From Coriobacteriaceae bacterium (GTDB lineage: Bacteria; Actinomycetota; Coriobacteriia; Coriobacteriales; Coriobacteriaceae), in the NCBI GenBank assembly GCA_015062655.1, contig SUUG01000003.1, positions 1 to 64,000 on the forward strand: a DNA stretch of 64,000 bases, read 5' to 3'. This document shows, one piece after another, positions 1-64,000 of this stretch. Under the pieces are notes generated by a model. It saw only the letters and a list, made by a program, of their open reading frames with translations, searched no databases and was not told the origin of the DNA. Made by a program: the position numbers and the translations under genes. Each line of letters starts with the position of its first letter. Position 1 is the stretch's first letter.

Positions 1-73
1 CCCCCCCCGCGAACATGTCGGCGGCGAGCTCCCTGAGCTTGCGGTCGTGTCTGCACCGCAGGTCGATGGACAT
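1..73 (-). CDS. N-terminal fragment of an unrecognised protein, cut by the window edge
   Basis: Reading leftward from an ATG at 73 gives an open frame of 24 codons that runs off the window. It begins MSIDLRCRHDRKLRELAADM and is preceded by a G-rich stretch that could be a ribosome binding site. The short basic, helical start resembles helix-turn-helix starts of transposase-like proteins, but the fragment is too short to assign. The terminal-inverted-repeat element at 145-328 lies just upstream, which is a weak hint of a link to a mobile element. Confidence 0.4.
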   Translation of the reverse strand, partial: MSIDLRCRHDRKLRELAADMFAGG

Positions 74-144
74 GGAAAGCCCCCCATCTCTCGGACTTCT
101 ATTTCTTTGTCCAAGAAATGGGAGGCAGTTCATTATCGCGGCCG

Positions 145-328
145 TGGACAAAAATGACGCTAGTCGGTGTTTTGAGACGGGCTCACAGCTTCGATGAATA
201 GGAATAATTGTCTGAATTATGACCCATGCGGGAGCCGGGCGAGTGATTGAGCTCAATAAAACAACTCTATCTATTTGATTTTCGCCTCATGAGCGAATTG
301 AAATACCGACTAACGTCATTTTTGTCCA
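145..328. repeat. 184-bp element with 24-nt terminal inverted repeats, copy A
   Basis: The left arm (145-168) begins TGGACAAAAATGACG and the right arm (305-328) is its reverse complement with one mismatch. The same two arms enclose a 183-bp segment at 37543-37725. The single base that differs between left and right arm is the same in both copies, so the two ends are distinct and conserved. The 136-bp interior is more A/T-rich than its surroundings and not clearly related to that of copy B. The ends start TG and finish CA, as many insertion-sequence ends do. No transposase and no target duplication are visible. Confidence 0.75.
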
Positions 329-436
329 GCATCGCATTTCGTCGCACATGCGACTGGCGCAAAACGCGCGAGCACGCCCACCGCGCTGGTCGCGAACGCG
401 CTCTTCGATGTGAGTTCGGTTGTGGAAGCGTTGAGC

Positions 437-853
437 CTAAGGGCGCGGACGGTCCATGCGCTCGTCACGCGCGCGCTGGCAGGCTGGGCAGATGCCGTAG
501 AACACGGTGTTGTGCGAGGTGATGGCGTAGCCGGTCTCATCGGCGGCGCGTTCGTCGACCGCGTCGTCGTAGGCGAGTGGCGCGTCTTGCACCGCTCCGC
601 ATATCATGCAGGTCACGTGCGCGTGATCGTCGGTGCGCCAGTCGAAGCGGTTCCCACCGGGCACGTGAACGGATTGGATGGCGCCCGACTCCTCGAGCAG
701 GTTGAGGTTGCGGTACACGGTGCCGCGGCTGATCTTCTCGTCGCGCGCCCGCACGTCGAGGTAGATGTCCTCCGCGGTGGGATGGTCGTTGCGCGCGAGG
801 ACGGCATCGAGCACCAGTTGGCGCTGATGGGTGTTTCGACGCTGGACCGCCAC
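437..853 (-). CDS. Fur-family transcriptional regulator (Fur/PerR-like)
   Basis: This 138-residue protein has the usual Fur length and layout. An N-terminal winged helix is centred on SRGTVYRNLNLL near residues 42-53. A C-terminal dimerisation domain carries the metal motif HAHVTCMICG (His77, His79, Cys82, Cys85) and a second pair, Cys122 and Cys125, that would complete a structural zinc site. It should repress iron- or peroxide-responsive genes as a metal-bound dimer. The start is GTG at 853, behind GGAAGGGAG. A palindrome lies just upstream at 880-895 and could be an autoregulatory operator. Whether it senses iron or peroxide cannot be read from the sequence. Confidence 0.9.
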   Translation of the reverse strand: MAVQRRNTHQRQLVLDAVLARNDHPTAEDIYLDVRARDEKISRGTVYRNLNLLEESGAIQSVHVPGGNRFDWRTDDHAHVTCMICGAVQDAPLAYDDAVDERAADETGYAITSHNTVFYGICPACQRARDERMDRPRP

Positions 854-879
854 GACCGCTCCCTTCCTTATCAGTACGG

Positions 880-895
880 CGTATCAATAGATACG
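880..895. promoter_or_regulatory. Palindrome upstream of the Fur-family gene
   Basis: CGTATCaataGATACG is a perfect 6+6 palindrome about 27 bases upstream of the regulator start. Position and A/T content fit an operator, plausibly for the Fur-family protein itself. The match to a known Fur or PerR box is only loose. Confidence 0.4.
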
Positions 896-1099
896 ATAGC
901 ACACGGAAGCGGACGGCCTGCACCCTTGGGCGGCAGCGGTGCGGATGTCCATCGGAGCGGCGCGATTCCATCACAAGGCCCTCACGCCCTTGACCGGAGC
1001 CTGCAAGCGATACCATGACGGCCCCGGCGCGCGGGCCGCGCCGGCGTGCGGCGAGCCCGCGCAACTCAGCCGTCGCAGACCGGCGATAGGGGAGCGGCA

Positions 1100-1519
1100 C
1101 TACACCAGCTTCGCTCCGAGTGCCTTGGCTTGGGCTTCGCCCTCGGCATCGGGTGCGTCGTACACGGCGAGCGTGTCCACCACGTTCACGCCGGCCTCCT
1201 CGGCGTCGGCGCGCCAGGTCTGCATCCACTCGCCCTCGGCCCACTCGTAGCTGCCGAACAGCGCGACCTTCTTGCCGCCGAACTGGCTTTTCGCCTCGTC
1301 CCAGAAGGGTTGGAACTCGTCGGACTCGAGCTCCTCGGAGCCCATGGCGGGGCACCCGAGGGCGTAGGCGTCGTAGTCGGCGAGGGTGGAGGTCTCGAAA
1401 TCGGCGACCTGGTGCACCTCCGCCTCGCCGCCCAGCTCGACCACGCCGTCAGCGACGAAGCCGGCGAGCGCCTCGGTGTTGCCCGTGCCGCTCCAGTAGA
1501 TGATCGCGACCTTGCTCAT
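1100..1519 (-). CDS. Flavodoxin
   Basis: A 139-residue single-domain flavodoxin, a soluble FMN electron carrier that often replaces ferredoxin when iron is scarce. The FMN phosphate loop SGTGNTE is at residues 10-16 after the first beta strand (VAIIYW). The segments around YALGCPAMGSEEL and FGSYEWAEGEW correspond to the loops that flank the isoalloxazine ring. The ATG at 1519 is preceded by GAGAGGAGC. It is divergent from the metal-binding membrane protein at 1750, with two palindromes in the shared upstream region, which suggests control by a metalloregulator such as the neighbouring Fur-family protein. Confidence 0.92.
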   Translation of the reverse strand: MSKVAIIYWSGTGNTEALAGFVADGVVELGGEAEVHQVADFETSTLADYDAYALGCPAMGSEELESDEFQPFWDEAKSQFGGKKVALFGSYEWAEGEWMQTWRADAEEAGVNVVDTLAVYDAPDAEGEAQAKALGAKLV

Positions 1520-1606
1520 GCTTGCTCCTCTCAGACACCCCGCTTGGGGCATCACGGTTCTTGAGCCGCAACGCGGGGTGTGCCGCCAATAGGTGCGGAC
1601 CGCGTT

Positions 1607-1674
1607 GTTAGCTTTTGCTAACTATAAGGCACCTCGGACAGGGGTCAAGAGGAAAGTAAGTAATTTCTAACTTA
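1607..1674. promoter_or_regulatory. Two operator-like palindromes between flavodoxin and the HMA-protein gene
   Basis: GTTAGCttttGCTAAC (1607-1622) is a perfect palindrome. A second, near-perfect one, TAAGTAAtttcTAACTTA, lies at 1657-1674. Both sit in the intergenic region between a flavodoxin gene and a divergent heavy-metal-binding protein gene. They look like iron- or manganese-regulator boxes (Fur- or DtxR-like); the regulator is inferred. Confidence 0.5.
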
Positions 1675-1749
1675 TATCGAAGTCAGGGGAGGGCGGAGGT
1701 ATAGTTGGTCTTATAGAAGCGATTCAGCAGGTAAACGAAGGGGTCGGTT

Positions 1750-2136
1750 ATGGGAGAGGTCCTCACACCGGGTAATGTCATCGTCGCCGCGATTGTTCTG
1801 GCGGCCCTGTTCGCCGGGGGCCGGCGAGCGCTGAGGGGCATAGCCGGCACCTCGAGCTGCTGCGGGGATCGCGAGGGGGCGTCGCGTGTGCGGCGCGTGA
1901 CCGTGGCGGACACCGATGAGGCGAGCTACGCCTACCGTATGGATCTTCCCATCGGCGGGATGACGTGTGAGAGCTGCGCGAAGCGCGTGGCGGATGCGCT
2001 GAACGGCGTGGCGGGCACCTGGGCCACGGTGGACCTCGCGAAGGGCATGGCGCATGTCCGTTCCAAGGATCCGATCGATGAGGGCGCCTATGAGGCGGCC
2101 GTCAAGGCAGCCGGCTATCATGTGCAGAAGCTGTAG
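1750..2136 (+). CDS. Membrane-anchored Cys-rich protein with C-terminal heavy-metal-associated (HMA) domain
   Basis: This 128-residue protein has one N-terminal membrane helix (about residues 9-23), a short Cys-containing linker (SSCC near 35-38), and an HMA-type ferredoxin-like domain from about residue 62 with the metal motif GMTCESC (Cys73, Cys76). The N-terminal part resembles the small FeoB-associated Cys-rich membrane proteins. The C-terminal part resembles CopZ-like metal chaperones. The fused arrangement suggests handling of a transition metal at the inner face of the membrane. No feoB or copper ATPase is adjacent. The metal is not determined; the upstream palindromes and the divergent flavodoxin make iron as likely as copper. 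Confidence 0.75.
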   Translation: MGEVLTPGNVIVAAIVLAALFAGGRRALRGIAGTSSCCGDREGASRVRRVTVADTDEASYAYRMDLPIGGMTCESCAKRVADALNGVAGTWATVDLAKGMAHVRSKDPIDEGAYEAAVKAAGYHVQKL

Positions 2137-2220
2137 GCATCCTCCTGTGCCCTCATGAGGCGTCAGGTGCGGCCCAACAGAGGCCGCCCCGCCGCCGCGA
2201 CGCCTACGCCGCCGCGCCGC

Positions 2221-2592
2221 CTAGGGCCTCTGCCGCGGCGGCTCATCGGCCGCGCTGGCGGGGCAGCGCTCGATCGCGCGGATGTCATCGAAGAAGATCG
2301 TGAGCTCGTCGAGGCGCAGGCGCCTGAACGCGGGCTCCACGGCCACCACGGCACCCGCACGGGTGATGTAGCCGTCCCCCTGATAGAAGGTGACGCGGAT
2401 GAGGTCTCCCCGGCGCACCTGCATGACCACCTGGGAGAGCGCGAGCGCCTCATCCTCAGTGGGCTCGTGGCGGGGCTCCACCACGCGCTCCTGGGCGCGG
2501 GCGAGCTCGTAGTAGCCGGTGAGCGCGGCGAAGGGCATGAACTGGGCCGCCCTCCCGGCGCGCACCTGGCCGTTCTTGGTGTACTTAGGCAT
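2221..2592 (-). CDS. YolD-like family protein
   Basis: A 123-residue protein beginning MPKYTKNGQVRAGRAAQFMP, followed by the 'FAALTGYYE' segment typical of YolD-like proteins, which are encoded beside Y-family polymerases in many Gram-positive genomes and plasmids. The role is unproven; an accessory or UmuD-like function in translesion synthesis has been proposed. The ATG at 2592 overlaps the end of the polymerase gene by eight bases, so the two are translated from one transcript. An in-frame start at 2613 is possible but less well placed. Expected to be SOS-induced with the polymerase. Confidence 0.8.
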   Translation of the reverse strand: MPKYTKNGQVRAGRAAQFMPFAALTGYYELARAQERVVEPRHEPTEDEALALSQVVMQVRRGDLIRVTFYQGDGYITRAGAVVAVEPAFRRLRLDELTIFFDDIRAIERCPASAADEPPRQRP

Positions 2593-4057
2593 GATGGCCC
2601 CCCACCTGCTCATTGCGCTCGCGGCCGGTGGCGCCGCGCTTGAAGCTCGTGCCGCGCAGGAGCGCGTTCTTGCCCCAGCGGCCCTTCACGGCGTTGACCG
2701 TCTCGGCGAGGTGGTGCTCGGCCTCCTCGGCGGCGAGGTCGGTGAACAGGTCGATATCGACGAGCTCTTCGGGGACGAGGTCCCCGAAGCCGATGCTCAT
2801 GCGCTTGATGGCCCGGCCGTGCTCGACCGTCTCCTCGAAGAGGCGGTCGAAGGCCTCCCAGATCTTACGGAAGGAGTTGGTGCGTCCCTTGAGCTTTCGC
2901 TGGCCGCCGCCGTGTCCCCAGGCGCCGCGGGCGATCCGCCGCCCGTGCTCGCCGGGAAGGGCCGCGGCACCGCCCCAAGTGAGGCCGCTGCCCGCGAGCT
3001 CGCGCTCGATCTGCCGGTAGACCCCGCCCCCGGTGCTGCCGTCGGGGTTTTGCCGGTCGAGCAGGACGGTGTCGTCGGCGGCGCTGTGCTTCGCAGGGTC
3101 TATGCAGGAGGCGGGAGCGTTCTTCGCCGGCGGGACGTTTTTTCCGTAGCCCACGAACAGCGAGATGCCGCTCGCCGCCACGCCGCGTTCGACGAGCTCG
3201 AGCACGGAGCCGTCGACCATCTCGCGCAGCACCGTGCGCGCCTCCTCGCGGGTGTAGTCGCGGTTCAGGACCTGGCCGTTCATGAGCGAGGTGGCGGACG
3301 GCCGGTACGCCTGGATCTCGGCGATGGTGACGGGCTCCCGGCCGTGGGCGTGATCGATCAGGTACTCGGCGCGTACGCCGAGCTCGCGGTAGAGGATGGC
3401 CTCGTCCAGCGCGGCCACGCCCATGAGGTCGTGCACGTGGTAGGAGGCGAGCCGCCTCGCGAGGCCCGGCCCGATGCCCCAGATGTCCGTGATGGGGCGG
3501 TGGGGCCAGATCTGGCGGCGGAAGGACTCCTCATCGAGGACGCCGATGCCGTCACTCGCGTGCTTGGCGGTGATGTCCAGCGCGACCTTGGCGAGGAAGA
3601 GGTTGGGCCCGATGCCCGCGGCGGAGGGGATCCCCGTGCGGGAGCGCACCTCCTTCATGAGGGCGCGGGCGAACTGGCGCGCGGTCATCCGGTAGAGCCT
3701 GAGGTAGGGGGTCGCGTCTATGAAGCACTCGTCGACGGAGTAGACGTGGATGTCTTGCGCGCTGACATACTCGAGGTAGATGCCGTAGATGCGCACCGAG
3801 ACCTCCATATAGCGCCTCATGCGCGGCTGCGCCTTGACATAGGGGATGTCACGCGGGATCTCGAAGACCCGGCAGCGGTTGCGCACCCCCAGGCGCTTCA
3901 TGGCCGAGCTCACCGCCAGGCAGATGGTCTTGTCTCCGCGCGCGGGATCGGCGACCACCAGGGTGTCCTCGAGCGGGTCGAGGTCGCGATCCACGCATTC
4001 GACGGAGGCGTAGAAGGTCTTGAGATCGATGCAGATGTAGGTGCGTTGCGGTTCCAC
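2585..4057 (-). CDS. Y-family DNA polymerase (UmuC/DinB-like), SOS-regulated
   Basis: Translesion DNA polymerase of about 490 residues. The first catalytic aspartate lies in CIDLKTFYASVE (Asp11) and the second metal site is SVDE (Asp109, Glu110). A helix-hairpin-helix thumb motif, WGIGPGLARRL, is near residue 193, followed by a little-finger domain. The start is GTG at 4057 behind GGAGGGG; the upstream ATG at 4123 would put a LexA box inside the coding region, so it was rejected. The downstream partner is a YolD-like gene. A perfect Gram-positive SOS box lies upstream, so LexA control is likely. C-terminal residues near 430-491 differ from E. coli DinB and have no beta-clamp motif I can identify with confidence. 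Confidence 0.9.
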   Translation of the reverse strand: MEPQRTYICIDLKTFYASVECVDRDLDPLEDTLVVADPARGDKTICLAVSSAMKRLGVRNRCRVFEIPRDIPYVKAQPRMRRYMEVSVRIYGIYLEYVSAQDIHVYSVDECFIDATPYLRLYRMTARQFARALMKEVRSRTGIPSAAGIGPNLFLAKVALDITAKHASDGIGVLDEESFRRQIWPHRPITDIWGIGPGLARRLASYHVHDLMGVAALDEAILYRELGVRAEYLIDHAHGREPVTIAEIQAYRPSATSLMNGQVLNRDYTREEARTVLREMVDGSVLELVERGVAASGISLFVGYGKNVPPAKNAPASCIDPAKHSAADDTVLLDRQNPDGSTGGGVYRQIERELAGSGLTWGGAAALPGEHGRRIARGAWGHGGGQRKLKGRTNSFRKIWEAFDRLFEETVEHGRAIKRMSIGFGDLVPEELVDIDLFTDLAAEEAEHHLAETVNAVKGRWGKNALLRGTSFKRGATGRERNEQVGGHHA

Positions 4058-4084
4058 GGCCCCTCCTTCGTCTCTCACTATACA

Positions 4085-4098
4085 CGAACATATGTTCC
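4085..4098. promoter_or_regulatory. LexA (SOS) box
   Basis: CGAACATATGTTCC matches the Bacillus/Gram-positive SOS consensus CGAACRNRYGTTYC at every position. It lies about 30 bases upstream of the GTG start of the Y-family polymerase. Confidence 0.9.
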
Positions 4099-4176
4099 AA
4101 GAACAGACATTCGATATGGACATCCTAAGGTGCCGTGCGGACAGAGCTTAGAATGTGGGGACTTGAAAGGAGACCC

Positions 4177-4938
4177 ATGGAGAACTTCACCGACGACGCC
4201 TGGACGCCCGAGGAGCGCCGCAGCCTGCCCGCGCGCCTGGCGCGCCGCATCCGCTCGAACGCCCGCCTGCTGGTGATCCTCGGCGGCCTGGCCCTCTTCC
4301 TCTTCCTTTTGCAAGACGTCCTCTCCTCCGAGACCATGAAGATCGACGTCTGGGCCTACTGGCTCTTCGTGCAGAAGCTGCGGCACTCGCTGCTCACGCC
4401 GGTGATGATGGGTTTCTCGGCGCTCGGCAACGCCGTGGTCCTCATCGTGCTCTTGCTTGTCATCGCCGCGTTCGCGCCGGGGCGCCGCCCGGGGTGGTGC
4501 TGCGCGGTGAACCTCGTGCTCTCGTCGCTGCTGAACGTGGGCATGAAGATGCTGGTGCAGCGCCCGCGGCCGGTGGGCTTCCGCCTCATCGAGGAGACCG
4601 GGTTCAGCTTCCCCTCGGGCCACTCCATGATGGCTATGGCCTTCTTCGGGCTCATCGTCTGGCTCATCTGGCACTATGAGCGCGACCGCCGGAAGCGCCT
4701 GATGTTCTCGGGTGCCTTCGCCGTGGTGATCGCCATGATCGGCATCAGCCGGATCTACCTCGGGGTCCATTATGCGAGCGACGTGCTGGCCGGGTTCACC
4801 GCGGCGCTCATCTGGCTCGCCCTCTACACGCGGCTGGCTGTGCCGCTCTTCCTCGGCGAGCCGGTGGTCGAGGGGATCGACGGGCTTTCCGCTGACACGA
4901 AGGCCGGGGCGACGACCGGGGCCGGGAAGCGCTCCTGA
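4177..4938 (+). CDS. PAP2-family membrane phosphatase
   Basis: A 253-residue integral membrane protein with about five or six helices. The three PAP2 signature motifs are all present: KMLVQRPRP (residues 124-132), PSGH (146-149) and SRIYLGVHYASD (191-202) with catalytic His149 and His198. Such enzymes dephosphorylate lipid phosphates, for example undecaprenyl pyrophosphate or phosphatidylglycerol phosphate, at the membrane surface. The substrate here is not known. The ATG at 4177 follows AAAGGAG. The start codon lies about 80 bases from the SOS box of the divergent polymerase gene, so the two may share a promoter region. Confidence 0.88.
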   Translation: MENFTDDAWTPEERRSLPARLARRIRSNARLLVILGGLALFLFLLQDVLSSETMKIDVWAYWLFVQKLRHSLLTPVMMGFSALGNAVVLIVLLLVIAAFAPGRRPGWCCAVNLVLSSLLNVGMKMLVQRPRPVGFRLIEETGFSFPSGHSMMAMAFFGLIVWLIWHYERDRRKRLMFSGAFAVVIAMIGISRIYLGVHYASDVLAGFTAALIWLALYTRLAVPLFLGEPVVEGIDGLSADTKAGATTGAGKRS

Positions 4939-4998
4939 GCGCCCCGCGCCCGCGCCGCCCGCCGCGCGCCGTTTCGCCCGCCGGCCCGCGGCCCGCGC

Positions 4999-5004
4999 TA
5001 CAAT
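4999..5004 (+). promoter_or_regulatory. -10 box of pgi
   Basis: TACAAT about 55 bases upstream of the pgi ATG, in otherwise very G/C-rich DNA. No clear -35 box is seen. Confidence 0.5.
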
Positions 5005-5058
5005 AGGGGGACCTCACGCGGGCGCCGTGCCCGCATCCGTCGCTAGGAGGATCTCCCC

Positions 5059-6753
5059 ATGCCAACCGTTCCCGCACCCGTCGACGCCGTCGCAACCCCC
5101 GCGTGGTCGGCCCTCGCGAAGCACCTCGATGAGCTCCGCGCCCAGGGCATAGACCTCACGCGCTGGTTCGCCGAGGACCCCGACCGCACGCGCCGCCTGA
5201 GCTACGACCTCGGCGACCTGCGCATCGACCTCTCCAAGAACCTCATCACCGACGAGACCCTCGCGCGCCTGGTCGACCTCGGCCGCGCCGTGGGCCTTGA
5301 GGAGCGCCGCGACGCCATGCTCGCCGGCGAGCACATCAACACCACCGAGGACCGCGCCGTCCTCCATACGGCGCTTCGCCGCCCGGCCGCCGAGGCCGGG
5401 AGCCTCATGGTGGACGGCCAGGACGCCGTCGCCGACGTGCACGAGGTCCTCGACCGCATGTACGCGTTCGCCGAGCAGGTGCGCTCCGGCTCCTGGACGG
5501 GCGTCACCGGCAAGCGGATCGAGCACGTGCTCTCCATCGGCATCGGCGGCTCCGACCTCGGACCGGTCATGGTGTACGAGGCCCTCAAGCCCTACGCTGA
5601 CGCGGGGATCGACTGCACCTACGTTTCGAACATCGATCCGAGCGACCTCGCGGAGAAGACCCGCGGCCTCGATCCCGAGACCACGCTCGTGATCATCGTC
5701 TCCAAGACCTTCACCACGCTCGAGACCCTCACCAACGCCCGCGGGGCCAAGGCCTGGATGCTCTCGGCGCTCGAGGCCGCCGGGGCGATTGACGGGAGCG
5801 AGCCGGCGCGCGCCGAGGCGGTCGCCAAGCATTTCGTGGCCGTGTCCACGGCGCTCGACCTCGTGGCCGACTTCGGCATCGACCCGAAGAACGCCTTCGG
5901 CTTCTGGAACTGGGTGGGCGGCCGCTACTCGGTCGACTCCGCGGTGGGGCTCTCCCTCATCGTGGCGCTGGGACCCGAGCGCTTCCGGTGCTTCCTCGAG
6001 GGCTTCCACGAGGTCGACGAGTATTTCGCGAGCACGCCGCTCGAGCGCAATGTCGTCGCGCTCATGGGCCTCATGAACGTCTGGTACGTGAACTTCCTCG
6101 GGTGCCGCACCCACGCCGTGTTGCCCTACAACCAGTACCTGCACCGGTTCCCGGCCTATCTGCAGCAGCTCACGATGGAGAGCAACGGCAAGCACGTGCG
6201 CTGGGATGGCACGCCGGTGACCTCGGCCACGGGCGAGATCTTCTGGGGCGAGCCGGGCACGAACGGCCAGCACGCGTTCTACCAGCTGATCCATCAGGGA
6301 ACGCAGTTGATCCCGGCCGACTTCATCGCGTTCGCCAACACCCCCAACGCCGCCCGCGACGGCGAGCAGGACGTGCACGAGCTCTTCCTCGGCAACTTCC
6401 TCGCGCAGACCAAGGCGCTCGCGTTCGGCAAGACGGCCGACGAGGTGCGCGCCGAGGGCACGGCCGAGTGGATGGTGCCGGCCCGCGTGTTCGAGGGGAA
6501 CCGTCCCACGACCTCGATCTTCGGCGTCGACCTGACGCCGCATGCGCTGGGTGCGCTGATCGCGCTCTACGAGCACATCACCTTCGTGGAGGGGACGGTC
6601 TGGGGCATCGACTCGTTCGACCAGTGGGGCGTCGAGCTCGGCAAGCAGCTCGCGAAGCAGATCACGCCGGCCTTCCATGACGACGCGGCGCTCGCGGAGC
6701 AGGATCAGAGCACGCGCGCGCTGATCGAGTTCTACCGGGAGAAGCGCCGGTAG
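5059..6753 (+). CDS. pgi: Glucose-6-phosphate isomerase
   Basis: A 564-residue cytosolic isomerase that interconverts glucose 6-phosphate and fructose 6-phosphate. The sugar-phosphate-binding segment [11 protein letters not shown] is near residues 159-169, the SIS-type phosphate loop [10 protein letters not shown] near 214-223, and the catalytic region [13 protein letters not shown] and [14 protein letters not shown] follow in the expected order. The ATG at 5059 follows CTAGGAGGATC. It stands alone, with its own -10 box and a strong terminator downstream. Together with the PTS genes and lactate dehydrogenase it forms the glycolytic core of this window. Confidence 0.97.
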
Positions 6754-6779
6754 GGGATAGGCAGCGATTTCGCGTCGAC

Positions 6780-6808
6780 GGGGCATCCGAGAGGGTGCCC
6801 CGTTTTTT
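6780..6808 (+). terminator. Rho-independent terminator of pgi
   Basis: Stem GGGGCAtCC / GGgTGCCCC with a GAGA loop, followed by a run of six T, 27 bases after the pgi stop codon. Confidence 0.9.
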
Positions 6809-7068
6809 GCCATCCTAATGGAACCGTGTCCGACCACATGCAGTGTTCGAGAAAATGGACGATGAGGGATTACATCGATCGGTCGAGCAGCTATGCGTTC
6901 TTCGATGCCCACGAGAAGGAGTTATGACGATGACGAGTAGCATCTGAGGCGATCTTGAGCAGCAACCCCATACGCAACCAAGACGCGCTGCATTCCGGCC
7001 CCGCACGGTCGCCATGCTAGAATGCGGCTGCCTCGCCCGCCCCCGACACCCGGTGAAAAGGAGCCCGC
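6809..7068. other. Intergenic region with a possible remnant ORF
   Basis: No convincing gene. A 29-codon frame at 6838-6927 (+), containing MRDYIDRSSSYAFFDAHEKEL, has ordinary protein-like composition. It has no good ribosome binding site and may be a remnant. A TAGAAT box at 7018-7023 could serve as the -10 of the downstream HAD gene. Confidence 0.3.
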
Positions 7069-7746
7069 ATGTCCCTCGACCCCCAAACGTCCGCGCCCTT
7101 CCCCTTCAAGGCCGTCATCTTCGACATGGACGGCGTGATCGTCGACACCGAGATGTTCTACTGCCGTGAGTTTCTGGCCCTTTCCGAGGAGGTCGGCATG
7201 GGCCTCACCGAGCAGGAGGTCTTCGCCCAGGTGGGAACCTCACACCAGGACTTCCGCCGGAACATCCGCCGCTGGTACGCGGACATCGGCCGCAGCTACA
7301 CCGAGGACGAGGCCCTGGCCGCCTTCAACGCGTGGAGCGACGGCCGCCCCTGCGACTACGCCTCCATGTTGAACCCCGGCGTGCGCGAGACCCTCGGGGC
7401 CCTGCGCGAGCGCGGCGTCCGCCTGGCCCTCGCCTCCTCCTCTCAGCTCGCGAACATAAAGCAGGTCCTCAACGCCTGCGGCCTGCTCGACTTCTTCGAG
7501 ATCATCGTCTCCGGCGAGCAGTTCACCGAGAGCAAGCCGAACCCCGAGATCTACCTGCACACGCTCTCCCTGCTGAGGCTTCCGGCCTCCGACTGCTGCT
7601 GCGTGGAGGACTCGCTTCCCGGCATCACCGCGGGCAAGGCAGCCGGCCTCACGGTCTTCGCGAAGCGCGAGGACCGCTTCGGGTTCTCGCAAGACGCCGC
7701 CGACGCCATCCTCGACACGGTGCCGGACCTCCTGGCGATAGCATAG
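7069..7746 (+). CDS. HAD-superfamily hydrolase, beta-phosphoglucomutase-like
   Basis: A 225-residue HAD hydrolase with motif I FDMDGVIVDTE (Asp19, Asp21), a helical cap domain (about residues 30-95), motif II in LASSS, and motif III/IV around SKPNPEIY and CCVEDSLPGITAGKAAG. The family contains beta-phosphoglucomutases and sugar-phosphate phosphatases. The conserved DMDGVIVDTE and VEDS favour that branch, but the exact substrate is unknown. The ATG at 7069 follows AAAAGGAG. The next gene, 47 bases on, is a second HAD enzyme of a different subfamily, so the two may be co-transcribed. Confidence 0.85.
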   Translation: MSLDPQTSAPFPFKAVIFDMDGVIVDTEMFYCREFLALSEEVGMGLTEQEVFAQVGTSHQDFRRNIRRWYADIGRSYTEDEALAAFNAWSDGRPCDYASMLNPGVRETLGALRERGVRLALASSSQLANIKQVLNACGLLDFFEIIVSGEQFTESKPNPEIYLHTLSLLRLPASDCCCVEDSLPGITAGKAAGLTVFAKREDRFGFSQDAADAILDTVPDLLAIA

Positions 7747-7793
7747 GCAGGCACCATTCGACGAACCCGCTGCAACCCCGGGAGGCCCACCCC

Positions 7794-8630
7794 ATGCCCA
7801 TCAAGGCGATCGCGCTCGACATAGATGGCACGCTCACGAACGACGAGAAGCGCATCACGCCGCTCACGCGCGATGCGCTGCTCGCCGCCCAGGAGCGGGG
7901 GATCCGCGTCATTCTCGCTTCCGGCCGACCGGTCCAGGGCCTGCGCGGCCTCGCCGACGAGCTCGACCTCGCCCGCCACCACGGCCTCCTCGTCGCCTGC
8001 AACGGCGCCGTCGTCGTGGACGCCGCCACCGACGAGGTCCTGTTCAGCCAGTTCATCGACGTCGACACGGCCCGCGCCGTCGTGGAGCATGTGCGCGGCT
8101 TCGATGTGATCGCCTGGATCAACCGCGGCGAGGACCTGCTGGTCGAGGATCCCTACCGGTGCATGATCGAGCACCGTGGCGCGCCGAAGAACATCATCAA
8201 GTACGAGCGCGACGCTTGCGACCTCCTCGTTCGCGAGGTGCGCGACCTCACCGCCGCGATCGACCGCCCAGTCGAGAAGATCCTCACGGCCGGCACCGAC
8301 ACCTACCTGCAGAAGCACTGGCGAGAGATGGCGGCCCCCTTCGCCGACGAGCTCTCCTGCGTGTTCACGGCCGACTTCTACTTCGAGTTCACGGCACGCG
8401 ACGTGCACAAGGGACGCGCCCTCGAGAACGCCCTGCCGCACGCGGGCATCGATCTGACCGACCTCGCGGCTTTCGGTGACGCCCAAAACGACCTCACCAT
8501 GCTCAAGGCCGCCGCCGTGGGCGTGGCGATGGGCAACGCGACCGACGAGGTCAAGCAGGCGGCTGACCTGGTCACCCTCACGAACAACGAGGACGGCATC
8601 GCGCACGCGCTCGAGCAGCTGCTGAGCTAG
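7794..8630 (+). CDS. Cof-type HAD-IIB sugar-phosphate phosphatase
   Basis: A 278-residue protein with motif I LDIDGTLTND (Asp9, Asp11), motif II LASGRP, a C2B cap in the middle, and the C-terminal metal motif FGDAQNDLTMLKAA followed by VAMGNATDEVKQAAD, all typical of Cof/YidA-type phosphatases. These hydrolyse small phosphorylated metabolites such as sugar phosphates, erythronate phosphate or flavin mononucleotide. The ATG at 7794 follows GGGAGGCCC and was chosen over an upstream in-frame extension that lies antisense-like inside the preceding gene. Substrate not inferable. Confidence 0.88.
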   Translation: MPIKAIALDIDGTLTNDEKRITPLTRDALLAAQERGIRVILASGRPVQGLRGLADELDLARHHGLLVACNGAVVVDAATDEVLFSQFIDVDTARAVVEHVRGFDVIAWINRGEDLLVEDPYRCMIEHRGAPKNIIKYERDACDLLVREVRDLTAAIDRPVEKILTAGTDTYLQKHWREMAAPFADELSCVFTADFYFEFTARDVHKGRALENALPHAGIDLTDLAAFGDAQNDLTMLKAAAVGVAMGNATDEVKQAADLVTLTNNEDGIAHALEQLLS

Positions 8631-8647
8631 GGGCCTGCCGGTCGGTT

Positions 8648-8713
8648 CGATATCGCGTTTTCGGACGCTTCTCGCCCCCATATCGCTCGAAAACGTCCGG
8701 AAACGCGATATCG
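8648..8713. repeat. 66-bp palindrome (20-nt arms), unrelated in sequence to the six-copy family
   Basis: The left arm CGATATCGCGTTTTCGGACG (8648-8667) and the right arm (8694-8713) are complementary except for one base. It lies 17 bases after a gene end and so could act as a transcript-end hairpin, but there is no T-run. Its length equals that of the 66-bp family elsewhere in the window. Confidence 0.7.
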
Positions 8714-8794
8714 ACTGCGTCGCGCCGCGCGTGCCGAGCCTCGGCCCGACCCCGCGGCGAGCGCCGGACCTCGCTCCACCCCTGCCGTTCCCTC

Positions 8795-8800
8795 TATAAT
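8795..8800 (+). promoter_or_regulatory. -10 box of tcdA
   Basis: Perfect TATAAT 30 bases upstream of the tcdA start codon. No strong -35 box. Confidence 0.6.
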
Positions 8801-8829
8801 GGGCGCCGTATCCGAGAAGAGAGGACCCC

Positions 8830-9612
8830 ATGGCAGCAGACACCCCCGCAACGAAGCTCATCCCCGTCCTCGGCGAGGAGGGCGTGGCGCGCCTCGAGGA
8901 CGCGACGATCCTCGTCTTCGGCGTGGGCGGCGTCGGATCGAACTGCGTGGAGTCGCTCGCCCGCGCGCGGGTGGGCCGCTTCATCCTCGTGGACGCCGAC
9001 GTGGTGTCCTTAAGCAACATCAACCGCCAGGCCATCGCGTTCATGAGCACGCAGGAGAGGCCGAAGGTCGAGGTCATGGCCGAGATGATCCGCGACATCA
9101 ACCCGGACGCCGAGGTCATCTGCCGGCAGGTGCGCGTCGACGCTGAGACCGCCGGCGACATCCTCGACGAGCTCTTCGAGGCGGCGGGCGGCCGCATCGA
9201 CCACGTGGTCGACGCCATCGACACCATCTCGGTCAAGCTGGAGCTCGCCGCCCTCGCCGAGCGGCGCGGCTTTTCCCTCATCAGCTCCATGGGCGGGGCG
9301 AACAAGCTCCATCCGGAGTGCCTGCGCATCACCGACATCTCCAAGACCGTGAACTGCCGGCTCTCCCGCGTCATGCGCAAGGAGTGCCGCCGCCGCGGGA
9401 TCCGCCGCCTCACGGTGCTCTACTCCTGCGAGCACGCGCGCCCGGCGACGGGGCTGCCCGGCCGCGACCGGCGGGAGCGCAGCGGCATGGGCACGGTCTC
9501 CTACATGCCGCCCATCATGGGGCAGATGATCGCCGGCTACCTCATCCGCATGATCACCGGCGTGGGCACGGAGGCCGTCGGACCGGTGCCGCCCGTGGGT
9601 CCGACCCGCTAG
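8830..9612 (+). CDS. tcdA: tRNA threonylcarbamoyladenosine dehydratase (TcdA, ThiF/HesA family)
   Basis: A 260-residue E1-like enzyme. The ATP-binding glycine loop FGVGGVGSNCVE is at residues 30-41, and the acidic strand VDADVVSLSNINRQ follows, as in all ThiF/MoeB-type adenylating enzymes. VDAIDTISVKLEL and SSMGGANKLHPECL match the TcdA branch, which cyclises t6A37 to ct6A in ANN-decoding tRNAs using ATP. The expected partner sulfur-carrier genes of ThiF or MoeB are absent. The ATG at 8830 follows AGAGAGGA. A TatD-like hydrolase gene starts eight bases after the stop, so the two form an operon. Confidence 0.85.
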   Translation: MAADTPATKLIPVLGEEGVARLEDATILVFGVGGVGSNCVESLARARVGRFILVDADVVSLSNINRQAIAFMSTQERPKVEVMAEMIRDINPDAEVICRQVRVDAETAGDILDELFEAAGGRIDHVVDAIDTISVKLELAALAERRGFSLISSMGGANKLHPECLRITDISKTVNCRLSRVMRKECRRRGIRRLTVLYSCEHARPATGLPGRDRRERSGMGTVSYMPPIMGQMIAGYLIRMITGVGTEAVGPVPPVGPTR

Positions 9613-9620
9613 GGGCCGGC

Positions 9621-10406
9621 ATGGAGCCCCGCCTCGTCGATATGCACTGCCATCTGGACCGCATCCTCGATGCGACCGAGGTCGCCGCCGTCGCTGAGGA
9701 TCTCGGCCTTGCGATCCTGTGCACACCCGTGACGCCTGCGGACACGCGCGCGGCCCGCGACCTCCTTGGCGGTTGCGCCAACGTGCGCGTGGGTGCGGGG
9801 CTGCACCCGTGGTGGATCGACTCGGGAGCCTGCGGCGAGGCGGAGGCCGGCGAGGCGGCTGATCTCGCCGCGGCCTCGCGGTTCGTGGGTGAGGTGGGGC
9901 TCGATTTCGGCCGCGTCCACGGCGGCTCGGCCGCGGCTCAGACGGCGGCCTTCGAGCGGATCGTCGCGGCGTGCGCCGCGCATCCGCTGCCCGGGCGCGT
10001 CCTGTCGATCCACGCCGTGCACTCGGCCGGGTCGGCGCTCGACGTCCTGGAGCGCTTCGGACTCGTGGGCACGGGCGGCGCAGCCGCGGCGGCGACCTGC
10101 GTCTTCCACTGGTTCTCCGGCACGAGCGAGGAGCTCGTCCGCGCCCGCCGCCTCGGCTGCCTGTTCTCGGTGAACCCCATGATGCTCGCCACGCGCCGCG
10201 GCCGCGAGTACGCGCGGCAGATCCCCGAGGACCGGCTCCTGCTCGAGACCGACGCCCCTCCCGGGCTCGACACCCCCTACGCGGCCGCCGATATCGCGGC
10301 CTCGCTCGAAGGTGTCCTCGACACCCTGGCCGAGATCCGCCGCGTCGAGCGCGGCGCCCTCGCATCGCGCATCGCGCATCGCGGCGCGGAGCTGCTCGCG
10401 CTCTAG
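9621..10406 (+). CDS. TatD-family metal-dependent hydrolase
   Basis: A 261-residue TIM-barrel amidohydrolase. The first metal motif is VDMHCHLD (His9, His11), followed by GLHPWWID, GEVGLDFG (metal-binding Glu), SIHAVHSAG, FHWFSG and LLETDAPPG (catalytic/metal Asp), in the order seen in TatD/YcfH DNases. It is somewhat divergent: the usual 'HxRxA' segment is replaced by SIHAVHSA. Likely a DNase or phosphodiesterase-type hydrolase acting in the cytosol. The ATG at 9621 lies eight bases after tcdA, behind AGGGGC. Confidence 0.8.
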   Translation: MEPRLVDMHCHLDRILDATEVAAVAEDLGLAILCTPVTPADTRAARDLLGGCANVRVGAGLHPWWIDSGACGEAEAGEAADLAAASRFVGEVGLDFGRVHGGSAAAQTAAFERIVAACAAHPLPGRVLSIHAVHSAGSALDVLERFGLVGTGGAAAAATCVFHWFSGTSEELVRARRLGCLFSVNPMMLATRRGREYARQIPEDRLLLETDAPPGLDTPYAAADIAASLEGVLDTLAEIRRVERGALASRIAHRGAELLAL

Positions 10407-10565
10407 GCGGCGCGGGCGCCCCGGCGCGCCGGGCGGGTCGTCGCCTGTGCCCGATTCAGCCTGAAACCTGCGCATTCACCGTGGAGACGTCCCGCGGCGG
10501 TTGCCTGCGCACCCCCACATCTGCGACCATGGCAGATACCGTTTCCAAACCAAGGAGAGCACCGC

Positions 10566-12245
10566 ATGGCAGAGTTCATCTACCAGATGTATCAGGCGCG
10601 CCGCGCCCACGGGGACAAGGTCATCCTCGACGACGTGACGCTGAGCTTCTACCCGGGCGCAAAGATCGGCGTCGTCGGCCCCAACGGCATGGGCAAGTCC
10701 ACGCTGCTGAAGATCATGGCCGGCATCGACGAGGTCTCCAACGGCGAGGCACGCCTCACGCCGGGCTACACCGTGGGGATCCTCCTCCAGGAGCCGCCGC
10801 TCGACGAGGACGCCACCGTCATCGAGAACGTGCGCCAGGCCTTCGGTGACATCCTCGCCAAGGTCGACCGCTTCAACGAGATCGGCACGCTCATGGCCGA
10901 GCCCGACGCCGATTTCGACGCCCTCATGGCCGAGATGGGCACCCTCCAAGACGAGATCGACGCCGCCGACGGCTGGGACATCGACAGCAAGCTCTCCGTG
11001 GCCATGGACGCCCTCCAGCTGCCCGACTCCGACACGCCGGTCTCGGTGCTCTCCGGCGGTGAGCGCCGCCGCGTGGCCCTATGCAAACTCCTGCTCGAGG
11101 CCCCCGACCTGCTTCTTCTCGACGAGCCCACGAACCACCTGGATGCCGAGTCCGTGCTCTGGCTCGAGCACTTCTTGCACTCCTATCCCGGTGCCGTCTT
11201 GGCCGTCACGCACGACCGCTACTTCCTCGACAACGTGGCCGAGTGGATCTGCGAGGTCGACCGCGGCCACCTCTACCCCTACAAGGGCAACTATTCCACC
11301 TACCTCGAGACCAAGGCCGCCCGCATCGCGGCCCAGGGCCAGCGCGACGAGCGCCTCGCCAAGCGCATGGCCGCCGAGCTCGAGTGGGTGCGCTCGAGCC
11401 CGAAGGCGCGCCAGGCCAAGAACAAGGCGCGTCTGGCCCGCTACGAGGAGATGGAGGCCGAGGCCCGTGCGAGCGCCCGCCTCGACTACACCGACATCCG
11501 CATTCCCGTGGGCCCGCGCCTCGGCGCGAAGGTCTTGGAGGCGCGTCACCTCCACAAGGAGTTCGACGGCCGCGTCCTCATCGACGACCTCTCGTTCTCG
11601 CTGCCCCGCGCCGGGATCGTGGGTGTCATCGGCCCCAACGGCGTCGGCAAGTCGACGCTGTTCAAGACCATCGTCGGCTTGGAGCCGCTCACCTCGGGCG
11701 AGCTTGAGCTCGGCGAGACCGTGAAGGTCTCCTACGTGGACCAGAACCGCGAGGGGATCGATCCCGACAAGACCCTGTGGGAGGTCGTGTCGGACGGGCT
11801 CGACATCATGCAGGTGGGGGAGAGCGAGGTGCCGAGCCGCGCCTACGTGGCGAGCTTCGGCTTCAAGGGCTCCGACCAGCAGAAGCGCGCCGGCGTCCTC
11901 TCGGGCGGCGAGCGCAACCGCCTGAACCTGGCGCTCACGCTCAAGCAGGGCGGCAACCTGCTGCTGCTCGACGAGCCCACGAACGACCTCGACGTCGAGA
12001 CCCTCTCCTCGCTGGAGAGCGCCCTGCTCGAGTTCCCGGGGTGCTCGGTGGTCATCAGCCACGACCGCATGTTCCTGGACCGCGTTGCCACGCACATTCT
12101 GGCCTGGGAGGGCACGGATGAGAACCCGGGCAACTGGCACTGGTTCGAGGGCAACTTCGAGGCCTACCAGGAGAACCGCGTGGCGCGCCTCGGCGAGGAC
12201 GCCGCGCGTCCGCATCGAATCCATCGGAAGCTGACGCGGGACTAG
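10566..12245 (+). CDS. ettA: Energy-dependent translational throttle protein EttA (ABC-F ATPase)
   Basis: A 559-residue soluble protein with two ABC cassettes and no membrane part. Walker A motifs are GPNGMGKST (near residue 38) and GPNGVGKST (near 360); both halves carry LSGGE signatures and LLLLDEPTN Walker B motifs. The inter-domain linker is rich in Arg, Lys and Ala (SSPKARQAKNKARLARYEEM), as in ABC-F proteins that bind the ribosomal E site. Length and the FYPGAKIGVVG and HDRYFLDNVAEWI segments match EttA, which gates the first elongation steps according to the ATP/ADP ratio. The ATG at 10566 follows AAGGAGAG. Confidence 0.93.
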   Translation: MAEFIYQMYQARRAHGDKVILDDVTLSFYPGAKIGVVGPNGMGKSTLLKIMAGIDEVSNGEARLTPGYTVGILLQEPPLDEDATVIENVRQAFGDILAKVDRFNEIGTLMAEPDADFDALMAEMGTLQDEIDAADGWDIDSKLSVAMDALQLPDSDTPVSVLSGGERRRVALCKLLLEAPDLLLLDEPTNHLDAESVLWLEHFLHSYPGAVLAVTHDRYFLDNVAEWICEVDRGHLYPYKGNYSTYLETKAARIAAQGQRDERLAKRMAAELEWVRSSPKARQAKNKARLARYEEMEAEARASARLDYTDIRIPVGPRLGAKVLEARHLHKEFDGRVLIDDLSFSLPRAGIVGVIGPNGVGKSTLFKTIVGLEPLTSGELELGETVKVSYVDQNREGIDPDKTLWEVVSDGLDIMQVGESEVPSRAYVASFGFKGSDQQKRAGVLSGGERNRLNLALTLKQGGNLLLLDEPTNDLDVETLSSLESALLEFPGCSVVISHDRMFLDRVATHILAWEGTDENPGNWHWFEGNFEAYQENRVARLGEDAARPHRIHRKLTRD

Positions 12246-12340
12246 CCGCGCGCGGCGCGTGGCGGCTGCGGCATGGCGGCTGTGCTGTGGCGCGGTCGCG
12301 GCGGTCGGCCCCGCGTTTTCGGGTGCTCGAATGGTCTCCG

Positions 12341-12500
12341 GTTGCGTTTCTTGCTGCTGTGTACGTCCCGCTGTCGACACTCTGAGTATGAGGTCTGTTT
12401 CCGCAGGTAAAGGCGGTTGCAAAAAGTGCGGCTCTGCATCCCGATGTGCAGAGCCGCACTTTTGTTTTGAGAAAATGTGCAAAGCCGTCAATTCTGCAAC
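12341..12500 (+). repeat. 160-bp multi-hairpin element, copy 1
   Basis: Begins GTTGCGTTTCTTGC and ends CTGCAAC, forming an outer inverted repeat. An inner, perfect 16-bp stem (12423-12438 with 12447-12462; core GCGGCTCTGCA) has an 8-base loop, preceded by the conserved TTTCCGCAGGTAA. Two further copies of exactly 160 bp are at 12574-12733 (opposite strand) and 28572-28731. Stem bases change in pairs between copies, keeping the helix. No ORF is shared. It follows the ettA gene. Confidence 0.85.
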
Positions 12501-12573
12501 CGGGCGACGCGGAGCGGGGCAATAGCATAGGGCGTCTGCCGCAGGAAGCTTCGGCGCCGTCGGCCAATGCTCG

Positions 12574-12733
12574 GTTGTCATTCTTTCGACTGTGCACCTT
12601 TTTCCGAAACAAAGCTACGGCTATGCACATCGAGGTACATAGCCGTAGCTTTGACAACCATCTTGACCTGCGGGAACACCATCGATACTCCGAGTGTCCG
12701 CCGCAAGGGGTGCAAAGCCGTAAAGAATGCAAC
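12574..12733 (-). repeat. 160-bp multi-hairpin element, copy 2 (inverted)
   Basis: Same architecture as copy 1 on the opposite strand: it begins GTTGCATTCTTTACGGC when read leftward from 12733 and ends GACAAC. The inner stem is a perfect 15-bp AAAGCTACGGCTATG with its complement. The two copies face each other with 73 bp between them, in the 517-bp gap between the convergent genes ettA and the gene at 12763. Confidence 0.85.
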
Positions 12734-12762
12734 TGAGCCTGCGCGCGGCGCCGCTTGCGTTC

Positions 12763-14538
12763 CTAGCTCTGCTCCGGCCCGACCAACCGCCAGGGGATGT
12801 CCTCGCCGGTCGCCTCGAAGACCGCGAGCAGCGGTGCGCCCGTTGCGGTGTAGAGTCCGGTGGGGAAGCTGCCGGTGTTGAGCTCCGCATCCCGAAGCGC
12901 GAAGGCGAGCTGCGCGCGGAGGGCATCGGTATCCCAGATGGCGGGCCAGGCGGCGCGCACCAGACGACCGAGCGCCACCGGATCGAGATACGACCGCTCT
13001 GCGAGCGCGCGGATAGCGTCCTCGGCGGGGGAGAGCAGCGGCAGCCCCTCCACGTCGACCTCGGCGAGCGCCGTCTCCTCGATCCGATCGATGAAGTTGA
13101 CGGCCCAAGGCCGCGCCGCCTGCGGGGTGCGCTTGATCGCCACTGCTACAGCGCGGTTCCCTCCGTCGAAGCGCAGGGGGAAGACCGCGCGAGCCCGGGT
13201 GCCGCGCACCTCGCCGAGGCCGCGGGCCGCGCGGAAGTCGCGGCTGAGCTCATCTGCCACATTCGCGTGCAGCGGCATGATCTGCGTGAGCGCTGAGAGC
13301 AGCGGGCCGGGGATGTGCACCTCGGTCGTGAAATCGCGTGGGTAGGAGGCGAGCGCCTGCTTGGTGGGCACGGTGTCAGGGCAGACGGGCCGCGGCGCGT
13401 GGCGTTCCGCGTGTTCCTCGGTGACGATCGCCGCGTGCGGGAAGGTTCCGCTTGAAGAGACGGAGGGCGGCGCGGTTTCAGATGCGGGCGCAGATGCACT
13501 CCTGCGCTCGGCGGCGCCCTCACGCGTCTCGGCCGCGGCCCTGTGAGGGGTTGTCGGGGTCGGCGTGCGGCCGGCCTCTCGCGAGACGGGGGCAGCAATG
13601 GGGTGGTCCTCATGCGGCATCGCCGGCCTCGACGGTGCGGCGTCTTCCGTTGCGATGGCCGCCGCATCGCCGCTTGCGGCATCGCCGTCCCGCTCCATGG
13701 TGCCTTCGGCGACGAGCGTCGTCTCGCCGATCTTGCCGCTGGTGGGGTCGTAGGTGATGGTGAGGGAGATGGACGGGGTCTCCGGTGCGGGCGCGGCGGC
13801 GTTCTCGTCGTCCTGCGCGGCGGCTTCCTCGACGGGTTCGTCAGATGCCGGCGAAGCCTGCTCATCGGCAATGGGTTCCCCTTGCTCATCGGGCAACTCG
13901 GGTGTCTCGCTCGACGCCTCATTCTTCGTCGCCACATCCCCGGTCGCGACGGCGCCAAAGACGACGCTCTCGCGCCCGGCGACCTCCGAAGCGCGGGTGC
14001 CGGAGTCGCCGTCCGTCCCGTTAGCGACAACGGCCCCGGGTTTCGCCGCGGGCAACCCGCCGTCCACGGGCATTGCCTCGCGCGCCGTCTTCTGCCGGGT
14101 CTCCGCCTCGCCGCCTCGAGCCCCGGCAAAAGCCCCGTCCTCGACCGCGGGTTCCTCCCGTTTGACGCGACGCGGACGCTGCGGTTTCAAAGCCTTCGCT
14201 TTCGCCCCGCGCTTGCGCTTCCAGGGTTTTCCGTTCCCGCCCGGCGTCTTGGGCGCGTCCGCCGCGGCGAGCGCCTCGTCCCAGTCGGGCATCGGTTGCA
14301 CGGTCGCATACACGCGGCCGCCCTTGAAGACGGTGAGGGAGACGACCTCGGCGAGCGCCTCCATGAGCGCGCGGGTGCCCTCGAAGCCCAGATCAGCCCC
14401 GGTCATGCGGTCACGCGCGAGCGCTTCCTCAACGCGGGGGAGAAACGTCTGCCGGCCCACGCCGATCTCACGTTTGAGCAGGTCGTACAGGTAGAGCTTG
14501 TTGCCGTCGGAGAGCGACGGGACCTCGGTGCGCGCCAT
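12763..14538 (-). CDS. Large hypothetical protein with an OST-HTH-like N-terminus and a long low-complexity middle
   Basis: A 591-residue protein I do not recognise with certainty. Residues 1-80 (DGNKLYLYDLLKREIGVG ... GADLGFEGTRALMEALAEVV ... GRVYATV) fold-pattern-wise resemble an OST-HTH/LOTUS RNA-binding winged helix. Residues 85-125 are a basic Lys/Arg patch. Residues 130-390 are a disordered Ala/Pro/Glu/Asp-rich stretch with no clear domain. A conserved-looking globular C-terminus (about 400-591) starts near FTTEVHIPGPLLSALTQIMP. No signal peptide or membrane helices. The ATG at 14538 follows AGAGG. A nucleic-acid-binding role is inference only. Confidence 0.6.
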   Translation of the reverse strand: MARTEVPSLSDGNKLYLYDLLKREIGVGRQTFLPRVEEALARDRMTGADLGFEGTRALMEALAEVVSLTVFKGGRVYATVQPMPDWDEALAAADAPKTPGGNGKPWKRKRGAKAKALKPQRPRRVKREEPAVEDGAFAGARGGEAETRQKTAREAMPVDGGLPAAKPGAVVANGTDGDSGTRASEVAGRESVVFGAVATGDVATKNEASSETPELPDEQGEPIADEQASPASDEPVEEAAAQDDENAAAPAPETPSISLTITYDPTSGKIGETTLVAEGTMERDGDAASGDAAAIATEDAAPSRPAMPHEDHPIAAPVSREAGRTPTPTTPHRAAAETREGAAERRSASAPASETAPPSVSSSGTFPHAAIVTEEHAERHAPRPVCPDTVPTKQALASYPRDFTTEVHIPGPLLSALTQIMPLHANVADELSRDFRAARGLGEVRGTRARAVFPLRFDGGNRAVAVAIKRTPQAARPWAVNFIDRIEETALAEVDVEGLPLLSPAEDAIRALAERSYLDPVALGRLVRAAWPAIWDTDALRAQLAFALRDAELNTGSFPTGLYTATGAPLLAVFEATGEDIPWRLVGPEQS

Positions 14539-14681
14539 GATGTGCCTCTATCTCGTAGGTTTCCCCTCCATGGTACCATCGACGCACAACGCAGACGGCG
14601 GCGGGGGAACGAGGCGCGTTGGGCGAATCACGGGCGCGGGCGGTCCAGCTGCCGCCCCGGAGTTCGGTCCGCCCGCAGTCC

Positions 14682-15641
14682 CTACGCGGGGGTCTTGGCG
14701 CCCTGCGTCCGCGTTCCGGCCTCAACGGTGCCCTTCGCGGAAGCCGTGTCGCCAGAAGCCGCCCCGGTGGTGGCCCCCGACTCTCCGGGGGCATTGCCGG
14801 AGTCCGCGTCGGCGGCGTTGCCCGCCCCCGTGTCCGCGCCCTCGGTCCCCGAGGCGTCCTGATCGCCCGTTCCGGCTCCGGGCGCGCCGGCATCCGCGCC
14901 GCCGCCCGCAGCGTCACCCGCGCCCGCATCGCCTGAGGAGGCCGCATCGTCGCGGCCGCCGTCTACCGCATCCGTCGATGCGCCGCCGTCCGCCGCCGCA
15001 TCGCCCGTATCTCCAGCCGTCCCCGTGCCGGCTGCGGCGTCCTCGGCGGTGTCGGACCGCCTAGTCAAGATGGGTTCCGGCCTCGAGCCCAGCCCCTCGC
15101 CCGCGGTGGAGACGAGGATGATCCCGGCGGTCACCGCAACGGCGAGGACGGCCACCACGACCGAGGCGATGATGACCTTGCGCTGCACCCCGCGGCGCTC
15201 GGCGGCCGCGCGCTCGCGGTAGGAGGCGGGCGCCGTGCGCGCCCCGCGCACGCGCTGGCCGGGTTCGAGCGCGGTGCGGTATGGGTTGTTGAGCGGCGAG
15301 GTGACCTGCGGGCTGCCCTTGGCTCCCAGGCCGGTGTTGAGTTTCTTGGCGCCGGCCGTGAGTGCGCGGCGGTAGATCTGCGTGGCGATGACCGTGACCA
15401 CCGAGCTCACCGCGGCGCCGATCACGGAGCCGTACACGCCGAGGCGGGAGGCGAGGAGGACGGAGGTCGCCGCCGCGGCGGCGCCGGCGATGATCTGGGC
15501 CACGGAGAGTCCCTCGAACAGGCCCTGCTCCTCGGCCTTGAGCAGCTGCGTGCTGCCGATGGAGCGCGCGCCGCCCAGCTCGGAGCGGTCGATCACGCGG
15601 GTCCGCTGCAGGTCCGTGTACTCAGGTAGATTCGACGCCAT
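14682..15641 (-). CDS. Hypothetical membrane protein with a disordered Gly/Ala/Asp C-terminal tail
   Basis: A 319-residue protein of unknown function. A soluble N-terminus of about 45 residues is followed by two closely spaced hydrophobic segments (about 47-90), a basic loop, and one clear membrane helix near residues 155-178 (VIIASVVVAVLAVAVTAGII). The remaining 140 residues are Gly, Ala, Asp and Thr repeats of low complexity, probably outside the cell. The ATG at 15641 follows GAGGACTGGG. It is divergent from the PTS block; one of the two 58-bp repeats lies about 100 bases upstream. Confidence 0.65.
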   Translation of the reverse strand: MASNLPEYTDLQRTRVIDRSELGGARSIGSTQLLKAEEQGLFEGLSVAQIIAGAAAAATSVLLASRLGVYGSVIGAAVSSVVTVIATQIYRRALTAGAKKLNTGLGAKGSPQVTSPLNNPYRTALEPGQRVRGARTAPASYRERAAAERRGVQRKVIIASVVVAVLAVAVTAGIILVSTAGEGLGSRPEPILTRRSDTAEDAAAGTGTAGDTGDAAADGGASTDAVDGGRDDAASSGDAGAGDAAGGGADAGAPGAGTGDQDASGTEGADTGAGNAADADSGNAPGESGATTGAASGDTASAKGTVEAGTRTQGAKTPA

Positions 15642-15739
15642 GCCCAGTCCTCACAATCGTTTGCGCTCTATGGAGAGTAGTACCCCGCTTCCGCGCGGGC
15701 AGCCCGCGGCGGGCAGACAACAGAAAGAGGAGACACACG

Positions 15740-15797
15740 TGCGGAAAGCGTGGAGGAGGCCGGCCGCGCTCTCGGGTCGGACGCCCCGCCCCGCGAT
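15740..15797 (+). repeat. 58-bp direct repeat, left copy (flanks the PTS/TrpA block)
   Basis: Begins TGCGGAAAGCGTGGAGGAGG and ends CCGCGAT. It matches 21070-21127 at 57 of 58 positions in the same orientation. The right copy runs into the nadE -10 box, the left one does not. The two copies frame 15798-21069, which carries a PTS, an aldolase-like gene and its regulator. Confidence 0.85.
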
Positions 15798-15924
15798 CCG
15801 TCAAGGGTCTCAAAACTGCAGTGGTGCAGATTGCGGGATATGACGCTATGAAGCGCTCTGGGCCGCCCGTACACTGAGGTCATGGAATTCCATTCATTGT
15901 CTTCTCGCGTGGTAGGAGGTACGT

Positions 15925-17184
15925 ATGGATGCAGTGATGTCGGCTTTGAACTGGTATGCCGCGCTCCCATCCTCGGTCATGATCCTTATCAGCATCTTCC
16001 TTGTCGGTCTGCTCCTCGCCCGCCTGAAAATCGGTGAGGCTCTAAAGTGCGCCATCTACATGGCTGCCGCGCTCGTGGGGATGAGCGCGCTTGTCGGAAT
16101 GTTCATGGGCGTTGCGGTTCCCGTGCTCACGCAGGTTGTTGAAAACTTCGGACTGCATTTCGACGTTGTCGATTTTGGAATCGCGGGCGCCTACTCAAAC
16201 GTGCTGTTCCCCTTAAGCTTCTACTCGATCCTTCTCGTGGTTGGTTTCGCTGTCAATATCCTCATGATCGTCACCAAGCTGACGGACACCTTTGATGCGG
16301 ATATTTTCAATTACAGCGTATGGGCTCTGGCGGCCTGCTTCGTCTATGCGATAACGGGAAATATCGCGCTGGCGATCGGCGCCTTCGTGGTGAACGAGGT
16401 CATCGTTCTCAAGCTCGCGGACATCACGGCGCCGACGATTCAGGAGGCCTACGGTCTCGAAGGCGTTTCGATCCCTCACGGAAACGCGATCATTTTCGCC
16501 CCTGTGGGAATGGCGGTCAACTGGGCTATCGAGCGGATTCCCGTCTTGGCGAAGATCGACTGGAGCCCTGAGAGCATCGAGGAGCGCTTCGGCGGGCTGG
16601 TCCAGCCATCGACGATCGGCTTCGCGATGGGAATTGTCCTGGGAGTCGTCGGCCAGCAAGGGTTCGGTCAAACGATGTATATCGCGATCACGTTCGCCGC
16701 GTTCATGATCGCGTTTCCGCGGATCGAGAACATCCTCGTGGAGGGCATCACCCCGATCGCGGACGGCATGCGCGAGACGTGCGAGAAGCGGTTTGGACGC
16801 ACGTTCCATATCGGCCTCGATGCGGCCATTCTCGTCGGCATGCCCGATGTCATGGCGACCGGCATCTTGCTCACCCCCGCGATGCTTCTGCTCGCGTTCG
16901 TGCTTCCGGGCAACCGCGTCCTTCCGCTGGCAGACGTTGCGATCGCAGCGCCCTTCCTCATCAGCTGCGTCATGCCGTACTGCAAGAAGAACATCTTCCG
17001 CGGCTTCATTGCGGGCCTCATCGTCCTCACCATCACGCTATACGTCTGCTCGATGACTGCGGAGTGGTACTCCGCTGCGGCCGCGGTGAACGGGCTCCCG
17101 TTTGATTCGCTGGGGACGAGCGTTGGAATCGGCTCCTCGTGGCCTGCGGCGGCAATGGGCTGGCTTGCCTCCCTGTTTGGATAA
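15925..17184 (+). CDS. PTS system galactitol-type EIIC component
   Basis: A 419-residue integral membrane permease with about nine to eleven hydrophobic segments. The GatC-family features are visible: VVDFGIAGAYSNVLFPLSFY near residue 80 and YGLEGVSIPHGNAIIFAPVG near 170-190. It imports and, with EIIA and EIIB, phosphorylates a sugar or polyol. It heads a five-gene set (EIIC, EIIB, EIIA, TrpA-like, regulator). The ATG at 15925 follows GGTAGGAGGT, with a possible -10 box TACACT at 15870. Codon third positions are visibly richer in A/T than in flanking genes, which suggests transfer. Galactitol as substrate is not certain. Confidence 0.88.
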   Translation: MDAVMSALNWYAALPSSVMILISIFLVGLLLARLKIGEALKCAIYMAAALVGMSALVGMFMGVAVPVLTQVVENFGLHFDVVDFGIAGAYSNVLFPLSFYSILLVVGFAVNILMIVTKLTDTFDADIFNYSVWALAACFVYAITGNIALAIGAFVVNEVIVLKLADITAPTIQEAYGLEGVSIPHGNAIIFAPVGMAVNWAIERIPVLAKIDWSPESIEERFGGLVQPSTIGFAMGIVLGVVGQQGFGQTMYIAITFAAFMIAFPRIENILVEGITPIADGMRETCEKRFGRTFHIGLDAAILVGMPDVMATGILLTPAMLLLAFVLPGNRVLPLADVAIAAPFLISCVMPYCKKNIFRGFIAGLIVLTITLYVCSMTAEWYSAAAAVNGLPFDSLGTSVGIGSSWPAAAMGWLASLFG

Positions 17185-17212
17185 ATAGACCGTATTTGAT
17201 TGGAGCTATGAG

Positions 17213-17503
17213 ATGGATACCCCGAAGATCATCGTTGCTTGCGGAACCGGTGGCGTGACCTCGAAGAACATCGGAAAGAAGATCGAAGCGTATCTCGCGA
17301 AGCGCGGCGTCGCCTGCGATGTGAGCACCTGCCGCATTCTCGAGGTGAAGTCGATGTCGAAGAGCCTGAAGCCCGTTTTGGTCGCATCTGCTTCGGAGCT
17401 GCCCGCGCTTGACGTCCCGACGGTGCGCGCCACCGCCATACTCACAGGTGTTGGAGCTGAAAAGGTTTTTGAGCAGATTTACGAGATCGTGGCGGCGGAG
17501 TAA
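17213..17503 (+). CDS. PTS system galactitol-type EIIB component
   Basis: A 96-residue cytosolic phosphocarrier of normal EIIB-Gat length. The phosphorylated cysteine is Cys10 in IIVACGTGGVTS, the P-loop-like motif of this family. It takes phosphate from EIIA and passes it to the incoming substrate at EIIC. The gene starts 28 bases after EIIC, with GGAGC upstream of its ATG, and is followed by a G/C-rich hairpin before EIIA. Confidence 0.88.
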   Translation: MDTPKIIVACGTGGVTSKNIGKKIEAYLAKRGVACDVSTCRILEVKSMSKSLKPVLVASASELPALDVPTVRATAILTGVGAEKVFEQIYEIVAAE

Positions 17504-17508
17504 AGGCG

Positions 17509-17533
17509 GGGCCCGGTCGTATTGATCGGGCCC
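17509..17533 (+). promoter_or_regulatory. Intergenic hairpin between EIIB and EIIA genes
   Basis: GGGCCCGGTC and GATCGGGCCC form a 10-bp stem (one G-T pair) with a 5-base loop, six bases after the EIIB stop. There is no T-run, so it looks more like an mRNA processing or stability element than a full terminator. Confidence 0.5.
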
Positions 17534-17554
17534 ATGAGATGTAAGCGGGATCAT

Positions 17555-18049
17555 ATGATGGACGATCTTCTTTTTGGGGCGCAGCTGGTGCACCCGAACC
17601 TCGAGGCCGCCGATGCTGAGGACGCGATTCGACAGCTGGGTCAGGTCTTGGTGCGCCAAGCCTGCATCGACCCCCGGTATATCGAGGGCGTGGTTGAACG
17701 CGAGCGCAGCTTTCCGACGGGTGTGGAATTCCCGGGCGGCCCGATCGCGCTGCCGCACGGGGACCCCACGTTCGTGCGCCGCTCTGCGATAGCCGTGGCG
17801 AAATGCTCGACACCGGTCCCCTTCCATGCGATGGGGGACGCGAACGCCACGCTGCAGACGGAATTCGTGATCATGCTCGCCGTCTCGGATCCGGACGGGC
17901 ACCTCGAGGTTCTATCGCACCTGATGGACGCTCTTGCAGACGAGGTGTTTTATCGCGATATCCAGGCGGCGACGGGGGAGGAGGCAATCGCTCGGCTGTT
18001 CAGCGGGCGCTTGGTCAAGGAGGTTGAATCCCATGGCATCGGCCTTTGA
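17555..18049 (+). CDS. PTS EIIA component (fructose/mannitol/galactitol-type)
   Basis: A 164-residue cytosolic EIIA domain. The active-site histidine is His68 in GGPIALPHGDP, matching the PTS_EIIA_2 family. EFVIMLAVSDPDGHLEVLSHLMDAL is the typical C-terminal helix region. It accepts phosphate from HPr (a ptsH gene lies at 43098) and hands it to EIIB. ATG at 17555 chosen for its spacing to a weak AGCGGGA; in-frame starts at 17522 (TTG) and 17534 are possible but fall inside the hairpin. Its last 17 bases overlap the TrpA-like gene. Confidence 0.87.
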   Translation: MMDDLLFGAQLVHPNLEAADAEDAIRQLGQVLVRQACIDPRYIEGVVERERSFPTGVEFPGGPIALPHGDPTFVRRSAIAVAKCSTPVPFHAMGDANATLQTEFVIMLAVSDPDGHLEVLSHLMDALADEVFYRDIQAATGEEAIARLFSGRLVKEVESHGIGL

Positions 18050-18833
18050 TGAGCGCCTCCGCGCATTGCGCGATGAGGGAAGGAAGCTGCTGGTCTGCTA
18101 TCTCCCCCTCGGTGACCCCGCCTTGGGGGATCGGGTCGATCGAGCCGGTGAGCTGCTGAGGTGCGGAGCGGACGTCCTCGAGCTGGGCATGCCGTGCAGA
18201 GAGCCCGCGCTCGACGGCCGCGTCGTCGCGGAGTCGATGGGTCGCGCCTTAGGGGAGGGGTCTGGAGGGGATCCGTATGAGGACATTGAAAGGATACGAT
18301 CGGCGTACCCTCATTCGGCTCTCCAGGTGATGACGTACTGGGAGCTGGTTGTCGAGACCGGAGTCGAGACCTTTGCAGAGCGCGTCGCAGCCTCGGGGGC
18401 CGATGCCGTCCTTTGTCCCAACGCCCCTGAGGATGAGCGGGGGCAGCTTGCGGCGTGCCTGCAACGAAAGGGGCTTGCGCTTTTGGATTTCGTCAGGCTC
18501 GACTCGAGCGCAGATGAGCTGGCGAGGATTTCCAAGCGCGCTGAAGGTTACGCATTCATGCAGGCTGTGCATGGCAAGACCGGCGTTGCCGCGCATGGGG
18601 AATCCGACCGCGTCGGGGCAAACATCGCCCGCATGCGGTCGTTCGGATCTTCGATCCCGCATTGCGCGGGGTTCGGAATCTCGCGCCCCGAGGACGTGGC
18701 CCGCTATATCTCAGTGGGCGCGGATGGCGTCATCATAGGGAGCGCCCTGCTCTTGGCTATGCTTGATGGAAACGTGGAGCGGTTCTTAACTCCAATACGC
18801 GAAGAGCTCGATAGGGGGCGCATCGCGAAGTGA
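18033..18833 (+). CDS. TrpA-like aldolase (tryptophan synthase alpha-subunit homologue) in a PTS operon
   Basis: A 266-residue TIM-barrel protein with the full TrpA pattern. Glu50 in VLELGMP and Asp61 in ALDGRV align with catalytic Glu49 and Asp60 of E. coli TrpA. The flexible loop 6 is represented by AVHGKTGV (181-185), and phosphate-binding segments are GFGIS (213-217) and GVIIGSA (232-238). TrpA makes indole and glyceraldehyde 3-phosphate from indole-3-glycerol phosphate together with TrpB. Here no trpB or other trp gene is near. The gene is translationally coupled to a PTS EIIA gene (ATG at 18033 behind AAGGAGG). A retro-aldol cleavage of a PTS-imported phosphorylated substrate is inferred, not shown. 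Confidence 0.75.
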   Translation: MASAFDERLRALRDEGRKLLVCYLPLGDPALGDRVDRAGELLRCGADVLELGMPCREPALDGRVVAESMGRALGEGSGGDPYEDIERIRSAYPHSALQVMTYWELVVETGVETFAERVAASGADAVLCPNAPEDERGQLAACLQRKGLALLDFVRLDSSADELARISKRAEGYAFMQAVHGKTGVAAHGESDRVGANIARMRSFGSSIPHCAGFGISRPEDVARYISVGADGVIIGSALLLAMLDGNVERFLTPIREELDRGRIAK

Positions 18834-18849
18834 GGCCCGGGGATGTTCT

Positions 18850-21009
18850 ATGAAAATTCCGCCATACCGCTCGATTGAGCTTCTAGGGCAGCTGTTGAGC
18901 AGCGCTGACCCCGTTTCCGTTCTAGACCTGTCGGAACGTTTGGGAGTGAGCGAGCGGACCGTCCGGTACGGGTTGGCGGAATTGCGCTGTGGCCTCTTAG
19001 GTTCTGAGGTCGAAATCGAAACGGTTCCGGGGAAAGGCATCCTGTTGCCTGCGAAGCTGCAGGAAAGGGCACGCCGCATTTTTCTGGCATGGAGCGAGCT
19101 CAGCGGGGTGGAGCGGGCGTACAGAAACGCTGAGGAGCGGGGCACAGCCATCGCCGTCGAGGTGCTCGCCGGCAGGGGCGACCGGTCCATCGAAAGCTGG
19201 ATGGAATGGCTCGGCGTGAGCAGGTCGACCTGCTTGCGCGATCTGTCCTTTGCACGGCAGAAGCTGATTGCCTGGGGGCTCGATCTCGATCGCAACCGCC
19301 GTAGGGGAATCGCCGTCACCGCTTCTGAATCTGATGTCCGTTCGGCCTTGCACCGTCTGATCTTGCAGCTCATCCCCGAAGATCAGTTGCTGACGCTTCT
19401 CATCGGGTGGGGGCCGAGTTCAGTCAACGAGCTCGGTCCCACCCCCTATGGGTATGTGAACGAGGTGTTCGATCCGGCGCGCATGACGCTTGTCGTAGAG
19501 GCCGTCATGGAGGTCCTTGAGACTTGCGACCTCCATCCATCGGACAACGACATCGTGGCGACGCTTGTGAAGGTGGCGGTTTCGGCGCATCGGGCGTTCC
19601 ATGGTTTTCTGGTTGAGCATCCTGGCGGCCCTTCGTCGGAAGGTGAGATCAGTGAGATCCTGCTCCGCCTCGTGGACGCCGTCTGCGGGAGCGCTTTGTC
19701 GCGCCCGGATGCTTTGCGGGAGGCCGCGTACCTCGGTGCGCTCCTTCCGAGTCGCTCGGGGGTATATGAAATCCCGCGCGAGCATGTTCGTGCGGACGGG
19801 ACCGAGGCCATCGTCTCGTCCGCGTTGGGCTGCATGCAGCGGGCGTTCGGCGGCGGCCTGCTGCATGATAAACGGCTTATCGAGCTGCTGAGATTACATC
19901 TCAGGTCGGCGTTCTCCCGTGCCCGGAGAGGAGAGCACGCAAAGAATCCCCTGCTGGATGCTGTGAGGCGTCAGTACCCGATTCAGTTCGATCGGTGCGC
20001 GGGGATCTTCGAAGAGGTGGGCTCCAGGTTTTCCGTGGCGCTTGATAACGATGAGATCGCCTATATCGCCATGTACGTGGCCGCCGCTCAAGGCCATGAC
20101 GCACAGGTCGACGGCCGGACAGATGTGAAGGCCACTCTGATATGCGGGTACGGATATGGCGCCGTCGCGTTGCTGAGGAGCTCCCTCGCCCGTCAACTCC
20201 CCTGGATTCACGTGATTGAGCAGATCTCGGTTTTCAATGCGCTGGATCATTCGTATGGAGATACTGACGTCGTGTTGTCGACCGTTGATGTGCCGGTGCC
20301 GCTGCCGGTCCCCATGATTCGTGTCAATCCCGTTCTGTCTGGTTCCGATATACGCAAGATCAAGGCTTTCGCCCCATGGCGAGACGTCGTCTCGTCCCCC
20401 CGGATCGAGGACGTGCTCTCAATAGTGCATAAGCACTGCATCGTTCAGGACGCCGCGTCGTTGGAGGGCGATCTGGAGCGCCTCCTCGGTGGGGACATCG
20501 CGCACAAGCAGAAGGGCAGGGAAGGCCTGCCAAGCCTGTGGGACGCGATCCCGGCGGCCGCGGCGCTCGCGCGCGCGTCGTGCTCCGATTGGGGTGACGC
20601 CGTGCACCTTGCGGCATCGGTGCTGTTCGACGATACGAGCCAAGCGGAGGGCTGGGAGAAAGATGTCAAAAGCATCCGGGACGAATACGGCCAGCTCTCG
20701 GTCCTGCCCCATGGCATCTGCATGCCCCATGGGTACCCAAGAAGCGCTTACGCGTTTTCAATGACGCTGATCACGCTCGCCGAACCTGTTCTCATCGACA
20801 TCCCTGACGGCCAGGTGGAGATGCGCATGATCATGGCCGTGGCCTCTCCGAACAACGAGACCCAGGCCAGAGCGCTTGACGAGCTCTTCTGCCTTCTTGA
20901 GGAGGGCGAGGATTTTGTGGATGCGCTTCTTGCGGCCTGCAGCTCTGAAAACCTGCACAGACGATTTACGGAACTCTATCGACGCCGGTTTCCCACCCGG
21001 ATGCGATAG
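18850..21009 (+). CDS. PRD-containing transcriptional activator (MtlR/BglG type) with EIIB- and EIIA-like domains
   Basis: A 719-residue regulator. An N-terminal winged helix (SVLDLSERLGVSERTVRYGL, about residues 22-42) and a second HTH-like part are followed by two PTS regulation domains (about 190-410). A GatB-like EIIB domain carries a Cys in ATLICGYGYGAV near residue 433. A C-terminal EIIA_2 domain has its His in CMPHGYPRSAY near residue 627. Such proteins are activated or silenced by HPr- and EII-dependent phosphorylation and usually control the adjacent PTS operon. It starts 16 bases after the TrpA-like gene. It is the last gene inside the direct repeats. Confidence 0.88.
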   Translation: MKIPPYRSIELLGQLLSSADPVSVLDLSERLGVSERTVRYGLAELRCGLLGSEVEIETVPGKGILLPAKLQERARRIFLAWSELSGVERAYRNAEERGTAIAVEVLAGRGDRSIESWMEWLGVSRSTCLRDLSFARQKLIAWGLDLDRNRRRGIAVTASESDVRSALHRLILQLIPEDQLLTLLIGWGPSSVNELGPTPYGYVNEVFDPARMTLVVEAVMEVLETCDLHPSDNDIVATLVKVAVSAHRAFHGFLVEHPGGPSSEGEISEILLRLVDAVCGSALSRPDALREAAYLGALLPSRSGVYEIPREHVRADGTEAIVSSALGCMQRAFGGGLLHDKRLIELLRLHLRSAFSRARRGEHAKNPLLDAVRRQYPIQFDRCAGIFEEVGSRFSVALDNDEIAYIAMYVAAAQGHDAQVDGRTDVKATLICGYGYGAVALLRSSLARQLPWIHVIEQISVFNALDHSYGDTDVVLSTVDVPVPLPVPMIRVNPVLSGSDIRKIKAFAPWRDVVSSPRIEDVLSIVHKHCIVQDAASLEGDLERLLGGDIAHKQKGREGLPSLWDAIPAAAALARASCSDWGDAVHLAASVLFDDTSQAEGWEKDVKSIRDEYGQLSVLPHGICMPHGYPRSAYAFSMTLITLAEPVLIDIPDGQVEMRMIMAVASPNNETQARALDELFCLLEEGEDFVDALLAACSSENLHRRFTELYRRRFPTRMR

Positions 21010-21069
21010 GGCCCGACGTCGTCCGTCCGGACCGCTATGCAGGACCCCGCGTGATCCCATGCAGCCGAC

Positions 21070-21132
21070 TGCGGAAAGCGTGGAGGAGGCCGGCCGCGCT
21101 CTCGGGCCGGACGCCCCGCCCCGCGATACAAT
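21070..21132 (+). repeat. 58-bp direct repeat, right copy, overlapping the nadE promoter
   Basis: 21070-21127 repeats 15740-15797 with one mismatch. The identity ends at the first T of TACAAT (21127-21132), which is the likely -10 box of nadE, 30 bases before its start codon. The presumed -35 region therefore lies inside the repeat. The left copy lacks the -10 box. Confidence 0.8.
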
Positions 21133-21162
21133 GCCATAGAACCGCAACCGCAAGGAGGCACC

Positions 21163-23133
21163 ATGGACCCCACCGCCGACGGCTTCTTCCGCATCGCCGC
21201 AGCCACGCCCGAGATCCGCGTCGCAGATGTTTTCGGCAACGCCGAGGCGATCGTCGCCTCCGTTCGCGCCGCCGCGGCCGAGGGCGTCCGCGCGCTCGTC
21301 CTGCCCGAGCTGTGCCTCACGGGCTACACGGCCGCCGACCTGCTGCACGACCGCGCCCTCCTCGACGCCGCCGAGCGCGCGCTCGCGCATATCCTCGATA
21401 CGACCGCCGACCTCCCCGTCTTCTTCGCCCTCGGCCTACCCGTCGCGGTGGGGGAGTTTGTCTACAACGCCGCGGCCGCCTGCTGCCGCGGCCGCCTGCT
21501 CGGCCTCACGGCCAAGCGGAACCTCCCGAACTACGGCGAGTTCTACGAGGCCCGCTGGTTCGCCCCCGCCCCGGAGCGCCCCATCGAGGCGTCGCTTGCC
21601 GGGCAGCGCGCGCCTCTCGGGGCCGGCCTCGTCTACGCCTGCACCGACGCCGGGGCCGCCGACGCTCGCATCGGCATCGAGGTCTGCGAGGACCTCTGGG
21701 TGCCCGAGCCCCCCTCGACCCGCATGGCCACCGATTCCGGCGCCACCGTGATCTTGAACCTCTCGGCCTCCGACGAGGTCGTGGGGAAGGACGCTTACCG
21801 GCGCTCCCTCGTCGCCTCCACGAGCGCCCGGCTCTTTTGCGCCTACGCCTACGCGGACGCGGGCGCGGGGGAGTCGACCACCGACCTCGTTTTCGCCGGC
21901 GCGAACCTCGTGGCCGAAAACGGTGTGGTTCTTGCCGAGACGGCGCCCCTCACCTGCGAGATGGCCGCGGCCGACATCGACCTCGCGCGTCTCGTCCACG
22001 AGCGCCGCCGCACCACCACCTGGCATCGCGGCCCTGCGGCCGCGCTCGCCGGCGCCCCTGTACCGTTCAGCCTCGGGCTCCCGGACGGCGCGTCCGCGAC
22101 CCGATCCGCCGTGGAGGCCGACCGCGTGTTCGACCCGCACCCCTTCGTGCCCGCCGACCCCGCCAGCCTCGCCGCGCGTTGCGAGACCATCCTGGGCATC
22201 CAGGCCGCCGGCCTCGCGACCCGCCTTGCCCACACGCGCACCGCTCACGTGGTCCTCGGTCTCTCGGGCGGCCTCGACTCCACCTTAGCCCTCCTCGTGT
22301 GCGTGCGCGCCTTCGACCGGCTGGGCCTCGACCGCGCGGGCATCCACGCGGTCTCGATGCCGGGCTTCGGCACCACGGCCCGCACGAAGGGCAACGCCGA
22401 GCGCCTCGCCGACGAGCTCGGCGTGGACTTCCGGGAGATCCCCATCGGAGCGGCCGTCGAGCGCCATTTCGCCGACATCGGGCAGGACCCCGACCTGCGC
22501 GACGTCACCTATGAGAACAGCCAGGCTCGCGAGCGCACCCAGATCCTCATGGACCTCTCGAACCGTCTCTCCGGCTTCGTCGTGGGCACCGGCGACCTCT
22601 CCGAGCTCGCGCTGGGCTGGGCCACCTACAACGCCGACCACATGAGCATGTACGGGGTGAACGCGGGCGTCCCGAAGACCCTCGTGCGCCACCTCGTCCG
22701 CTACGTGGCGACCACGATCGCTCCGGCCCCGGCGGCCATCCTCGAGGACATCCTCGACACCCCGGTCTCCCCGGAGCTTCTGCCGCCCACCGACGACGGC
22801 GAGATCGCCCAGCGCACCGAGGACCTCGTGGGCCCCTATGAGCTGCACGACTACTTCCTCTACCACATGCTCCGCGCGGGGCAGCGCCCCGGGCGCATCT
22901 ACCGGCAGGCCTGCCGATCGTTTGAGGGCGTCTTCGACCCTGAGACCGTGCTCACCTGGCTGCGCACCTTCTACCGGCGGTTCTTCTCCCAGCAGTTCAA
23001 GCGCAGCTGCCTGCCGGACGGCCCCAAGGTCGGCTCGGTCACCCTCTCGCCGCGCGGCGACTGGCGCATGCCGAGCGACGCCTCGGCGGCCCTGTGGCTC
23101 GCCGAGATCGATGAGCTGGGTCTCGACGCTTAA
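21163..23133 (+). CDS. nadE: Glutamine-dependent NAD+ synthetase
   Basis: A 656-residue two-domain enzyme making NAD+ from deamido-NAD+, ATP and glutamine. The N-terminal nitrilase-type glutaminase has its Glu in [11 protein letters not shown] (near 48), Lys in [13 protein letters not shown] (near 118) and Cys in [10 protein letters not shown] (near 177). The C-terminal synthetase has the PP-loop [14 protein letters not shown] (near 365-378) and the later [22 protein letters not shown] segment. The ATG at 21163 follows CAAGGAGGC. The intact promoter abuts the acquired block described above. Confidence 0.95.
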
Positions 23134-23280
23134 TGCTGTTGGCACGGTGTTTCGAGCAAGAATCGGTGAATGGTCGTAATTATTCGGCGAGTTGCGGAAT
23201 AATGAAGCGGGTAACATCAAGGGAGAGGCGGCCACCCCAGACGGCAGCCGCCCGCCTCCCGTCTATAGAAAGGGTTCACC

Positions 23281-24231
23281 ATGATCAACGATAGGAAGAT
23301 CGCGATCGTCGGCTGCGGCTTCGTGGGCTCCTCGTCCGCGTTCGCCATCATGCAAAGCGGCCTGTTCTCCGAGATGGTCCTCATCGACGTGGACCGCAAC
23401 CGCGCCGAGGGCGAGGCCCTGGACATCGCGCACGGCATCCCGTTCGCGAGCCCGATGAAGATCTACGCCGGCGACTACTCCGACGTTTCCGACGCCGCGA
23501 TGATCGTCGTGACGGCCGGCGCCGCCCAGAAGCCCGGCGAGACCCGCCTCGACCTCGTCAGCAAGAACGTGGGCATCTTCAAGTCCATCATCTCCGAGAT
23601 CCGCAAGAGCGGCTTCGCGGGCATCCTGCTCGTCGTCTCCAACCCCGTGGACGTCCTCACCTACGCGGCCATCAAGATGTCCGGTCTGCCCGAGGGCCGC
23701 GTGATCGGCTCCGGCACCGTGCTCGACACCGCCCGCCTGCGCTACATGCTCGGTGAGCACCTGAACGTCGACCCGCGCGACGTGCACGCCTACGTCATGG
23801 GCGAGCACGGCGACTCCGAGATGGTCGCCTGGTCGAGCGCCACGGTCGCCGGCGTGCCCCTGAACGAGTTCTGCGAGCTCCACGGCCACAAGGAGCACAA
23901 GGCCACCGAGGCCCGCATCGCCGAGGACGTCAAGAACAGCGCCTACACCATCATCGACAAGAAGCGCGCCACCTACTACGGCGTGGCCATGGCCGTGCGC
24001 CGCATCTGCACGGCCATCATGCGCGACGAGAAGTGCGTCCTGCCCGTCTCGAGCCTCATGGTGGGCGAGTACGGCCTGGACGACATCTCGATCTCGATGC
24101 CGACGGTCGTGGGCCGCGACGGTGTGGTGACCCGCGTGCCCGTGGCCATCGACGCCGCCGAGGAGGCCGAGCTCCACAAGAGCGCCGACGCCCTGCGCGC
24201 GATCATGGACAAGGTCGACTTCGAGGCGTAA
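23281..24231 (+). CDS. ldh: L-lactate dehydrogenase
   Basis: A 316-residue NAD-dependent dehydrogenase. The Rossmann loop is GCGFVGSS (residues 11-18). Gln83 in GAAQKPGETRLDLV is the residue that favours pyruvate/lactate over malate, and the catalytic His176 lies in MGEHGDSE. It reduces pyruvate to L-lactate, reoxidising NADH in fermentation. The ATG at 23281 follows AGAAAGGGTTC. The upstream 147 bp holds an A/T-rich promoter-like stretch around GGAATAATGAAG (about 23196). A G/C hairpin follows the gene. Confidence 0.95.
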   Translation: MINDRKIAIVGCGFVGSSSAFAIMQSGLFSEMVLIDVDRNRAEGEALDIAHGIPFASPMKIYAGDYSDVSDAAMIVVTAGAAQKPGETRLDLVSKNVGIFKSIISEIRKSGFAGILLVVSNPVDVLTYAAIKMSGLPEGRVIGSGTVLDTARLRYMLGEHLNVDPRDVHAYVMGEHGDSEMVAWSSATVAGVPLNEFCELHGHKEHKATEARIAEDVKNSAYTIIDKKRATYYGVAMAVRRICTAIMRDEKCVLPVSSLMVGEYGLDDISISMPTVVGRDGVVTRVPVAIDAAEEAELHKSADALRAIMDKVDFEA

Positions 24232-24258
24232 GGTCTCATCCATACCCATGCGCGTCTC

Positions 24259-24292
24259 GGGGGCGCCCGGCACCTTGCGGCCGGGCGTCCCC
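24259..24292 (+). terminator. Terminator-like hairpin after ldh
   Basis: Stem GGGGgCGCCCGGC / GCCGGGCGtCCCC with an eight-base loop, 27 bases after the ldh stop. Only three T follow, so it is a weak intrinsic terminator. Confidence 0.6.
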
Positions 24293-24378
24293 TTTGCTCC
24301 GGGTGCCCGCCGCGCGGCGGGGGCCGGGTCCGGGCGCGCCCCGTCATTCGCCCGCGAGCGTGAAGGAGCGCCCGATCC

Positions 24379-25383
24379 ATGAAGGTCAACCACGCCATCC
24401 TGCATATCCTCGACTTCGACTCGGCCGTCACCGTGATGAGCCAGCGCGAGCTCGACCTCGACAGCCGCCAGGTCAAGTCCTTCGTCAGCACGCACCTCAG
24501 GAAGGCGCGGACGAGCCCGGACAACCGCCGCGCGGCCTTCTTTGAGACCTCGGCCTTCGCCGGCGAGCTCAAGGGCTACCTCTTCGGCGACCGCGAGTTC
24601 ATCGACCTCTCGCAGCAGGTGGGGGAGTTCCTGTCGGGGGAGCTCTCGCGGGCTGACAAGGTGGAGTCGACCGACGTGCTCGTGGCCGATTTCGAGGACG
24701 ATGACGACGTCCGCTGGTTCGCCGTCCTTCTGCTCGGGAGCCGGCAGGCCTTCATGCACGAGGTGGGCCGCGAGGGCGGCGAGGTCAGAAACGACATCCG
24801 TCGGCACTTCGCGATCCTGCCGAACCCGAGCCAGAAGCTCACGAGCTTCGCGCTCGTGCGCGCCTCCACGATGGAGGTCTTCTACCAGGACAAGGGACGA
24901 AAGATCGCCGGCGAGGACCGGATGCTCCTGCCCGAGGGGCTGCTCGAGTGCGCGGGCGGGGTCTCGGGCAAGGAGGCCATCGAGGCGGTCACGCGCGTGG
25001 TGGAGCAGGTGGCCGAGGACCACGGCGCGAACACGGCCGTGGCGCTCGCCCGCGTGAAGGCGGCCGTGGCCGAGGCCGTTGAGGAGGACGAGGAGCTGCC
25101 GCCCTGGGACGTGGTGGATGCGGCCTTCGAGGACGAGCCGCAGATCCGCGAGGCCGTGCGCTCCCAGCTCACCGAGGAGCAGGTGCCCGAGCGCGTCCCC
25201 GTGGAGCGCGCCCAGGTGGAGCGCGCGCAGGTGAGAAACCATCGCATCCGCACGGACACCGGCATCACGATCAGCTTCCCGGCCGAGATGGTCGCCAACA
25301 CCGACCTCATCGAGTTCGTGAACGAGCCGAACGGCCTCATCTCGATCTCGCTGAAGAACATCGGCTCGATCGAGAACCGCTGA
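24379..25383 (+). CDS. 37-kDa nucleoid-associated protein (NdpA/YejK family)
   Basis: A 334-residue cytosolic protein with the NdpA family layout: an N-terminal ILHILDFDS segment, the central FDFE-type acidic stretch (VADFEDDDDVRWFAVLLLG), PSQKLTSFALVRA and KIAGEDRMLLPEG near the middle, and a C-terminal domain with GITISFPAEMV and GLISISLKNIGSI. Family members bind the nucleoid, but their function is not well understood. The ATG at 24379 follows GAAGGAGC. It stands alone, followed by the first of the 66-bp palindromes. Confidence 0.82.
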   Translation: MKVNHAILHILDFDSAVTVMSQRELDLDSRQVKSFVSTHLRKARTSPDNRRAAFFETSAFAGELKGYLFGDREFIDLSQQVGEFLSGELSRADKVESTDVLVADFEDDDDVRWFAVLLLGSRQAFMHEVGREGGEVRNDIRRHFAILPNPSQKLTSFALVRASTMEVFYQDKGRKIAGEDRMLLPEGLLECAGGVSGKEAIEAVTRVVEQVAEDHGANTAVALARVKAAVAEAVEEDEELPPWDVVDAAFEDEPQIREAVRSQLTEEQVPERVPVERAQVERAQVRNHRIRTDTGITISFPAEMVANTDLIEFVNEPNGLISISLKNIGSIENR

Positions 25384-25432
25384 CCTGCCGGCTGACCTGT
25401 CGACGCCGCCCCGCGCCCTGCCGCACCAGATC

Positions 25433-25498
25433 GATGCCGAGCGTTCGTAATCCGGCAAAAAAACGGCCGAACATGCCGAATCACGAACGCTCGGCATC
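25433..25498. repeat. 66-bp palindrome, family copy 1
   Basis: Arms start GATGCCGAGCGTTCGTAAT and are complementary over 24 bases with few mismatches; the centre is A-rich. Five more copies of exactly 66 bp lie at 25707, 28388, 48681, 55930 and 56003, all intergenic. It follows the NdpA-family gene by 49 bp and could act as a bidirectional hairpin. Confidence 0.85.
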
Positions 25499-25694
25499 GC
25501 CGCCGTCCACGCCCGAGCCGGCGGCGGGTCCGTGCCGGCCTCAGCGCACCCGGCCGCGGCCGCGGTGCGCCTTAGCTCTGCAGCAGCGCGAGCTGGCTCG
25601 TGTAGACGCAGCTGCAAGGGTGTCCCTTCCGTCCTTTGATAGCAGGGGATGATACCCCGTTTCGGCCGCGACCTTCAGCACACCCGCGACATCT

Positions 25695-25822
25695 CCCCGT
25701 ACCGCAGATGCCGAGCGTTCGTAATTCGGCCTTTCAGGCGCGAAGAAGCGGCAATTACGAACGCTCGGCATCCGTGATGTCGGCTGCCATTAGCTCCGAG
25801 CTAATGAAACGCCGCGGCCGCC
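25695..25822 (+). repeat. 128-bp direct repeat, left copy, containing a 66-bp palindrome (25707-25772)
   Basis: Matches 28376-28503 in the same orientation with about five differences in 128. It consists of a short lead, a 66-bp family palindrome, and a tail with the hairpin TTAGCTCcGAGCTAA. The two copies frame the three-gene lipoprotein/HTH/kinase module. The rest of the 505-bp gap 25384-25888 holds no gene I can support. Confidence 0.85.
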
Positions 25823-25888
25823 TCGATACAGTTGAGCAGCGAAAGCGTCGGGGACGTCCCGGCGCGTTGTTGGGAAAGGGAGTTCAAC

Positions 25889-26419
25889 ATGAAGGTCTCG
25901 AAAATCATGCGTTTCGCCCGCCGCGGCATGGGCGTCTTCGCTGCTGGGGCGTTCGCGCTCACACTCGTCGGCTGTGGAGGCAGCCCCTCGGTGAAAGGCT
26001 CCGTCCCTGCCGAACAGGAGGCTCCGCAAAAGGAGCAGAAGACGACCGATTTGGCGGCAGGCACGGCGGTCGACATGGGCAACGGCATGACGGTCAGCGT
26101 CGATTCGATCGAGCCGAGCGTCGCGGGTGCGAGCAACACCTATGTGAAGATCTCCGTCACCTATAAGAACGAGGGCGATGATACGGTGAGCTTCAATCCC
26201 TTTGATTGGAAAGGCGAGGATGCGAACGGTGCCCAGGAGGATCACACGTATTTCGCGGGACCTGACTTCAGCTCCGATGATGCCGAGCTAAATTCCGGCA
26301 ACCTCGCGGCGGGCGGCACCAAGAGCGGCACTCTGTATTTCAAGGAGGGCACAACGAAGATCCTCTTCACCGGTAATATCTTCAGCAAGGACGTGCAGGC
26401 GAGCTGGACCGTTGCGTAG
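25889..26419 (+). CDS. Lipoprotein with DUF4352-like domain
   Basis: A 176-residue exported lipoprotein. The basic n-region and hydrophobic stretch end in the lipobox LTLVGC with Cys29 as the anchored residue, followed by a flexible linker of about 25 residues. The remainder (AVDMGNGMTVSVDSIEPS ... YVKISVTYKNEGDDTVSFNPFDW ... LAAGGTKSGTLYFKEG) follows the immunoglobulin-like DUF4352 pattern of Gram-positive surface lipoproteins. Function unknown. The ATG at 25889 follows GGGAAAGGGAG. It precedes an HTH protein by 10 bases and lies inside the 128-bp repeats. Confidence 0.8.
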   Translation: MKVSKIMRFARRGMGVFAAGAFALTLVGCGGSPSVKGSVPAEQEAPQKEQKTTDLAAGTAVDMGNGMTVSVDSIEPSVAGASNTYVKISVTYKNEGDDTVSFNPFDWKGEDANGAQEDHTYFAGPDFSSDDAELNSGNLAAGGTKSGTLYFKEGTTKILFTGNIFSKDVQASWTVA

Positions 26420-26429
26420 GGACGATGAG

Positions 26430-26849
26430 ATGGCCGAACCGCTGACAGAGGAATTGCTGGAGGAGCTGCTCGACGCCCCGCGCATCGACGCCTTCATCGA
26501 AGGGCATGAGTTCGATGCCCTCTCGCTGGCCGACTACCTGCAACAACTGCTGAAGGAGAAGGGCCTCACCCGCGCCGGCGTGGTGCGCATGGCGAACCTC
26601 AACGAGACCTTCGGCTACCAGATCTTCACTGGGGCGCGAAACCCCTCGCGAAACAAGGTTCTGCAGATCGCCTTCGCGATGGCGCTCTCGCTGCGGGAGA
26701 CCAACCGCGCTCTGCGGGCTGCCGGTGTCAGCTCGCTGAACCCGCATAGCCGTCGTGACGCGGTCATCATCTTCTGCCTCGATCGAAGCTGCTCCCTCCA
26801 GAAGGTGAACGAGGAGCTGTTTCGTTTCGGCGAGGAGACCGTTTGCTGA
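26430..26849 (+). CDS. Helix-turn-helix protein of XRE-like type
   Basis: A 139-residue cytosolic protein. Residues 35-100 (LSLADYLQQLLKEKGLTRAG ... NLNETFGYQIFTGARNPSRNKVLQIAFAM) follow the five-helix XRE/Cro pattern: helix 2-3 around AGVVRMANLNETFGYQIF and the 'R(N)PSRNKVLQIA' helix. A short C-terminal segment has a Cys pair (FCLDRSC). It sits between a lipoprotein and a Ser/Thr kinase gene, so it may be a regulator or a kinase substrate. The ATG at 26430 follows AGGGACG. Confidence 0.7.
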   Translation: MAEPLTEELLEELLDAPRIDAFIEGHEFDALSLADYLQQLLKEKGLTRAGVVRMANLNETFGYQIFTGARNPSRNKVLQIAFAMALSLRETNRALRAAGVSSLNPHSRRDAVIIFCLDRSCSLQKVNEELFRFGEETVC

Positions 26850-26881
26850 GACAGCGGCCGGTTTTGAACGATCCTGCGTGT

Positions 26882-26918
26882 GCGCCCGGGCGTCCCTGTC
26901 CGGGCGCGCTGCTATGAT
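26882..26918 (+). promoter_or_regulatory. Hairpin followed by the -10 box of the kinase gene
   Basis: GCGCCCGG (26882-26889) pairs with CCGGGCGC (26900-26907). A TATGAT box at 26913-26918 follows and ends seven bases before the kinase ATG at 26926, so transcription would start at or next to the start codon. Confidence 0.5.
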
Positions 26919-26925
26919 GGTCGCT

Positions 26926-28266
26926 ATGGATACCACGGAGCAGGATAGGGCGTCGGCGGAGCTCTCCGCCGGGCTCGCGCGTCATCTCGAGGGGTTCGCC
27001 GTCGACGGGCGATCCTTCTCGTATCGCGTGGAGGAGGTGCTCAAGCGTTCCGCCGTCGAGAGCACGGAGGTCGTCTACGTCCCCGGTCCCGGCGGGGGAG
27101 CGGTGGGTCCCTTCGTGCTCAAGCGGATTCGCCGCGACACCGGCGTGGGCTCGGCTTATGCCGCCTTGCTTAGCGCCGAGCGCTCGGGCTCCGTCTACCG
27201 CCATCTGCCGCGTGTCTTCTCAGCCGATATGGTGGCAGAGGAGATCCACGTCCTCATGGAGCTCCTCTCCGGCGAGACGCTCGAGGAGCTCGTCCATCGT
27301 GTGGGCCCTTCGCCCGAGCTCGCCCGCGCGTTGGTTCCGCTCATCTGCGAGGGCGTCACCGAGCTCCATGAGGGCTTCGCCCCACCCCTCATCCACCGCG
27401 ATCTCAAGCCGTCGAACATCATGGTGGACGCCTGGACGTCTGATGCAATCGGACGGTCCGGCGCCGCGGTTCCGCGCGTCACGATCATCGATCTCGGCAT
27501 CGCCCGCTCCTGGCACGAGGGTGCTGCGGCCGATACGGTCCATCTCGGCACCAGGGGCTATGCACCGCCCGAGCAGTTCGGATTCGGTCAGACCGACGTG
27601 CGGAGCGACGTCTATGCACTCGGTATGCTGCTGGCGTTCTGCTGCACGGGCCGAGAGCCGGTGCCGGGTCAGACCGCAGATGAGCTGATGGACCGAGGGG
27701 TCTCCGCCGACCTTGCCCCGGTTGTGTTCAAGGCGACGCGCTTCGACCCGGCGGAACGCTATGCGAGCGCCTCTGCCCTGGCGGCCGCGGTACGATCCGC
27801 GGAGCACGGGGCGCAAGCACGGGAGCGCCCCGCAGCGACGAGGCCGGCCCCCGCCGCCCCTGAGGATTCACGCCCGCGCTCTCGCGCAGCCGCCTTGCAC
27901 CGGCTTCTCCGTGCGCCGATCGTCTCCCGCGCGCTCTCGGTGCTCGGCATCATTTGGAATATCGCGCTCGTCTGTATAGCCGGTATCCTGGTGGCGGGCA
28001 GCTACCAGAGCGTGGTCAACCCGACGGACACGTCGTGGTCGGTCGGGCCCGTCTCCCGCACGCTTGCGGCGATCTTGATCCTGGATCTCCCGGGCGCGGC
28101 GGTCTTGTGGCTGCTCTTCGACAAGCGCCGCTTGCGCGATCGCATTCCCCAGGTCGGCCGCTGGACCTGGAGGCGCTGCCTCATACTCGCCTTCAAAACG
28201 CTGGTTGCCTGCTTCATCGGCATGCTCGTCCTCGTCATAGTACAGCTGGTCCTCAAGCGGTTCTGA
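26926..28266 (+). CDS. Serine/threonine protein kinase with C-terminal membrane helices
   Basis: A 446-residue Hanks-type kinase. The ATP-anchoring Lys lies in FVLKRIRRD, the catalytic loop is HRDLKPSNIM (His157-Asp159), the metal motif is DLG (189-191), and GTRGYAPPEQFG with SDVYALG follows. A Pro/Ala/Arg-rich linker (about 290-325) leads to three membrane helices near 343-364, 380-400 and 420-443; there is no PASTA domain. It therefore differs from the growth-control kinases PknB/PrkC. No ribosome binding site precedes the ATG at 26926, which fits a leaderless mRNA. Upstream neighbours are an HTH protein and a lipoprotein. Confidence 0.87.
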   Translation: MDTTEQDRASAELSAGLARHLEGFAVDGRSFSYRVEEVLKRSAVESTEVVYVPGPGGGAVGPFVLKRIRRDTGVGSAYAALLSAERSGSVYRHLPRVFSADMVAEEIHVLMELLSGETLEELVHRVGPSPELARALVPLICEGVTELHEGFAPPLIHRDLKPSNIMVDAWTSDAIGRSGAAVPRVTIIDLGIARSWHEGAAADTVHLGTRGYAPPEQFGFGQTDVRSDVYALGMLLAFCCTGREPVPGQTADELMDRGVSADLAPVVFKATRFDPAERYASASALAAAVRSAEHGAQARERPAATRPAPAAPEDSRPRSRAAALHRLLRAPIVSRALSVLGIIWNIALVCIAGILVAGSYQSVVNPTDTSWSVGPVSRTLAAILILDLPGAAVLWLLFDKRRLRDRIPQVGRWTWRRCLILAFKTLVACFIGMLVLVIVQLVLKRF

Positions 28267-28375
28267 GCGCGCCGCCCGCTGAGGCCGCTCCGGTGTTCCG
28301 CCGCATCCCGTCCCGACCGCCCTCCGCCTTCCACCCCGGCTGAAGGAGGCCTTCCCGCACTTTATGCCGCGACGA

Positions 28376-28503
28376 CCCCGTACCGCAGATGGCGAGCGTT
28401 CGTAATTCGGCCTTTCAGGCGCGAAAAAGCGGCAATTGCGAACGCTCGGCATCCGTGATGCGGGCTGCCATTAGCTCCGAGCTAATGAAACGCCGCGGCC
28501 GCC
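28376..28503 (+). repeat. 128-bp direct repeat, right copy, containing a 66-bp palindrome (28388-28453)
   Basis: Second copy of the repeat at 25695-25822. It begins CCCCGTACCGCAGATG and ends with the hairpin TTAGCTCcGAGCTAA and GCCGCGGCCGCC. It lies 110 bp after the kinase gene, in a 578-bp gap that also holds a 160-bp element. Confidence 0.85.
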
Positions 28504-28571
28504 CTCGCCTGGCCTCGCCTGGCCCCGTGCGGCCCCGTCGGCCCCGTCGGCCCCATGCCGGCCGCATCTGA

Positions 28572-28731
28572 GTTGCATTTCTTGCGCCTGTGTACGCCCC
28601 TCGGAGCAGAGTCCAAGTACCGCACAGAAAACCGCAGGTAAGACAAGTTGCAATAATGACGGCTATGCACTCCGCAGTACATAGCCGCCACTTTGTTCCA
28701 GAAAAGGGTACATAGCAGCAAAAAATGCAAC
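28572..28731 (+). repeat. 160-bp multi-hairpin element, copy 3
   Basis: Begins GTTGCATTTCTTGC and ends AAATGCAAC; the outer arms are complementary. It has the conserved AACCGCAGGTAA and an inner hairpin with ACGGCTATG / CATAGCCGC. Same length and architecture as the copies at 12341 and 12574. Confidence 0.85.
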
Positions 28732-28844
28732 TGCCCCCGCGGGGCATCCTTCCGGAATCGCCGCCTCCCTGCATCTCGACCGCATGCACCCCCTCGCGTA
28801 TCATAAGCGTGTTCGATCCGCGAGGCGTCACAAGGAGCACCACG

Positions 28845-29843
28845 ATGGGAATGGCGATGAAGGCCCTGTTCGGCGGCCGAGTCACGTTGAAGTCGGTCCA
28901 GAAGGTCGAGGAGGGGACGTTCGTCCGTGTCGACGAGCCCCTGAAGGCCTACACCTCCTTCGCCTGGCGGCTCGCCCTCTCGGCCGTGATCGCGACCGGC
29001 GGCATCGCCGTGAGCTCACCTGCCGTCATCATCGGCGCCATGCTCATCGCCCCGCTCATGTCGCCGATGCTCGGAACCACCTTCGCCCTGGTCGCCTCCA
29101 ACTGGCGCGGCTTCGTGCGCACGATCATCATCACGGCGCTCGGGGTCGCCGGATGCCTCCTCATCTCGATGGCGTTCGCGGCCATCATGCCCGTCGACGT
29201 CGACCCCTCCACGAACTCCGAGATCGTGTCGCGCACCTCGCCGCGCATCGCCGACCTCATCATCGCCCTGGCGTCGGGGCTCATGGGCTCCATCTCCATC
29301 ATGCGCGACGACATCCCGGACGCGATGCCCGGCGTCGCCATCTCGGCCGCCATCGTGCCGCCGCTGTGCGCCGTGGGCATCTCCCTGTACGCGGGCGACA
29401 TCCGCTCGGCCTTCGGCGCGATGAACCTGTTCATGGTCAACTACTTCGCCATCCAGGCCACGAGCCTCATCGTCTTCGTCATCGCGGAGCTGGAGCGGCG
29501 CGTGCGCTCCGGGGAGGAGAAGATGCCCGGCCGCGCCCGCGCGATCATGTTCGCCGCGATCCTGGTGGGCGTGCTGACGGTGAGCGTGCCGCTCGCCTTC
29601 GCGAGCCTCGACATCGTGAACGAGAACGACCGGCGCAACGCGGTGGGCGAGATCGTGCGCAACTGGGCCGAGGATGACGGCTACCGCATCACGGGCCTGG
29701 ATTTCCGAGACGACGAGGTCTCGATCGAGATCGCAGGGGAGGGACCGGCCCCGGAGGCTCGCGACCTCAGGGACGCGCTCGATGACCGCGGTTTCGCCGA
29801 CGAGCGGATCCGCGTGATCGTGGAGCATGAGGAAACCTTCTAA
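28845..29843 (+). CDS. DUF389 (TIGR00341-like) membrane protein
   Basis: A 332-residue integral membrane protein. Residues 35-230 hold about six hydrophobic segments with the DUF389 signatures SSPAVIIGAMLIAPLMSPML and DDIPDAMPGVAISAAIVPPLCAVG. The remaining part has one more helix (AIMFAAILVGVLTVSVPLAF) and a soluble C-terminal alpha/beta domain of about 90 residues. The family's transport substrate is unknown. The ATG at 28845 follows AAGGAGCACC and was preferred to an upstream in-frame start at 28725 that would overlap the 160-bp repeat. Confidence 0.87.
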   Translation: MGMAMKALFGGRVTLKSVQKVEEGTFVRVDEPLKAYTSFAWRLALSAVIATGGIAVSSPAVIIGAMLIAPLMSPMLGTTFALVASNWRGFVRTIIITALGVAGCLLISMAFAAIMPVDVDPSTNSEIVSRTSPRIADLIIALASGLMGSISIMRDDIPDAMPGVAISAAIVPPLCAVGISLYAGDIRSAFGAMNLFMVNYFAIQATSLIVFVIAELERRVRSGEEKMPGRARAIMFAAILVGVLTVSVPLAFASLDIVNENDRRNAVGEIVRNWAEDDGYRITGLDFRDDEVSIEIAGEGPAPEARDLRDALDDRGFADERIRVIVEHEETF

Positions 29844-30058
29844 CAGCTCGGCCGCATAAAAGCTCGCTCGTAAACACGTTACAGCCCGAGTCCGATCCGA
29901 GCCGGCTCGCAAGCCGGCCTCACCCGGCAGGGGACGGCCCGCTCCGCCATCGGCCCCGGCCCCTCACCCGGTTCCGGGCCAGCACCCCTTGCACCCTCGC
30001 CCGGGCGCGCTCCGGACCGCCCCTAAGCGCGTCCCCGGCTCCGCACCCCCCCGGTATG

Positions 30059-30089
30059 AAAAACGCGGCGGACCCGAAGGCCCACCGCG
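30059..30089 (-). terminator. Terminator of the wall-hydrolase gene
   Basis: Read leftward: CGCGGTGGGCC, TTCG loop, GGTCCGCCGCG and a run of five T. It ends the gene at 30132. The rest of 29844-30131 is G/C-rich with nothing else visible. Confidence 0.85.
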
Positions 30090-30131
30090 CCGAGTCAACA
30101 GAATGCATCCCCTGCCGTACGGGGGCGCAGC

Positions 30132-31175
30132 TTAGATCCGCTGCATCTCGCTCAGGGTGTTGCGGTACCAGTCGTACCAGTTGGGAGGGCAGTACTTCTT
30201 GGCGCCGGCCACGCTGATCGTGTAGCCGTAGCCCTGCGCCAGCCCGCGCACGTGGGTGTCGATGGCCTGCTCCCAGGAGGGGAAGTCGATGCTGCCCCAG
30301 CCCCAGGCGTTGTGCTCGCGGAAGAGGTAGGCCCCCTTGCTGCTCTCGGTGTTGGAGATCGCGGGAGAGAAGCGGGGGTCGACGCCGTACTTCCACGCGG
30401 CGGCGGCGAACTGGCTGCCGTAGCCCGCGAGCGGGGATCCCTCGAGGTAGGCGTCGATGCGCGGCGCCCAGGCGGCGACGAAGTCCTCCTGGCTCATGCC
30501 CCAGTCGACCACGGTGTTGTTATCGAACGGCGAGCCCGCGGCACCCGCCGGCGAGCCGTCGGCACGTGCTGCGGCCTCAAGCTCGGCGAGCTCGGCGGCG
30601 GCCTCCTCCTCGGCACGGCGCTGGGCGTCCTCGCGCAGCTTCTGCGCCTCCTTGAGGGCGGCGTCGGCGCGGTCCTGCTCCGCCTGCGCCTTGACGCGGG
30701 CCTGCTCGAGCTCGACCTTGTGCTGCTCGAGCTCGCGCTCGGCGTCGTTTAGGTCCTCAAGGGCCTCGGTGTTGGACGACTGGATCTGGTCCAGGTAGTT
30801 CATGCGGGTGAGCAGGTCGTCCAGGGAGGAGGACTGCAGCACCACGCTCATGAGCACGTTCGTGCCGCGCTCGTTCTTGTAGTTGGCGCGCATGGCCAGG
30901 CCGGCCTTGGCCCGCTTGCCCGGCATCGCGCTCTCGAGCTCCTGGATCTTCGCCGTGTTCTCATCGATCTTGCCCTGCAGCGCCTGCAGCTTGGCGACGG
31001 CCTGCTCGTAGGCGGCCGCGGTCTGCTCGACCTTCTTCTGCGTGGCGCTGACCTCGGCCTGTGTCTCCTGCGTGACCGCCTGGGCGGGCGCGGGCGCCAG
31101 GGCCGTGCCGGCGAGCGCGAAGGCGAGGGCGGCGCCGACGACGAGCGCGCGATGGGAATGCGGGTGTGCGTTCAT
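30132..31175 (-). CDS. Secreted coiled-coil protein with C-terminal lysozyme-like domain (PcsB-like N-terminus)
   Basis: A 347-residue exported protein. A signal peptide ends near residue 33 (ALAPAPAQA). Residues 34-205 are a long coiled coil with a hairpin, including MRANYKNERGTNVLMSVVLQSSSLDDLLTRMNYLDQI, the pattern of the PcsB/FtsEX-regulated hydrolases. A spacer follows, then a C-terminal domain (about 225-347) with KYGVDPRFSPAISNTESSKG, where the Glu fits a lysozyme-like catalytic acid, and NAWGWGSIDFPSWEQAI. It probably cleaves peptidoglycan during division or growth. ATG at 31175. Confidence 0.82.
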   Translation of the reverse strand: MNAHPHSHRALVVGAALAFALAGTALAPAPAQAVTQETQAEVSATQKKVEQTAAAYEQAVAKLQALQGKIDENTAKIQELESAMPGKRAKAGLAMRANYKNERGTNVLMSVVLQSSSLDDLLTRMNYLDQIQSSNTEALEDLNDAERELEQHKVELEQARVKAQAEQDRADAALKEAQKLREDAQRRAEEEAAAELAELEAAARADGSPAGAAGSPFDNNTVVDWGMSQEDFVAAWAPRIDAYLEGSPLAGYGSQFAAAAWKYGVDPRFSPAISNTESSKGAYLFREHNAWGWGSIDFPSWEQAIDTHVRGLAQGYGYTISVAGAKKYCPPNWYDWYRNTLSEMQRI

Positions 31176-31234
31176 GTACCATCCTCAGACAGCGTATCCT
31201 GATTTCACGGCATCAGTGTACTACCACCTTCGAG

Positions 31235-31354
31235 TTCAACTTGAGGCTTAAACAAGTTTAAGGGTCAAGTTGAAGGTTTAGGATGGCCCGTAGCTGCGCT
31301 TCGAGCGAGTTATGGAGCGCCTATAGAGATTCGAGTTTCACTTGAAGGTTGAAT
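31235..31354. promoter_or_regulatory. 40-bp nested palindrome with a third related site, upstream of the wall-hydrolase gene
   Basis: TTCAACTTGA (31235-31244) pairs with TCAAGTTGAA (31265-31274), and inside them CTTAAAC pairs with GTTTAAG. The sequence TTCGAGTTtcACTTGAAGGTTGAA at 31331-31354 repeats the left part in the same orientation. The A/T-rich cluster stands out from its neighbourhood in a 354-bp gap without genes. It looks like an operator cluster; the regulator is unknown. Confidence 0.55.
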
Positions 31355-31529
31355 GTTCGGATTCAATCGCACTTCGTCTACCTGAGGAAACGTGAGCGCA
31401 CCGTTTCAGGGCCGCCGCGACGGCGCGGTGGCCCCCAAGCGCCCGCCCCGGCTTGACACCCGCTGAAACGAAAGCGACCCCGCGACGGAGACGCCACGGG
31501 GCCGCCAAGCGGTCTGAGGGTGCCCGCGT

Positions 31530-32171
31530 CTACAGCGTCCCGTCGGCGCGGGCCCGCTCCACCTCGGCGAGCGCCTCGGGCGGGGTGTAGGTGCAGGTGC
31601 CGTCGCCTCGGCGCACGACGGCGATCTCGTCGCCCACGCGCACCTCGCCGCCGCGCAGCACCACGCCGAAGATGCCCTCGTGGGGGAAGATGCAGTCACC
31701 CGCGAGGTAGTAGATCGCGCAGCGCGTGTGGCAGACCTTGCCGATCTGGCTGATCTCGACGAGCACCTCGTCGCCCAGCCTGAGCTGCGTGCCGACGGGC
31801 AGGTCGAAGAGGTTGAGCCCCTCGGTGGTGAAGTTCTCCCCGAACGCCCCGTCGCCGACTTCGAGGCCGCGCTCCCTCGCGGCGTCGATGGACTCCTGGG
31901 CGAGGAAGGAGACCTGACGGTGCCAGTGGCCGGCGTGCGCGTCGTCAGCGAGGCCGTGCTGCTCGACGACCATGGCCGCCCCGGTGGCCACCGGGGCCTT
32001 GCGCGTGCCCTTCTTGGCGGAGAGGTTGATCGAGCGCACGCGCGGCGTGCCGGTGTAGGACGCGGCAGAGGACCTGAGGGGCGCCGCGGACGCCTGCTGC
32101 CGCGGCGCGCGGTCGGCCAGCTCGCGCTTGGCGGCGTCAAGGATCATGGAATCCGGTCCGGTCTCCTGCAT
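31530..32171 (-). CDS. MOSC-domain protein
   Basis: A 213-residue protein whose second half is a MOSC domain, the module of molybdenum-cofactor sulfurases and of YiiM-like proteins. VRSINLSAKKGTRKAPV starts the beta-barrel. GDGAFGENFTTEGLNLFDLPVGTQLRLGDEVLVEISQIGKVCHTRCAIYYLAGDC contains the conserved GENFTT and a Cys next to CHTRC. About 45 N-terminal residues are variable. It may transfer sulfur or bind molybdopterin; no moa/mob gene is close. The ATG at 32171 follows GAGAGGGGC; an ORF start at 32516 would run antisense through the riboswitch and was rejected. Confidence 0.83.
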   Translation of the reverse strand: MQETGPDSMILDAAKRELADRAPRQQASAAPLRSSAASYTGTPRVRSINLSAKKGTRKAPVATGAAMVVEQHGLADDAHAGHWHRQVSFLAQESIDAARERGLEVGDGAFGENFTTEGLNLFDLPVGTQLRLGDEVLVEISQIGKVCHTRCAIYYLAGDCIFPHEGIFGVVLRGGEVRVGDEIAVVRRGDGTCTYTPPEALAEVERARADGTL

Positions 32172-32283
32172 GGGTGCCCCTCTCATTGTTCTCAATCGAG
32201 TCATATTCATTATGGCACGTCCCGTGCGGACGGGTGGGCGCGCGGGCGCCTGTGCTACGATTGTCGGACATATAAGCTGGCCT

Positions 32284-32444
32284 AGATGGTGGTGCGGAGA
32301 CGCACGGACGCGGCCGCGTCCGGGAGAATGGGGTGCGAGTCCCCAGCTGTACCAGTAACCGTGTTTCGGACGGCCGTGGTGATAGCGTCGCAGATCGGAC
32401 GACGCGCACGGTCGGATGACGATGAGTCGGATCGCCTCCCATCT
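32284..32444 (+). ncRNA. Cobalamin riboswitch
   Basis: The core GGGAGAATGGGGTGCGAGTC, followed by CCCAGCTGTACCAGTAACCG, matches the conserved cobalamin-riboswitch block (GGGAA..GGTGcgAntCC..nCtGnnCCnGcaACcGT). The 3' B12-box-like part GATGAGTCGGATCGCCTCCC follows at about 32421-32440. Outer helix P1 forms from AGATGG (32284-32289) and CCATCT (32439-32444). It lies directly ahead of two surface-protein genes and should lower their expression when cobalamin is plentiful. I see no clear expression platform; a short stem near the start codon (CCAG/CTGG) may block translation. Confidence 0.88.
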
Positions 32445-32491
32445 CAGCGCGCCGCGTCCGCGGTGCCAGGCTCTGGGGGAAGGGATCCGAG

Positions 32492-35400
32492 ATGATCGGA
32501 CTCGGCGACCGCGCACGCGCTGCGCATGTCACGCAATCAACCATATATATGATGAGGACCGCGGGCGATAGGACCTTGCGGGCGGTCTTGGCGCTGGCCG
32601 TGGCGCTCGCCGGGGCCCCGGTGACGGCCGCAGCTGAGACGGTCGCGCCCGCGGGCGTCGATGGGCCTGCGCTCGTCGAGGGGGCCGCCTTCTCGGGGGG
32701 CGAGGCGGCTGAGGGCGCTCCGGCCGAGGGGGACGGCGCGGCAGGCCTCACCGTGGAGGAGGACGGGGCGCCCGAGGCCGCCTCCGCGCGCACTGCGGCG
32801 GCGGGCCCGGCGCCCGAGGCCGCCTCTGTGCCCGCCGTGGAGCCCGCGGGGGAGGGCGCCGCCGCGATGGCCGCATCCGCAGCGACGGCCGAATCCGCCG
32901 CAGCACCTGACCCCGCCGCCGACCCCGACGCCGACCCCGCCGACCCCGACGCCCTCGAGCTCTCCCGCGCGCTCGCCGCCCTCGAGGCGGACGGCTTCGG
33001 CGGGTACGTCCCGCGCCCGCGCTACGGGGTCGACGCGAACCTCAACACCATGATCGAGGCGCGTCTCGAGGCCCTGGGGCACCCGGGCATCCGCGCGCGG
33101 GTCGCCTCCGTGGACGCCCAGACCGACCCGGCGGCCGCGGGCGGCGTCGACGCCACCGACACCGACGCCAACGGGGCCGTCTCCTACTTCTTCCTCGCCC
33201 CGGATCAGAAGACCTCGCGCTACGACTACTCGGTGCTGCGCCAGCTCACGCCGACCTTCGAGCTCTCGCTGGGCGGCGCCCGCGCGGCCTACACGCCCGC
33301 GCGCTCCATGACACTGCCCTGGGACGAGGGCCGCGTGGAGTCCTACCTCGCCGCCGCCGCGGCATCGCTCGAGCTCGCCGAGGCGCTCACCGCGCCCGCC
33401 GTCCCCGAGGACGTGACCGGCGCCCCGCTTCCCGTCTACGTCGTCGGCGCGGGTGGCGTGAAGGTTGCGGACGTGTCCTGGAAGAGCTCCGACCAGGCGG
33501 TGGCGAAGGTCAATACCGGCTTCGACGCCGACTACAACAGCGTGGCGGAGGTCCGCCTCACCCACCAGTCCACGCCCGCCACGGTGACGCTGACGGCGAC
33601 CCTGAGCCTCAAGATCCCCGGGTACGGCGCCGCGCCGTCCACCACGGCCGCCCGCGACGTCACCCTCGAGGTGTCCCCGCGCTCGGGCGCGACGTCCGCG
33701 CAGATCGAGCGGCGCCTCAAGACCTACCTCTCGAAGGTCAAGGTCACCGACTTCATCACGGGGGACGCGGTGAAGCCCGGCGCCGTCGCCGGGGACCTCC
33801 AGTTCTCCCGCCCGCGCGATCTCGGTCTGGACGGTCGCGTCTACCGCCTCTCCTACGTGTCGGAAGACGACTCCGTCGTGCGGATCTCGGGCTACCGCGG
33901 CGTCATCACCCCCTCGCTGGCAGGGGAGGGGGCGCGGCGCACCTCGATCAAGGCCGTGCTCTCCTATGAGGGCGTCACCGTCGAGCGCGACCTCGGCGCG
34001 TTCACGATGGCGGAGGTCGGCTCCGAGGAGATCGACGCCGCCGTCGCCCTCATGGAGCAGGCGCGCGCGGGCTACGCGGCCCACCTGCTCGGCTCGAACG
34101 CGGCGCCTGACCGCGTGACGGGCGACCTGTCGATCTTCCGCGCGGTGCTGCCCGGGGCTGACGGCGCCGTCTGGGAGCGCACGGCGGCCGCGGCCCGCGT
34201 CGGCGGCATCGAGCCCGTGGACCTCCCCGGCTACGATCCGATGTCCTCGCAGCCCTGGCGCACGTTCCGCTCGTCGGACGATCGCGTCGTCGCGAGCGAG
34301 AGCCTCCGCGTGAGCCGGCCCGACTACGACCGCGAGGTCACGGTCGACTCCGTCCTCACCTACAAGCGCTACGAGACCCTGGCCCTCGCGCACCCCGAGG
34401 ACGCCCGGCTCGCGAAGCTCGTCGCCCAGCCGGTGTCGGCGACGTTCACGGTCTTGGGCACGAAAGGCGCCGTCGACCCGGCCGCGCAGGCCCCGGTGAG
34501 CGTCACGGCGAAGATCACGGGCGTGAGCGCGCCCGGCGCCGACGGCCGCGTGCGCGCGCAGGCCTGGGTTCCCGCGACGCCCTTCACCTTCAAGAAAGGC
34601 GAGCGCAAAAGCGCTTGGGACGTCCTCGCGGCCCTGCTCGACCAGGGCGGTTACACCTACGACCTCTCGACCGGCATGCCCGGATCGGTGACCTCCCCCG
34701 ACGGCCGGGTGCTCAAGATGGAGCAGATCGGAGCCGACTGGGCCTATTGGAGCCTGCTCATCAACGGCGGGTACGCATCCGAATACGCCAACAAGATCGA
34801 GGTGGGCGACGGCGATGAGATCGAGCTCGTCTACGTGACGCCGCTGCTCTCTGAGGACGGCGGCGGGGCTGCGGTCGAGCCCGGTGCGGACGCGCCCGAG
34901 ATCGTGCCCGACGCGCCGAGACCCGATCTGCCCGTGGTCTGGACGGGCTTCGGAAACGGTGGCAAGACCGCGCTCGACGGCGTCTCGACCCCGGCGGACG
35001 CGGCCCGCGAGCTGTGGGCCGCCGACCTCAGGCGCCCGGGAGAGGAGTACGCCGCCGTCGGGGATCCCCTGATCGCGGGCGGCCACCTCTTCGCCGCGAC
35101 CTCGACTGAGCTCGTCAAGATCGACCGCTCGACGGGCGCGGTCGTGCGCCGCGTGAAGACCTACGGCGCGACCGCCTACTTCTCCCGGGCCGTCTACGCG
35201 GACGGGGTGATCGTCGTGCCCTCCGACGACGGCTCGCTCGCCGCCTTCACGGCCGACACCCTGACCTGCGTCTGGAAGACGCCCCCGCTCGAGCGCCCGG
35301 TGATCGACGGTGCGGCCGCGAGCTGGCAGGCGAGCTCCACGTTGACGGTCGCGAACGGGGCCGTGGTCGCGCCGTTCGCCGCGGGCCTCGGCGCGGGCGG

Positions 35401-36589
35401 CGCTCCCGCGCGGGCCGGCGCGCTCGTGTCCGTGCGCATCGCGGACGGTAAGGTCATGTGGGTGAAGACCTCCGAGGCGGCGCCTGGCGCGGGCGCGGGC
35501 TATTACTGGGCCGGCGCCTCGGTGTCGGGCGCGGATCTCGTGATCGGCGACGAGGCCGGTGCCGTCCGGCTCATCGACGCCGCGTCGGGCGAGGTCCTCT
35601 CGTCGGTCGACCTCGGCATGCCGGTGCGCTCCACGGTGGTCACCGCCGGCGAGGAGGGCGGGCTGCCGGTGTTCCTCGCCGTGGGGCGCGCCCCGGCGAC
35701 CCTCTACAAGATCGTGCGCGAGGGGGACTCCCTGCGGCTCGCCGGCCAGGTCGTCTTCGCCGCCTCCTCGACGTCGACCCCGGCGGTGCTTGACGGCGTT
35801 GCCTTCGTGGGGGGCGCGGGCGCGGACTTTTCGGGCCTGCTCGCGGAGGTGGACCTGCCGACGATGACCCTGCGAAGCGCGACGCAGGTGGCGAGGGCGG
35901 AGGTCAAGTCGGCCCCGCTCGTCTCGCGCGTGGGCGGACGCACCCTCGTGTACATGACGGCGAACGCCGCCCCGGGTGCGCTGCTGCGCTATGAGGCCGG
36001 CACGCGCGCGGTCACGACGCTGTTCACGCCTGCGGGTGACCAAGCGAACTACAGCACGGCGAGCGTGATCGCCGACGCGGACGGCACCCTCTACTACAGC
36101 AACGACTCGGGCGTGATCTTCGCGATCGGGGCGGCCGCGGATCCGGGGGTCGACCAGGGCGGCGGCTCGGGCGGTTCGGACGGCGGGGGGCAGCCTGGCG
36201 GCCAGGCGGGCGCGGGCGATGCCGCATCCGACCCGGCCGGTCCGGCGACGCCGTCGTACGGGGCGGACGTTGCGGGCCTGCGAAACCCGCTCTCGGGGCA
36301 GGCTGCTTCGGGGCGTATCGCCCCCGCGAGAAGCCCGCTGCGCCGCCTCGCCGCCCCGTCGGCTGCGACCGGTCGGGACGACGCCCGGGATGCGGGTGCC
36401 GAGCCGTCGGCCTCCCCCGAGGTCGATGACGCGTCCCCGGCTCCGGCCTCCGTAGACGCCGCGACTTCCGCCGTGGACGCCCGCGAGCTCGGGATGCCAT
36501 GGGTTCTGGGCGCCCTCGGCGTGATCGGCCTCGTGGTGTCCGGCCTGTGGTTCTTGGTTCTGCGCCGTCGCGAGCGCGGGGAGGGATGA
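32492..36589 (+). CDS. Large cell-surface protein: Ig-like repeats, DUF4430 (transcobalamin-like) domain and PQQ-type beta-propeller
   Basis: A 1365-residue exported protein. A signal peptide covers about residues 20-50 (LRAVLALAVALAGAPVTAAA). An Ala/Pro/Glu-rich linker follows to about 150. Three immunoglobulin-like repeats (about 265-655) contain motifs such as VSWKSSDQAVAKV and VTLTATLSL. A DUF4430-like domain (about 670-790) has WAYWSLLINGGYASEYANK and VGDGDEIELVYV. A beta-propeller with PQQ-like repeats (about 813-1220; AAVGDPLIAGGHLFAATSTELVKIDRSTG) is followed by a linker, and a membrane helix with Arg-rich stop (about 1331-1365) anchors it. Placed directly after a cobalamin riboswitch. 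DUF4430 is related to the B12-binding domain of transcobalamin, so cobalamin capture is inferred. GTG/ATG alternatives: 32492 follows GGGGGAAGGG; 32549 would also retain the signal peptide. Confidence 0.8.
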   Translation: MIGLGDRARAAHVTQSTIYMMRTAGDRTLRAVLALAVALAGAPVTAAAETVAPAGVDGPALVEGAAFSGGEAAEGAPAEGDGAAGLTVEEDGAPEAASARTAAAGPAPEAASVPAVEPAGEGAAAMAASAATAESAAAPDPAADPDADPADPDALELSRALAALEADGFGGYVPRPRYGVDANLNTMIEARLEALGHPGIRARVASVDAQTDPAAAGGVDATDTDANGAVSYFFLAPDQKTSRYDYSVLRQLTPTFELSLGGARAAYTPARSMTLPWDEGRVESYLAAAAASLELAEALTAPAVPEDVTGAPLPVYVVGAGGVKVADVSWKSSDQAVAKVNTGFDADYNSVAEVRLTHQSTPATVTLTATLSLKIPGYGAAPSTTAARDVTLEVSPRSGATSAQIERRLKTYLSKVKVTDFITGDAVKPGAVAGDLQFSRPRDLGLDGRVYRLSYVSEDDSVVRISGYRGVITPSLAGEGARRTSIKAVLSYEGVTVERDLGAFTMAEVGSEEIDAAVALMEQARAGYAAHLLGSNAAPDRVTGDLSIFRAVLPGADGAVWERTAAAARVGGIEPVDLPGYDPMSSQPWRTFRSSDDRVVASESLRVSRPDYDREVTVDSVLTYKRYETLALAHPEDARLAKLVAQPVSATFTVLGTKGAVDPAAQAPVSVTAKITGVSAPGADGRVRAQAWVPATPFTFKKGERKSAWDVLAALLDQGGYTYDLSTGMPGSVTSPDGRVLKMEQIGADWAYWSLLINGGYASEYANKIEVGDGDEIELVYVTPLLSEDGGGAAVEPGADAPEIVPDAPRPDLPVVWTGFGNGGKTALDGVSTPADAARELWAADLRRPGEEYAAVGDPLIAGGHLFAATSTELVKIDRSTGAVVRRVKTYGATAYFSRAVYADGVIVVPSDDGSLAAFTADTLTCVWKTPPLERPVIDGAAASWQASSTLTVANGAVVAPFAAGLGAGGAPARAGALVSVRIADGKVMWVKTSEAAPGAGAGYYWAGASVSGADLVIGDEAGAVRLIDAASGEVLSSVDLGMPVRSTVVTAGEEGGLPVFLAVGRAPATLYKIVREGDSLRLAGQVVFAASSTSTPAVLDGVAFVGGAGADFSGLLAEVDLPTMTLRSATQVARAEVKSAPLVSRVGGRTLVYMTANAAPGALLRYEAGTRAVTTLFTPAGDQANYSTASVIADADGTLYYSNDSGVIFAIGAAADPGVDQGGGSGGSDGGGQPGGQAGAGDAASDPAGPATPSYGADVAGLRNPLSGQAASGRIAPARSPLRRLAAPSAATGRDDARDAGAEPSASPEVDDASPAPASVDAATSAVDARELGMPWVLGALGVIGLVVSGLWFLVLRRRERGEG

Positions 36590-36595
36590 GGTTTT

Positions 36596-37378
36596 ATGGC
36601 TGATGAGCTGAAACCCGATACCCGGGTCTACCCGGGCTCTGATCAGGCGTCCCCGGAGGCTTCGCGGCGCAGCCGCTCCTCTCGCCGCGGCATCGCGGCG
36701 CTGTCCGCGGTGTCGGTGGCCCTCATCATCGCGGCCGTGGTGCTCGCCTTCGCATCCCCGCAGACCGGTCTCGTCCCGGACGGCCTCTGGCAGACGACCA
36801 CGGCCGGGTCGGCGGCGGGTGAGGGCTCGTCCTCGCGCCCCGCGCCCGCATCCGGTTCGGCTGATGATCACGCCTCGGCTGCGGACGGGGCGGACCAGGC
36901 GGACGCAACCGCGGCGGGCGACGTCCAGGGCGCCTCCTCGAGCGCCGGCGATCCGTCCGAGGCGGGCCGCGGGGCGGGAGCCGATGCATCTGACGGGACC
37001 GCTTCCGTCGTGACCCTGGGCGCCGCCGATGACGGACCGACCTCCTCTGGCGGCGGGTCGCCTTCTGCCGATCCCGCCAACCAAGCCGTCACGGTGACGG
37101 TGACGGTGAGCGCCCGCGCCGCGGGCGGCGGCACGCTGGCGAGCACCGAGCTCTCCTTCGAGGCCGGTGCCACCGCTTACGACGCCCTCATGGGCACGGG
37201 CCTTTCGGTGAGCGCGGAGCGCACGGCCTACGGTATCTACGTGCGCGCGATCGGCGGCTACGCCGCCGAGGGGTCGAGCGGCTGGATGTACGCGGTCAAC
37301 GGGAGCGAGCCGAACACCTCGGCTGCGAACTACACCTTGCACGACGGGGACACGGTGTCCTGGTACTTCGTCAACTGA
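36596..37378 (+). CDS. Membrane-anchored DUF4430 (transcobalamin-like) protein
   Basis: A 260-residue protein. A cytosolic basic N-terminus (SRRSRSSRRG) is followed by one membrane helix (about 33-53), a disordered Ser/Ala/Asp linker to about 160, and a C-terminal DUF4430 domain with SSGWMYAVNGSEPNTSAANY and LHDGDTVSWYFVN. The domain matches the extracellular B12-binding-type module. It starts seven bases after the large surface protein, so it shares the riboswitch-controlled mRNA. It may cooperate with the large protein in cobalamin binding; no BtuFCD importer is encoded in the window. Confidence 0.83.
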   Translation: MADELKPDTRVYPGSDQASPEASRRSRSSRRGIAALSAVSVALIIAAVVLAFASPQTGLVPDGLWQTTTAGSAAGEGSSSRPAPASGSADDHASAADGADQADATAAGDVQGASSSAGDPSEAGRGAGADASDGTASVVTLGAADDGPTSSGGGSPSADPANQAVTVTVTVSARAAGGGTLASTELSFEAGATAYDALMGTGLSVSAERTAYGIYVRAIGGYAAEGSSGWMYAVNGSEPNTSAANYTLHDGDTVSWYFVN

Positions 37379-37406
37379 TCGCACCGGGAAGCCGGCATTT
37401 CGAGCG

Positions 37407-37452
37407 GGCCGCCCCGCCGCCTCCTGAGAGGTGTCGGGGTGGCCTCTCTTTT
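37407..37452 (+). terminator. Terminator of the DUF4430 operon
   Basis: Stem GGCCgCCCCG / CGGGGtGGCC with a 20-base loop and a T-rich tail (TCTCTTTT), 29 bases after the last stop codon. Confidence 0.75.
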
Positions 37453-37542
37453 CCGGCTCCGGCCGCCTTCTGCGCCAGCCGCCGCTCTCGGTGCCGCGAA
37501 CCACCCGACAACACGCCTTGAAGCGGTAACGAATCGAGACTG

Positions 37543-37725
37543 TGGACAAAAATGACGCTAGTCGGTATTATCGGACGGCCGCGCGATGGCTGCGCCAGAT
37601 AAACGAACAGTCATAACTATGCAATTCGGGCCATTTTGCGCATGACGGACCCCGAAAGGCCCTTTCCACCGCGAAATGAGCCCCGTTTTTCAGCCAGAAT
37701 TACCGACTAACGTCATTTTTGTCCA
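37543..37725. repeat. 183-bp element with 24-nt terminal inverted repeats, copy B
   Basis: Both arms (37543-37566 and 37702-37725) are identical to those of copy A at 145-328, including the single left/right difference. The interior (135 bp) has a different sequence. It sits in the intergenic gap between the DUF4430 operon and gtrA. Confidence 0.75.
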
Positions 37726-37756
37726 CGCGTACGTTTCAAAGCATGAGAAGCTGCCT

Positions 37757-37807
37757 CCCAAGCCCAAGCCCAAGCCCAAGCCCAAGCCCAAGCCCAAGCC
37801 CAAGCCC
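37757..37807 (+). repeat. Hexanucleotide tandem repeat (CCCAAG, 8 units)
   Basis: Eight uninterrupted copies of CCCAAG, then CCC. A short frame across it (37676-37861) would code for a Lys-Pro repeat, but it has no ribosome binding site. Probably slippage-prone non-coding DNA. Confidence 0.85.
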
Positions 37808-37833
37808 CTTACGAGGAGAAACGGTGGCGCTCC

Positions 37834-37862
37834 TTACATTTTCTTAACGTTGTGCCTATAGT
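37834..37862 (+). promoter_or_regulatory. Promoter of gtrA-like gene
   Basis: TTACAT (37834-37839) and TATAGT (37857-37862) with a 17-base spacer, 32 bases before the GTG start codon. Confidence 0.6.
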
Positions 37863-37893
37863 GTGGCCAACCACAAGATGACAAAGGAGTCAC

Positions 37894-38307
37894 GTGAGCT
37901 CGTTGCGGACGCATATCGACCAGACGGGTGCCCGGCGTTTCGGGCGCTTCACCGTGGTGGGCCTGTCGTCCCTCGCGGTCGAGTACGTCCTGCTCATCAT
38001 GTTCGTCGAGGGGTGGGGCATGAACTACCTCCTGGCGACCACGACCTCCTTCCTCGCGGGCGTTATCGTGAACTACTTCCTCTCGGTGCGCTACGTCTTC
38101 GCCCACCGCGATGACATCAGCCGCCGCCGCGAGTTCACGATCTTCGCGGTTCTCTCCGCCATCGGCCTCGCCTTGAACGGCCTCTATATGTTCGTGGGCG
38201 TGCAGCTGCTCAACATGGGCTACCAGATCATGAAGGTCGTATCGAGCTTCTTCGTCACCTGGTACAACTATTTCAGCCGCCGCCGCTTCCTCGGCAGCGG
38301 CGCCTAG
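37894..38307 (+). CDS. GtrA-family membrane protein
   Basis: A 137-residue protein with four membrane helices, the size and pattern of GtrA. The first helix is FGRFTVVGLSSLAVEYVLLIMF and the conserved segment FLAGVIVNYFLSVRYVF follows. The last helix leads into a basic tail with YNYFSRRRFL. Members are thought to flip or help transfer lipid-linked sugars for wall or surface polysaccharides. The GTG at 37894 follows AAAGGAG. It is convergent with fbp; the two stop codons overlap through a shared CTAG. Confidence 0.85.
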   Translation: MSSLRTHIDQTGARRFGRFTVVGLSSLAVEYVLLIMFVEGWGMNYLLATTTSFLAGVIVNYFLSVRYVFAHRDDISRRREFTIFAVLSAIGLALNGLYMFVGVQLLNMGYQIMKVVSSFFVTWYNYFSRRRFLGSGA

Positions 38308-40219
38308 CGGCCGCTCGTCGGCAGCAGCCCCGTCCGGTACGCGTCGAGCAGGCGCCTGAGGTCGTGGATCTGCTCCCTGATCTCGTCGCCCGTGTCAGTG
38401 TCGCTCACCATGATCCGCTGCTCGACAGGGGCGAAGAAATCCGTCTCGCTCTCGATGTCGAGGTTTCGCGTGAGCGCGTCCTCGACGCTCTTGAACGCCT
38501 CGTGCGCCTTCAGGCGCATACCCCGCGAGCTGTAGATCAGCGTGTACCCGGCGATCCCGGTCTTGGGATGGTAGGCGCTGCAGAAGCCGCCGTCGATCAC
38601 GAGGAGCCGCCCGTCCGCGCGGATCGGCGTCTCGCCGTGCTTCGTCTTCACCGGCGTGTGCCCGTTGATGATGTGCCCGCCGGTCGGCGACAGCCCGAAC
38701 TCGCGCATGATCCGCTCGCAGGGACCCGCCTCGCGCGTGAGCGTGAAATAGGGGTTCATCGGCTCGGCCCAGGTGCTCGTATCCTCGATGTATGACCGCT
38801 CGAAGGTCTTCACGAGCCGGCCGCTCACCGGCGACTTGAACCCGATCCAGAGGTACCACATCCAGTCGAGCGCCTCGCGGTCGCGCCCCCGCCCGCGCCA
38901 GGCGCGCCGCGCCATCTCGTCGCAGAAGTCGAGGTAGGCCCGGCCGGACAGGCAGGTGCCGCCGCAGCGCACCGAGGTGAACGTGCCGTCCTCGTTCATC
39001 GGCACGCAGCCGTGGAACAGCAGGTTGCCGTTGGAGACGAGGTAGATCGAGCCGTGACGGTAGAGGAAGTCGACGTGGCGGCGCAGGTGGTCGCTGTCGA
39101 GGAACTCGGCCACGAGCTTGTCGACGATTCGCCGCTCGTCATCGGTGAGGGCGTAGGGGTCCGCCGCGTCGAGGGTGGGGAAGTCGCTCGTGAGCATCGG
39201 CCAGGTGCGCCCGTCGTCGAGTCGTACGGTGCCGGCCTCGGCGTCGATGCGCTCGAGCAGCAGCCGGCCCGCCATGTCCCACTCGGGATGGCGGCCGATG
39301 AGCTGGCCCTCCAGCTTGAACAGGAGCACGTCGATGGCCTTGATGAGCGGGCTGAGCGCCTCGCCCTCCCGGTAGGTCGCCCTCGCGAAGGCCACGAGCT
39401 CGCGCAGGGAGATGCCGTAGTCGTTCTCCAAGATCTCGAAGTTGCCGTAGCGCAGGTTGTTGCGGAGCACCGTGACGACGCAGGCTGGCTCCCCGGCCGC
39501 CGCGCCCATCCAGAGCATGTCGTGGTTCCCCACTGCACGTCGAGCTTCCCCTGGCGCGCGAGGAGGCGGTCCAAGATCTTGGACGAGCCGCCGCCGCGGT
39601 CGTACACGTCGCCGACGAGGTGCAGGTGGTCCACGGCGAGCCGCTTGATGAGGTCGGCGAGCGAGCAGATGAAGTCCTCGATGGCGTCGGTCTCCAGGAT
39701 GCTCGTGATGATGCGGTCGTGGTAGCGCACGCGGTAGTCGCTCTCGTCGGGGTGCGTGTGCAGGAGCTCGTCGATGATGTAGGCGTAGTCGCGCGGGATC
39801 GCCTTCCTGACCTTCGATCGGGTGTAGCGGCTCGAGAGCGCCCGGGTCACGGTGATGAGGTGCCCGAGCGTGGTGCGGTACCAGGTGGGGGAGTCGGCGT
39901 GGGCGGCGCGCACAAGCCCGAGTTTCTCGTGCGGATAATATATAAGCGTGCACAGGTCGGCCCGCTCGCGCTCACCCACGGTCTCGCCGAGCACGATCTC
40001 GACATGCTCCCGTATCACCCCCGAGCAGTTGTTCAGGATGTGCATGAAGGCCTCGTACTCACCGTGCAGATCGCTCATGAAGTGCTCGGTGCCCTTGGGG
40101 AGGTTCAAGATGGCCTGCAGGTTGATGATCTCGGTGAAGACGGCCTGCTCGGTGGGGAACTGCTGGGACAGGAGCGTCAGGTACTTCAGGGTCTGCGCGG
40201 AAGGCTCCGAATAGGCCAT
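38304..40219 (-). pseudogene. fbp: Class III fructose-1,6-bisphosphatase, interrupted by a one-base frameshift
   Basis: Both halves together give about 638 residues of a class III Fbp, which hydrolyses fructose 1,6-bisphosphate in gluconeogenesis. The N-terminal half (from ATG 40219) carries HFMSDLHGEY and LVGDVYDRGGGSSKIL, metal-binding motifs. At about 39528 the frame shifts: the sequence reads TGGGGAACCACGAC where TGGGGCAACCACGAC would give QWGNHDMLWMG. The C-terminal half continues in another frame to 38304 with GHIINGHTPVKTKHGE and VIDGGFCSAYH. The missing base lies in the metal-binding GNHD motif, so an unrepaired gene product would be dead. A sequencing error is as likely as a real mutation. 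GTG/ATG start follows GAGGAGGACGC. Confidence 0.88.
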
Positions 40220-40600
40220 GGCGGGTGCGTCCTCCTCGATGCCGGCGGGCTCGCGTGCGAGCGGATGGCTCGAGTATGGGCGGCGCGTGCGAAGACGGTG
40301 TGGAGGGGCGCCCGCGCTTTCTGCGAGCGGTCGATACCTGCGGCCGAGGGGCGCGTGAACAGGGATTCACCGCAGGGTCGGTGCCGGGGGCACCGCGCCG
40401 CCGGCGGAGCGGGGTGCGAGGTTCGTGCCGTGCCCGGGGAGGCGATGCGCCCGATGGACTCGGGCCGCGGCCGATGGATCCGGGCTGCGTCCGGGGAGGG
40501 TCGCGCCCGGTCGCTCGCTCGTGCCCCCCGCGGCCGCCCATGCCCGCGCCTGTACCCGGTTGCCCGCCGCCCCGCTCCCGCCCCCCCGCCCCGCACAACG
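40220..40600. other. G/C-rich gap without a gene
   Basis: Very G/C-rich DNA between fbp and the tRNA-Arg terminator. Six frames give only low-complexity Arg/Pro/Ala frames without ribosome binding sites, and I see no repeat or promoter. Confidence 0.5.
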
Positions 40601-40629
40601 AAAACGGGGCGCCCCTCAGGACGCCCCGC
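40601..40629 (-). terminator. Terminator after tRNA-Arg
   Basis: Read leftward: GGGGCG, loop, CGCCCC and a run GTTTTC, 12 bases beyond the tRNA 3' end. Confidence 0.8.
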
Positions 40630-40640
40630 TCGCGGTCTGC

Positions 40641-40717
40641 TGGTGCGCCATGGCGGATTCGAACCGTCGACCTTGGGATTAGAAGTCCCCTGCTCTATCC
40701 AACTGAGCTAATGGCGC
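40641..40717 (-). tRNA. tRNA-Arg (anticodon TCT)
   Basis: Seven-base acceptor stem GCGCCAT / ATGGCGC, D arm GCTC..GAGC, anticodon loop CTTCTAA, T arm GACGG..TTCGAAT..CCGCC, and an encoded CCA. 77 bases including CCA. Confidence 0.95.
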
Positions 40718-40897
40718 GCGCCGCTCGATTATAGCGTATGCGCAAGCGGGCCCGCCACGTCCGGGCCGGCAGGGCGGGGGAGGACCGCCCGGGTTGCTTA
40801 TGAAACCGTTATCAAGACCTGCTATCCTCATGGGCGCGCTCCCGCCGGCAGACGGGGAGCCGCATGGATACCAGCTGATGGGGATAAGGAGGACTGT

Positions 40898-42906
40898 ATG
40901 GCAGATACGTACGATATCATCGCAGCTACCGGCTGTCCCACGGGTATCGCCCACACCTTCATGGCCAAGGAGGCCCTGGAGAAGGCCGCCGCCGAGCGCG
41001 GGCTCTCCATCAAGGTCGAGACCCACGGCCAGGTGGGTGTCGAGAACGAGCTCAGCCGCGCCGAGATCGCCGGCGCCCGCGCCGTCGTGGTCGCCGCCGA
41101 CAAGGACGTCCAGGCCGAGCGCTTCGAGGGCAAGCCCCTCGTGAACGTCGCGGTCTCCAAGGCGCTCTCCGTCGAGGCCGCCGGAGCCCTCATCGACCGC
41201 GCGCTGGCCGCCAAGGGCGACGCTGCGGCCGCCGAGCGCGCCCAGGCCGAGCTCACGGGTGGGGCCGACGAGAAGGAGTCGATCGGGCACCAGCTCTATC
41301 GCCACCTCATGAACGGCGTCTCCCACATGCTCGTCTTCGTCGTGGCCGGCGGCGTGCTCACGGCCGTGTCCTTCCTGTGGGGCATCACGAGCTCCGACTC
41401 CACGGCCGCCGATTACAACGCGTTCGCGGCCATGCTGAAGACCATCGGCGGCATCGCCATGAACCTCGTGGTCCCGGTGCTCGCGGCCTATATCGCCGAG
41501 TCCATCGGCAAGCGCCCGGCGCTCGTCCCCGGCTTCGTCGCCGGCATGATCGCTATCCAGGCCTGCCCATCAGCGCTGAGACCTGCCTCATCGACGCCGG
41601 CGGCCAGGGCGTGGGCTTCGGCTTCCTCGGCGGCATCGTCGGCGGTTTCCTGGCCGGCTACGTCGTCGTGCTCCTCGAGAAGGTCTTCGCCGGCCTGCCC
41701 GAGAACCTGAAGGGCCTGAAGGCCATCTTCCTGTACCCGCTGTGCTCGACCTTCATCGTGGGCCTCGCGATGCTCGGCATCTCCGGCCCGATGGCGGCCA
41801 TCAACCAGGGCATGATGGAGTTCCTGACCGGCCTGTCCGGCTCCGGCGCCATCGTGCTCGGCCTCGCCATCGGCTGCATGTGCGCCTTCGACATGGGCGG
41901 CCCGGTCAACAAGGCCGCCTACGTGACCGGCACCGCCATGCTCACCGAGGCCCGCGCCGCCGGCGTGGGCACCCCCACCTACGAGTTCGGCACCAACTTC
42001 ATGGCCGCGGTCTCCGCCGCCTGCATCGTGCCGCCGCTGATCACCACCTTCGCCGTCGTGGTCGGCAAGAAGTACTTCAGCCAGGAGGACCACGACGCCG
42101 GCATCGTCAACCTGATCTTGGGCTGCACGCACATCACCGAGGGCGCCATCCCGTTCATGACGAAGAACATCTGGCCGGTCATGCCCATCATGATGGTCGG
42201 CTCCTCCATCGGCGCCATCCTGACGATCATGTTCGGCGTGCACGACCCCGCCCCGCACGGCGGCTTCCTCGTGCTCCCCGTCGTCGACGGCGGCCTGCAG
42301 TGGGTCCTTGCGATCCTGGCCGGCACCGTCGTGGGCGGGATCCTCTTCGTGATCTTCAAGCGCTGCGAGTACGCGAAGAACCAGGCTGAGGCCACCCCGT
42401 CCGTCGAAGCCGCGCCTGCCGTGGCCGAGGCCGCTGCCCCCGCCGAGCCCGCCGGGGGCTTCGTCAAGCCCGAGCTCGTCTTCTGCGGCCAAGACTTCGC
42501 CAGCCGCGACGAGGTGCTCTCCTTCGTCTCCAACGAGGCCGTGAAGGCCGGGGTCGCCACCGACGCCGACGAGCTCATGGCCGCCTTCCTGAAGCGCGAG
42601 GGCGAGGGCTCCACCGGCATGATGGACGGCTTCGCGATCCCGCACGCCAAGTCCGCCGCCGTGTCTGACCCGGCCGTCATCGTCGTGAAGGACGACGCCG
42701 GCGTGGGCTTTTGGGACACGATGGACTCCCGGCCGGTGAACGTCGCGATCGCGCTGCTGATCCCTGGCGCCGAGGCCGGCACCACCCACCTGAAGCTCCT
42801 CTCCAAGGTCGCCGAGGCTCTGATGGACGAGGACTTCCGCGCCCAGGTCAAGGGCGCCTCCGATCCGTCCGTGATCGCAGGCGTCATCAACGCGCGCCTG
42901 TTCTAG
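40898..42906 (+). pseudogene. fruA: Fructose-type PTS EIIBCA, interrupted by a one-base frameshift
   Basis: Restored, this is about 669 residues: an EIIB domain (about 1-110; active Cys13 in AATGCPTGIAHTFMA), an EIIC domain (about 125-500), and a C-terminal EIIA domain (His in GMMDGFAIPHAKS, near residue 580-590 of the merged protein). It would import fructose as fructose 1-phosphate. At about 41560 one G is missing: CTATCCAGGCCTGCCCATC should be CTATCCAGGGCCTGCCCATC, which restores IAIQGLPISAETC. The frame from 40898 otherwise stops at 41710. The B-C-A order is as in many Firmicutes. RBS AAGGAGG. Whether the deletion is real needs checking. Confidence 0.88.
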
Positions 42907-42934
42907 GCGGCGCGCGCCCGCATCGAGCGGATGA

Positions 42935-42966
42935 GAGCCGCGGTTTCGTCGCAGGCCCCGGCTTTT
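42935..42966 (+). terminator. Terminator-like hairpin after fruA
   Basis: AGCCGcGG and CCcCGGCT (one mismatch) with a 12-base loop, followed by TTTTT. Confidence 0.55.
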
Positions 42967-43097
42967 TCACGCGCCGCGCCCGCGAGGTCTCGAGGCAATC
43001 TCTGTTCTGGATGGTTTTATCCCGTGGATGCGTTAGAATGTGCGACGTACCGTATCGTGCGCGCGAGCTCTGCGGGCATGTAGCAAAGGAGTCAAGT

Positions 43098-43361
43098 ATG
43101 GTTTCGGATAAGGCAACCCTCGTCAACCCCCAGGGTCTCCACATGCGCCCGGCTGGCCTGTTCGCCTCCACCATGGGCAAGTTCGCCAGCGATGTGACCA
43201 TCGTCGCCCCCGAGAAGGAGGTCAACGGCAAGAGCCCCATGGCGCTCATGGCCGCCGGCATCCCCTGTGGCACCGAGGTCGAGGTCCGCTGCGACGGCGC
43301 CGACGAGCAGGAGGCCCTGGCCGCTGCCATCGAGCTCATCAAGAGCGGTCTGGGCGAGTAG
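43098..43361 (+). CDS. ptsH: Phosphocarrier protein HPr
   Basis: An 87-residue HPr, the small shared PTS phosphocarrier. The EI-phosphorylated His15 is in NPQGLHMRPAG and the regulatory Ser46 in VNGKSPMALMAAG; the serine suggests HPr-kinase control of catabolite repression as in Firmicutes. The ATG at 43098 follows AAAGGAG. A TAGAAT box at 43034-43039 may be the -10. It is followed by ptsI, 120 bp on, and serves the fructose PTS here and the Gat-type PTS at 15.9 kb. Confidence 0.95.
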   Translation: MVSDKATLVNPQGLHMRPAGLFASTMGKFASDVTIVAPEKEVNGKSPMALMAAGIPCGTEVEVRCDGADEQEALAAAIELIKSGLGE

Positions 43362-43481
43362 CCCACGGAGGCCTGATCAACAAGGTGACTGTGTGAAGGC
43401 GTCTGCTCGTCCGGGGCGGGCGCCTTCTCTTACCCTGTCCACAACGTGGCGGCAGGGACGCCATTGAAGAGAGGAATGGGA

Positions 43482-45185
43482 ATGTACGAAGGAGTCAACG
43501 CATCCGAGGGCATCGGCATCGGCACCGTCATGGTCGCCGTCGATCCCGACCTGTCGTTCGAGCCCCGCACGGTCGAGGACACGGCGGCCGAGAAGGGTCG
43601 CTACGAGGCGGCCCTCGACGTCTTCTGCGAGAAGACCCAGGCCCAGGCCGACCACATGAAGGAGGCTGTCGGCGAGGCCGAGGCCGAGATCATGTCCGGC
43701 CACATCCTGCTCGCCCGCGACCCCGGCATGACCGACCAGATCAACGGGATGATCGACGGCGGCACCTGCGCCGAGCAGGCCCTCGTCGAGACCAGCACCA
43801 TGTTTGAGAACATGTTCCTTTCCATGGACGACGAGATGTTCCGCCTGCGCGCGGCCGACATCGCCGACATCCGCACCGGCATCCTCGCCGAGCTCCTCGG
43901 CAAGGAGGTCATCGACCTGTCGGTCCTGCCTGAGAACACGGTCATCGCCGTCCACGACCTGACGCCCTCCATGACGGCCACCATCGACAAGGACCACGTC
44001 GCCGGCATCGTCACCGAGACGGGCGGCCGCACCTCGCACTCGGCGATCATCGCGCGCGCCCTGGAGATCCCGGCGGTCCTGTCGATCCCCGGCATCTGCT
44101 CCGCCCTCGACAACGGCATGACCTGCATCGTCGACGGAACGAAGGGCGCCGTCACGGCTGATCCGGACGAGGCGACGCTCGCCGAGTACACCGAGCGCGC
44201 CGAGAGCATGGCCGCCGAGAAGCGCGCCCTTGAGGCCTTCCGCGGCAAGGAGAGCGTGACGGCCGACGGCATCAAGAAGGTCGTGGCCGCCAACATCGGC
44301 AGCCCCGATGACGTCGAGGCGGCCCTTGCGCACGACGCCGAGGCGATCGGCCTGTTCCGCTCCGAGTTCCTGTTCATGGACGCCAAGGAGCTGCCTTCCG
44401 AGGAGGACCAGTTCCAGGCCTACAAGAAGGTCGCCGAGGCGCTCAAGGGCGCGCCGGTCATCATCCGCACCCTCGACGTGGGCGGCGACAAGGCGATTCC
44501 CTACCTTAACATGGCGCCCGAGGAGAACCCCTTCATGGGCTACCGCGCCGTGCGCTACTGCCTCGACAACGCCGACGAGTACAAGGTGCAGCTGCGCGCC
44601 CTGCTGCGCGCGAGCGCGTTCGGAGACGTGAGGATCATGGTCCCGCTCGTCACCTGCGTCGAGGAGATCCGCCAGGTCAAGGCGCTCGTCGAGGAGTGCA
44701 AGGCCGAGCTGGCCGCCGAGGGCGTGGCCTTCAACCAGGACATCGAGGTCGGCATCATGATGGAGACGCCGGCCGCCGCCAACATCGCCGACCTGCTGGC
44801 CCGCGAGTCCGCGTTCTTCTCCATCGGCACCAACGACCTCACGGGCTACACCATGGCCGCCGACCGCGGCAACGACCGCGTGGGCTACCTCTACAGCTGG
44901 TACTACCCGGCGGTCCTGCGCTCGATCAAGAACATCATTGAGAGCGGCGTGGCCGCGGGCATCATGGTGGGCATGTGCGGCGAGGCGGCCGCCGACCCGC
45001 TGCTCGACCCGCTGCTGATCGCCTGGGGCATGGAGGAGTTCTCCATGTCGGCGCCGAGCATCCTGCGCGCCCGCAAGACCATCTCTCAGTGGACGAAGGC
45101 CGAGGCCGACGAGCTTGCCCGCCGCGCCCTCGCCTGCGCCACCGCCGAGGAGGTCAAGGCCCTGCTCGAGGAGGCCGCCCGCTAA
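43482..45185 (+). CDS. ptsI: PTS enzyme I (phosphoenolpyruvate-protein phosphotransferase)
   Basis: A 567-residue enzyme that moves phosphate from PEP to HPr. The phospho-His domain has the active histidine His186 in GGRTSHSAIIARAL. The PEP-binding domain has the signature DVGGDKAIPYL, FFSIGTNDLTGYTMAADR, and the Cys in GMCGEAAADPL. The ATG at 43482 is spaced seven bases from AGAGG and is preferred to 43476. Gene order ptsH-ptsI-pfkB-pfkB with fruA ahead forms one fructose-uptake locus. Confidence 0.97.
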   Translation: MYEGVNASEGIGIGTVMVAVDPDLSFEPRTVEDTAAEKGRYEAALDVFCEKTQAQADHMKEAVGEAEAEIMSGHILLARDPGMTDQINGMIDGGTCAEQALVETSTMFENMFLSMDDEMFRLRAADIADIRTGILAELLGKEVIDLSVLPENTVIAVHDLTPSMTATIDKDHVAGIVTETGGRTSHSAIIARALEIPAVLSIPGICSALDNGMTCIVDGTKGAVTADPDEATLAEYTERAESMAAEKRALEAFRGKESVTADGIKKVVAANIGSPDDVEAALAHDAEAIGLFRSEFLFMDAKELPSEEDQFQAYKKVAEALKGAPVIIRTLDVGGDKAIPYLNMAPEENPFMGYRAVRYCLDNADEYKVQLRALLRASAFGDVRIMVPLVTCVEEIRQVKALVEECKAELAAEGVAFNQDIEVGIMMETPAAANIADLLARESAFFSIGTNDLTGYTMAADRGNDRVGYLYSWYYPAVLRSIKNIIESGVAAGIMVGMCGEAAADPLLDPLLIAWGMEEFSMSAPSILRARKTISQWTKAEADELARRALACATAEEVKALLEEAAR

Positions 45186-45201
45186 GGCATCACCTGTTTT
45201 C

Positions 45202-45224
45202 GGGACCCCGGCCGCCGGGGTCCC
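45202..45224 (+). terminator. Hairpin after ptsI
   Basis: GGGACCCCGG and CCGGGGTCCC with a three-base loop form a strong stem. The T-run comes only 16 bases later (45240-45247), directly ahead of the next ribosome binding site, so termination is uncertain and it may only modulate read-through. Confidence 0.6.
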
Positions 45225-45258
45225 GCATCCATAGTCGCTTGTTTTTTTGGAGGTAAGA

Positions 45259-46191
45259 ATGTTCTACACCCTGACTGCCAACCCCGCGGTTGACATGACC
45301 ACCTCATGCGTTGGTCTCGAGCCCGATGAGAACGTCCGCACCACCGGTGCGAGCTACACCGCGAACGGCAAGGGCCTGGACGTGAGCTACGCGCTCAAGA
45401 AGTTCGGGATCGACTCCGTGGCGCTCGGCTTCTTCGCGGGCTTCACGGGCAAGTTCATCGTTGAGGAGACCATGAACCTCGGCTGCCTCTGCCGCCCGGT
45501 CTGGATCGACGGCATCACGCGCATCAACTGCTACATCAACGACGGCGAGCACGAGTACGGCATCCTGAACCCCGGACCGGCGCTCACCAGCCAAAGCGAG
45601 GAGGAGCTCTACCGCATCCTCGACACAGCCGGCGACCTCGACTGCCTCGTGGTCTCGGGCTCGCTGCCGCCCAAGGCCTCCAAGGACTTCCTCGACAAGG
45701 TCGTCGAGCATGCCCAGGACCGCGGCGCCGAGGTGGTGCTCGACCTCTCGAGCACCAAGCTGCGCGAGCTCGCCCACAAGAAGCCGCTCCTCATCAAGCC
45801 CAACCATCATGAGATGGAGGAGATCTACGGCATCAAGATCGACACCGACGACGACGCCCGCCGCGCCCTCGCGCTCGCGCACGAGTCCGGCGTGCAGAAC
45901 GTGCTGCTCACCATGGGCAGCCGCGGCAGCGCGTACTTCTCCAACGGCGAGGACATCTGGTACGCCAAGCGCGAGTTCAACATCAAGCTCGTCTCCTCGG
46001 TCTGCGCCGGCGACTGCACGCTCGCGGCCTTCCTCAACAAGTGGTTCAAGGACCGTGACAACGTGGAGGAGGCGCTGAAGCTCGCGCTGGCCACCGGCGC
46101 GAACGTCGCCGAGAGCCAGGGCCTGGGCGACTTCGGCCACGTCGACGAGTACAGCAAGCGCATCTCCGTGCGCAAGCTCGAGCGCGCCTGA
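45259..46191 (+). CDS. PfkB-family hexose-phosphate kinase (1-phosphofructokinase-like), first copy
   Basis: A 310-residue ribokinase-fold kinase, the length of FruK/LacC. TLTANPAVD begins the first strand, GFFAGFTGKFIVEE and SGSLPP are substrate-side motifs, KPNHHEMEEIYG follows, and the catalytic base is Asp252 in CAGDCTLAAFL. It probably phosphorylates fructose 1-phosphate to fructose 1,6-bisphosphate; tagatose 6-phosphate cannot be excluded. The active-site motif has a Cys (CAGDC) where most have GAGDS. The ATG at 45259 follows GGAGGTAAG. A strong terminator separates it from a paralogue of the same length. Confidence 0.87.
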   Translation: MFYTLTANPAVDMTTSCVGLEPDENVRTTGASYTANGKGLDVSYALKKFGIDSVALGFFAGFTGKFIVEETMNLGCLCRPVWIDGITRINCYINDGEHEYGILNPGPALTSQSEEELYRILDTAGDLDCLVVSGSLPPKASKDFLDKVVEHAQDRGAEVVLDLSSTKLRELAHKKPLLIKPNHHEMEEIYGIKIDTDDDARRALALAHESGVQNVLLTMGSRGSAYFSNGEDIWYAKREFNIKLVSSVCAGDCTLAAFLNKWFKDRDNVEEALKLALATGANVAESQGLGDFGHVDEYSKRISVRKLERA

Positions 46192-46211
46192 GGCAGCCCA
46201 GCTCGCTTTGA

Positions 46212-46243
46212 GGGCCGCCCCGCGCCGGGCGGCCCGTTCTTTT
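46212..46243 (+). terminator. Terminator between the two PfkB paralogues
   Basis: A perfect nine-base stem GGGCCGCCC / GGGCGGCCC with a six-base loop and the tail GTTCTTTTC. The next gene's ribosome binding site (CAGGAGG) begins about 18 bases later, so there is little space for another promoter. Confidence 0.88.
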
Positions 46244-46273
46244 CGGATCAACCGACTCCGCAGGAGGTACGAG

Positions 46274-47206
46274 ATAATCTACACGCTGACCGCTAATCCT
46301 GCGATCGATTACAACATCGCGAGTGACGGTCTCGGGCCCAACCGCGTCACCCGCACCCGCGACGCCGTCTACACGCCGAACGGCAAGGGCCTGAACGTGA
46401 GCTTCACCCTCGACCATTACGGCGTCCCCACCACGATCCTCGGCTTCTTCGCCGGCTTCTCGGGGCGCTTCATCGTCGAGGGCGCCGAGGCGCTCGGCGT
46501 GCCCGTGAAGCCCGTCTGGACGGACGGCATCACCCGCGTGAACGTGTTCCTGAACGCCGGTCCCGACACCGAGTACAACATGGTGAACGCCGGCGCCGCG
46601 GTGACGCCCGAGAACGAGGCGGCCCTCTACGAGCTCATCGAGGGCCTCGACGACCTCACCTGCCTCGTCATCTCCGGGTCGCTGCCGCCCAACACCTCCG
46701 AGGACTTCCTCGACGAGGTCATCGCCCGCGTGAAGGCGAAGGGGGCCGAGTTCGTCCTCGACATCTCCTCGCCCAAGCTCGCCGAGCTCGTGGCCGCCGG
46801 TCCGCTGCTCATCAAACCCAACGACGACGAGCTCCGCGACATCTTCGGCATCGAGGTCGACGGCGAGGACGACGAGTCCGTGGTGGCCGCCATGCGCGAG
46901 CTTTACGGTCGCGGCGTGAAGAACGTGCTGCTCACCCTCGGTGGCGCGGGGGCCTACTTCTCAGACGGCGAGCACATCTGGTTCGCCAGGCGCACCTTCG
47001 ACGTGAACCTCGTCTCCACGGTCTGCGCCGGCGATTCCTCGCTGGCGGCCTTCCTCTCCGTGTGGCACGACAACCCTGAGAAGGTCGAGGAGGCGCTCAC
47101 GCTCTCCATGGCCACGGGCGCCAACGTGGTGGAGTGCGCCGGGCTCGGCGACTTCGCCCGCGTCGAGGAGTACAAGAAGGGCATCCTCGTGCGCCAGGTG
47201 GCGTAG
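46274..47206 (+). CDS. PfkB-family hexose-phosphate kinase, second copy, with an ATA start codon
   Basis: A 310-residue kinase, the same length as its upstream neighbour and clearly paralogous. TLTANPAID, GFFAGFSGRFIVEGAEALG, SGSLPP, KPNDDELRDIFG and CAGDSSLAAF line up throughout; CAGDS is nearer the family norm than the first copy. The frame's natural start, one residue ahead of IYTLTANPAID, is ATA at 46274, 7 bases after CAGGAGG. Homologues begin MIYTLT, so ATA stands where ATG is expected. An upstream TTG (46208) would add 22 implausible residues. Either rare initiation or a base error. Substrate as for the first copy. Confidence 0.85.
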   Translation: MIYTLTANPAIDYNIASDGLGPNRVTRTRDAVYTPNGKGLNVSFTLDHYGVPTTILGFFAGFSGRFIVEGAEALGVPVKPVWTDGITRVNVFLNAGPDTEYNMVNAGAAVTPENEAALYELIEGLDDLTCLVISGSLPPNTSEDFLDEVIARVKAKGAEFVLDISSPKLAELVAAGPLLIKPNDDELRDIFGIEVDGEDDESVVAAMRELYGRGVKNVLLTLGGAGAYFSDGEHIWFARRTFDVNLVSTVCAGDSSLAAFLSVWHDNPEKVEEALTLSMATGANVVECAGLGDFARVEEYKKGILVRQVA

Positions 47207-47265
47207 GGGCGCGGCGGGTGCGGTTTTCGTGTCCGCGGCCGCACGTGCGATTCAGCATGGACTTT

Positions 47266-47301
47266 GACGGGTAGGGTCCATGACATGTGAGTCTACCCGT
47301 C
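47266..47301 (+). promoter_or_regulatory. Hairpin in the pepC leader
   Basis: GACGGGTAG (47266-47274) pairs perfectly with CTACCCGTC (47293-47301) around an 18-base loop, just ahead of the ribosome binding site AAGGAG. There is no T-run, so a leader regulatory stem or an operator is more likely than a terminator. Confidence 0.45.
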
Positions 47302-47321
47302 CTCTTATGAAGGAGATTTCC

Positions 47322-48668
47322 ATGAGCACCTCGAAAGCCATCCCCGCGTCCGTGACGAAGAAGGCGCACGATGCGCTCGCCGCGAGCCGCGCCGACGCGC
47401 TCGCCCGCAACGCCACCACGGCGTCGGGCATCCGCGCTGCCGCCCGCGACGTCGACGCGGCCGCGGCGGCCACCACGACCTTCGACATCCAGCTCGAGCA
47501 GGGCGAGCCCACCAACCAGGAGCGCTCCGGCCGCTGCTGGATGTTCGCGAGCCTGAACACCATGCGCTTCCGCATCATGAAGAAGCTCGGGGTGAAGACC
47601 TTCGAGCTCTCCGAGGCCTACCCGCTGTTCTGGGACAAGTACGAGCGCGCGAACTGGTTCTTCGAGAACGTGATCGCGAGCGCGCACGAGCCCCTCGAGG
47701 GCCGCGAGCTCGCCTTCCTGCTCCTCGACCCGCTGTGCGACGGCGGCCAGTGGGACATGTTCCGCAGCCTCGTGAAGAAGTACGGCGTGGTGCCCAAGGA
47801 GGCCATGCCCGAGACCGCCTCCTCCTCCAACACCGGCGACCTCAACAAGTACCTGACCCGCTACCTGCGCGGCGGTGCCAAGCGCCTGCGCGACGCCGTG
47901 GCGGTCGGGGCTCACGCCGACGAGCTCCAGGCGATAAAGGAGGAGCTGCTGGAGGGCGTCTACCGCTTCCTCGCGATCAGCCTCGGCGAGCCGCCGGCGT
48001 CCTTCGACGTGCGCATCCGCGACGAGAAGAACGAGCTCAAGGCCAGCGGCACCTACACGCCGCAGGAGTTCTTCCGCGAGTTCGTCGACATGGACCTCGA
48101 CGCCTACATCTCGATCATCAACGCGCCCACGGCCGACAAGCCCTACCTGCGCTCGTACTCGGTGAAGTACCTCGGCAACGTGATCGAGGACGGCGGCGTG
48201 CGCTATGTGAACCTGCCCATCGAGGCACTGCGCCGCGTGGCCGTGGCCCAGCTCAAAGACGGCCTGCCGGTCTGGTTCGGCTCCGATGTCGACCAGGGGT
48301 TCCTGTCCTCCGACGGCGTGCTCGACCCGGCGGCGCTCAACGTGGACGCCCTGTTCGACCTGCCGATCGAGGCGGGGCTCGACAAGGCCGCGCGCCTCGA
48401 TTACGGCGAGTCGCTCATGACGCACGCGATGACCATCCAAGGTGTGAACCTCGATGAGGACGGCGAGCCCACGCGCTGGCGCATCGAGAACAGCTGGGGC
48501 GAGGACCACGGCAAGAAGGGTTACGACATCGGGTCGGCAGCCTGGTTCGATGAGTACGTCTACCAGGTCGTCGTCGACAAGAAGTACCTGACGGCCGACG
48601 AGCTCGCGGCCTATGAGAGCGCCCCGATCGAGCTCGCCCCCTGGGACCCGATGGGCGCCCTCGCGTAA
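47322..48668 (+). CDS. pepC: Aminopeptidase C (bleomycin hydrolase family, C1 peptidase)
   Basis: A 448-residue cytosolic cysteine aminopeptidase. The catalytic Cys72 is in SGRCWMFASLN, His368 in SLMTHAMTIQG and Asn390 in RIENSWGEDHG, exactly the papain-like triad of PepC. It trims N-terminal residues from peptides, feeding amino-acid catabolism. ATG at 47322 behind GAAGGAGA, with a hairpin in the leader. The C-terminus ends PWDPMGALA, near the position of the family's autoinhibitory tail. A 66-bp palindrome follows the gene. Confidence 0.95.
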   Translation: MSTSKAIPASVTKKAHDALAASRADALARNATTASGIRAAARDVDAAAAATTTFDIQLEQGEPTNQERSGRCWMFASLNTMRFRIMKKLGVKTFELSEAYPLFWDKYERANWFFENVIASAHEPLEGRELAFLLLDPLCDGGQWDMFRSLVKKYGVVPKEAMPETASSSNTGDLNKYLTRYLRGGAKRLRDAVAVGAHADELQAIKEELLEGVYRFLAISLGEPPASFDVRIRDEKNELKASGTYTPQEFFREFVDMDLDAYISIINAPTADKPYLRSYSVKYLGNVIEDGGVRYVNLPIEALRRVAVAQLKDGLPVWFGSDVDQGFLSSDGVLDPAALNVDALFDLPIEAGLDKAARLDYGESLMTHAMTIQGVNLDEDGEPTRWRIENSWGEDHGKKGYDIGSAAWFDEYVYQVVVDKKYLTADELAAYESAPIELAPWDPMGALA

Positions 48669-48680
48669 AGACGCACTGGG

Positions 48681-48746
48681 AATGCCGAGCGTTCGTAATA
48701 CGGCGTTTTCGACGTGAGATATGGCGGATTACGAACGCTCGGCGTC
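48681..48746. repeat. 66-bp palindrome, family copy 4
   Basis: Arms AATGCCGAGCGTTCGTAAT... and ...ATTACGAACGCTCGGCGTC, 13 bases after the pepC stop codon. It could serve as the transcript-end hairpin. Confidence 0.85.
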
Positions 48747-48785
48747 GCGTGCGGCGTCGCGTGCGGCGTCGCGTGCGGCGTCGGG
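48741..48785 (+). repeat. 12-bp tandem repeat (GGCGTCGCGTGC, three and a half units)
   Basis: Three full units and a partial fourth directly follow the palindrome arm, sharing its last bases. Likely arose by slippage. Confidence 0.8.
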
Positions 48786-48838
48786 CGGACGGCATCGGGC
48801 GGGGCGGTCCCCGTCCGCGCGCCGGCCGTCCGCTCGCG

Positions 48839-48844
48839 TATACT
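48839..48844 (+). promoter_or_regulatory. -10 box of the CCA-enzyme gene
   Basis: TATACT ends seven bases before the ATG at 48852, and no ribosome binding site is visible. This fits a leaderless transcript. Confidence 0.5.
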
Positions 48845-48851
48845 GGACGCC

Positions 48852-50240
48852 ATGGAATATCGAGACGCACATCTGAACGGGAGCCGGCCCGGCGAGGCCG
48901 CGCTCCGTGTGCTCGCGGCCCTCGAGGCGGCGGGCGGGGAGGCCTGGCTCGTGGGGGGCTGGGTCCGCGACGCCCTGCGCGCCGCGCCCAGCCACGACAT
49001 CGACATGTGCTCCTCGCTGCCCTGGCCCGAGGCGGCCCGCGCCCTCGCGGCGGCAGGCATCGGCGTCATCGAGTCGGGCACGCGCTTCGGTGGGATCACG
49101 GCCGTCGCCGACGGCGTGCGCATCGAGGTCACCACCTACCGCGTGGACGGGTTCTACGGGGACGGCCGCCATCCCGACGAGGTTCGGTTCTCGACGAGCG
49201 TGGAGGACGACCTCGCCCGCCGCGACTTCACCGTGAACGCCATGGCCTGGCACCCCGCCCGCGGCCTGCTCGACCGCTACGGCGGCCAGGCCGACCTCGC
49301 GGCCGGCGTCATCCGCGCGGTGGGGGAGCCGCGGCTCCGCTTCTCGGAGGACGCGCTCAGGATCTTGCGGGCCGTCCGCTTCGCCTGCCGGCTCGGGTTC
49401 GAGCTCGAGGGCGCCACGGCCGCCGCAGCCGCCGCGCTCGCCCACACGCTCGACGCCATCGCGCGCGAGCGCGTCGGCGCGGAGCTCGGCGGGATCCTCG
49501 CCACGGGGCGCGGCGCCTTCGCCCTGCGCTCCTGCCCGGAGGTAATCGTCGCCGCGATTCCCGAGCTCGCCGCCGCGCGCGGGTTCGACCAGCGGAGCCC
49601 CTACCATGTCCACGACGTCTACGAGCACACGGCCTGCGTGCTCGAGGCCGTCGAGACGGCCGATCGCGCCCCTTCCGCGGCCCTGCGCTGGGCGGCGCTT
49701 CTGCACGACGTGGAGAAGCCCGCGACGTTCACGGTCGACGAGGAGGGCCGCGGGCACTTCTTCGGCCATCCCGAGCGCGGGGAGCGCACCGCCCGCACCA
49801 TCATGCGCCGCCTCAGCCTGCCCGACCACCTCATCCGCGACACCTGCCTGCTCATCCGCTATCACGACGAGCCGCTTCAGGACACCCCGGCGAGCCTGCT
49901 GGCCCAGATGCGTCGGTTCTCGGGCGCAGGCGTCGACGAGCGCGCCCTCATGGACAACCTTTTCGACATCAAGCGGGCTGACGCCTTGGGGAAGGCTCCC
50001 GCGTGCTTCTCATACGTCGACGAGATCGAGCGGATGCGCACCCGCGTGCACGGCCTCTTTGACGCCGGCGCCGCCTGGAACCTCAAGACGCTCGCGCTCA
50101 ACGGCCGCGATCTGATGCGGGCCGGGGTGGAGCCGGGCCCGCGGATCGGGCGGCTGCTCGACGAGGCCCTGACCGCCGAGATCTCAGGCGCGGTCCCCAA
50201 CGAGCGCGGTGCGCTGCTGGCGCATCTGGGGCTGCGTTAG
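48852..50240 (+). CDS. CCA-adding enzyme / tRNA nucleotidyltransferase with HD domain
   Basis: A 462-residue class II nucleotidyltransferase. The head has LVGGWVRDAL and the metal pair HDIDMCSSL (Asp-x-Asp). Neck motifs are RRDFTVNAMAW and SEDALRILRAVRFACRLGFE, typical of tRNA CCA-adding enzymes or poly(A) polymerases. An HD domain follows (YEHTACVLEAV, LHDVEKPATF), giving phosphohydrolase activity in some homologues. It completes or repairs tRNA 3' ends. All three tRNA genes in the window already encode CCA, so a repair role is plausible. No gene precedes it in an operon. Confidence 0.88.
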   Translation: MEYRDAHLNGSRPGEAALRVLAALEAAGGEAWLVGGWVRDALRAAPSHDIDMCSSLPWPEAARALAAAGIGVIESGTRFGGITAVADGVRIEVTTYRVDGFYGDGRHPDEVRFSTSVEDDLARRDFTVNAMAWHPARGLLDRYGGQADLAAGVIRAVGEPRLRFSEDALRILRAVRFACRLGFELEGATAAAAAALAHTLDAIARERVGAELGGILATGRGAFALRSCPEVIVAAIPELAAARGFDQRSPYHVHDVYEHTACVLEAVETADRAPSAALRWAALLHDVEKPATFTVDEEGRGHFFGHPERGERTARTIMRRLSLPDHLIRDTCLLIRYHDEPLQDTPASLLAQMRRFSGAGVDERALMDNLFDIKRADALGKAPACFSYVDEIERMRTRVHGLFDAGAAWNLKTLALNGRDLMRAGVEPGPRIGRLLDEALTAEISGAVPNERGALLAHLGLR

Positions 50241-50377
50241 GCCCCGCTGCCGCGCCGTTCGCCGTTGTCGTCGTGCGGCGAGCGGCGCCCGTCGACTGTT
50301 GGCGGGCCGGCGCGGATTCCTCCTTGCGTTCTTTAACGCGACGGAGTACCATCCATCCGTAACACTTAATGCAAATT

Positions 50378-50394
50378 CTGTAGCACTCCTACAG
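50378..50394. promoter_or_regulatory. Palindrome ahead of the ABC-importer operon
   Basis: CTGTAGcactcCTACAG is a perfect 6+6 palindrome in an A/T-richer leader, about 35 bases upstream of the GTG start codon. It might be an operator or leader stem. Confidence 0.4.
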
Positions 50395-50427
50395 GGGGAG
50401 TGGCGGGTTTGCGGGAACGGGGGAGCC

Positions 50428-52119
50428 GTGAAATCGTCAAAGCCGGTCGAAGCATCCGACCTCATCGCAGCCATCCGGCCTGGATCCGCATCCGGCGTCA
50501 CGCGCCGCGCCTTCGTTGCCGGCGCCGGGGCCGTCACGCTCGCGGGCGCGCTCGCGGCCTGCGCGCCGGGCGGCAAGGACGCGGGGTCTGCGGGCTCATC
50601 CGCCCCGGTCGACGCGAAGCGCCAGGTCACCCTCGCCATGAGCACCTCGAACGAGCCCGAGGGCGGCTTCGACCCCTGCATCGCCTGGGGGTGCGGCGAG
50701 CACGTCCACGAGCCGCTCATCCAGTCCACGCTCGTCGTGACCGACGAGGACATGGGCTTCTCCAACGACCTCGCCACGGAGTACGGGGTCTCCGCCGACG
50801 CCCTCACGTGGTCGTTCACGATCCGCGACGACGCCGTCTTCTCGGACGGCGAGCCGCTCACGGCCCGCGACGTGGCCTTCACGCTCAACACGATCCGCGA
50901 GAGCGCGAGCGCCCAGGCCGACCTCTCTATGGTCGCCGCCGTCGAGGCGCTCTCCGACACGGTGGTCGAGATCAGCCTCAAGAAGCCCTACAACGTTCTT
51001 CTGCACATCCTCGCGAACATCGGCATCGTCCCCGAGCACGCGTACGGCCCCGGATACGGCGAGAAGCCGGTGGGATCGGGCCGCTACCGCCTCGTGCAGT
51101 GGGACCGCGGCCAGCAGGCGATCTTCGAGGCGAACCCTTCCTATTACGGGGAGAAGCCCGCGATCGAGCGCTTCACCGTGGTCTTCATGGAGGAGGACGC
51201 GGCGCTGGCCGCCGCCCGCTCCGGCCAGGTCGACATGGCCTACACCTCCGCCACCTTCGCCGACCAGAAGGTTGAGGGCTACGAGCTCGCGTCCTTCGAG
51301 TCGGTCGACTCGCGCGGCATCAACCTGCCGGTGATCCCGGCGGGCTCCGAGCGCGCGGCCGAGGGCGACGAGCGCTACCCGGCGGGCAACGACGTGACCG
51401 CGCATCTCGAGATCCGCCAGGCCATCAACCGCGGCATCGACCGCGACGCCCTGATCGAGCACGTGCTCGGGGGCCATGGCCGCCCGGCCTACAGCATCGG
51501 CGACGGCATGCCCTGGGCGAGCGCCGACATGAAGGTCGCGCTCGACCGCGACGGCGCGAAGCGCCTGCTCGAGGACGCCGGGTGGACCCTTGAGAACGAC
51601 GTCTACCGAAAGGACGGCCTCGACGCGGCCTTCGACCTCTACTACCCGGCGAGCGACACGGTGCGCCAGGCGATGGCCAACGAGTTCGCCAATCAGATGT
51701 CCGAGATCGGCATCAAGGTCACCACGAAGGGCGCCGGCTGGGACGACATCTACCCGCATCAGTTCTCCGACCCGGTCATGTGGGGCTGGGGCTCGAACGC
51801 GCCCTCCGACGTCTACGAGCTCAACTACTCCGTCGGCACGATGAACTTCTCCTGCTACGAGAGCGAGACCACCGACGCCTACCTCGACGCGGCGCTGGCC
51901 GCCACCGACGTCGAGGCCTCCTACTCGCTGTGGCAGAAGGCCGAGTGGGACGGCACCGAGGGCATCGCGCCGCAGGGCGCCGCGACCTGGGCCTGGTTCG
52001 CCAACGTCGACCACCTCTACTGGGTGCGCGCGGGCCTCAAGGTGGCGCGGCAGAAGCTGCAGCCCCACGGCCACGGCTGGTCCATCGTGAACAACATCGA
52101 TCGTTGGAGCTGGGACTAA
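50428..52119 (+). CDS. ABC importer substrate-binding lipoprotein (nickel/peptide/opine family, SBP_bac_5)
   Basis: A 563-residue surface lipoprotein. It has an N-terminal twin-Arg motif TRRAFV (25-30) and a lipobox LAACAPG (Cys45), so it looks like a Tat-exported lipoprotein. The rest matches the SBP_bac_5 family, with NEPEGGFDPCIAWGCGEHVHEPLIQSTL, DGEPLTARDVAFTLNTIRE, VGSGRYRLVQW and LEIRQAINRGIDRDAL. The substrate is not certain; a His pair (EHVHE, about residue 91-95) and the His-rich ATPase two genes on hint at a metal such as nickel. GTG at 50428 behind GGGGGAG. It leads a five-gene operon with 3-base spacing to the first permease. Confidence 0.85.
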   Translation: MKSSKPVEASDLIAAIRPGSASGVTRRAFVAGAGAVTLAGALAACAPGGKDAGSAGSSAPVDAKRQVTLAMSTSNEPEGGFDPCIAWGCGEHVHEPLIQSTLVVTDEDMGFSNDLATEYGVSADALTWSFTIRDDAVFSDGEPLTARDVAFTLNTIRESASAQADLSMVAAVEALSDTVVEISLKKPYNVLLHILANIGIVPEHAYGPGYGEKPVGSGRYRLVQWDRGQQAIFEANPSYYGEKPAIERFTVVFMEEDAALAAARSGQVDMAYTSATFADQKVEGYELASFESVDSRGINLPVIPAGSERAAEGDERYPAGNDVTAHLEIRQAINRGIDRDALIEHVLGGHGRPAYSIGDGMPWASADMKVALDRDGAKRLLEDAGWTLENDVYRKDGLDAAFDLYYPASDTVRQAMANEFANQMSEIGIKVTTKGAGWDDIYPHQFSDPVMWGWGSNAPSDVYELNYSVGTMNFSCYESETTDAYLDAALAATDVEASYSLWQKAEWDGTEGIAPQGAATWAWFANVDHLYWVRAGLKVARQKLQPHGHGWSIVNNIDRWSWD

Positions 52120-52122
52120 CCG

Positions 52123-53169
52123 ATGCCCGCAGCCGACCTTCCCGCACGCCCGGCGCCCCGTCGCACCCGGCCGCCCCGCGGCGGCCGGGCCCTGCGCGGC
52201 CTTGTGCGGTTCACGACCCTCATGCTCGCCGTCTCGATGGTGACCTTCGCCCTCGTGGGGCTCTCTCCGATCGACCCGGTGAAGATGAACGTGGGCCAGG
52301 TGTCGTACGCCAACATGAGCGCCGAGAAGCGCGCCCAGCTGCGCTCGTACTGGGATGCCGACGCCCCGGTGGCCGAGCGCTACGCGCGGTGGGCCTCCGC
52401 CGCCGTCCGCGGCGACCTCGGTGAGAGCCTGCGCTTCAGCCGGCCGGTCACGGATGTGATCGGCGAGCGCGCCGCGGCGTCGCTCGCGCTCATGGCGGCG
52501 GCGTGGGCCATCTCCGGGGTCGTGGGCGTCTCGCTGGGCGTCCTTGCCGGAGCGCACCGGGGGCGCTGGCCGGACCGCCTCATCAAGGGCTACTGCTTCG
52601 TGATCTCGAGCACGCCGACCTTCTGGCTCGGTCTGGTCGCCCTGATCGTGTTCTCGGTCTGGCTCGGCTGGTTCCCCTTGGGCTTCTCCGCGCCCATCGG
52701 CCAGAGCGCCTCCGCGGTCTCGCTGGGCGCGCGCCTGCACCACCTCGTGCTGCCCGCGCTCACGCTCTCGGTGGCGGGCGTGGCCGGCGTGGCCCTGCAC
52801 ACCCGGGAGAAGGTCATCGACGTGCTCGAGAGCGATTTCGCCTGGTTCGCCCAGTCGAGGGGGGAGAGCCCCCGGCAGGTGCTTGTCCGGCACGGTCTGC
52901 GAAACATCGCCCTGCCGGCCATCTCGCTGCAGTTCGCCCAGGTGAGCGAGATCTTCGGCGGCTCGATCCTCGTCGAGCAGGTCTTCTCCTACCCGGGCCT
53001 CGGCCAGGCGGCTGTCACGGCGGGCATCGGCGGGGACGCCCCGCTGCTCGTGGGCATCGCGCTCGCCTCCGCGGCGATCGTGTTTCTCGGGAACGCCGTG
53101 GCGAACATCCTCTACGGCCTCGTCGACCCCCGCATGAGACAGGGAGGTGCCCATGGCACGCTGCGCTGA
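52123..53169 (+). CDS. ABC importer permease, DppB/NikB type
   Basis: A 348-residue membrane protein with about six helices. The conserved N-terminal part PVAERYARWASAAVRGDLGESLRFSRPVTDVIGER, the EAA-type loop with ARGESPRQVLVRHGLRNIALPAISL, and the C-terminal FSYPGLGQAAVTAGIGGDAPLL..GNAVANILYGLVDPRMR are all typical of DppB/NikB permeases. It forms the inner-membrane channel with the next permease. Its end overlaps the next gene by 17 bases, which suggests tight coupling. Confidence 0.9.
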   Translation: MPAADLPARPAPRRTRPPRGGRALRGLVRFTTLMLAVSMVTFALVGLSPIDPVKMNVGQVSYANMSAEKRAQLRSYWDADAPVAERYARWASAAVRGDLGESLRFSRPVTDVIGERAAASLALMAAAWAISGVVGVSLGVLAGAHRGRWPDRLIKGYCFVISSTPTFWLGLVALIVFSVWLGWFPLGFSAPIGQSASAVSLGARLHHLVLPALTLSVAGVAGVALHTREKVIDVLESDFAWFAQSRGESPRQVLVRHGLRNIALPAISLQFAQVSEIFGGSILVEQVFSYPGLGQAAVTAGIGGDAPLLVGIALASAAIVFLGNAVANILYGLVDPRMRQGGAHGTLR

Positions 53170-54061
53170 GCCGCACCCGTCGGCCGCGCCCGCTTCGGGC
53201 GGGGCCCACGGGGCGCCGCTGCTCCACAGCTCGGCCGTCCGCGGGCGCGGCAACCGCCGGTGTCTGCTGATCGGGCTCGCCGCCGCCGTGCTCGCGCTCG
53301 CGGCCATCGCCCTTGCCGGCGCCCTGGCGGCACCGGCCGCGGTCGCGACGGATTTTGAGGCGAAGAGCCTCGCACCCTTTCTCGCGCATCCGTTCGGGAC
53401 GGATTGGATGGGGCGCGACATGCTCGCGCGCACGCTCGCCGGCCTCTCGTCCTCGCTGTTCGTGGGCCTGATCGCCGCCGGCGTGTCGGCGCTCATCGCG
53501 CTCGCGCTCGCGAGCGCCGCGGCCCTCGGCGGCCCCCGTGCCGACGCGGCGGTCTCCTGGGTCATCGACCTCGTGATGGGGCTTCCTCATATCGTGCTGC
53601 TGATCTTGATCAGCTACGCGCTGGGGAAGGGTTTTTGGGGCGTGACCGTGGGCGTGGCCGTGACGCATTGGCCGAGCCTGGCGCGGGTGCTGCGCGCCGA
53701 GATCATGCAGGCGCGCTCGCATCCCTCGGTCGCGCTGGCGCGCTCGCTCGGGCAGGGGCCGGTGCGGATCGCGCTCACCCACATGGTGCCCGCGGTGCTT
53801 CCCCAGCTCCTCGTCGGCCTCGTTCTGCTCTTCCCCCATGCGATCCTGCACGAGGCCGCCGTCACCTTCCTCGGGTTCGGGCTCTCGCCCGACACGCCGG
53901 CCATCGGCGTCATCCTCTCCGAGGCCATGGGCTACCTCTCGGGCGGCCAGTGGTGGCTCGCGGTCTTCCCCGGGGCCGCCCTCGCGGTCGCGGTGGCGCT
54001 GTTCGAGCGTGTGGGATCGATGGGGCGGCGTCTGGTCGACGCCCGCACGGCGCAGGAATGA
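53153..54061 (+). CDS. ABC importer permease, DppC/NikC type
   Basis: A 302-residue membrane protein with about six helices, partner of the preceding permease. FGTDWMGRDMLARTLAGLSSSLFVGLIAAG, the EAA loop QARSHPSVALARSLGQGPVRIALTHMVPAVLPQLLV and FLGFGLSPDTPAIGVILSEAMGYL are typical of the DppC/NikC branch. The ATG at 53153 follows GGGAGGTGCCC. Its stop codon overlaps a possible upstream start of the ATPase gene (ATGA at 54058). Confidence 0.9.
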   Translation: MARCAEPHPSAAPASGGAHGAPLLHSSAVRGRGNRRCLLIGLAAAVLALAAIALAGALAAPAAVATDFEAKSLAPFLAHPFGTDWMGRDMLARTLAGLSSSLFVGLIAAGVSALIALALASAAALGGPRADAAVSWVIDLVMGLPHIVLLILISYALGKGFWGVTVGVAVTHWPSLARVLRAEIMQARSHPSVALARSLGQGPVRIALTHMVPAVLPQLLVGLVLLFPHAILHEAAVTFLGFGLSPDTPAIGVILSEAMGYLSGGQWWLAVFPGAALAVAVALFERVGSMGRRLVDARTAQE

Positions 54062-54069
54062 GGTGCGAG

Positions 54070-55176
54070 ATGAAGCAGGATGGCATCGCCGGCGCGCGCC
54101 AGCCGGCTGTGGGGGCCCTTGCGGCCGTGCCCGGCTCCGTGGGGCGTGGAGCGGGGGAGGGGGCCGCCGCGCCCGGCGCGTCTGGGCCCGCAGCGCCCGC
54201 GCCGGCCCCGTCCGCGCACGGCGACGGGGAGTTCCACCACCACCACACCCATGCGGCCGACACCCGCCACCCCGGCCGGCATCATCTGCTGACCGTTCAG
54301 AACCTCACCGTGGCCTTCGACATGTACGACGCGGACGCCCCGTTCTTCCGGGCGCTGCGTCGCCGGCAGGAGGTCGTGCGCGACCTCACGGTGTCCGTGC
54401 ACACCGGCGAGATCCTCGCGGTGGTGGGTGCGAGCGGCGCCGGGAAGACCGTGCTCGCCGACTGCATCATGGGGCGCTTCGCCTCGAACGAGGAGGTCTC
54501 GGGCGAGATCTGGTTCGATGGCGAGCTCATGGACGCCTCCGGCCTGGAGCGGCTGCGCGGGCGGGGGATCTCGCTCGTCCCGCAGAGCGTGACGCATCTG
54601 GACCCCCTCATGCGCGTGGGCGCCCAGGTGCGCGGCGCCGCCCGCGGCGAGACGCGCTCTGCGCGGGCGGCCGACGCGAGGCGCCGCGCCGAGCGCCAGC
54701 GCGCGCTCTTTGCGGACTACGGCCTTGCCCCCGAGGTCGCGGACCTCTATCCCCACCAGCTTTCGGGCGGCATGGCCCGGCGCATCCTGCTCATGTGCGC
54801 CCTCATGGACGAGCCGCGCCTGCTCCTCGCCGACGAGCCCACGCCCGGCCTCGACCTCGATCTTGCGGTGCGCGCCCTCGGCGACCTCCGCCGGTTCGCC
54901 GACACGGGCGGCGGCGTGCTGCTCATCACGCACGATATCGAGCTCGCCCTGCGCGTGGCCGACCGCGTGGCGATCGTGCGGGCGGGAACCGTGGTGGAGG
55001 AGACGGCGCGCGAGAGCTTCGAGGATCCGAGTCTGCTGCGCGACCCCTACACGCGGGCGCTTTGGCATGCGATGCCGAAGCACGGTTTCCAGGTGGGGGC
55101 GCCGACCGGTGACGGGGACCGGCCGGCCTGCGGACCCCAGGGCGCCGGCGAGGACGCGGCCGGAGCGAATCGATAG
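54070..55176 (+). CDS. ABC importer ATPase, DppD/NikD type, with His-rich N-terminal extension
   Basis: A 368-residue ATPase. The first 75 residues are a Gly/Ala/Pro linker with a His-rich patch, HHHHTH and RHPGRHH, nine His in residues 50-72, not seen in the usual DppD. The ABC core follows: Walker A GASGAGKTV (120-128), the signature LSGGMARRILLM and Walker B LLLADEPTPGLDL. A His-rich metal-binding region suggests nickel or another transition metal as the cargo. The ATG at 54070 follows GAGG; 54058 is an alternative. A second, shorter ATPase is 54 bases on. Confidence 0.87.
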   Translation: MKQDGIAGARQPAVGALAAVPGSVGRGAGEGAAAPGASGPAAPAPAPSAHGDGEFHHHHTHAADTRHPGRHHLLTVQNLTVAFDMYDADAPFFRALRRRQEVVRDLTVSVHTGEILAVVGASGAGKTVLADCIMGRFASNEEVSGEIWFDGELMDASGLERLRGRGISLVPQSVTHLDPLMRVGAQVRGAARGETRSARAADARRRAERQRALFADYGLAPEVADLYPHQLSGGMARRILLMCALMDEPRLLLADEPTPGLDLDLAVRALGDLRRFADTGGGVLLITHDIELALRVADRVAIVRAGTVVEETARESFEDPSLLRDPYTRALWHAMPKHGFQVGAPTGDGDRPACGPQGAGEDAAGANR

Positions 55177-55230
55177 GTTGCGGGCGCGCGGGAGCTGGTC
55201 TGCGCGCACCTGCGGAAGGGAAGGGGAGCC

Positions 55231-55848
55231 GTGGCGCTCGAGGCGACGGACATCACATTCGGGTACCCGGGGGCGCGGCCCCTGTTCGAGGGCGTCGCGC
55301 TCTCGGTGGCCGCAGGCGAGCGGGTCGCGCTCAGCGCGCCCTCGGGGTTCGGCAAGACGACGCTCTGCCGGATCCTTTCGGGCTATATCGAGCCGCAGAC
55401 GGGATCGGTCTTCGTGGACGGCCGCCCGCTCCCGCGTCGCGGCGCGCGGCCGGTGCAGCTGCTGTGGCAGCATCCCGAGCAGGCGTTCGACCCGCGCCTG
55501 CGCATGGCGCGCTCGCTCGCGGAGGCGGGTGAGGTCGGGGGGGAGCGGTGCCGTGCGCTGAGGGAGCGCTTCGGGGTGCGGGAGGCGTGGCTCTCCCGGC
55601 TTCCCCATGAGCTCTCCGGAGGCGAGCTCATGCGCTGCTGCATGGTGCGCGCGCTCATGGTGGGGCCCCGTTACCTCGTCGCCGACGAGGCGACCGCCAT
55701 GCTCGACGCCATCACCCAGGCCGAGCTCTGGCGGGCGCTGCTCGAGGACGTCGATCGCGAGGACATGGGCCTGGTGATGGTCTCGCACTCCCCGTCCCTC
55801 GTCGAGCACGTCGCGACGCGTACCGTGTGCCTGGACGCCCGCAGCTGA
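55231..55848 (+). CDS. ABC importer ATPase, DppF/NikE type
   Basis: A 205-residue single-domain ATPase, shorter than most DppF/OppF proteins because the C-terminal oligopeptide-binding extension is missing, as in NikE-like proteins. Walker A is APSGFGKTT (36-44), the Q-loop lies in LLWQHPEQAFDP, the signature is LSGGELMRCCMVRAL and Walker B YLVADEATAMLD. GTG at 55231 behind GGAAGGGGAG. It pairs with the previous ATPase to drive the importer. It ends 81 bp before two tandem 66-bp palindromes. Confidence 0.88.
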   Translation: MALEATDITFGYPGARPLFEGVALSVAAGERVALSAPSGFGKTTLCRILSGYIEPQTGSVFVDGRPLPRRGARPVQLLWQHPEQAFDPRLRMARSLAEAGEVGGERCRALRERFGVREAWLSRLPHELSGGELMRCCMVRALMVGPRYLVADEATAMLDAITQAELWRALLEDVDREDMGLVMVSHSPSLVEHVATRTVCLDARS

Positions 55849-55929
55849 CCGTCCCGGGCCCGCCCGAGCCCCACCGACGATGCTGCCGCCGATATCGACG
55901 CTGACGCCGCTGCTGCCGCCGATGCCGCC

Positions 55930-55995
55930 GATGCCGAGCGTTCGTAATTCGCCATTTTTCCTGCCGCTTATGCCGTACCGCGAACGCTCGGCGTC
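55930..55995. repeat. 66-bp palindrome, family copy 5
   Basis: Arms begin GATGCCGAGCGTTCGTAAT and end GCGAACGCTCGGCGTC. It is followed seven bases later by another copy. Confidence 0.85.
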
Positions 55996-56002
55996 CCGTT
56001 TT

Positions 56003-56068
56003 AATCTCGAGCGTTCGTAATCCGGCATGTTTGCGGCTGAAAATGCCGTATTGCGAACGCTCGGCATC
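56003..56068. repeat. 66-bp palindrome, family copy 6
   Basis: Same family; the outermost bases of the left arm (AATCTCGAGCG) have diverged, the rest matches. It lies in direct tandem with copy 5, after the ABC-importer operon. No gene lies in 55849-56220. Confidence 0.85.
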
Positions 56069-56180
56069 GATGGCGGTGCGTCGCCGCGCGGGGGACCGAC
56101 CCCCCATGCCCGATGAGGCGGTTGTCCTCAAGAATCCCCACGGCAGTTGTGGTCACGCGGATCGCCTCAAGAGCGCATAC

Positions 56181-56210
56181 GAAACAACGACGGGTTCCGA
56201 AGAACCCGCC
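56181..56210 (-). terminator. Terminator after tRNA-Glu
   Basis: Read leftward: GGCGGGTTC, TTCG, GAACCCGTC and a T-rich tail (GTTGTTTC), about 10 bases past the tRNA end. Confidence 0.8.
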
Positions 56211-56220
56211 GTATCATACG

Positions 56221-56297
56221 TGGTAGCCCGTACCGGATTCGAACCGGTGATCTCCGCCTTGAGAGGGCGGCGTCCTGAACCGCTAGACGAACGGGCC
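56221..56297 (-). tRNA. tRNA-Glu (anticodon CTC)
   Basis: Acceptor stem GGCCCGT / ACGGGCT (one G-T pair), anticodon loop CTCTCAA in a CCGCC / GGCGG stem, T loop TTCGAAT, encoded CCA. Confidence 0.95.
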
Positions 56298-56321
56298 GTG
56301 AGCTTCGGAGAGGGCAGACAT

Positions 56322-56395
56322 TGGCTGGGATGGAGGGAGTCGAACCCCCATTGACGGAACCAGAATCCGCTGTCCTGCCATTAGACGACATCCCA
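56322..56395 (-). tRNA. tRNA-Gln (anticodon CTG)
   Basis: Acceptor stem TGGGATG / CATCCCA, anticodon loop TTCTGGT in a GCGGA / TCCGT stem, encoded CCA. It is 24 bases upstream of tRNA-Glu and co-oriented, so both are one transcript. Confidence 0.95.
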
Positions 56396-57013
56396 ATCGA
56401 TGTGCCTGCGCTCCTCAGCGCAAGAATGTATATTACGGGACGCACCGCGCCAGCGCAAGCCCCATTTTTCAGCTTTTAGGGCTTGTGGGCGGCTTATGGA
56501 GAGCGCCGGGAAGGAAGCTGGCGCGCAAGAGCCCGTCGCCGTGAGCCAGCCAAGGCCCTCGGCGCATGGGGCGCCCGCCCGCGCCTGGCTGAATCCTTCG
56601 ATGCGATGCGCCTGCTAGAACTTGAGCCCCCCTGAGCGCTTCGCCAATCCCCAGATGACAGCGATCGGGAACGTCGCAATCATCCAGATGAGAGAGCCAG
56701 ACCATGAGGAGCGCCTTTCTCTCGCTTTCCCCTTCGCAGATTCAGCAGGCTTTCTCGTGCGGACATACCTATCGCCGCAAGCGCGCGACAGGGACCTCGG
56801 GGGACCCCATGAAAGGAGGGTAGGAGATGTTTGGTGCCAAAGTAGAACCCCGGCGCGCACGGCTGCATCGCCAACCCGTGTCCCCTGCGCATATCGAAGC
56901 GCAAGACCACCTGTCCGTGCTGCCATGAAGGCATCTTGGCTAACCGCGCGCGCCGGGCTCCGCAGCAGTTATGGGCCGCCTGTTGCCCGTGCATGGCGCC
57001 CACCGCGCTGGGA
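56396..57013. other. Gap with only doubtful ORFs
   Basis: About 620 bp with lower G/C than the flanks. A 103-codon frame (56615-56926, minus) ends in a hydrophobic stretch, WMIATFPIAVIWGLAKRSGG, and an overlapping one (56680-57198, minus) runs into the next gene antisense. Neither has a ribosome binding site or a recognisable family. This may be a decayed gene. Confidence 0.35.
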
Positions 57014-57019
57014 TACAAT
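57014..57019 (+). promoter_or_regulatory. -10 box of the UPF0104 gene
   Basis: TACAAT, 66 bases before the start codon. Confidence 0.45.
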
Positions 57020-57085
57020 ATCAAAGATGTGTACGAGCGCCTGGCGGCCGCTTTCCGCCGGCGCCATGTGATGTAGGGGAGGCCC

Positions 57086-58363
57086 ATGTCGGAATCGCAG
57101 GCCAAGAGCTCTCGGAAGCTGAAGGTTGACGTCCAGCCCTCGGGCGACGACCGCAAGGGGGCCCGCCGCGGCGCCATCTTCATCGGGTGCGCCCTCATCG
57201 CCTTCGTGATCTACCTCATCGTCACCGGTCAGGTTGCGCAGTTCATGGCCGCCCTCGCCAACGTGCAGATCCCCTGGCTGCTCGTCGCGAGCCTGTGCAT
57301 GCTCCTCTACCTCATCTTGGGAATCGCCGCCTACGCCATCGCGGTCTGGCTCGACCCGAACTCGCCCGTGGGCATCCGCGACCTGATCTCCGTCGAGGCG
57401 AGCGGCATCTTCTTCGGCAACCTCACGCCCATGATGATGGGCTCCACGCCCGCCCAGATCTACCGGCTCACGAAGGCCGGGCAAAACGTCGGAGAGGCCG
57501 GGGCGACCCAGTTCACGCGCTTCATCGTCTACCAGTTCGGCCTCGTGGTGTGGGGCGGCATCCTGCTCGCCGCGCGCATGCCGTTCTTCGTGGAGCGCTA
57601 CTCCGACATCGGCGCGCTCACGATCTTGTGCATCTTCAGCTTCGGCGGCCATGTGGGCATCCTGCTGTTGATCTTCGCGATCGCGCTTATGCCCAAGACG
57701 GTGATCCGCGTGGCGCACTGGGGTCTCTCGCTACTCGAGCGCATGGGCATCGCCCGCGAGAAGGTGAGGGAGTGGCGCGGCTTCGTGGACGGCGAGGTCT
57801 ACTCCTTCTCCGAGAAGTTCAAGCTCGCGGCCGGTCACACCTCCTCGATGGCGATCACGGTCCTCATCACGATGCTCCAGCTCGCCTTCTTCTACCTCGT
57901 GCCCTACTTTCTGATGCTCGCCTTCGGCCATCATGACGTGGACTTCCTCTCCGTCATGGCGGCCTCTGCCTTCGTGCAGCTGCTCTCCTCGGCGGTGCCC
58001 CTGCCGGGCGGCACCGGCGGCGCCGAGGGCGGCTTCGCGCTCTTCCTCGGGCACTTCTACGGCTCGGCCTCCACGGCGGGCTACCTGCTCTGGCGCCTCA
58101 TCACCTTCATCATCCCGACGATCGTCGCGGCGCCGCTGCTCGGTATCAAAAGCGCGCACCACGCGAGCATCCACCAGCGCTGGGACCGCCTGATGGCGCG
58201 TTTCGGACGAAAGCCGCGGAAGGCGTCGCGCAAGAAGAAGACGGCGGGGGCGCAAGAGGAGCCTGCCGGCGAGCACCGCACCCGGCGACGGGTGCGCCAG
58301 ACCCCGGGCGGTATCACCGTCTCTCCGCGCGAGCTCGAGCACCGCGGGCGTCGGGAGCGATAG
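57086..58363 (+). CDS. UPF0104 / lysylphosphatidylglycerol-synthase-like flippase-domain protein
   Basis: A 425-residue integral membrane protein with about eight helices. SGIFFGNLTPMMMGSTPAQIYRLTKAG and LLSSAVPLPGGTGGAEGGFALFL are the two conserved signatures of the UPF0104/AglD-like family (the flippase part of MprF). A basic cytosolic tail of about 65 residues follows (FGRKPRKASRKKKTA). There is no lysyl-transferase domain, so it probably moves a lipid or lipid-linked substrate. The ATG at 57086 follows AGGGGAGGCCC. Confidence 0.85.
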   Translation: MSESQAKSSRKLKVDVQPSGDDRKGARRGAIFIGCALIAFVIYLIVTGQVAQFMAALANVQIPWLLVASLCMLLYLILGIAAYAIAVWLDPNSPVGIRDLISVEASGIFFGNLTPMMMGSTPAQIYRLTKAGQNVGEAGATQFTRFIVYQFGLVVWGGILLAARMPFFVERYSDIGALTILCIFSFGGHVGILLLIFAIALMPKTVIRVAHWGLSLLERMGIAREKVREWRGFVDGEVYSFSEKFKLAAGHTSSMAITVLITMLQLAFFYLVPYFLMLAFGHHDVDFLSVMAASAFVQLLSSAVPLPGGTGGAEGGFALFLGHFYGSASTAGYLLWRLITFIIPTIVAAPLLGIKSAHHASIHQRWDRLMARFGRKPRKASRKKKTAGAQEEPAGEHRTRRRVRQTPGGITVSPRELEHRGRRER

Positions 58364-58483
58364 GCCGCCCGAGGGCGTAGGGGGTGTCGTTGGGGCCCGT
58401 CATTTCGTCAAAAGGCGCTGTGCGGTTCGAATGGGGTCACGGGACCGCACGCGGTTGACATGAAGCCTCCTGAGGGCTTCCTA

Positions 58484-58654
58484 GGGGGTCGGTCTGACAG
58501 AAGTCCCCGCCGTGCACGGTTCCCTCACGCAGACAGGGGCAGTTTCTGAGAAATCGCACAGGATGAGCTGTTCAAATTGGCGACATTCACGCCTTGAACG
58601 ACAGAAGTCCCCGCCGTGAGCGTTCACGGCGGGGACTTCTGTCAGGCCGACCCC
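58484..58654. repeat. 171-bp palindromic element with 31-bp terminal inverted repeats
   Basis: The left end (58484-58514, GGGGGTCGGTCTGACAGAAG...) and right end (58624-58654) are complementary except one base. The core ACAGAAGTCCCCGCCGTG occurs a third time at about 58601-58618, so the right end also forms its own hairpin. The gap to 58827 holds only this element and a GCACCCC tandem repeat near 58806. No coding frame. Confidence 0.75.
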
Positions 58655-58827
58655 CTGCAGCATCGGGGAGCGTGCCCTGCGCACGCGAGCACGCCGCTCC
58701 CGTCGGCTTCGTCCCAGTGCCGCGGCGCTGGACCCGATGCTGCGACGCCGCGGCTCAGCGCCTTCCCGCGGTGCCGAGAGCACGCTGCGCGTCGCACGCC
58801 CGCGCCCCGCACCCCGCACCCCGCACC

Positions 58828-60063
58828 CTACTGGTAGCGCAGACACTCCACCGGGTCGAGCCGCGCCGCGCGCCGGGCGGGGTAGAAGCCGAACACGAGG
58901 CCGATGGCCACCGAGATCCCCACGGCGAGCAGGATCGTCTGCAGGTTGATTGCCGGCGTGATCGCCATCCCCTCCTGGCCGCCGAAGCCGCCCGCGATCC
59001 CGAGCGAGGACGCGCCGAGCGCCAAGCCGTAGCTGACCAGGTAGCCGAAGACGGTGCCGATGATCCCGCCCGACACGCAGATCACCGCGGACTCGGCGAG
59101 GAACTGCAGGGTGATGTCACGCCGGGTGGCGCCGAGCGCACGGCGCACGCCGATCTCGCGGATCCGCTCGGTGACGTTCGTGAGCATCATGTTCATGATG
59201 CCGATACCGCCCACGAGCAGGGAGATTCCAGCCACGGAGCTGATGATGAGCTGGAAGGACCCCATGAACCGGTTCATCTCGCCGATCGCAGACTTCATCG
59301 TGTTGACCCAGATGCCCGCTTCGTCCTCGTCCTTGTCGGTGACGCCCTTGATCTCGGCGATCTTTTGCTTCGTGCGCTCGGCGAGATCGTCCACGTCGGC
59401 GCCCTCGCGCGCTAGGCCCACCACGTTGAACGAGCGGTCGCCCGCGCCGGAGGGGAAGTCCTTGCGCACGGTCTCGGCGGGCATGATCGCCTGCAGGTAG
59501 CTGTCGTTGCCAGCCACGGTCTGGCCCTCGAAGACGCCGACCACCGCGTAGTCGCGCCCGCGGATCTTCACCGTCTTGCCGACCGCGTCGAAATCGGGGC
59601 TTCCGAACAACAGCCTCACGCCGTGGGAGTCGATGAGCACCACCCGTGAGGCGGCGTCGTTCTCCGCGTCGGTGAACAGGCGCCCCGAGACGGGCTTCGC
59701 CTGGCCGGTCATCTCAAACAGCCGCGGGCTGCCGCCGGTGATGCCGACGTTGAGCGTCTTGTCGTCGCGCTTGACCTCGGCGTATCCGTCCACGCTCGCC
59801 TCGACAGCCTCGTAGTCGGGCAGAGCCGCGGAGATGCGCTGGATGTCGCGGTCGCTCAGGCCCGCGCCGTAACCGATGCGCACGATGCGCGAGGCATTGA
59901 GGCCGAGCTGGCCGATGAGCCCCTCCTGCACGCCGCCGATGAACGAGGTCATGGCGATGACGGCGGCGATGCCGATCACGATGCCCAAGATGGTGAGGAA
60001 GCTTCGACCGCGGTTGGCCTCGAGGGCGCGGAGCGATTCGCGCACCAGGTCTCGAAAGCTCAT
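58828..60063 (-). CDS. MacB-type ABC permease (FtsX superfamily)
   Basis: A 411-residue membrane protein. One N-terminal helix ([23 protein letters not shown]) is followed by a periplasmic-type MacB core domain of about 230 residues and three C-terminal helices containing [28 protein letters not shown] and [17 protein letters not shown]. It works by mechanotransmission, not as a channel. With the ATPase and the adaptor it exports a peptide, antibiotic or other molecule. The start overlaps the ATPase stop (ATGA). Confidence 0.92.
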
Positions 60064-60782
60064 CGGGCGCCTCCCTTCGGATCGTCGAGCGCACCGGTCG
60101 GGCTGCCCTCGCGGTGCAGCCGCCCGTCGCGGATGGTCACGATGCGGTCCGCCTCGGCGGCGATGCCGGGATCGTGGGTGATGAGCACGATGGTCTTGCC
60201 GGCCGCCTGCAGCCGGTGGAAGCTCTCGAGGACCATGCGGCCCGTGGCGGTGTCGAGGTTGCCCGTGGGCTCGTCGGCGAGGATGATAGCCGGGTCGTTC
60301 ACGAGCGCCCGTGCGATCGCCACGCGCTGCATCTGGCCGCCCGAGAGCTCGCCGATCCGGTGGTCGAAGTGGTCGACGGGCAGGCCCGCCGCCGTGAGGG
60401 CGCTGACGGCGAGCTTCTCGCGGCGCGCATGCGGGCAGCCGCTGTAGGCGAGGGGGACCATGACGTTGTCCAGCACGGACATGCGGGGCAGCAGGTTGAA
60501 GCTCTGGAAGACGAAGCCGATGCGTTCGGCGCGCACCTCGGCGAGCTCGTCGTCGGTGAGCCGCGCCACGTCGAGCCCCTCGAGCAGGTAGGTGCCCGAG
60601 CTCGGGGAATCGAGGCAGCCGAGGATGTTCATGAGCGTCGACTTGCCCGACCCGGAGGGGCCGGTGATCGCCACGAACTCGCCGGTCTCGACCGTGAGCG
60701 AGATGTCGTGCAGCACGTGCGCGTAGCCGGCGTCGGTCTCGAAGACGCGGTGGACGCGGCGGATGTCGATGACGGGGCCCAT
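60060..60782 (-). CDS. ABC ATPase of MacB/LolD type
   Basis: A 240-residue ATPase with Walker [16 protein letters not shown] (near 41), Q-loop [18 protein letters not shown], signature [15 protein letters not shown] and Walker [13 protein letters not shown], all typical of the MacB/LolD branch. It powers the permease at 58828. The start (ATG at 60782) overlaps the adaptor stop by one base (TGATG); the three genes form one operon. Confidence 0.94.
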
Positions 60783-62176
60783 CAGGCGGCGCCCCCGCCG
60801 GGCTCGCCCTCGAGGCCGGCGCCGTCCATGGCGTCCATGCCGCCGCCCGAGATCACGAGCGTCTCGCCGTCGGCGACGGGGGACACCTCCATGTCACCCG
60901 TCCCGTCCTCGGGGCGGCCCACCACCGCGTAGTCGTCGTTTTGCGTGATGACGGTCACGTCGCGCCGCTCGACGGCGTGGGTCTCGGGATCGGTCTCGAC
61001 GACCACGTGGTAGCTCTCGCCGCCGTCGGTCTGAAGCGCGGTCACGGGGACCATGATCACGTCGTCGATCTTCTCGACGGTGAGGGAGACGTTCGCCGTC
61101 ATGCCCGGCTTCAGGCGCGGATCGGGCTCGGGGATCAGCACGTCGACCGCGAAGGTCACGGGCGCGCCCTCGCCGTAGTACCCGCCGGCCTCGCCGCCGT
61201 TGCTGGCGACCGAGGCGATGCCGACCACCCGGCCGGAGACCAGCGCGTCGGAGAAGGCGGGGAAGGTGATGACGGCCTGCTGGTCCTTGGCGATCTTGGA
61301 GATGCTCTCCTCATCGACCTGCACGGTCACCTTCATCTGCGTGAGGTCGGCGATCTGGACGAGAGGCTTCGTGCCGTCCGGCCCTGCGCCGCCCCCGACG
61401 CGGGCTCCCACCTGGGCGTTCAGGGCGACGACGCTGCCGTCGGCAGGTGCTGTCACCGTGCGCTTCGCGGCCGTGGCGACGGCCTGGTCATAGGCCTCGC
61501 GGGCCTTCTCGACCGCGCGGGAGGCCGCGTTGACGGCGTCGATGGCGCTGTTGACGGTCTCGACGGGAACCTCGCCCACCTCGTCGGCGTAGTAGGCGCG
61601 CTCCGCCTCGGCCTCGGCGTCCTTTGCGCCGGAGAGCTCCGCCTGGGCGTCTTGGAGGTCGCGGCGGGCCGACTCGATCGCGCGGTCGAGCTCGTCGTTC
61701 TTCACGGTGAGGACCACGTCGCCCTTCTTGACGGACTGGCCGGCGCTGACCCTGACCTCGGCGATGGTCCCCTCGACCTCGGGCGTGATCACGGTGGAGG
61801 AGAGCGGCTCCAAGGTCCCGCTCGCATCGACCGTGGTGGCGTAGGTGCCGCGCATCGCCACGTCGGTGACGGCGAGGGCCTCCTGCTCGGGCGTACGGGT
61901 GAGCAGCGACACGGCGAGGACGGCGAGGATGACGACGAGGACGGCGACGCCGCCGGCGATCGCGCGACGGCGCAGGGTCTTGCGGCGCCGCTCGCGCCGG
62001 CGCTCCTTCAGCTTGTCGTACACGGCGGCGTCCTCGGGGTCGAGGACCCCATCCGTTGCAGATGCGACGGCGGGAAGGATCCTCGCGGGGCCTTCGCCGC
62101 CCTTTGGGGCGCGGTCGGTCGCCGGAAGGCGGTCCGAGAGGTCGGGGCGGATGCCCGGTTCGTGCTCGTGCGGCAT
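60782..62176 (-). CDS. HlyD/MacA-type efflux adaptor (membrane fusion protein)
   Basis: A 464-residue protein. A cytosolic N-terminus of about 65 residues is followed by one membrane helix (near 72-92), then the adaptor fold: lipoyl half-motif GTLEPLSSTVITPEVEGTIAEVRVSAGQSVKKGDVVLTV, a coiled-coil hairpin (about 155-230) and a second lipoyl half with TVTAPADGSVVALNAQVGARV. The C-terminus ends in Gly/Met-rich sequence. In Gram-positives such proteins pair with MacB-type transporters without an outer-membrane factor. The ATG at 62176 is preferred to 62188 because GGGAGA precedes it. Confidence 0.92.
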   Translation of the reverse strand: MPHEHEPGIRPDLSDRLPATDRAPKGGEGPARILPAVASATDGVLDPEDAAVYDKLKERRRERRRKTLRRRAIAGGVAVLVVILAVLAVSLLTRTPEQEALAVTDVAMRGTYATTVDASGTLEPLSSTVITPEVEGTIAEVRVSAGQSVKKGDVVLTVKNDELDRAIESARRDLQDAQAELSGAKDAEAEAERAYYADEVGEVPVETVNSAIDAVNAASRAVEKAREAYDQAVATAAKRTVTAPADGSVVALNAQVGARVGGGAGPDGTKPLVQIADLTQMKVTVQVDEESISKIAKDQQAVITFPAFSDALVSGRVVGIASVASNGGEAGGYYGEGAPVTFAVDVLIPEPDPRLKPGMTANVSLTVEKIDDVIMVPVTALQTDGGESYHVVVETDPETHAVERRDVTVITQNDDYAVVGRPEDGTGDMEVSPVADGETLVISGGGMDAMDGAGLEGEPGGGAA

Positions 62177-62206
62177 GGTGTCTCCCATCTTGCAGGCTTC
62201 ACAGCA

Positions 62207-62212
62207 ATTATA
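62207..62212 (-). promoter_or_regulatory. -10 box of the MacAB-type operon
   Basis: TATAAT when read leftward, about 30 bases before the adaptor start codon. Confidence 0.55.
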
Positions 62213-62339
62213 GGGAACGAGGCCGCCGCGCCGCGGATGGGGGAGGAGTTTGACGCATCCGTAAGATTGCGGGCGCCCCCCCCGCGCCGCGAGCGGCCGC
62301 GATCCGCGCGCGAGCGGCGCGGCGGCCTGGGCGCAGGTC

Positions 62340-64000
62340 TCAGAACGCGTCGTCGCGCACGGCCTCGATGATGCTGCCGGAGCGGCAGCGCATGAGGGCG
62401 TAGCCGACGCTCGCGAGCATGATCGCGAGCACCGTGCCCGCGGCGAGCCCGACCATGAGCGGCGACGCCTGTGGGCCGACGTCGCCGAACGACTCCACGA
62501 CCGAGCGCCACAGCATGATGTCGACGGCGGCCGACAGCAGCAGGCCGAGCGCGAACCCGCGCGCCGCGTAGCTCGCCGCCTCCCGTGCGATCATGCGACG
62601 GAAGGCCCGCTCGCCCATGCCGATCGAGCGCAGCACCGCGAACTCGCGGCGGCGCAGGATGATCGAGGTCGTGATCGTGGTGAACACGTTCGCGACGGCG
62701 ATGAGCCCCGTGATCGCGGCGAAGCAGACCGTGAAGGTTCCCGCCGCCATGAGCGACATCCGGCGCTGCCGGAACAGCTCCGCGTAGTTCGTGACGCCGT
62801 GGTCCGTCCAGGCGGGGTCGGAGAGGATGTCGGGGAGCTCGCGGTAGACGCCCCGCTCGGTCGCGCGCGGGTCATCGGAGGTGAGGGAGAAGCCGATGCG
62901 CCGGCTGCCGTTTTGGTAATCGCCGGCGGCGAACGGGCGCGAGAGCCAGTCGCCGCGGGCCGCGGCGCGGGCGAGCGCGGCCGGATCCTCCTCGGGCGCC
63001 TCGGAGGACCGCAGGGCGTCGAGCGCGCCCAGCGGCAGCACGAGGATGGGGGTCTGGTTGTAGTAGTTCGACTCGAGCGAGGTCCAGGGCACCGCGTCGG
63101 ACACGGCGGCGATCCGGACGGAGGCGCTCCCGGTGACCGCGTCGGCGAGCGGCACGGAGACCTCCGCGCCCGCTGCGGCGCCGTTCTCGTCCGTCGGCAG
63201 GAAGCGGGCGCGCGCCTCTCCGGCCTCGGCGCCGATCCCGTTGAGGAGCCGGTCCGGCCGTATGGCGACCGAGGTCACGAGCGTCGCGGTGCCGCCGCCG
63301 GAGAAGGGGCGGCGGACGGAGCGCCTGCCGTCGGCCTCCATGACGGGGACGAAGTTGCAGCCGATGGCGACCGGTCCCCCGGACGCCTCGAGGGCGTTGG
63401 CGTCGAGGCCGACCTCGGCGAGGTAGGCCCGCCAGGTCTGCTCGTCGACGAAGGAGAGGTTGACGAGGCCCGCCCAGGTGCCGTCGGCGAGCAGGTGGTC
63501 CTCGCGGTATTCCTCCTCGAACCGGTCGACGGCGGCCTGCCCGACATCGATGGCGCCCGCCGAGATCAGGGCGCCGGCCGACTCGTCGACGGCGTAGCCG
63601 GCCCGGGTCACATGGCCGGCGGCCGAAAGGGAGCGCAGCACCGCCTCGGCCGCCGCCTCCTCATCGCCCGCATCGACCGAACGCATGAGGGCGACCGAGA
63701 CGTCCACACCCTCCGTCTCGGGCATCCCGCGGGATGCGCTGCGCAGGTATGAGGTGAGCAGGCCCGAGGAGACGAGCAGGACCACGGAGACGGCAAGCGA
63801 CGCCACGGCAACGCGCCCGCGGGAGGCGGTGCGGGCGAGGTTGCGGTGGGCCAGCCACCCGGAGACCCCCTCGAGCCTCAGGTGGAGGGCATCGAGCCAG
63901 CGAAACCCGGTCCGCGTCCTTCGCGCCCCGGCGCGCCGCTGACGGCGCGCCGGCTCGATGTCGCGCGCCTGGCGTATCGCGTCGACGGCCGAGGCGCGCC
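62340..64000 (-). CDS. FtsX-like ABC permease, C-terminal part (N-terminus beyond the window)
   Basis: An open frame runs from the window edge to a stop at 62340, over 550 residues. Near the edge it reads EAVSG-type linker sequence with VEGVSGWLAHRNLART-like membrane-entry motif, then helix VASLAVSVVLLVSSGLLTSYL, a large extracellular domain of about 300 residues, and three C-terminal helices with the FtsX signature ILRRREFAVLRSIGMGERAFRRM. The two-half layout, 10-helix type, fits BceB/YtrF-like permeases of peptide resistance or lipid export. The GTG at 63806 is inside the frame and not the true start. Its ATPase is presumably outside the window. Confidence 0.85.
   Translation of the reverse strand, partial: RASAVDAIRQARDIEPARRQRRAGARRTRTGFRWLDALHLRLEGVSGWLAHRNLARTASRGRVAVASLAVSVVLLVSSGLLTSYLRSASRGMPETEGVDVSVALMRSVDAGDEEAAAEAVLRSLSAAGHVTRAGYAVDESAGALISAGAIDVGQAAVDRFEEEYREDHLLADGTWAGLVNLSFVDEQTWRAYLAEVGLDANALEASGGPVAIGCNFVPVMEADGRRSVRRPFSGGGTATLVTSVAIRPDRLLNGIGAEAGEARARFLPTDENGAAAGAEVSVPLADAVTGSASVRIAAVSDAVPWTSLESNYYNQTPILVLPLGALDALRSSEAPEEDPAALARAAARGDWLSRPFAAGDYQNGSRRIGFSLTSDDPRATERGVYRELPDILSDPAWTDHGVTNYAELFRQRRMSLMAAGTFTVCFAAITGLIAVANVFTTITTSIILRRREFAVLRSIGMGERAFRRMIAREAASYAARGFALGLLLSAAVDIMLWRSVVESFGDVGPQASPLMVGLAAGTVLAIMLASVGYALMRCRSGSIIEAVRDDAF

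Follow-up and report, generated by a model that had tools for sequence, protein, structure and literature searches.

The DNA analysed here (the window) comprises the first 64,000 nucleotides of contig SUUG01000003.1 in assembly GCA_015062655.1, a Collinsella genome of 2.07 Mb that is 98.7% complete. The locus under study codes two surface proteins, P0001 and P0002, whose genes are spaced by 6 bases and preceded by a structured leader (Table 1). A first-pass annotation, made by reading the letters of the window, had described a 1365-aa exported protein followed closely by a membrane-anchored DUF4430 protein, and both open reading frames were confirmed. The Ig-like repeats that it assigned to the larger protein are less secure: the amino terminus of P0001 itself gives only a hint of them (aBig_2, E 0.03), although the motif is above the cut-off in one homologue. 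Large Ig-like regions occur, as do repeats, whose number varies. The counterpart from C. vaginalis has 58% identity over the compared region.

Table 1. Features of the leader and of the P0001-P0002 gene pair (window coordinates), and the propeller paralogue coded elsewhere in the source genome.
Feature	Position	Strand	Evidence or description
Cobalamin-riboswitch-like aptamer, Coriobacteriia type (AdoCbl-II-like)	32282..32447	+	R1 170.3 bits, E 1.4e-42; sequence inside the R1 training set
P1 helix, 5' side AGATGG	32284..32289	+	Covarying pairs in alignment A1
P1 helix, 3' side CCATCT	32439..32444	+	Covarying pairs in alignment A1
CUCUGG motif just 5' of the ribosome-binding site	32471..32476	+	Conserved in leaders; probably belongs to the expression platform
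Possible start-codon hairpin UCCGA-GAUGA-UCGGA around the ATG at 32492	32485..32499	+	Enrichment in leaders; putative role
P0001 gene	32492..36589	+	1365-aa exported surface protein
P0001 layout			Signal peptide, Ig-like region, DUF4430, beta-propeller, carboxyl-terminal transmembrane segment
DUF4430 (transcobalamin-like SLBB) of P0001	34499..34837	+	Genome search 34685-34834, E 1.3e-4; conserved in A2
Beta-propeller of P0001, BamB/PQQ type	34919..36145	+	PF13360; AF2; Foldseek
Carboxyl-terminal transmembrane anchor of P0001, RRRER tail	36500..36562	+	Direct reading of sequence
P0002 gene	36596..37378	+	260-aa surface protein
P0002 layout			Amino-terminal transmembrane segment, low-complexity linker, DUF4430
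Amino-terminal transmembrane segment of P0002	36692..36757	+	Direct reading of sequence
DUF4430 of P0002, transcobalamin beta-domain fold	37085..37372	+	PF14478, AF2, Foldseek, VIA
Exported 574-aa propeller protein, first in the ECF-CbrT operon of the source genome	L132 5063-6787		Paralogue of the P0001 propeller

The leader had been proposed to be a cobalamin riboswitch with a closing P1 helix. The Rfam scan of the window at gathering scores gave no riboswitch match, and a permissive regular-expression scan for motifs of cobalamin riboswitches returned only noise. Relaxed scans match positions 32321-32376 to AdoCbl-II (RF01689) with 29.4 bits vs a gathering score of 36.5, and the leader to full-length RF00174 with 25.6 bits vs 31.5 (genome-wide E 1.2e-4), which is the sole RF00174 match in the genome. 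Alignment A1 of 29 leaders from family genomes shows 36 invariant positions in the aptamer core, while 6/6 pairs of P1 are changed on both sides in a compensatory manner, which bears out the closing helix. A covariance model (R1) was built from the leaders of Collinsella relatives, the lineage of the element itself. Dismissal of the riboswitch from the Rfam gathering scores alone was overruled by this lineage model and by the covariation: the leader misses the Rfam thresholds, but the sub-threshold matches, R1 and the covarying pairs support its homology. Judged on sequence, the resemblance to a cobalamin riboswitch is not due to chance.

R1 elements are found in 58 of the 65 family genomes (57 strong and one weak) and their presence tracks that of DUF4430 in all 65, both being present in 58 genomes and neither in seven. 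With fixed margins the probability of this match by chance is P 1.4e-9, a value that ignores kinship and the training of R1 on part of these genomes. Strong elements lie on the same strand as the DUF4430 genes, 0.2-7.5 kb ahead of them, in 56/57 cases. G034 has a strong element and its DUF4430 genes on a different contig, and in G032 no strong riboswitch precedes DUF4430. The genomes that have neither comprise G042 and G063, which carry CbiD and lack CbrT; G056, which is without a B12-binding domain; G004 and G053, whose CbrT operon is at a contig edge; and G054 and G061, which are 89% and 86% complete, respectively. Homologous operons of Eggerthellaceae are preceded by R1 matches, with AdoCbl-II above gathering at the R1 site in 4/7 tested loci, and those of Clostridia have above-gathering RF00174 matches upstream in most loci tested. 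The distribution of R1 in the family, together with AdoCbl-II and RF00174 at homologous operons, places the leader in the cobalamin riboswitch clan as a divergent member. It has the placement of such an element, ahead of putative B12 uptake genes.

Other RF00174 matches occur in the family. They are above gathering in three Collinsella genomes (L059 5421-10227, minus strand, and also near L004 and L006). In G037, the one of these examined, the match precedes the gene of a 1558-aa exported FIVAR protein without detected DUF4430, apparently a second B12-controlled surface protein. A sub-threshold match in G063 (L061 7363-9692) is near divergently oriented CbiD and a cobalt-precorrin methyltransferase-like gene, in a genome that has neither DUF4430 nor CbrT.

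The order (C)YCUGG, purine-rich SD and start codon is kept in 38/38 leaders. Leaders have a hairpin at the start codon more often than other gene starts do (P 1.7e-7, ignoring phylogeny). This order and the hairpins would fit control of translation. Covariation is uninformative either way on a 4-base kissing match between the aptamer CCAG and the CUGG 5' of the ribosome-binding site, because this match is invariant.

The DUF4430 domain of P0002 scores 47.8 bits with PF14478 (cut-off 23.8). The domain of P0001 is marginal by score (18 bits in hmmscan, and 23.8 bits when the genome search takes it together with its neighbours) and clear in alignment A2, where scores of 34-80 bits are reached by several of the 20 homologues. 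The AF2 model of the P0002 domain (pLDDT 88) has a helix at residues 54-60 followed by strands 65-70 and 73-79, which is a beta-grasp with a strand-hairpin insert after the helix. Its top Foldseek matches are transcobalamin, intrinsic factor and haptocorrin. VIA gives Z 14.2-15.7 against these proteins and 8.4 against the best unrelated fold; the comparison with the cyanocobalamin-bound beta domain of human transcobalamin (5np4) has Z 14.3 and rmsd 2.0. At the sequence level, the domain profile picks up human transcobalamin-1 (4kki) as a weak match (E 0.007). The relation of DUF4430 to transcobalamin advanced in the first-pass annotation is supported by the predicted fold of the P0002 domain. 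With the beta domains of these carriers it aligns at an rmsd of about 2 A over 98-100 residues. The bacterial proteins differ from transcobalamin, intrinsic factor and haptocorrin in being membrane-anchored and in having a propeller, or nothing, at the place of the alpha/alpha barrel, which is not among the Pfam matches of P0001 or P0002. In vertebrate transcobalamin this barrel makes up half of the B12 site.

The propeller is preceded by one to four DUF4430 domains in most relatives. In P0001 it is of the PQQ_2/BamB type (PF13360, E 1.3e-10), and its AF2 model (pLDDT 85.6) is matched by Foldseek to BamB and to the designed eight-bladed Cake8. Contig searches with the P0001 sequence alone returned no matches; those with an alignment of homologues did. 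A loose parallel had been drawn to BtuG of Bacteroides (PMC6143338), which is likewise a surface beta-propeller tied to B12 uptake genes. BtuG is seven-bladed, unlike the BamB/PQQ-type match here, and belongs to a Gram-negative system with BtuB as partner. It is absent from the 50 fold matches and the PDB sequence matches listed, where BamB/PQQ types are found, and absence from such a list does not amount to exclusion. The parallel is functional at best.

In the other lineages examined, the genes usually form a single operon coding the propeller/DUF4430 protein, the small DUF4430 protein, EcfT, EcfAA' and CbrT. This full arrangement is found in Slackia, Eggerthella, Rubneribacter, Olsenella, Atopobium, Oscillospiraceae and Lachnospiraceae (that is, in Eggerthellaceae, Atopobiaceae and Clostridia). 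A short operon of some Collinsella and related genera has the riboswitch followed by genes of a DUF4430 lipoprotein, EcfT, EcfAA' and CbrT. Its S component matches 6FNP (E 4.8e-7), which is ECF-CbrT, an experimentally proven importer of cobalamin and cobinamide (PMC5997447). The Lactobacillus delbrueckii transporter of that structure likewise combines EcfT and EcfA subunits with a CbrT-like S component. It differs from the system described here, in which the module is a dedicated one, EcfAA' is fused, and the operon of relatives also codes surface DUF4430/propeller partners.

In the source genome (G000) a CbrT orthologue with 53% identity is coded at C12:88707-89366, preceded by EcfT and EcfAA' (locus L132). 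These genes are on a different contig from the surface pair, and the importer that the first-pass annotation had noted as missing from the window is this ECF-CbrT. The exported propeller protein heading the operon is without DUF4430 and has no Pfam match at E 0.01; of the family genomes examined, five more (G017, G026, G032, G046 and G062) have a propeller-headed CbrT operon. The one-operon linkage in relatives argues that surface pair and importer belong together though they are split here. A further arrangement is seen in G052 (L092 4130-7460, minus strand), where the DUF4430 pair is followed by an ECF transporter whose S component is FolT/ThiT-like, and CbrT is coded elsewhere in the genome.

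One protein with a B12-binding domain is coded in the source genome, at C18, and is identified as MetH because its neighbour reads as MetF. Neither CbiD nor the MetE catalytic domain was found in this genome. From this gene content, with MetH present and MetE and CbiD absent, the organism is probably a B12 auxotroph that needs the vitamin for methionine synthesis. The contig of the window also codes, beyond the window, a BtuR-type cobalamin adenosyltransferase (C26:123725-124210, minus strand), MetH being the sole B12-binding-domain protein found. Five family genomes (G019, G020, G021, G030 and G031) have riboswitch and DUF4430 without a B12-binding-domain protein at E 1e-5. The use of DUF4430 as a marker of genomes unable to make B12 was not upheld, since 16/18 CbiD-carrying family genomes have the domain. 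Collinsella aerofaciens is reported to require B12 despite a full set of synthesis genes (PMC6593275).

The locus is, with high probability, a B12-repressed cell-surface module for corrinoid capture that feeds ECF-CbrT, corrinoid binding being a prediction. The notion of a Gram-positive surface B12-capture pair, present already in the first-pass annotation, is strongly supported by the co-occurrence of riboswitch and DUF4430, the linkage to ECF-CbrT in three lineages, the predicted fold and a B12-using, CbiD-less genome. When cobalamin is scarce, the leader would permit translation of P0001 and P0002; when cobalamin is bound, the ribosome-binding site or the start codon would be hidden. Both proteins would be anchored in the membrane with their transcobalamin-like DUF4430 domains outside, one of them fused to the BamB-type propeller, and the face of these domains would, as the fold suggests, hold corrinoids. 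These would be passed to the dedicated EcfT-EcfAA'-CbrT, a transfer suggested by the observed gene linkage, and the imported vitamin would serve MetH. A more speculative extension, possible but less likely than not, is that the propeller takes the place of the alpha/alpha barrel and clasps the corrinoid in a joint site with DUF4430, the small protein handing it on to CbrT. Such an arrangement, if true, would be a cell-wall relay that provides an ECF importer with an external substrate-binding protein, and it might capture B12 held by carriers of host or dietary origin. No ECF transporter is known to use an external substrate-binding protein.

The identity of the ligand is where the strongest alternative lies: it may be another corrinoid (cobinamide or another cobamide) or a protein-held corrinoid instead of free cobalamin, which is rather unlikely but deserves weight. 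Cobinamide is also carried by ECF-CbrT (PMC5997447) and the surface binder BtuG can take B12 from intrinsic factor (PMC6143338). The system is kept in CbiD-carrying Collinsella, and C. aerofaciens is reported to need B12 in spite of its synthesis genes (PMC6593275), which would fit salvage; the source genome is without CbiD. It is improbable that the proteins are B12-regulated scaffolds or adhesins that do not bind the vitamin, their DUF4430 and propeller binding cell-wall glycan or a host ligand and their co-expression with a transporter reflecting operon history. The predicted DUF4430 fold matches B12-binding domains beyond a generic beta-grasp, the domain is linked to CbrT in several lineages, and the shortest operons have a lone DUF4430 lipoprotein heading the ECF-CbrT genes. 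Features that would suit an adhesin are the large Ig-like regions, the variable number of repeats, the separate cobalamin riboswitch ahead of a FIVAR surface protein in some Collinsella, and the companion domains suggested as polysaccharide tethers (Burroughs et al., PMC1796856).

A system for cobalt or for another vitamin, suggested by the resemblance of the ECF ATPase and T subunits to CbiO/CbiQ, has very little probability. Its similarity to cobalt transporters is at the group level and the ECF transporter that follows the pair of G052 has another S component, but the conserved S component is CbrT-like and the leader is in the cobalamin riboswitch clan.

The capture module feeding ECF-CbrT has a precedent in the transcobalamin-like SLBB clade of Gram-positive surface proteins, for which Burroughs et al. 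2007 (PMC1796856) proposed B12 scavenging. They described a fusion to a propeller in Clostridium, paralogues that come in pairs and a link to CbiO/CbiQ-like genes, and pointed out that the ligand of archaeal SLBB proteins may be a different one. As here, secreted or surface DUF4430/SLBB domains are fused to Ig and beta-propeller domains, have a second paralogue in the operon, and are beside CbiO/CbiQ-like genes in Gram-positives that do not make B12. That study covered low-GC Gram-positives, planctomycetes and archaea, mentions no riboswitch and predates the CbrT assignment; what is new relative to it comprises the Coriobacteriia, the lineage-specific riboswitch and its class, the link to CbrT and the splitting of the operon. 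BtuH of Bacteroidetes (PMC8941943) is also a surface B12-binding protein, with one Firmicutes homologue near a predicted ECF cobamide transporter, but was reported as a separate novel B12-binding class with no DUF4430 link described there. A limited literature search for papers pairing DUF4430 with cobalamin found none on this system. Rodionov and colleagues (PMC6593275) list CbrUVT among B12 importers and regard the finding of B12 transport systems in gut genomes as an open problem.

The gathering of B12 outside the membrane of Gram-positive gut bacteria has received little study, and the surface binders known, BtuG and BtuH, were characterised in Bacteroidetes. At this locus, surface proteins that resemble transcobalamin are combined with a riboswitch and an importer of proven type in one testable system, which spans Collinsella, Slackia, Eggerthella, Olsenella and gut Clostridia. 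Proof of binding would provide a role for a domain of unknown function and an external capture step for ECF importers, and these proteins would be new players in the competition between microbes and host for B12.
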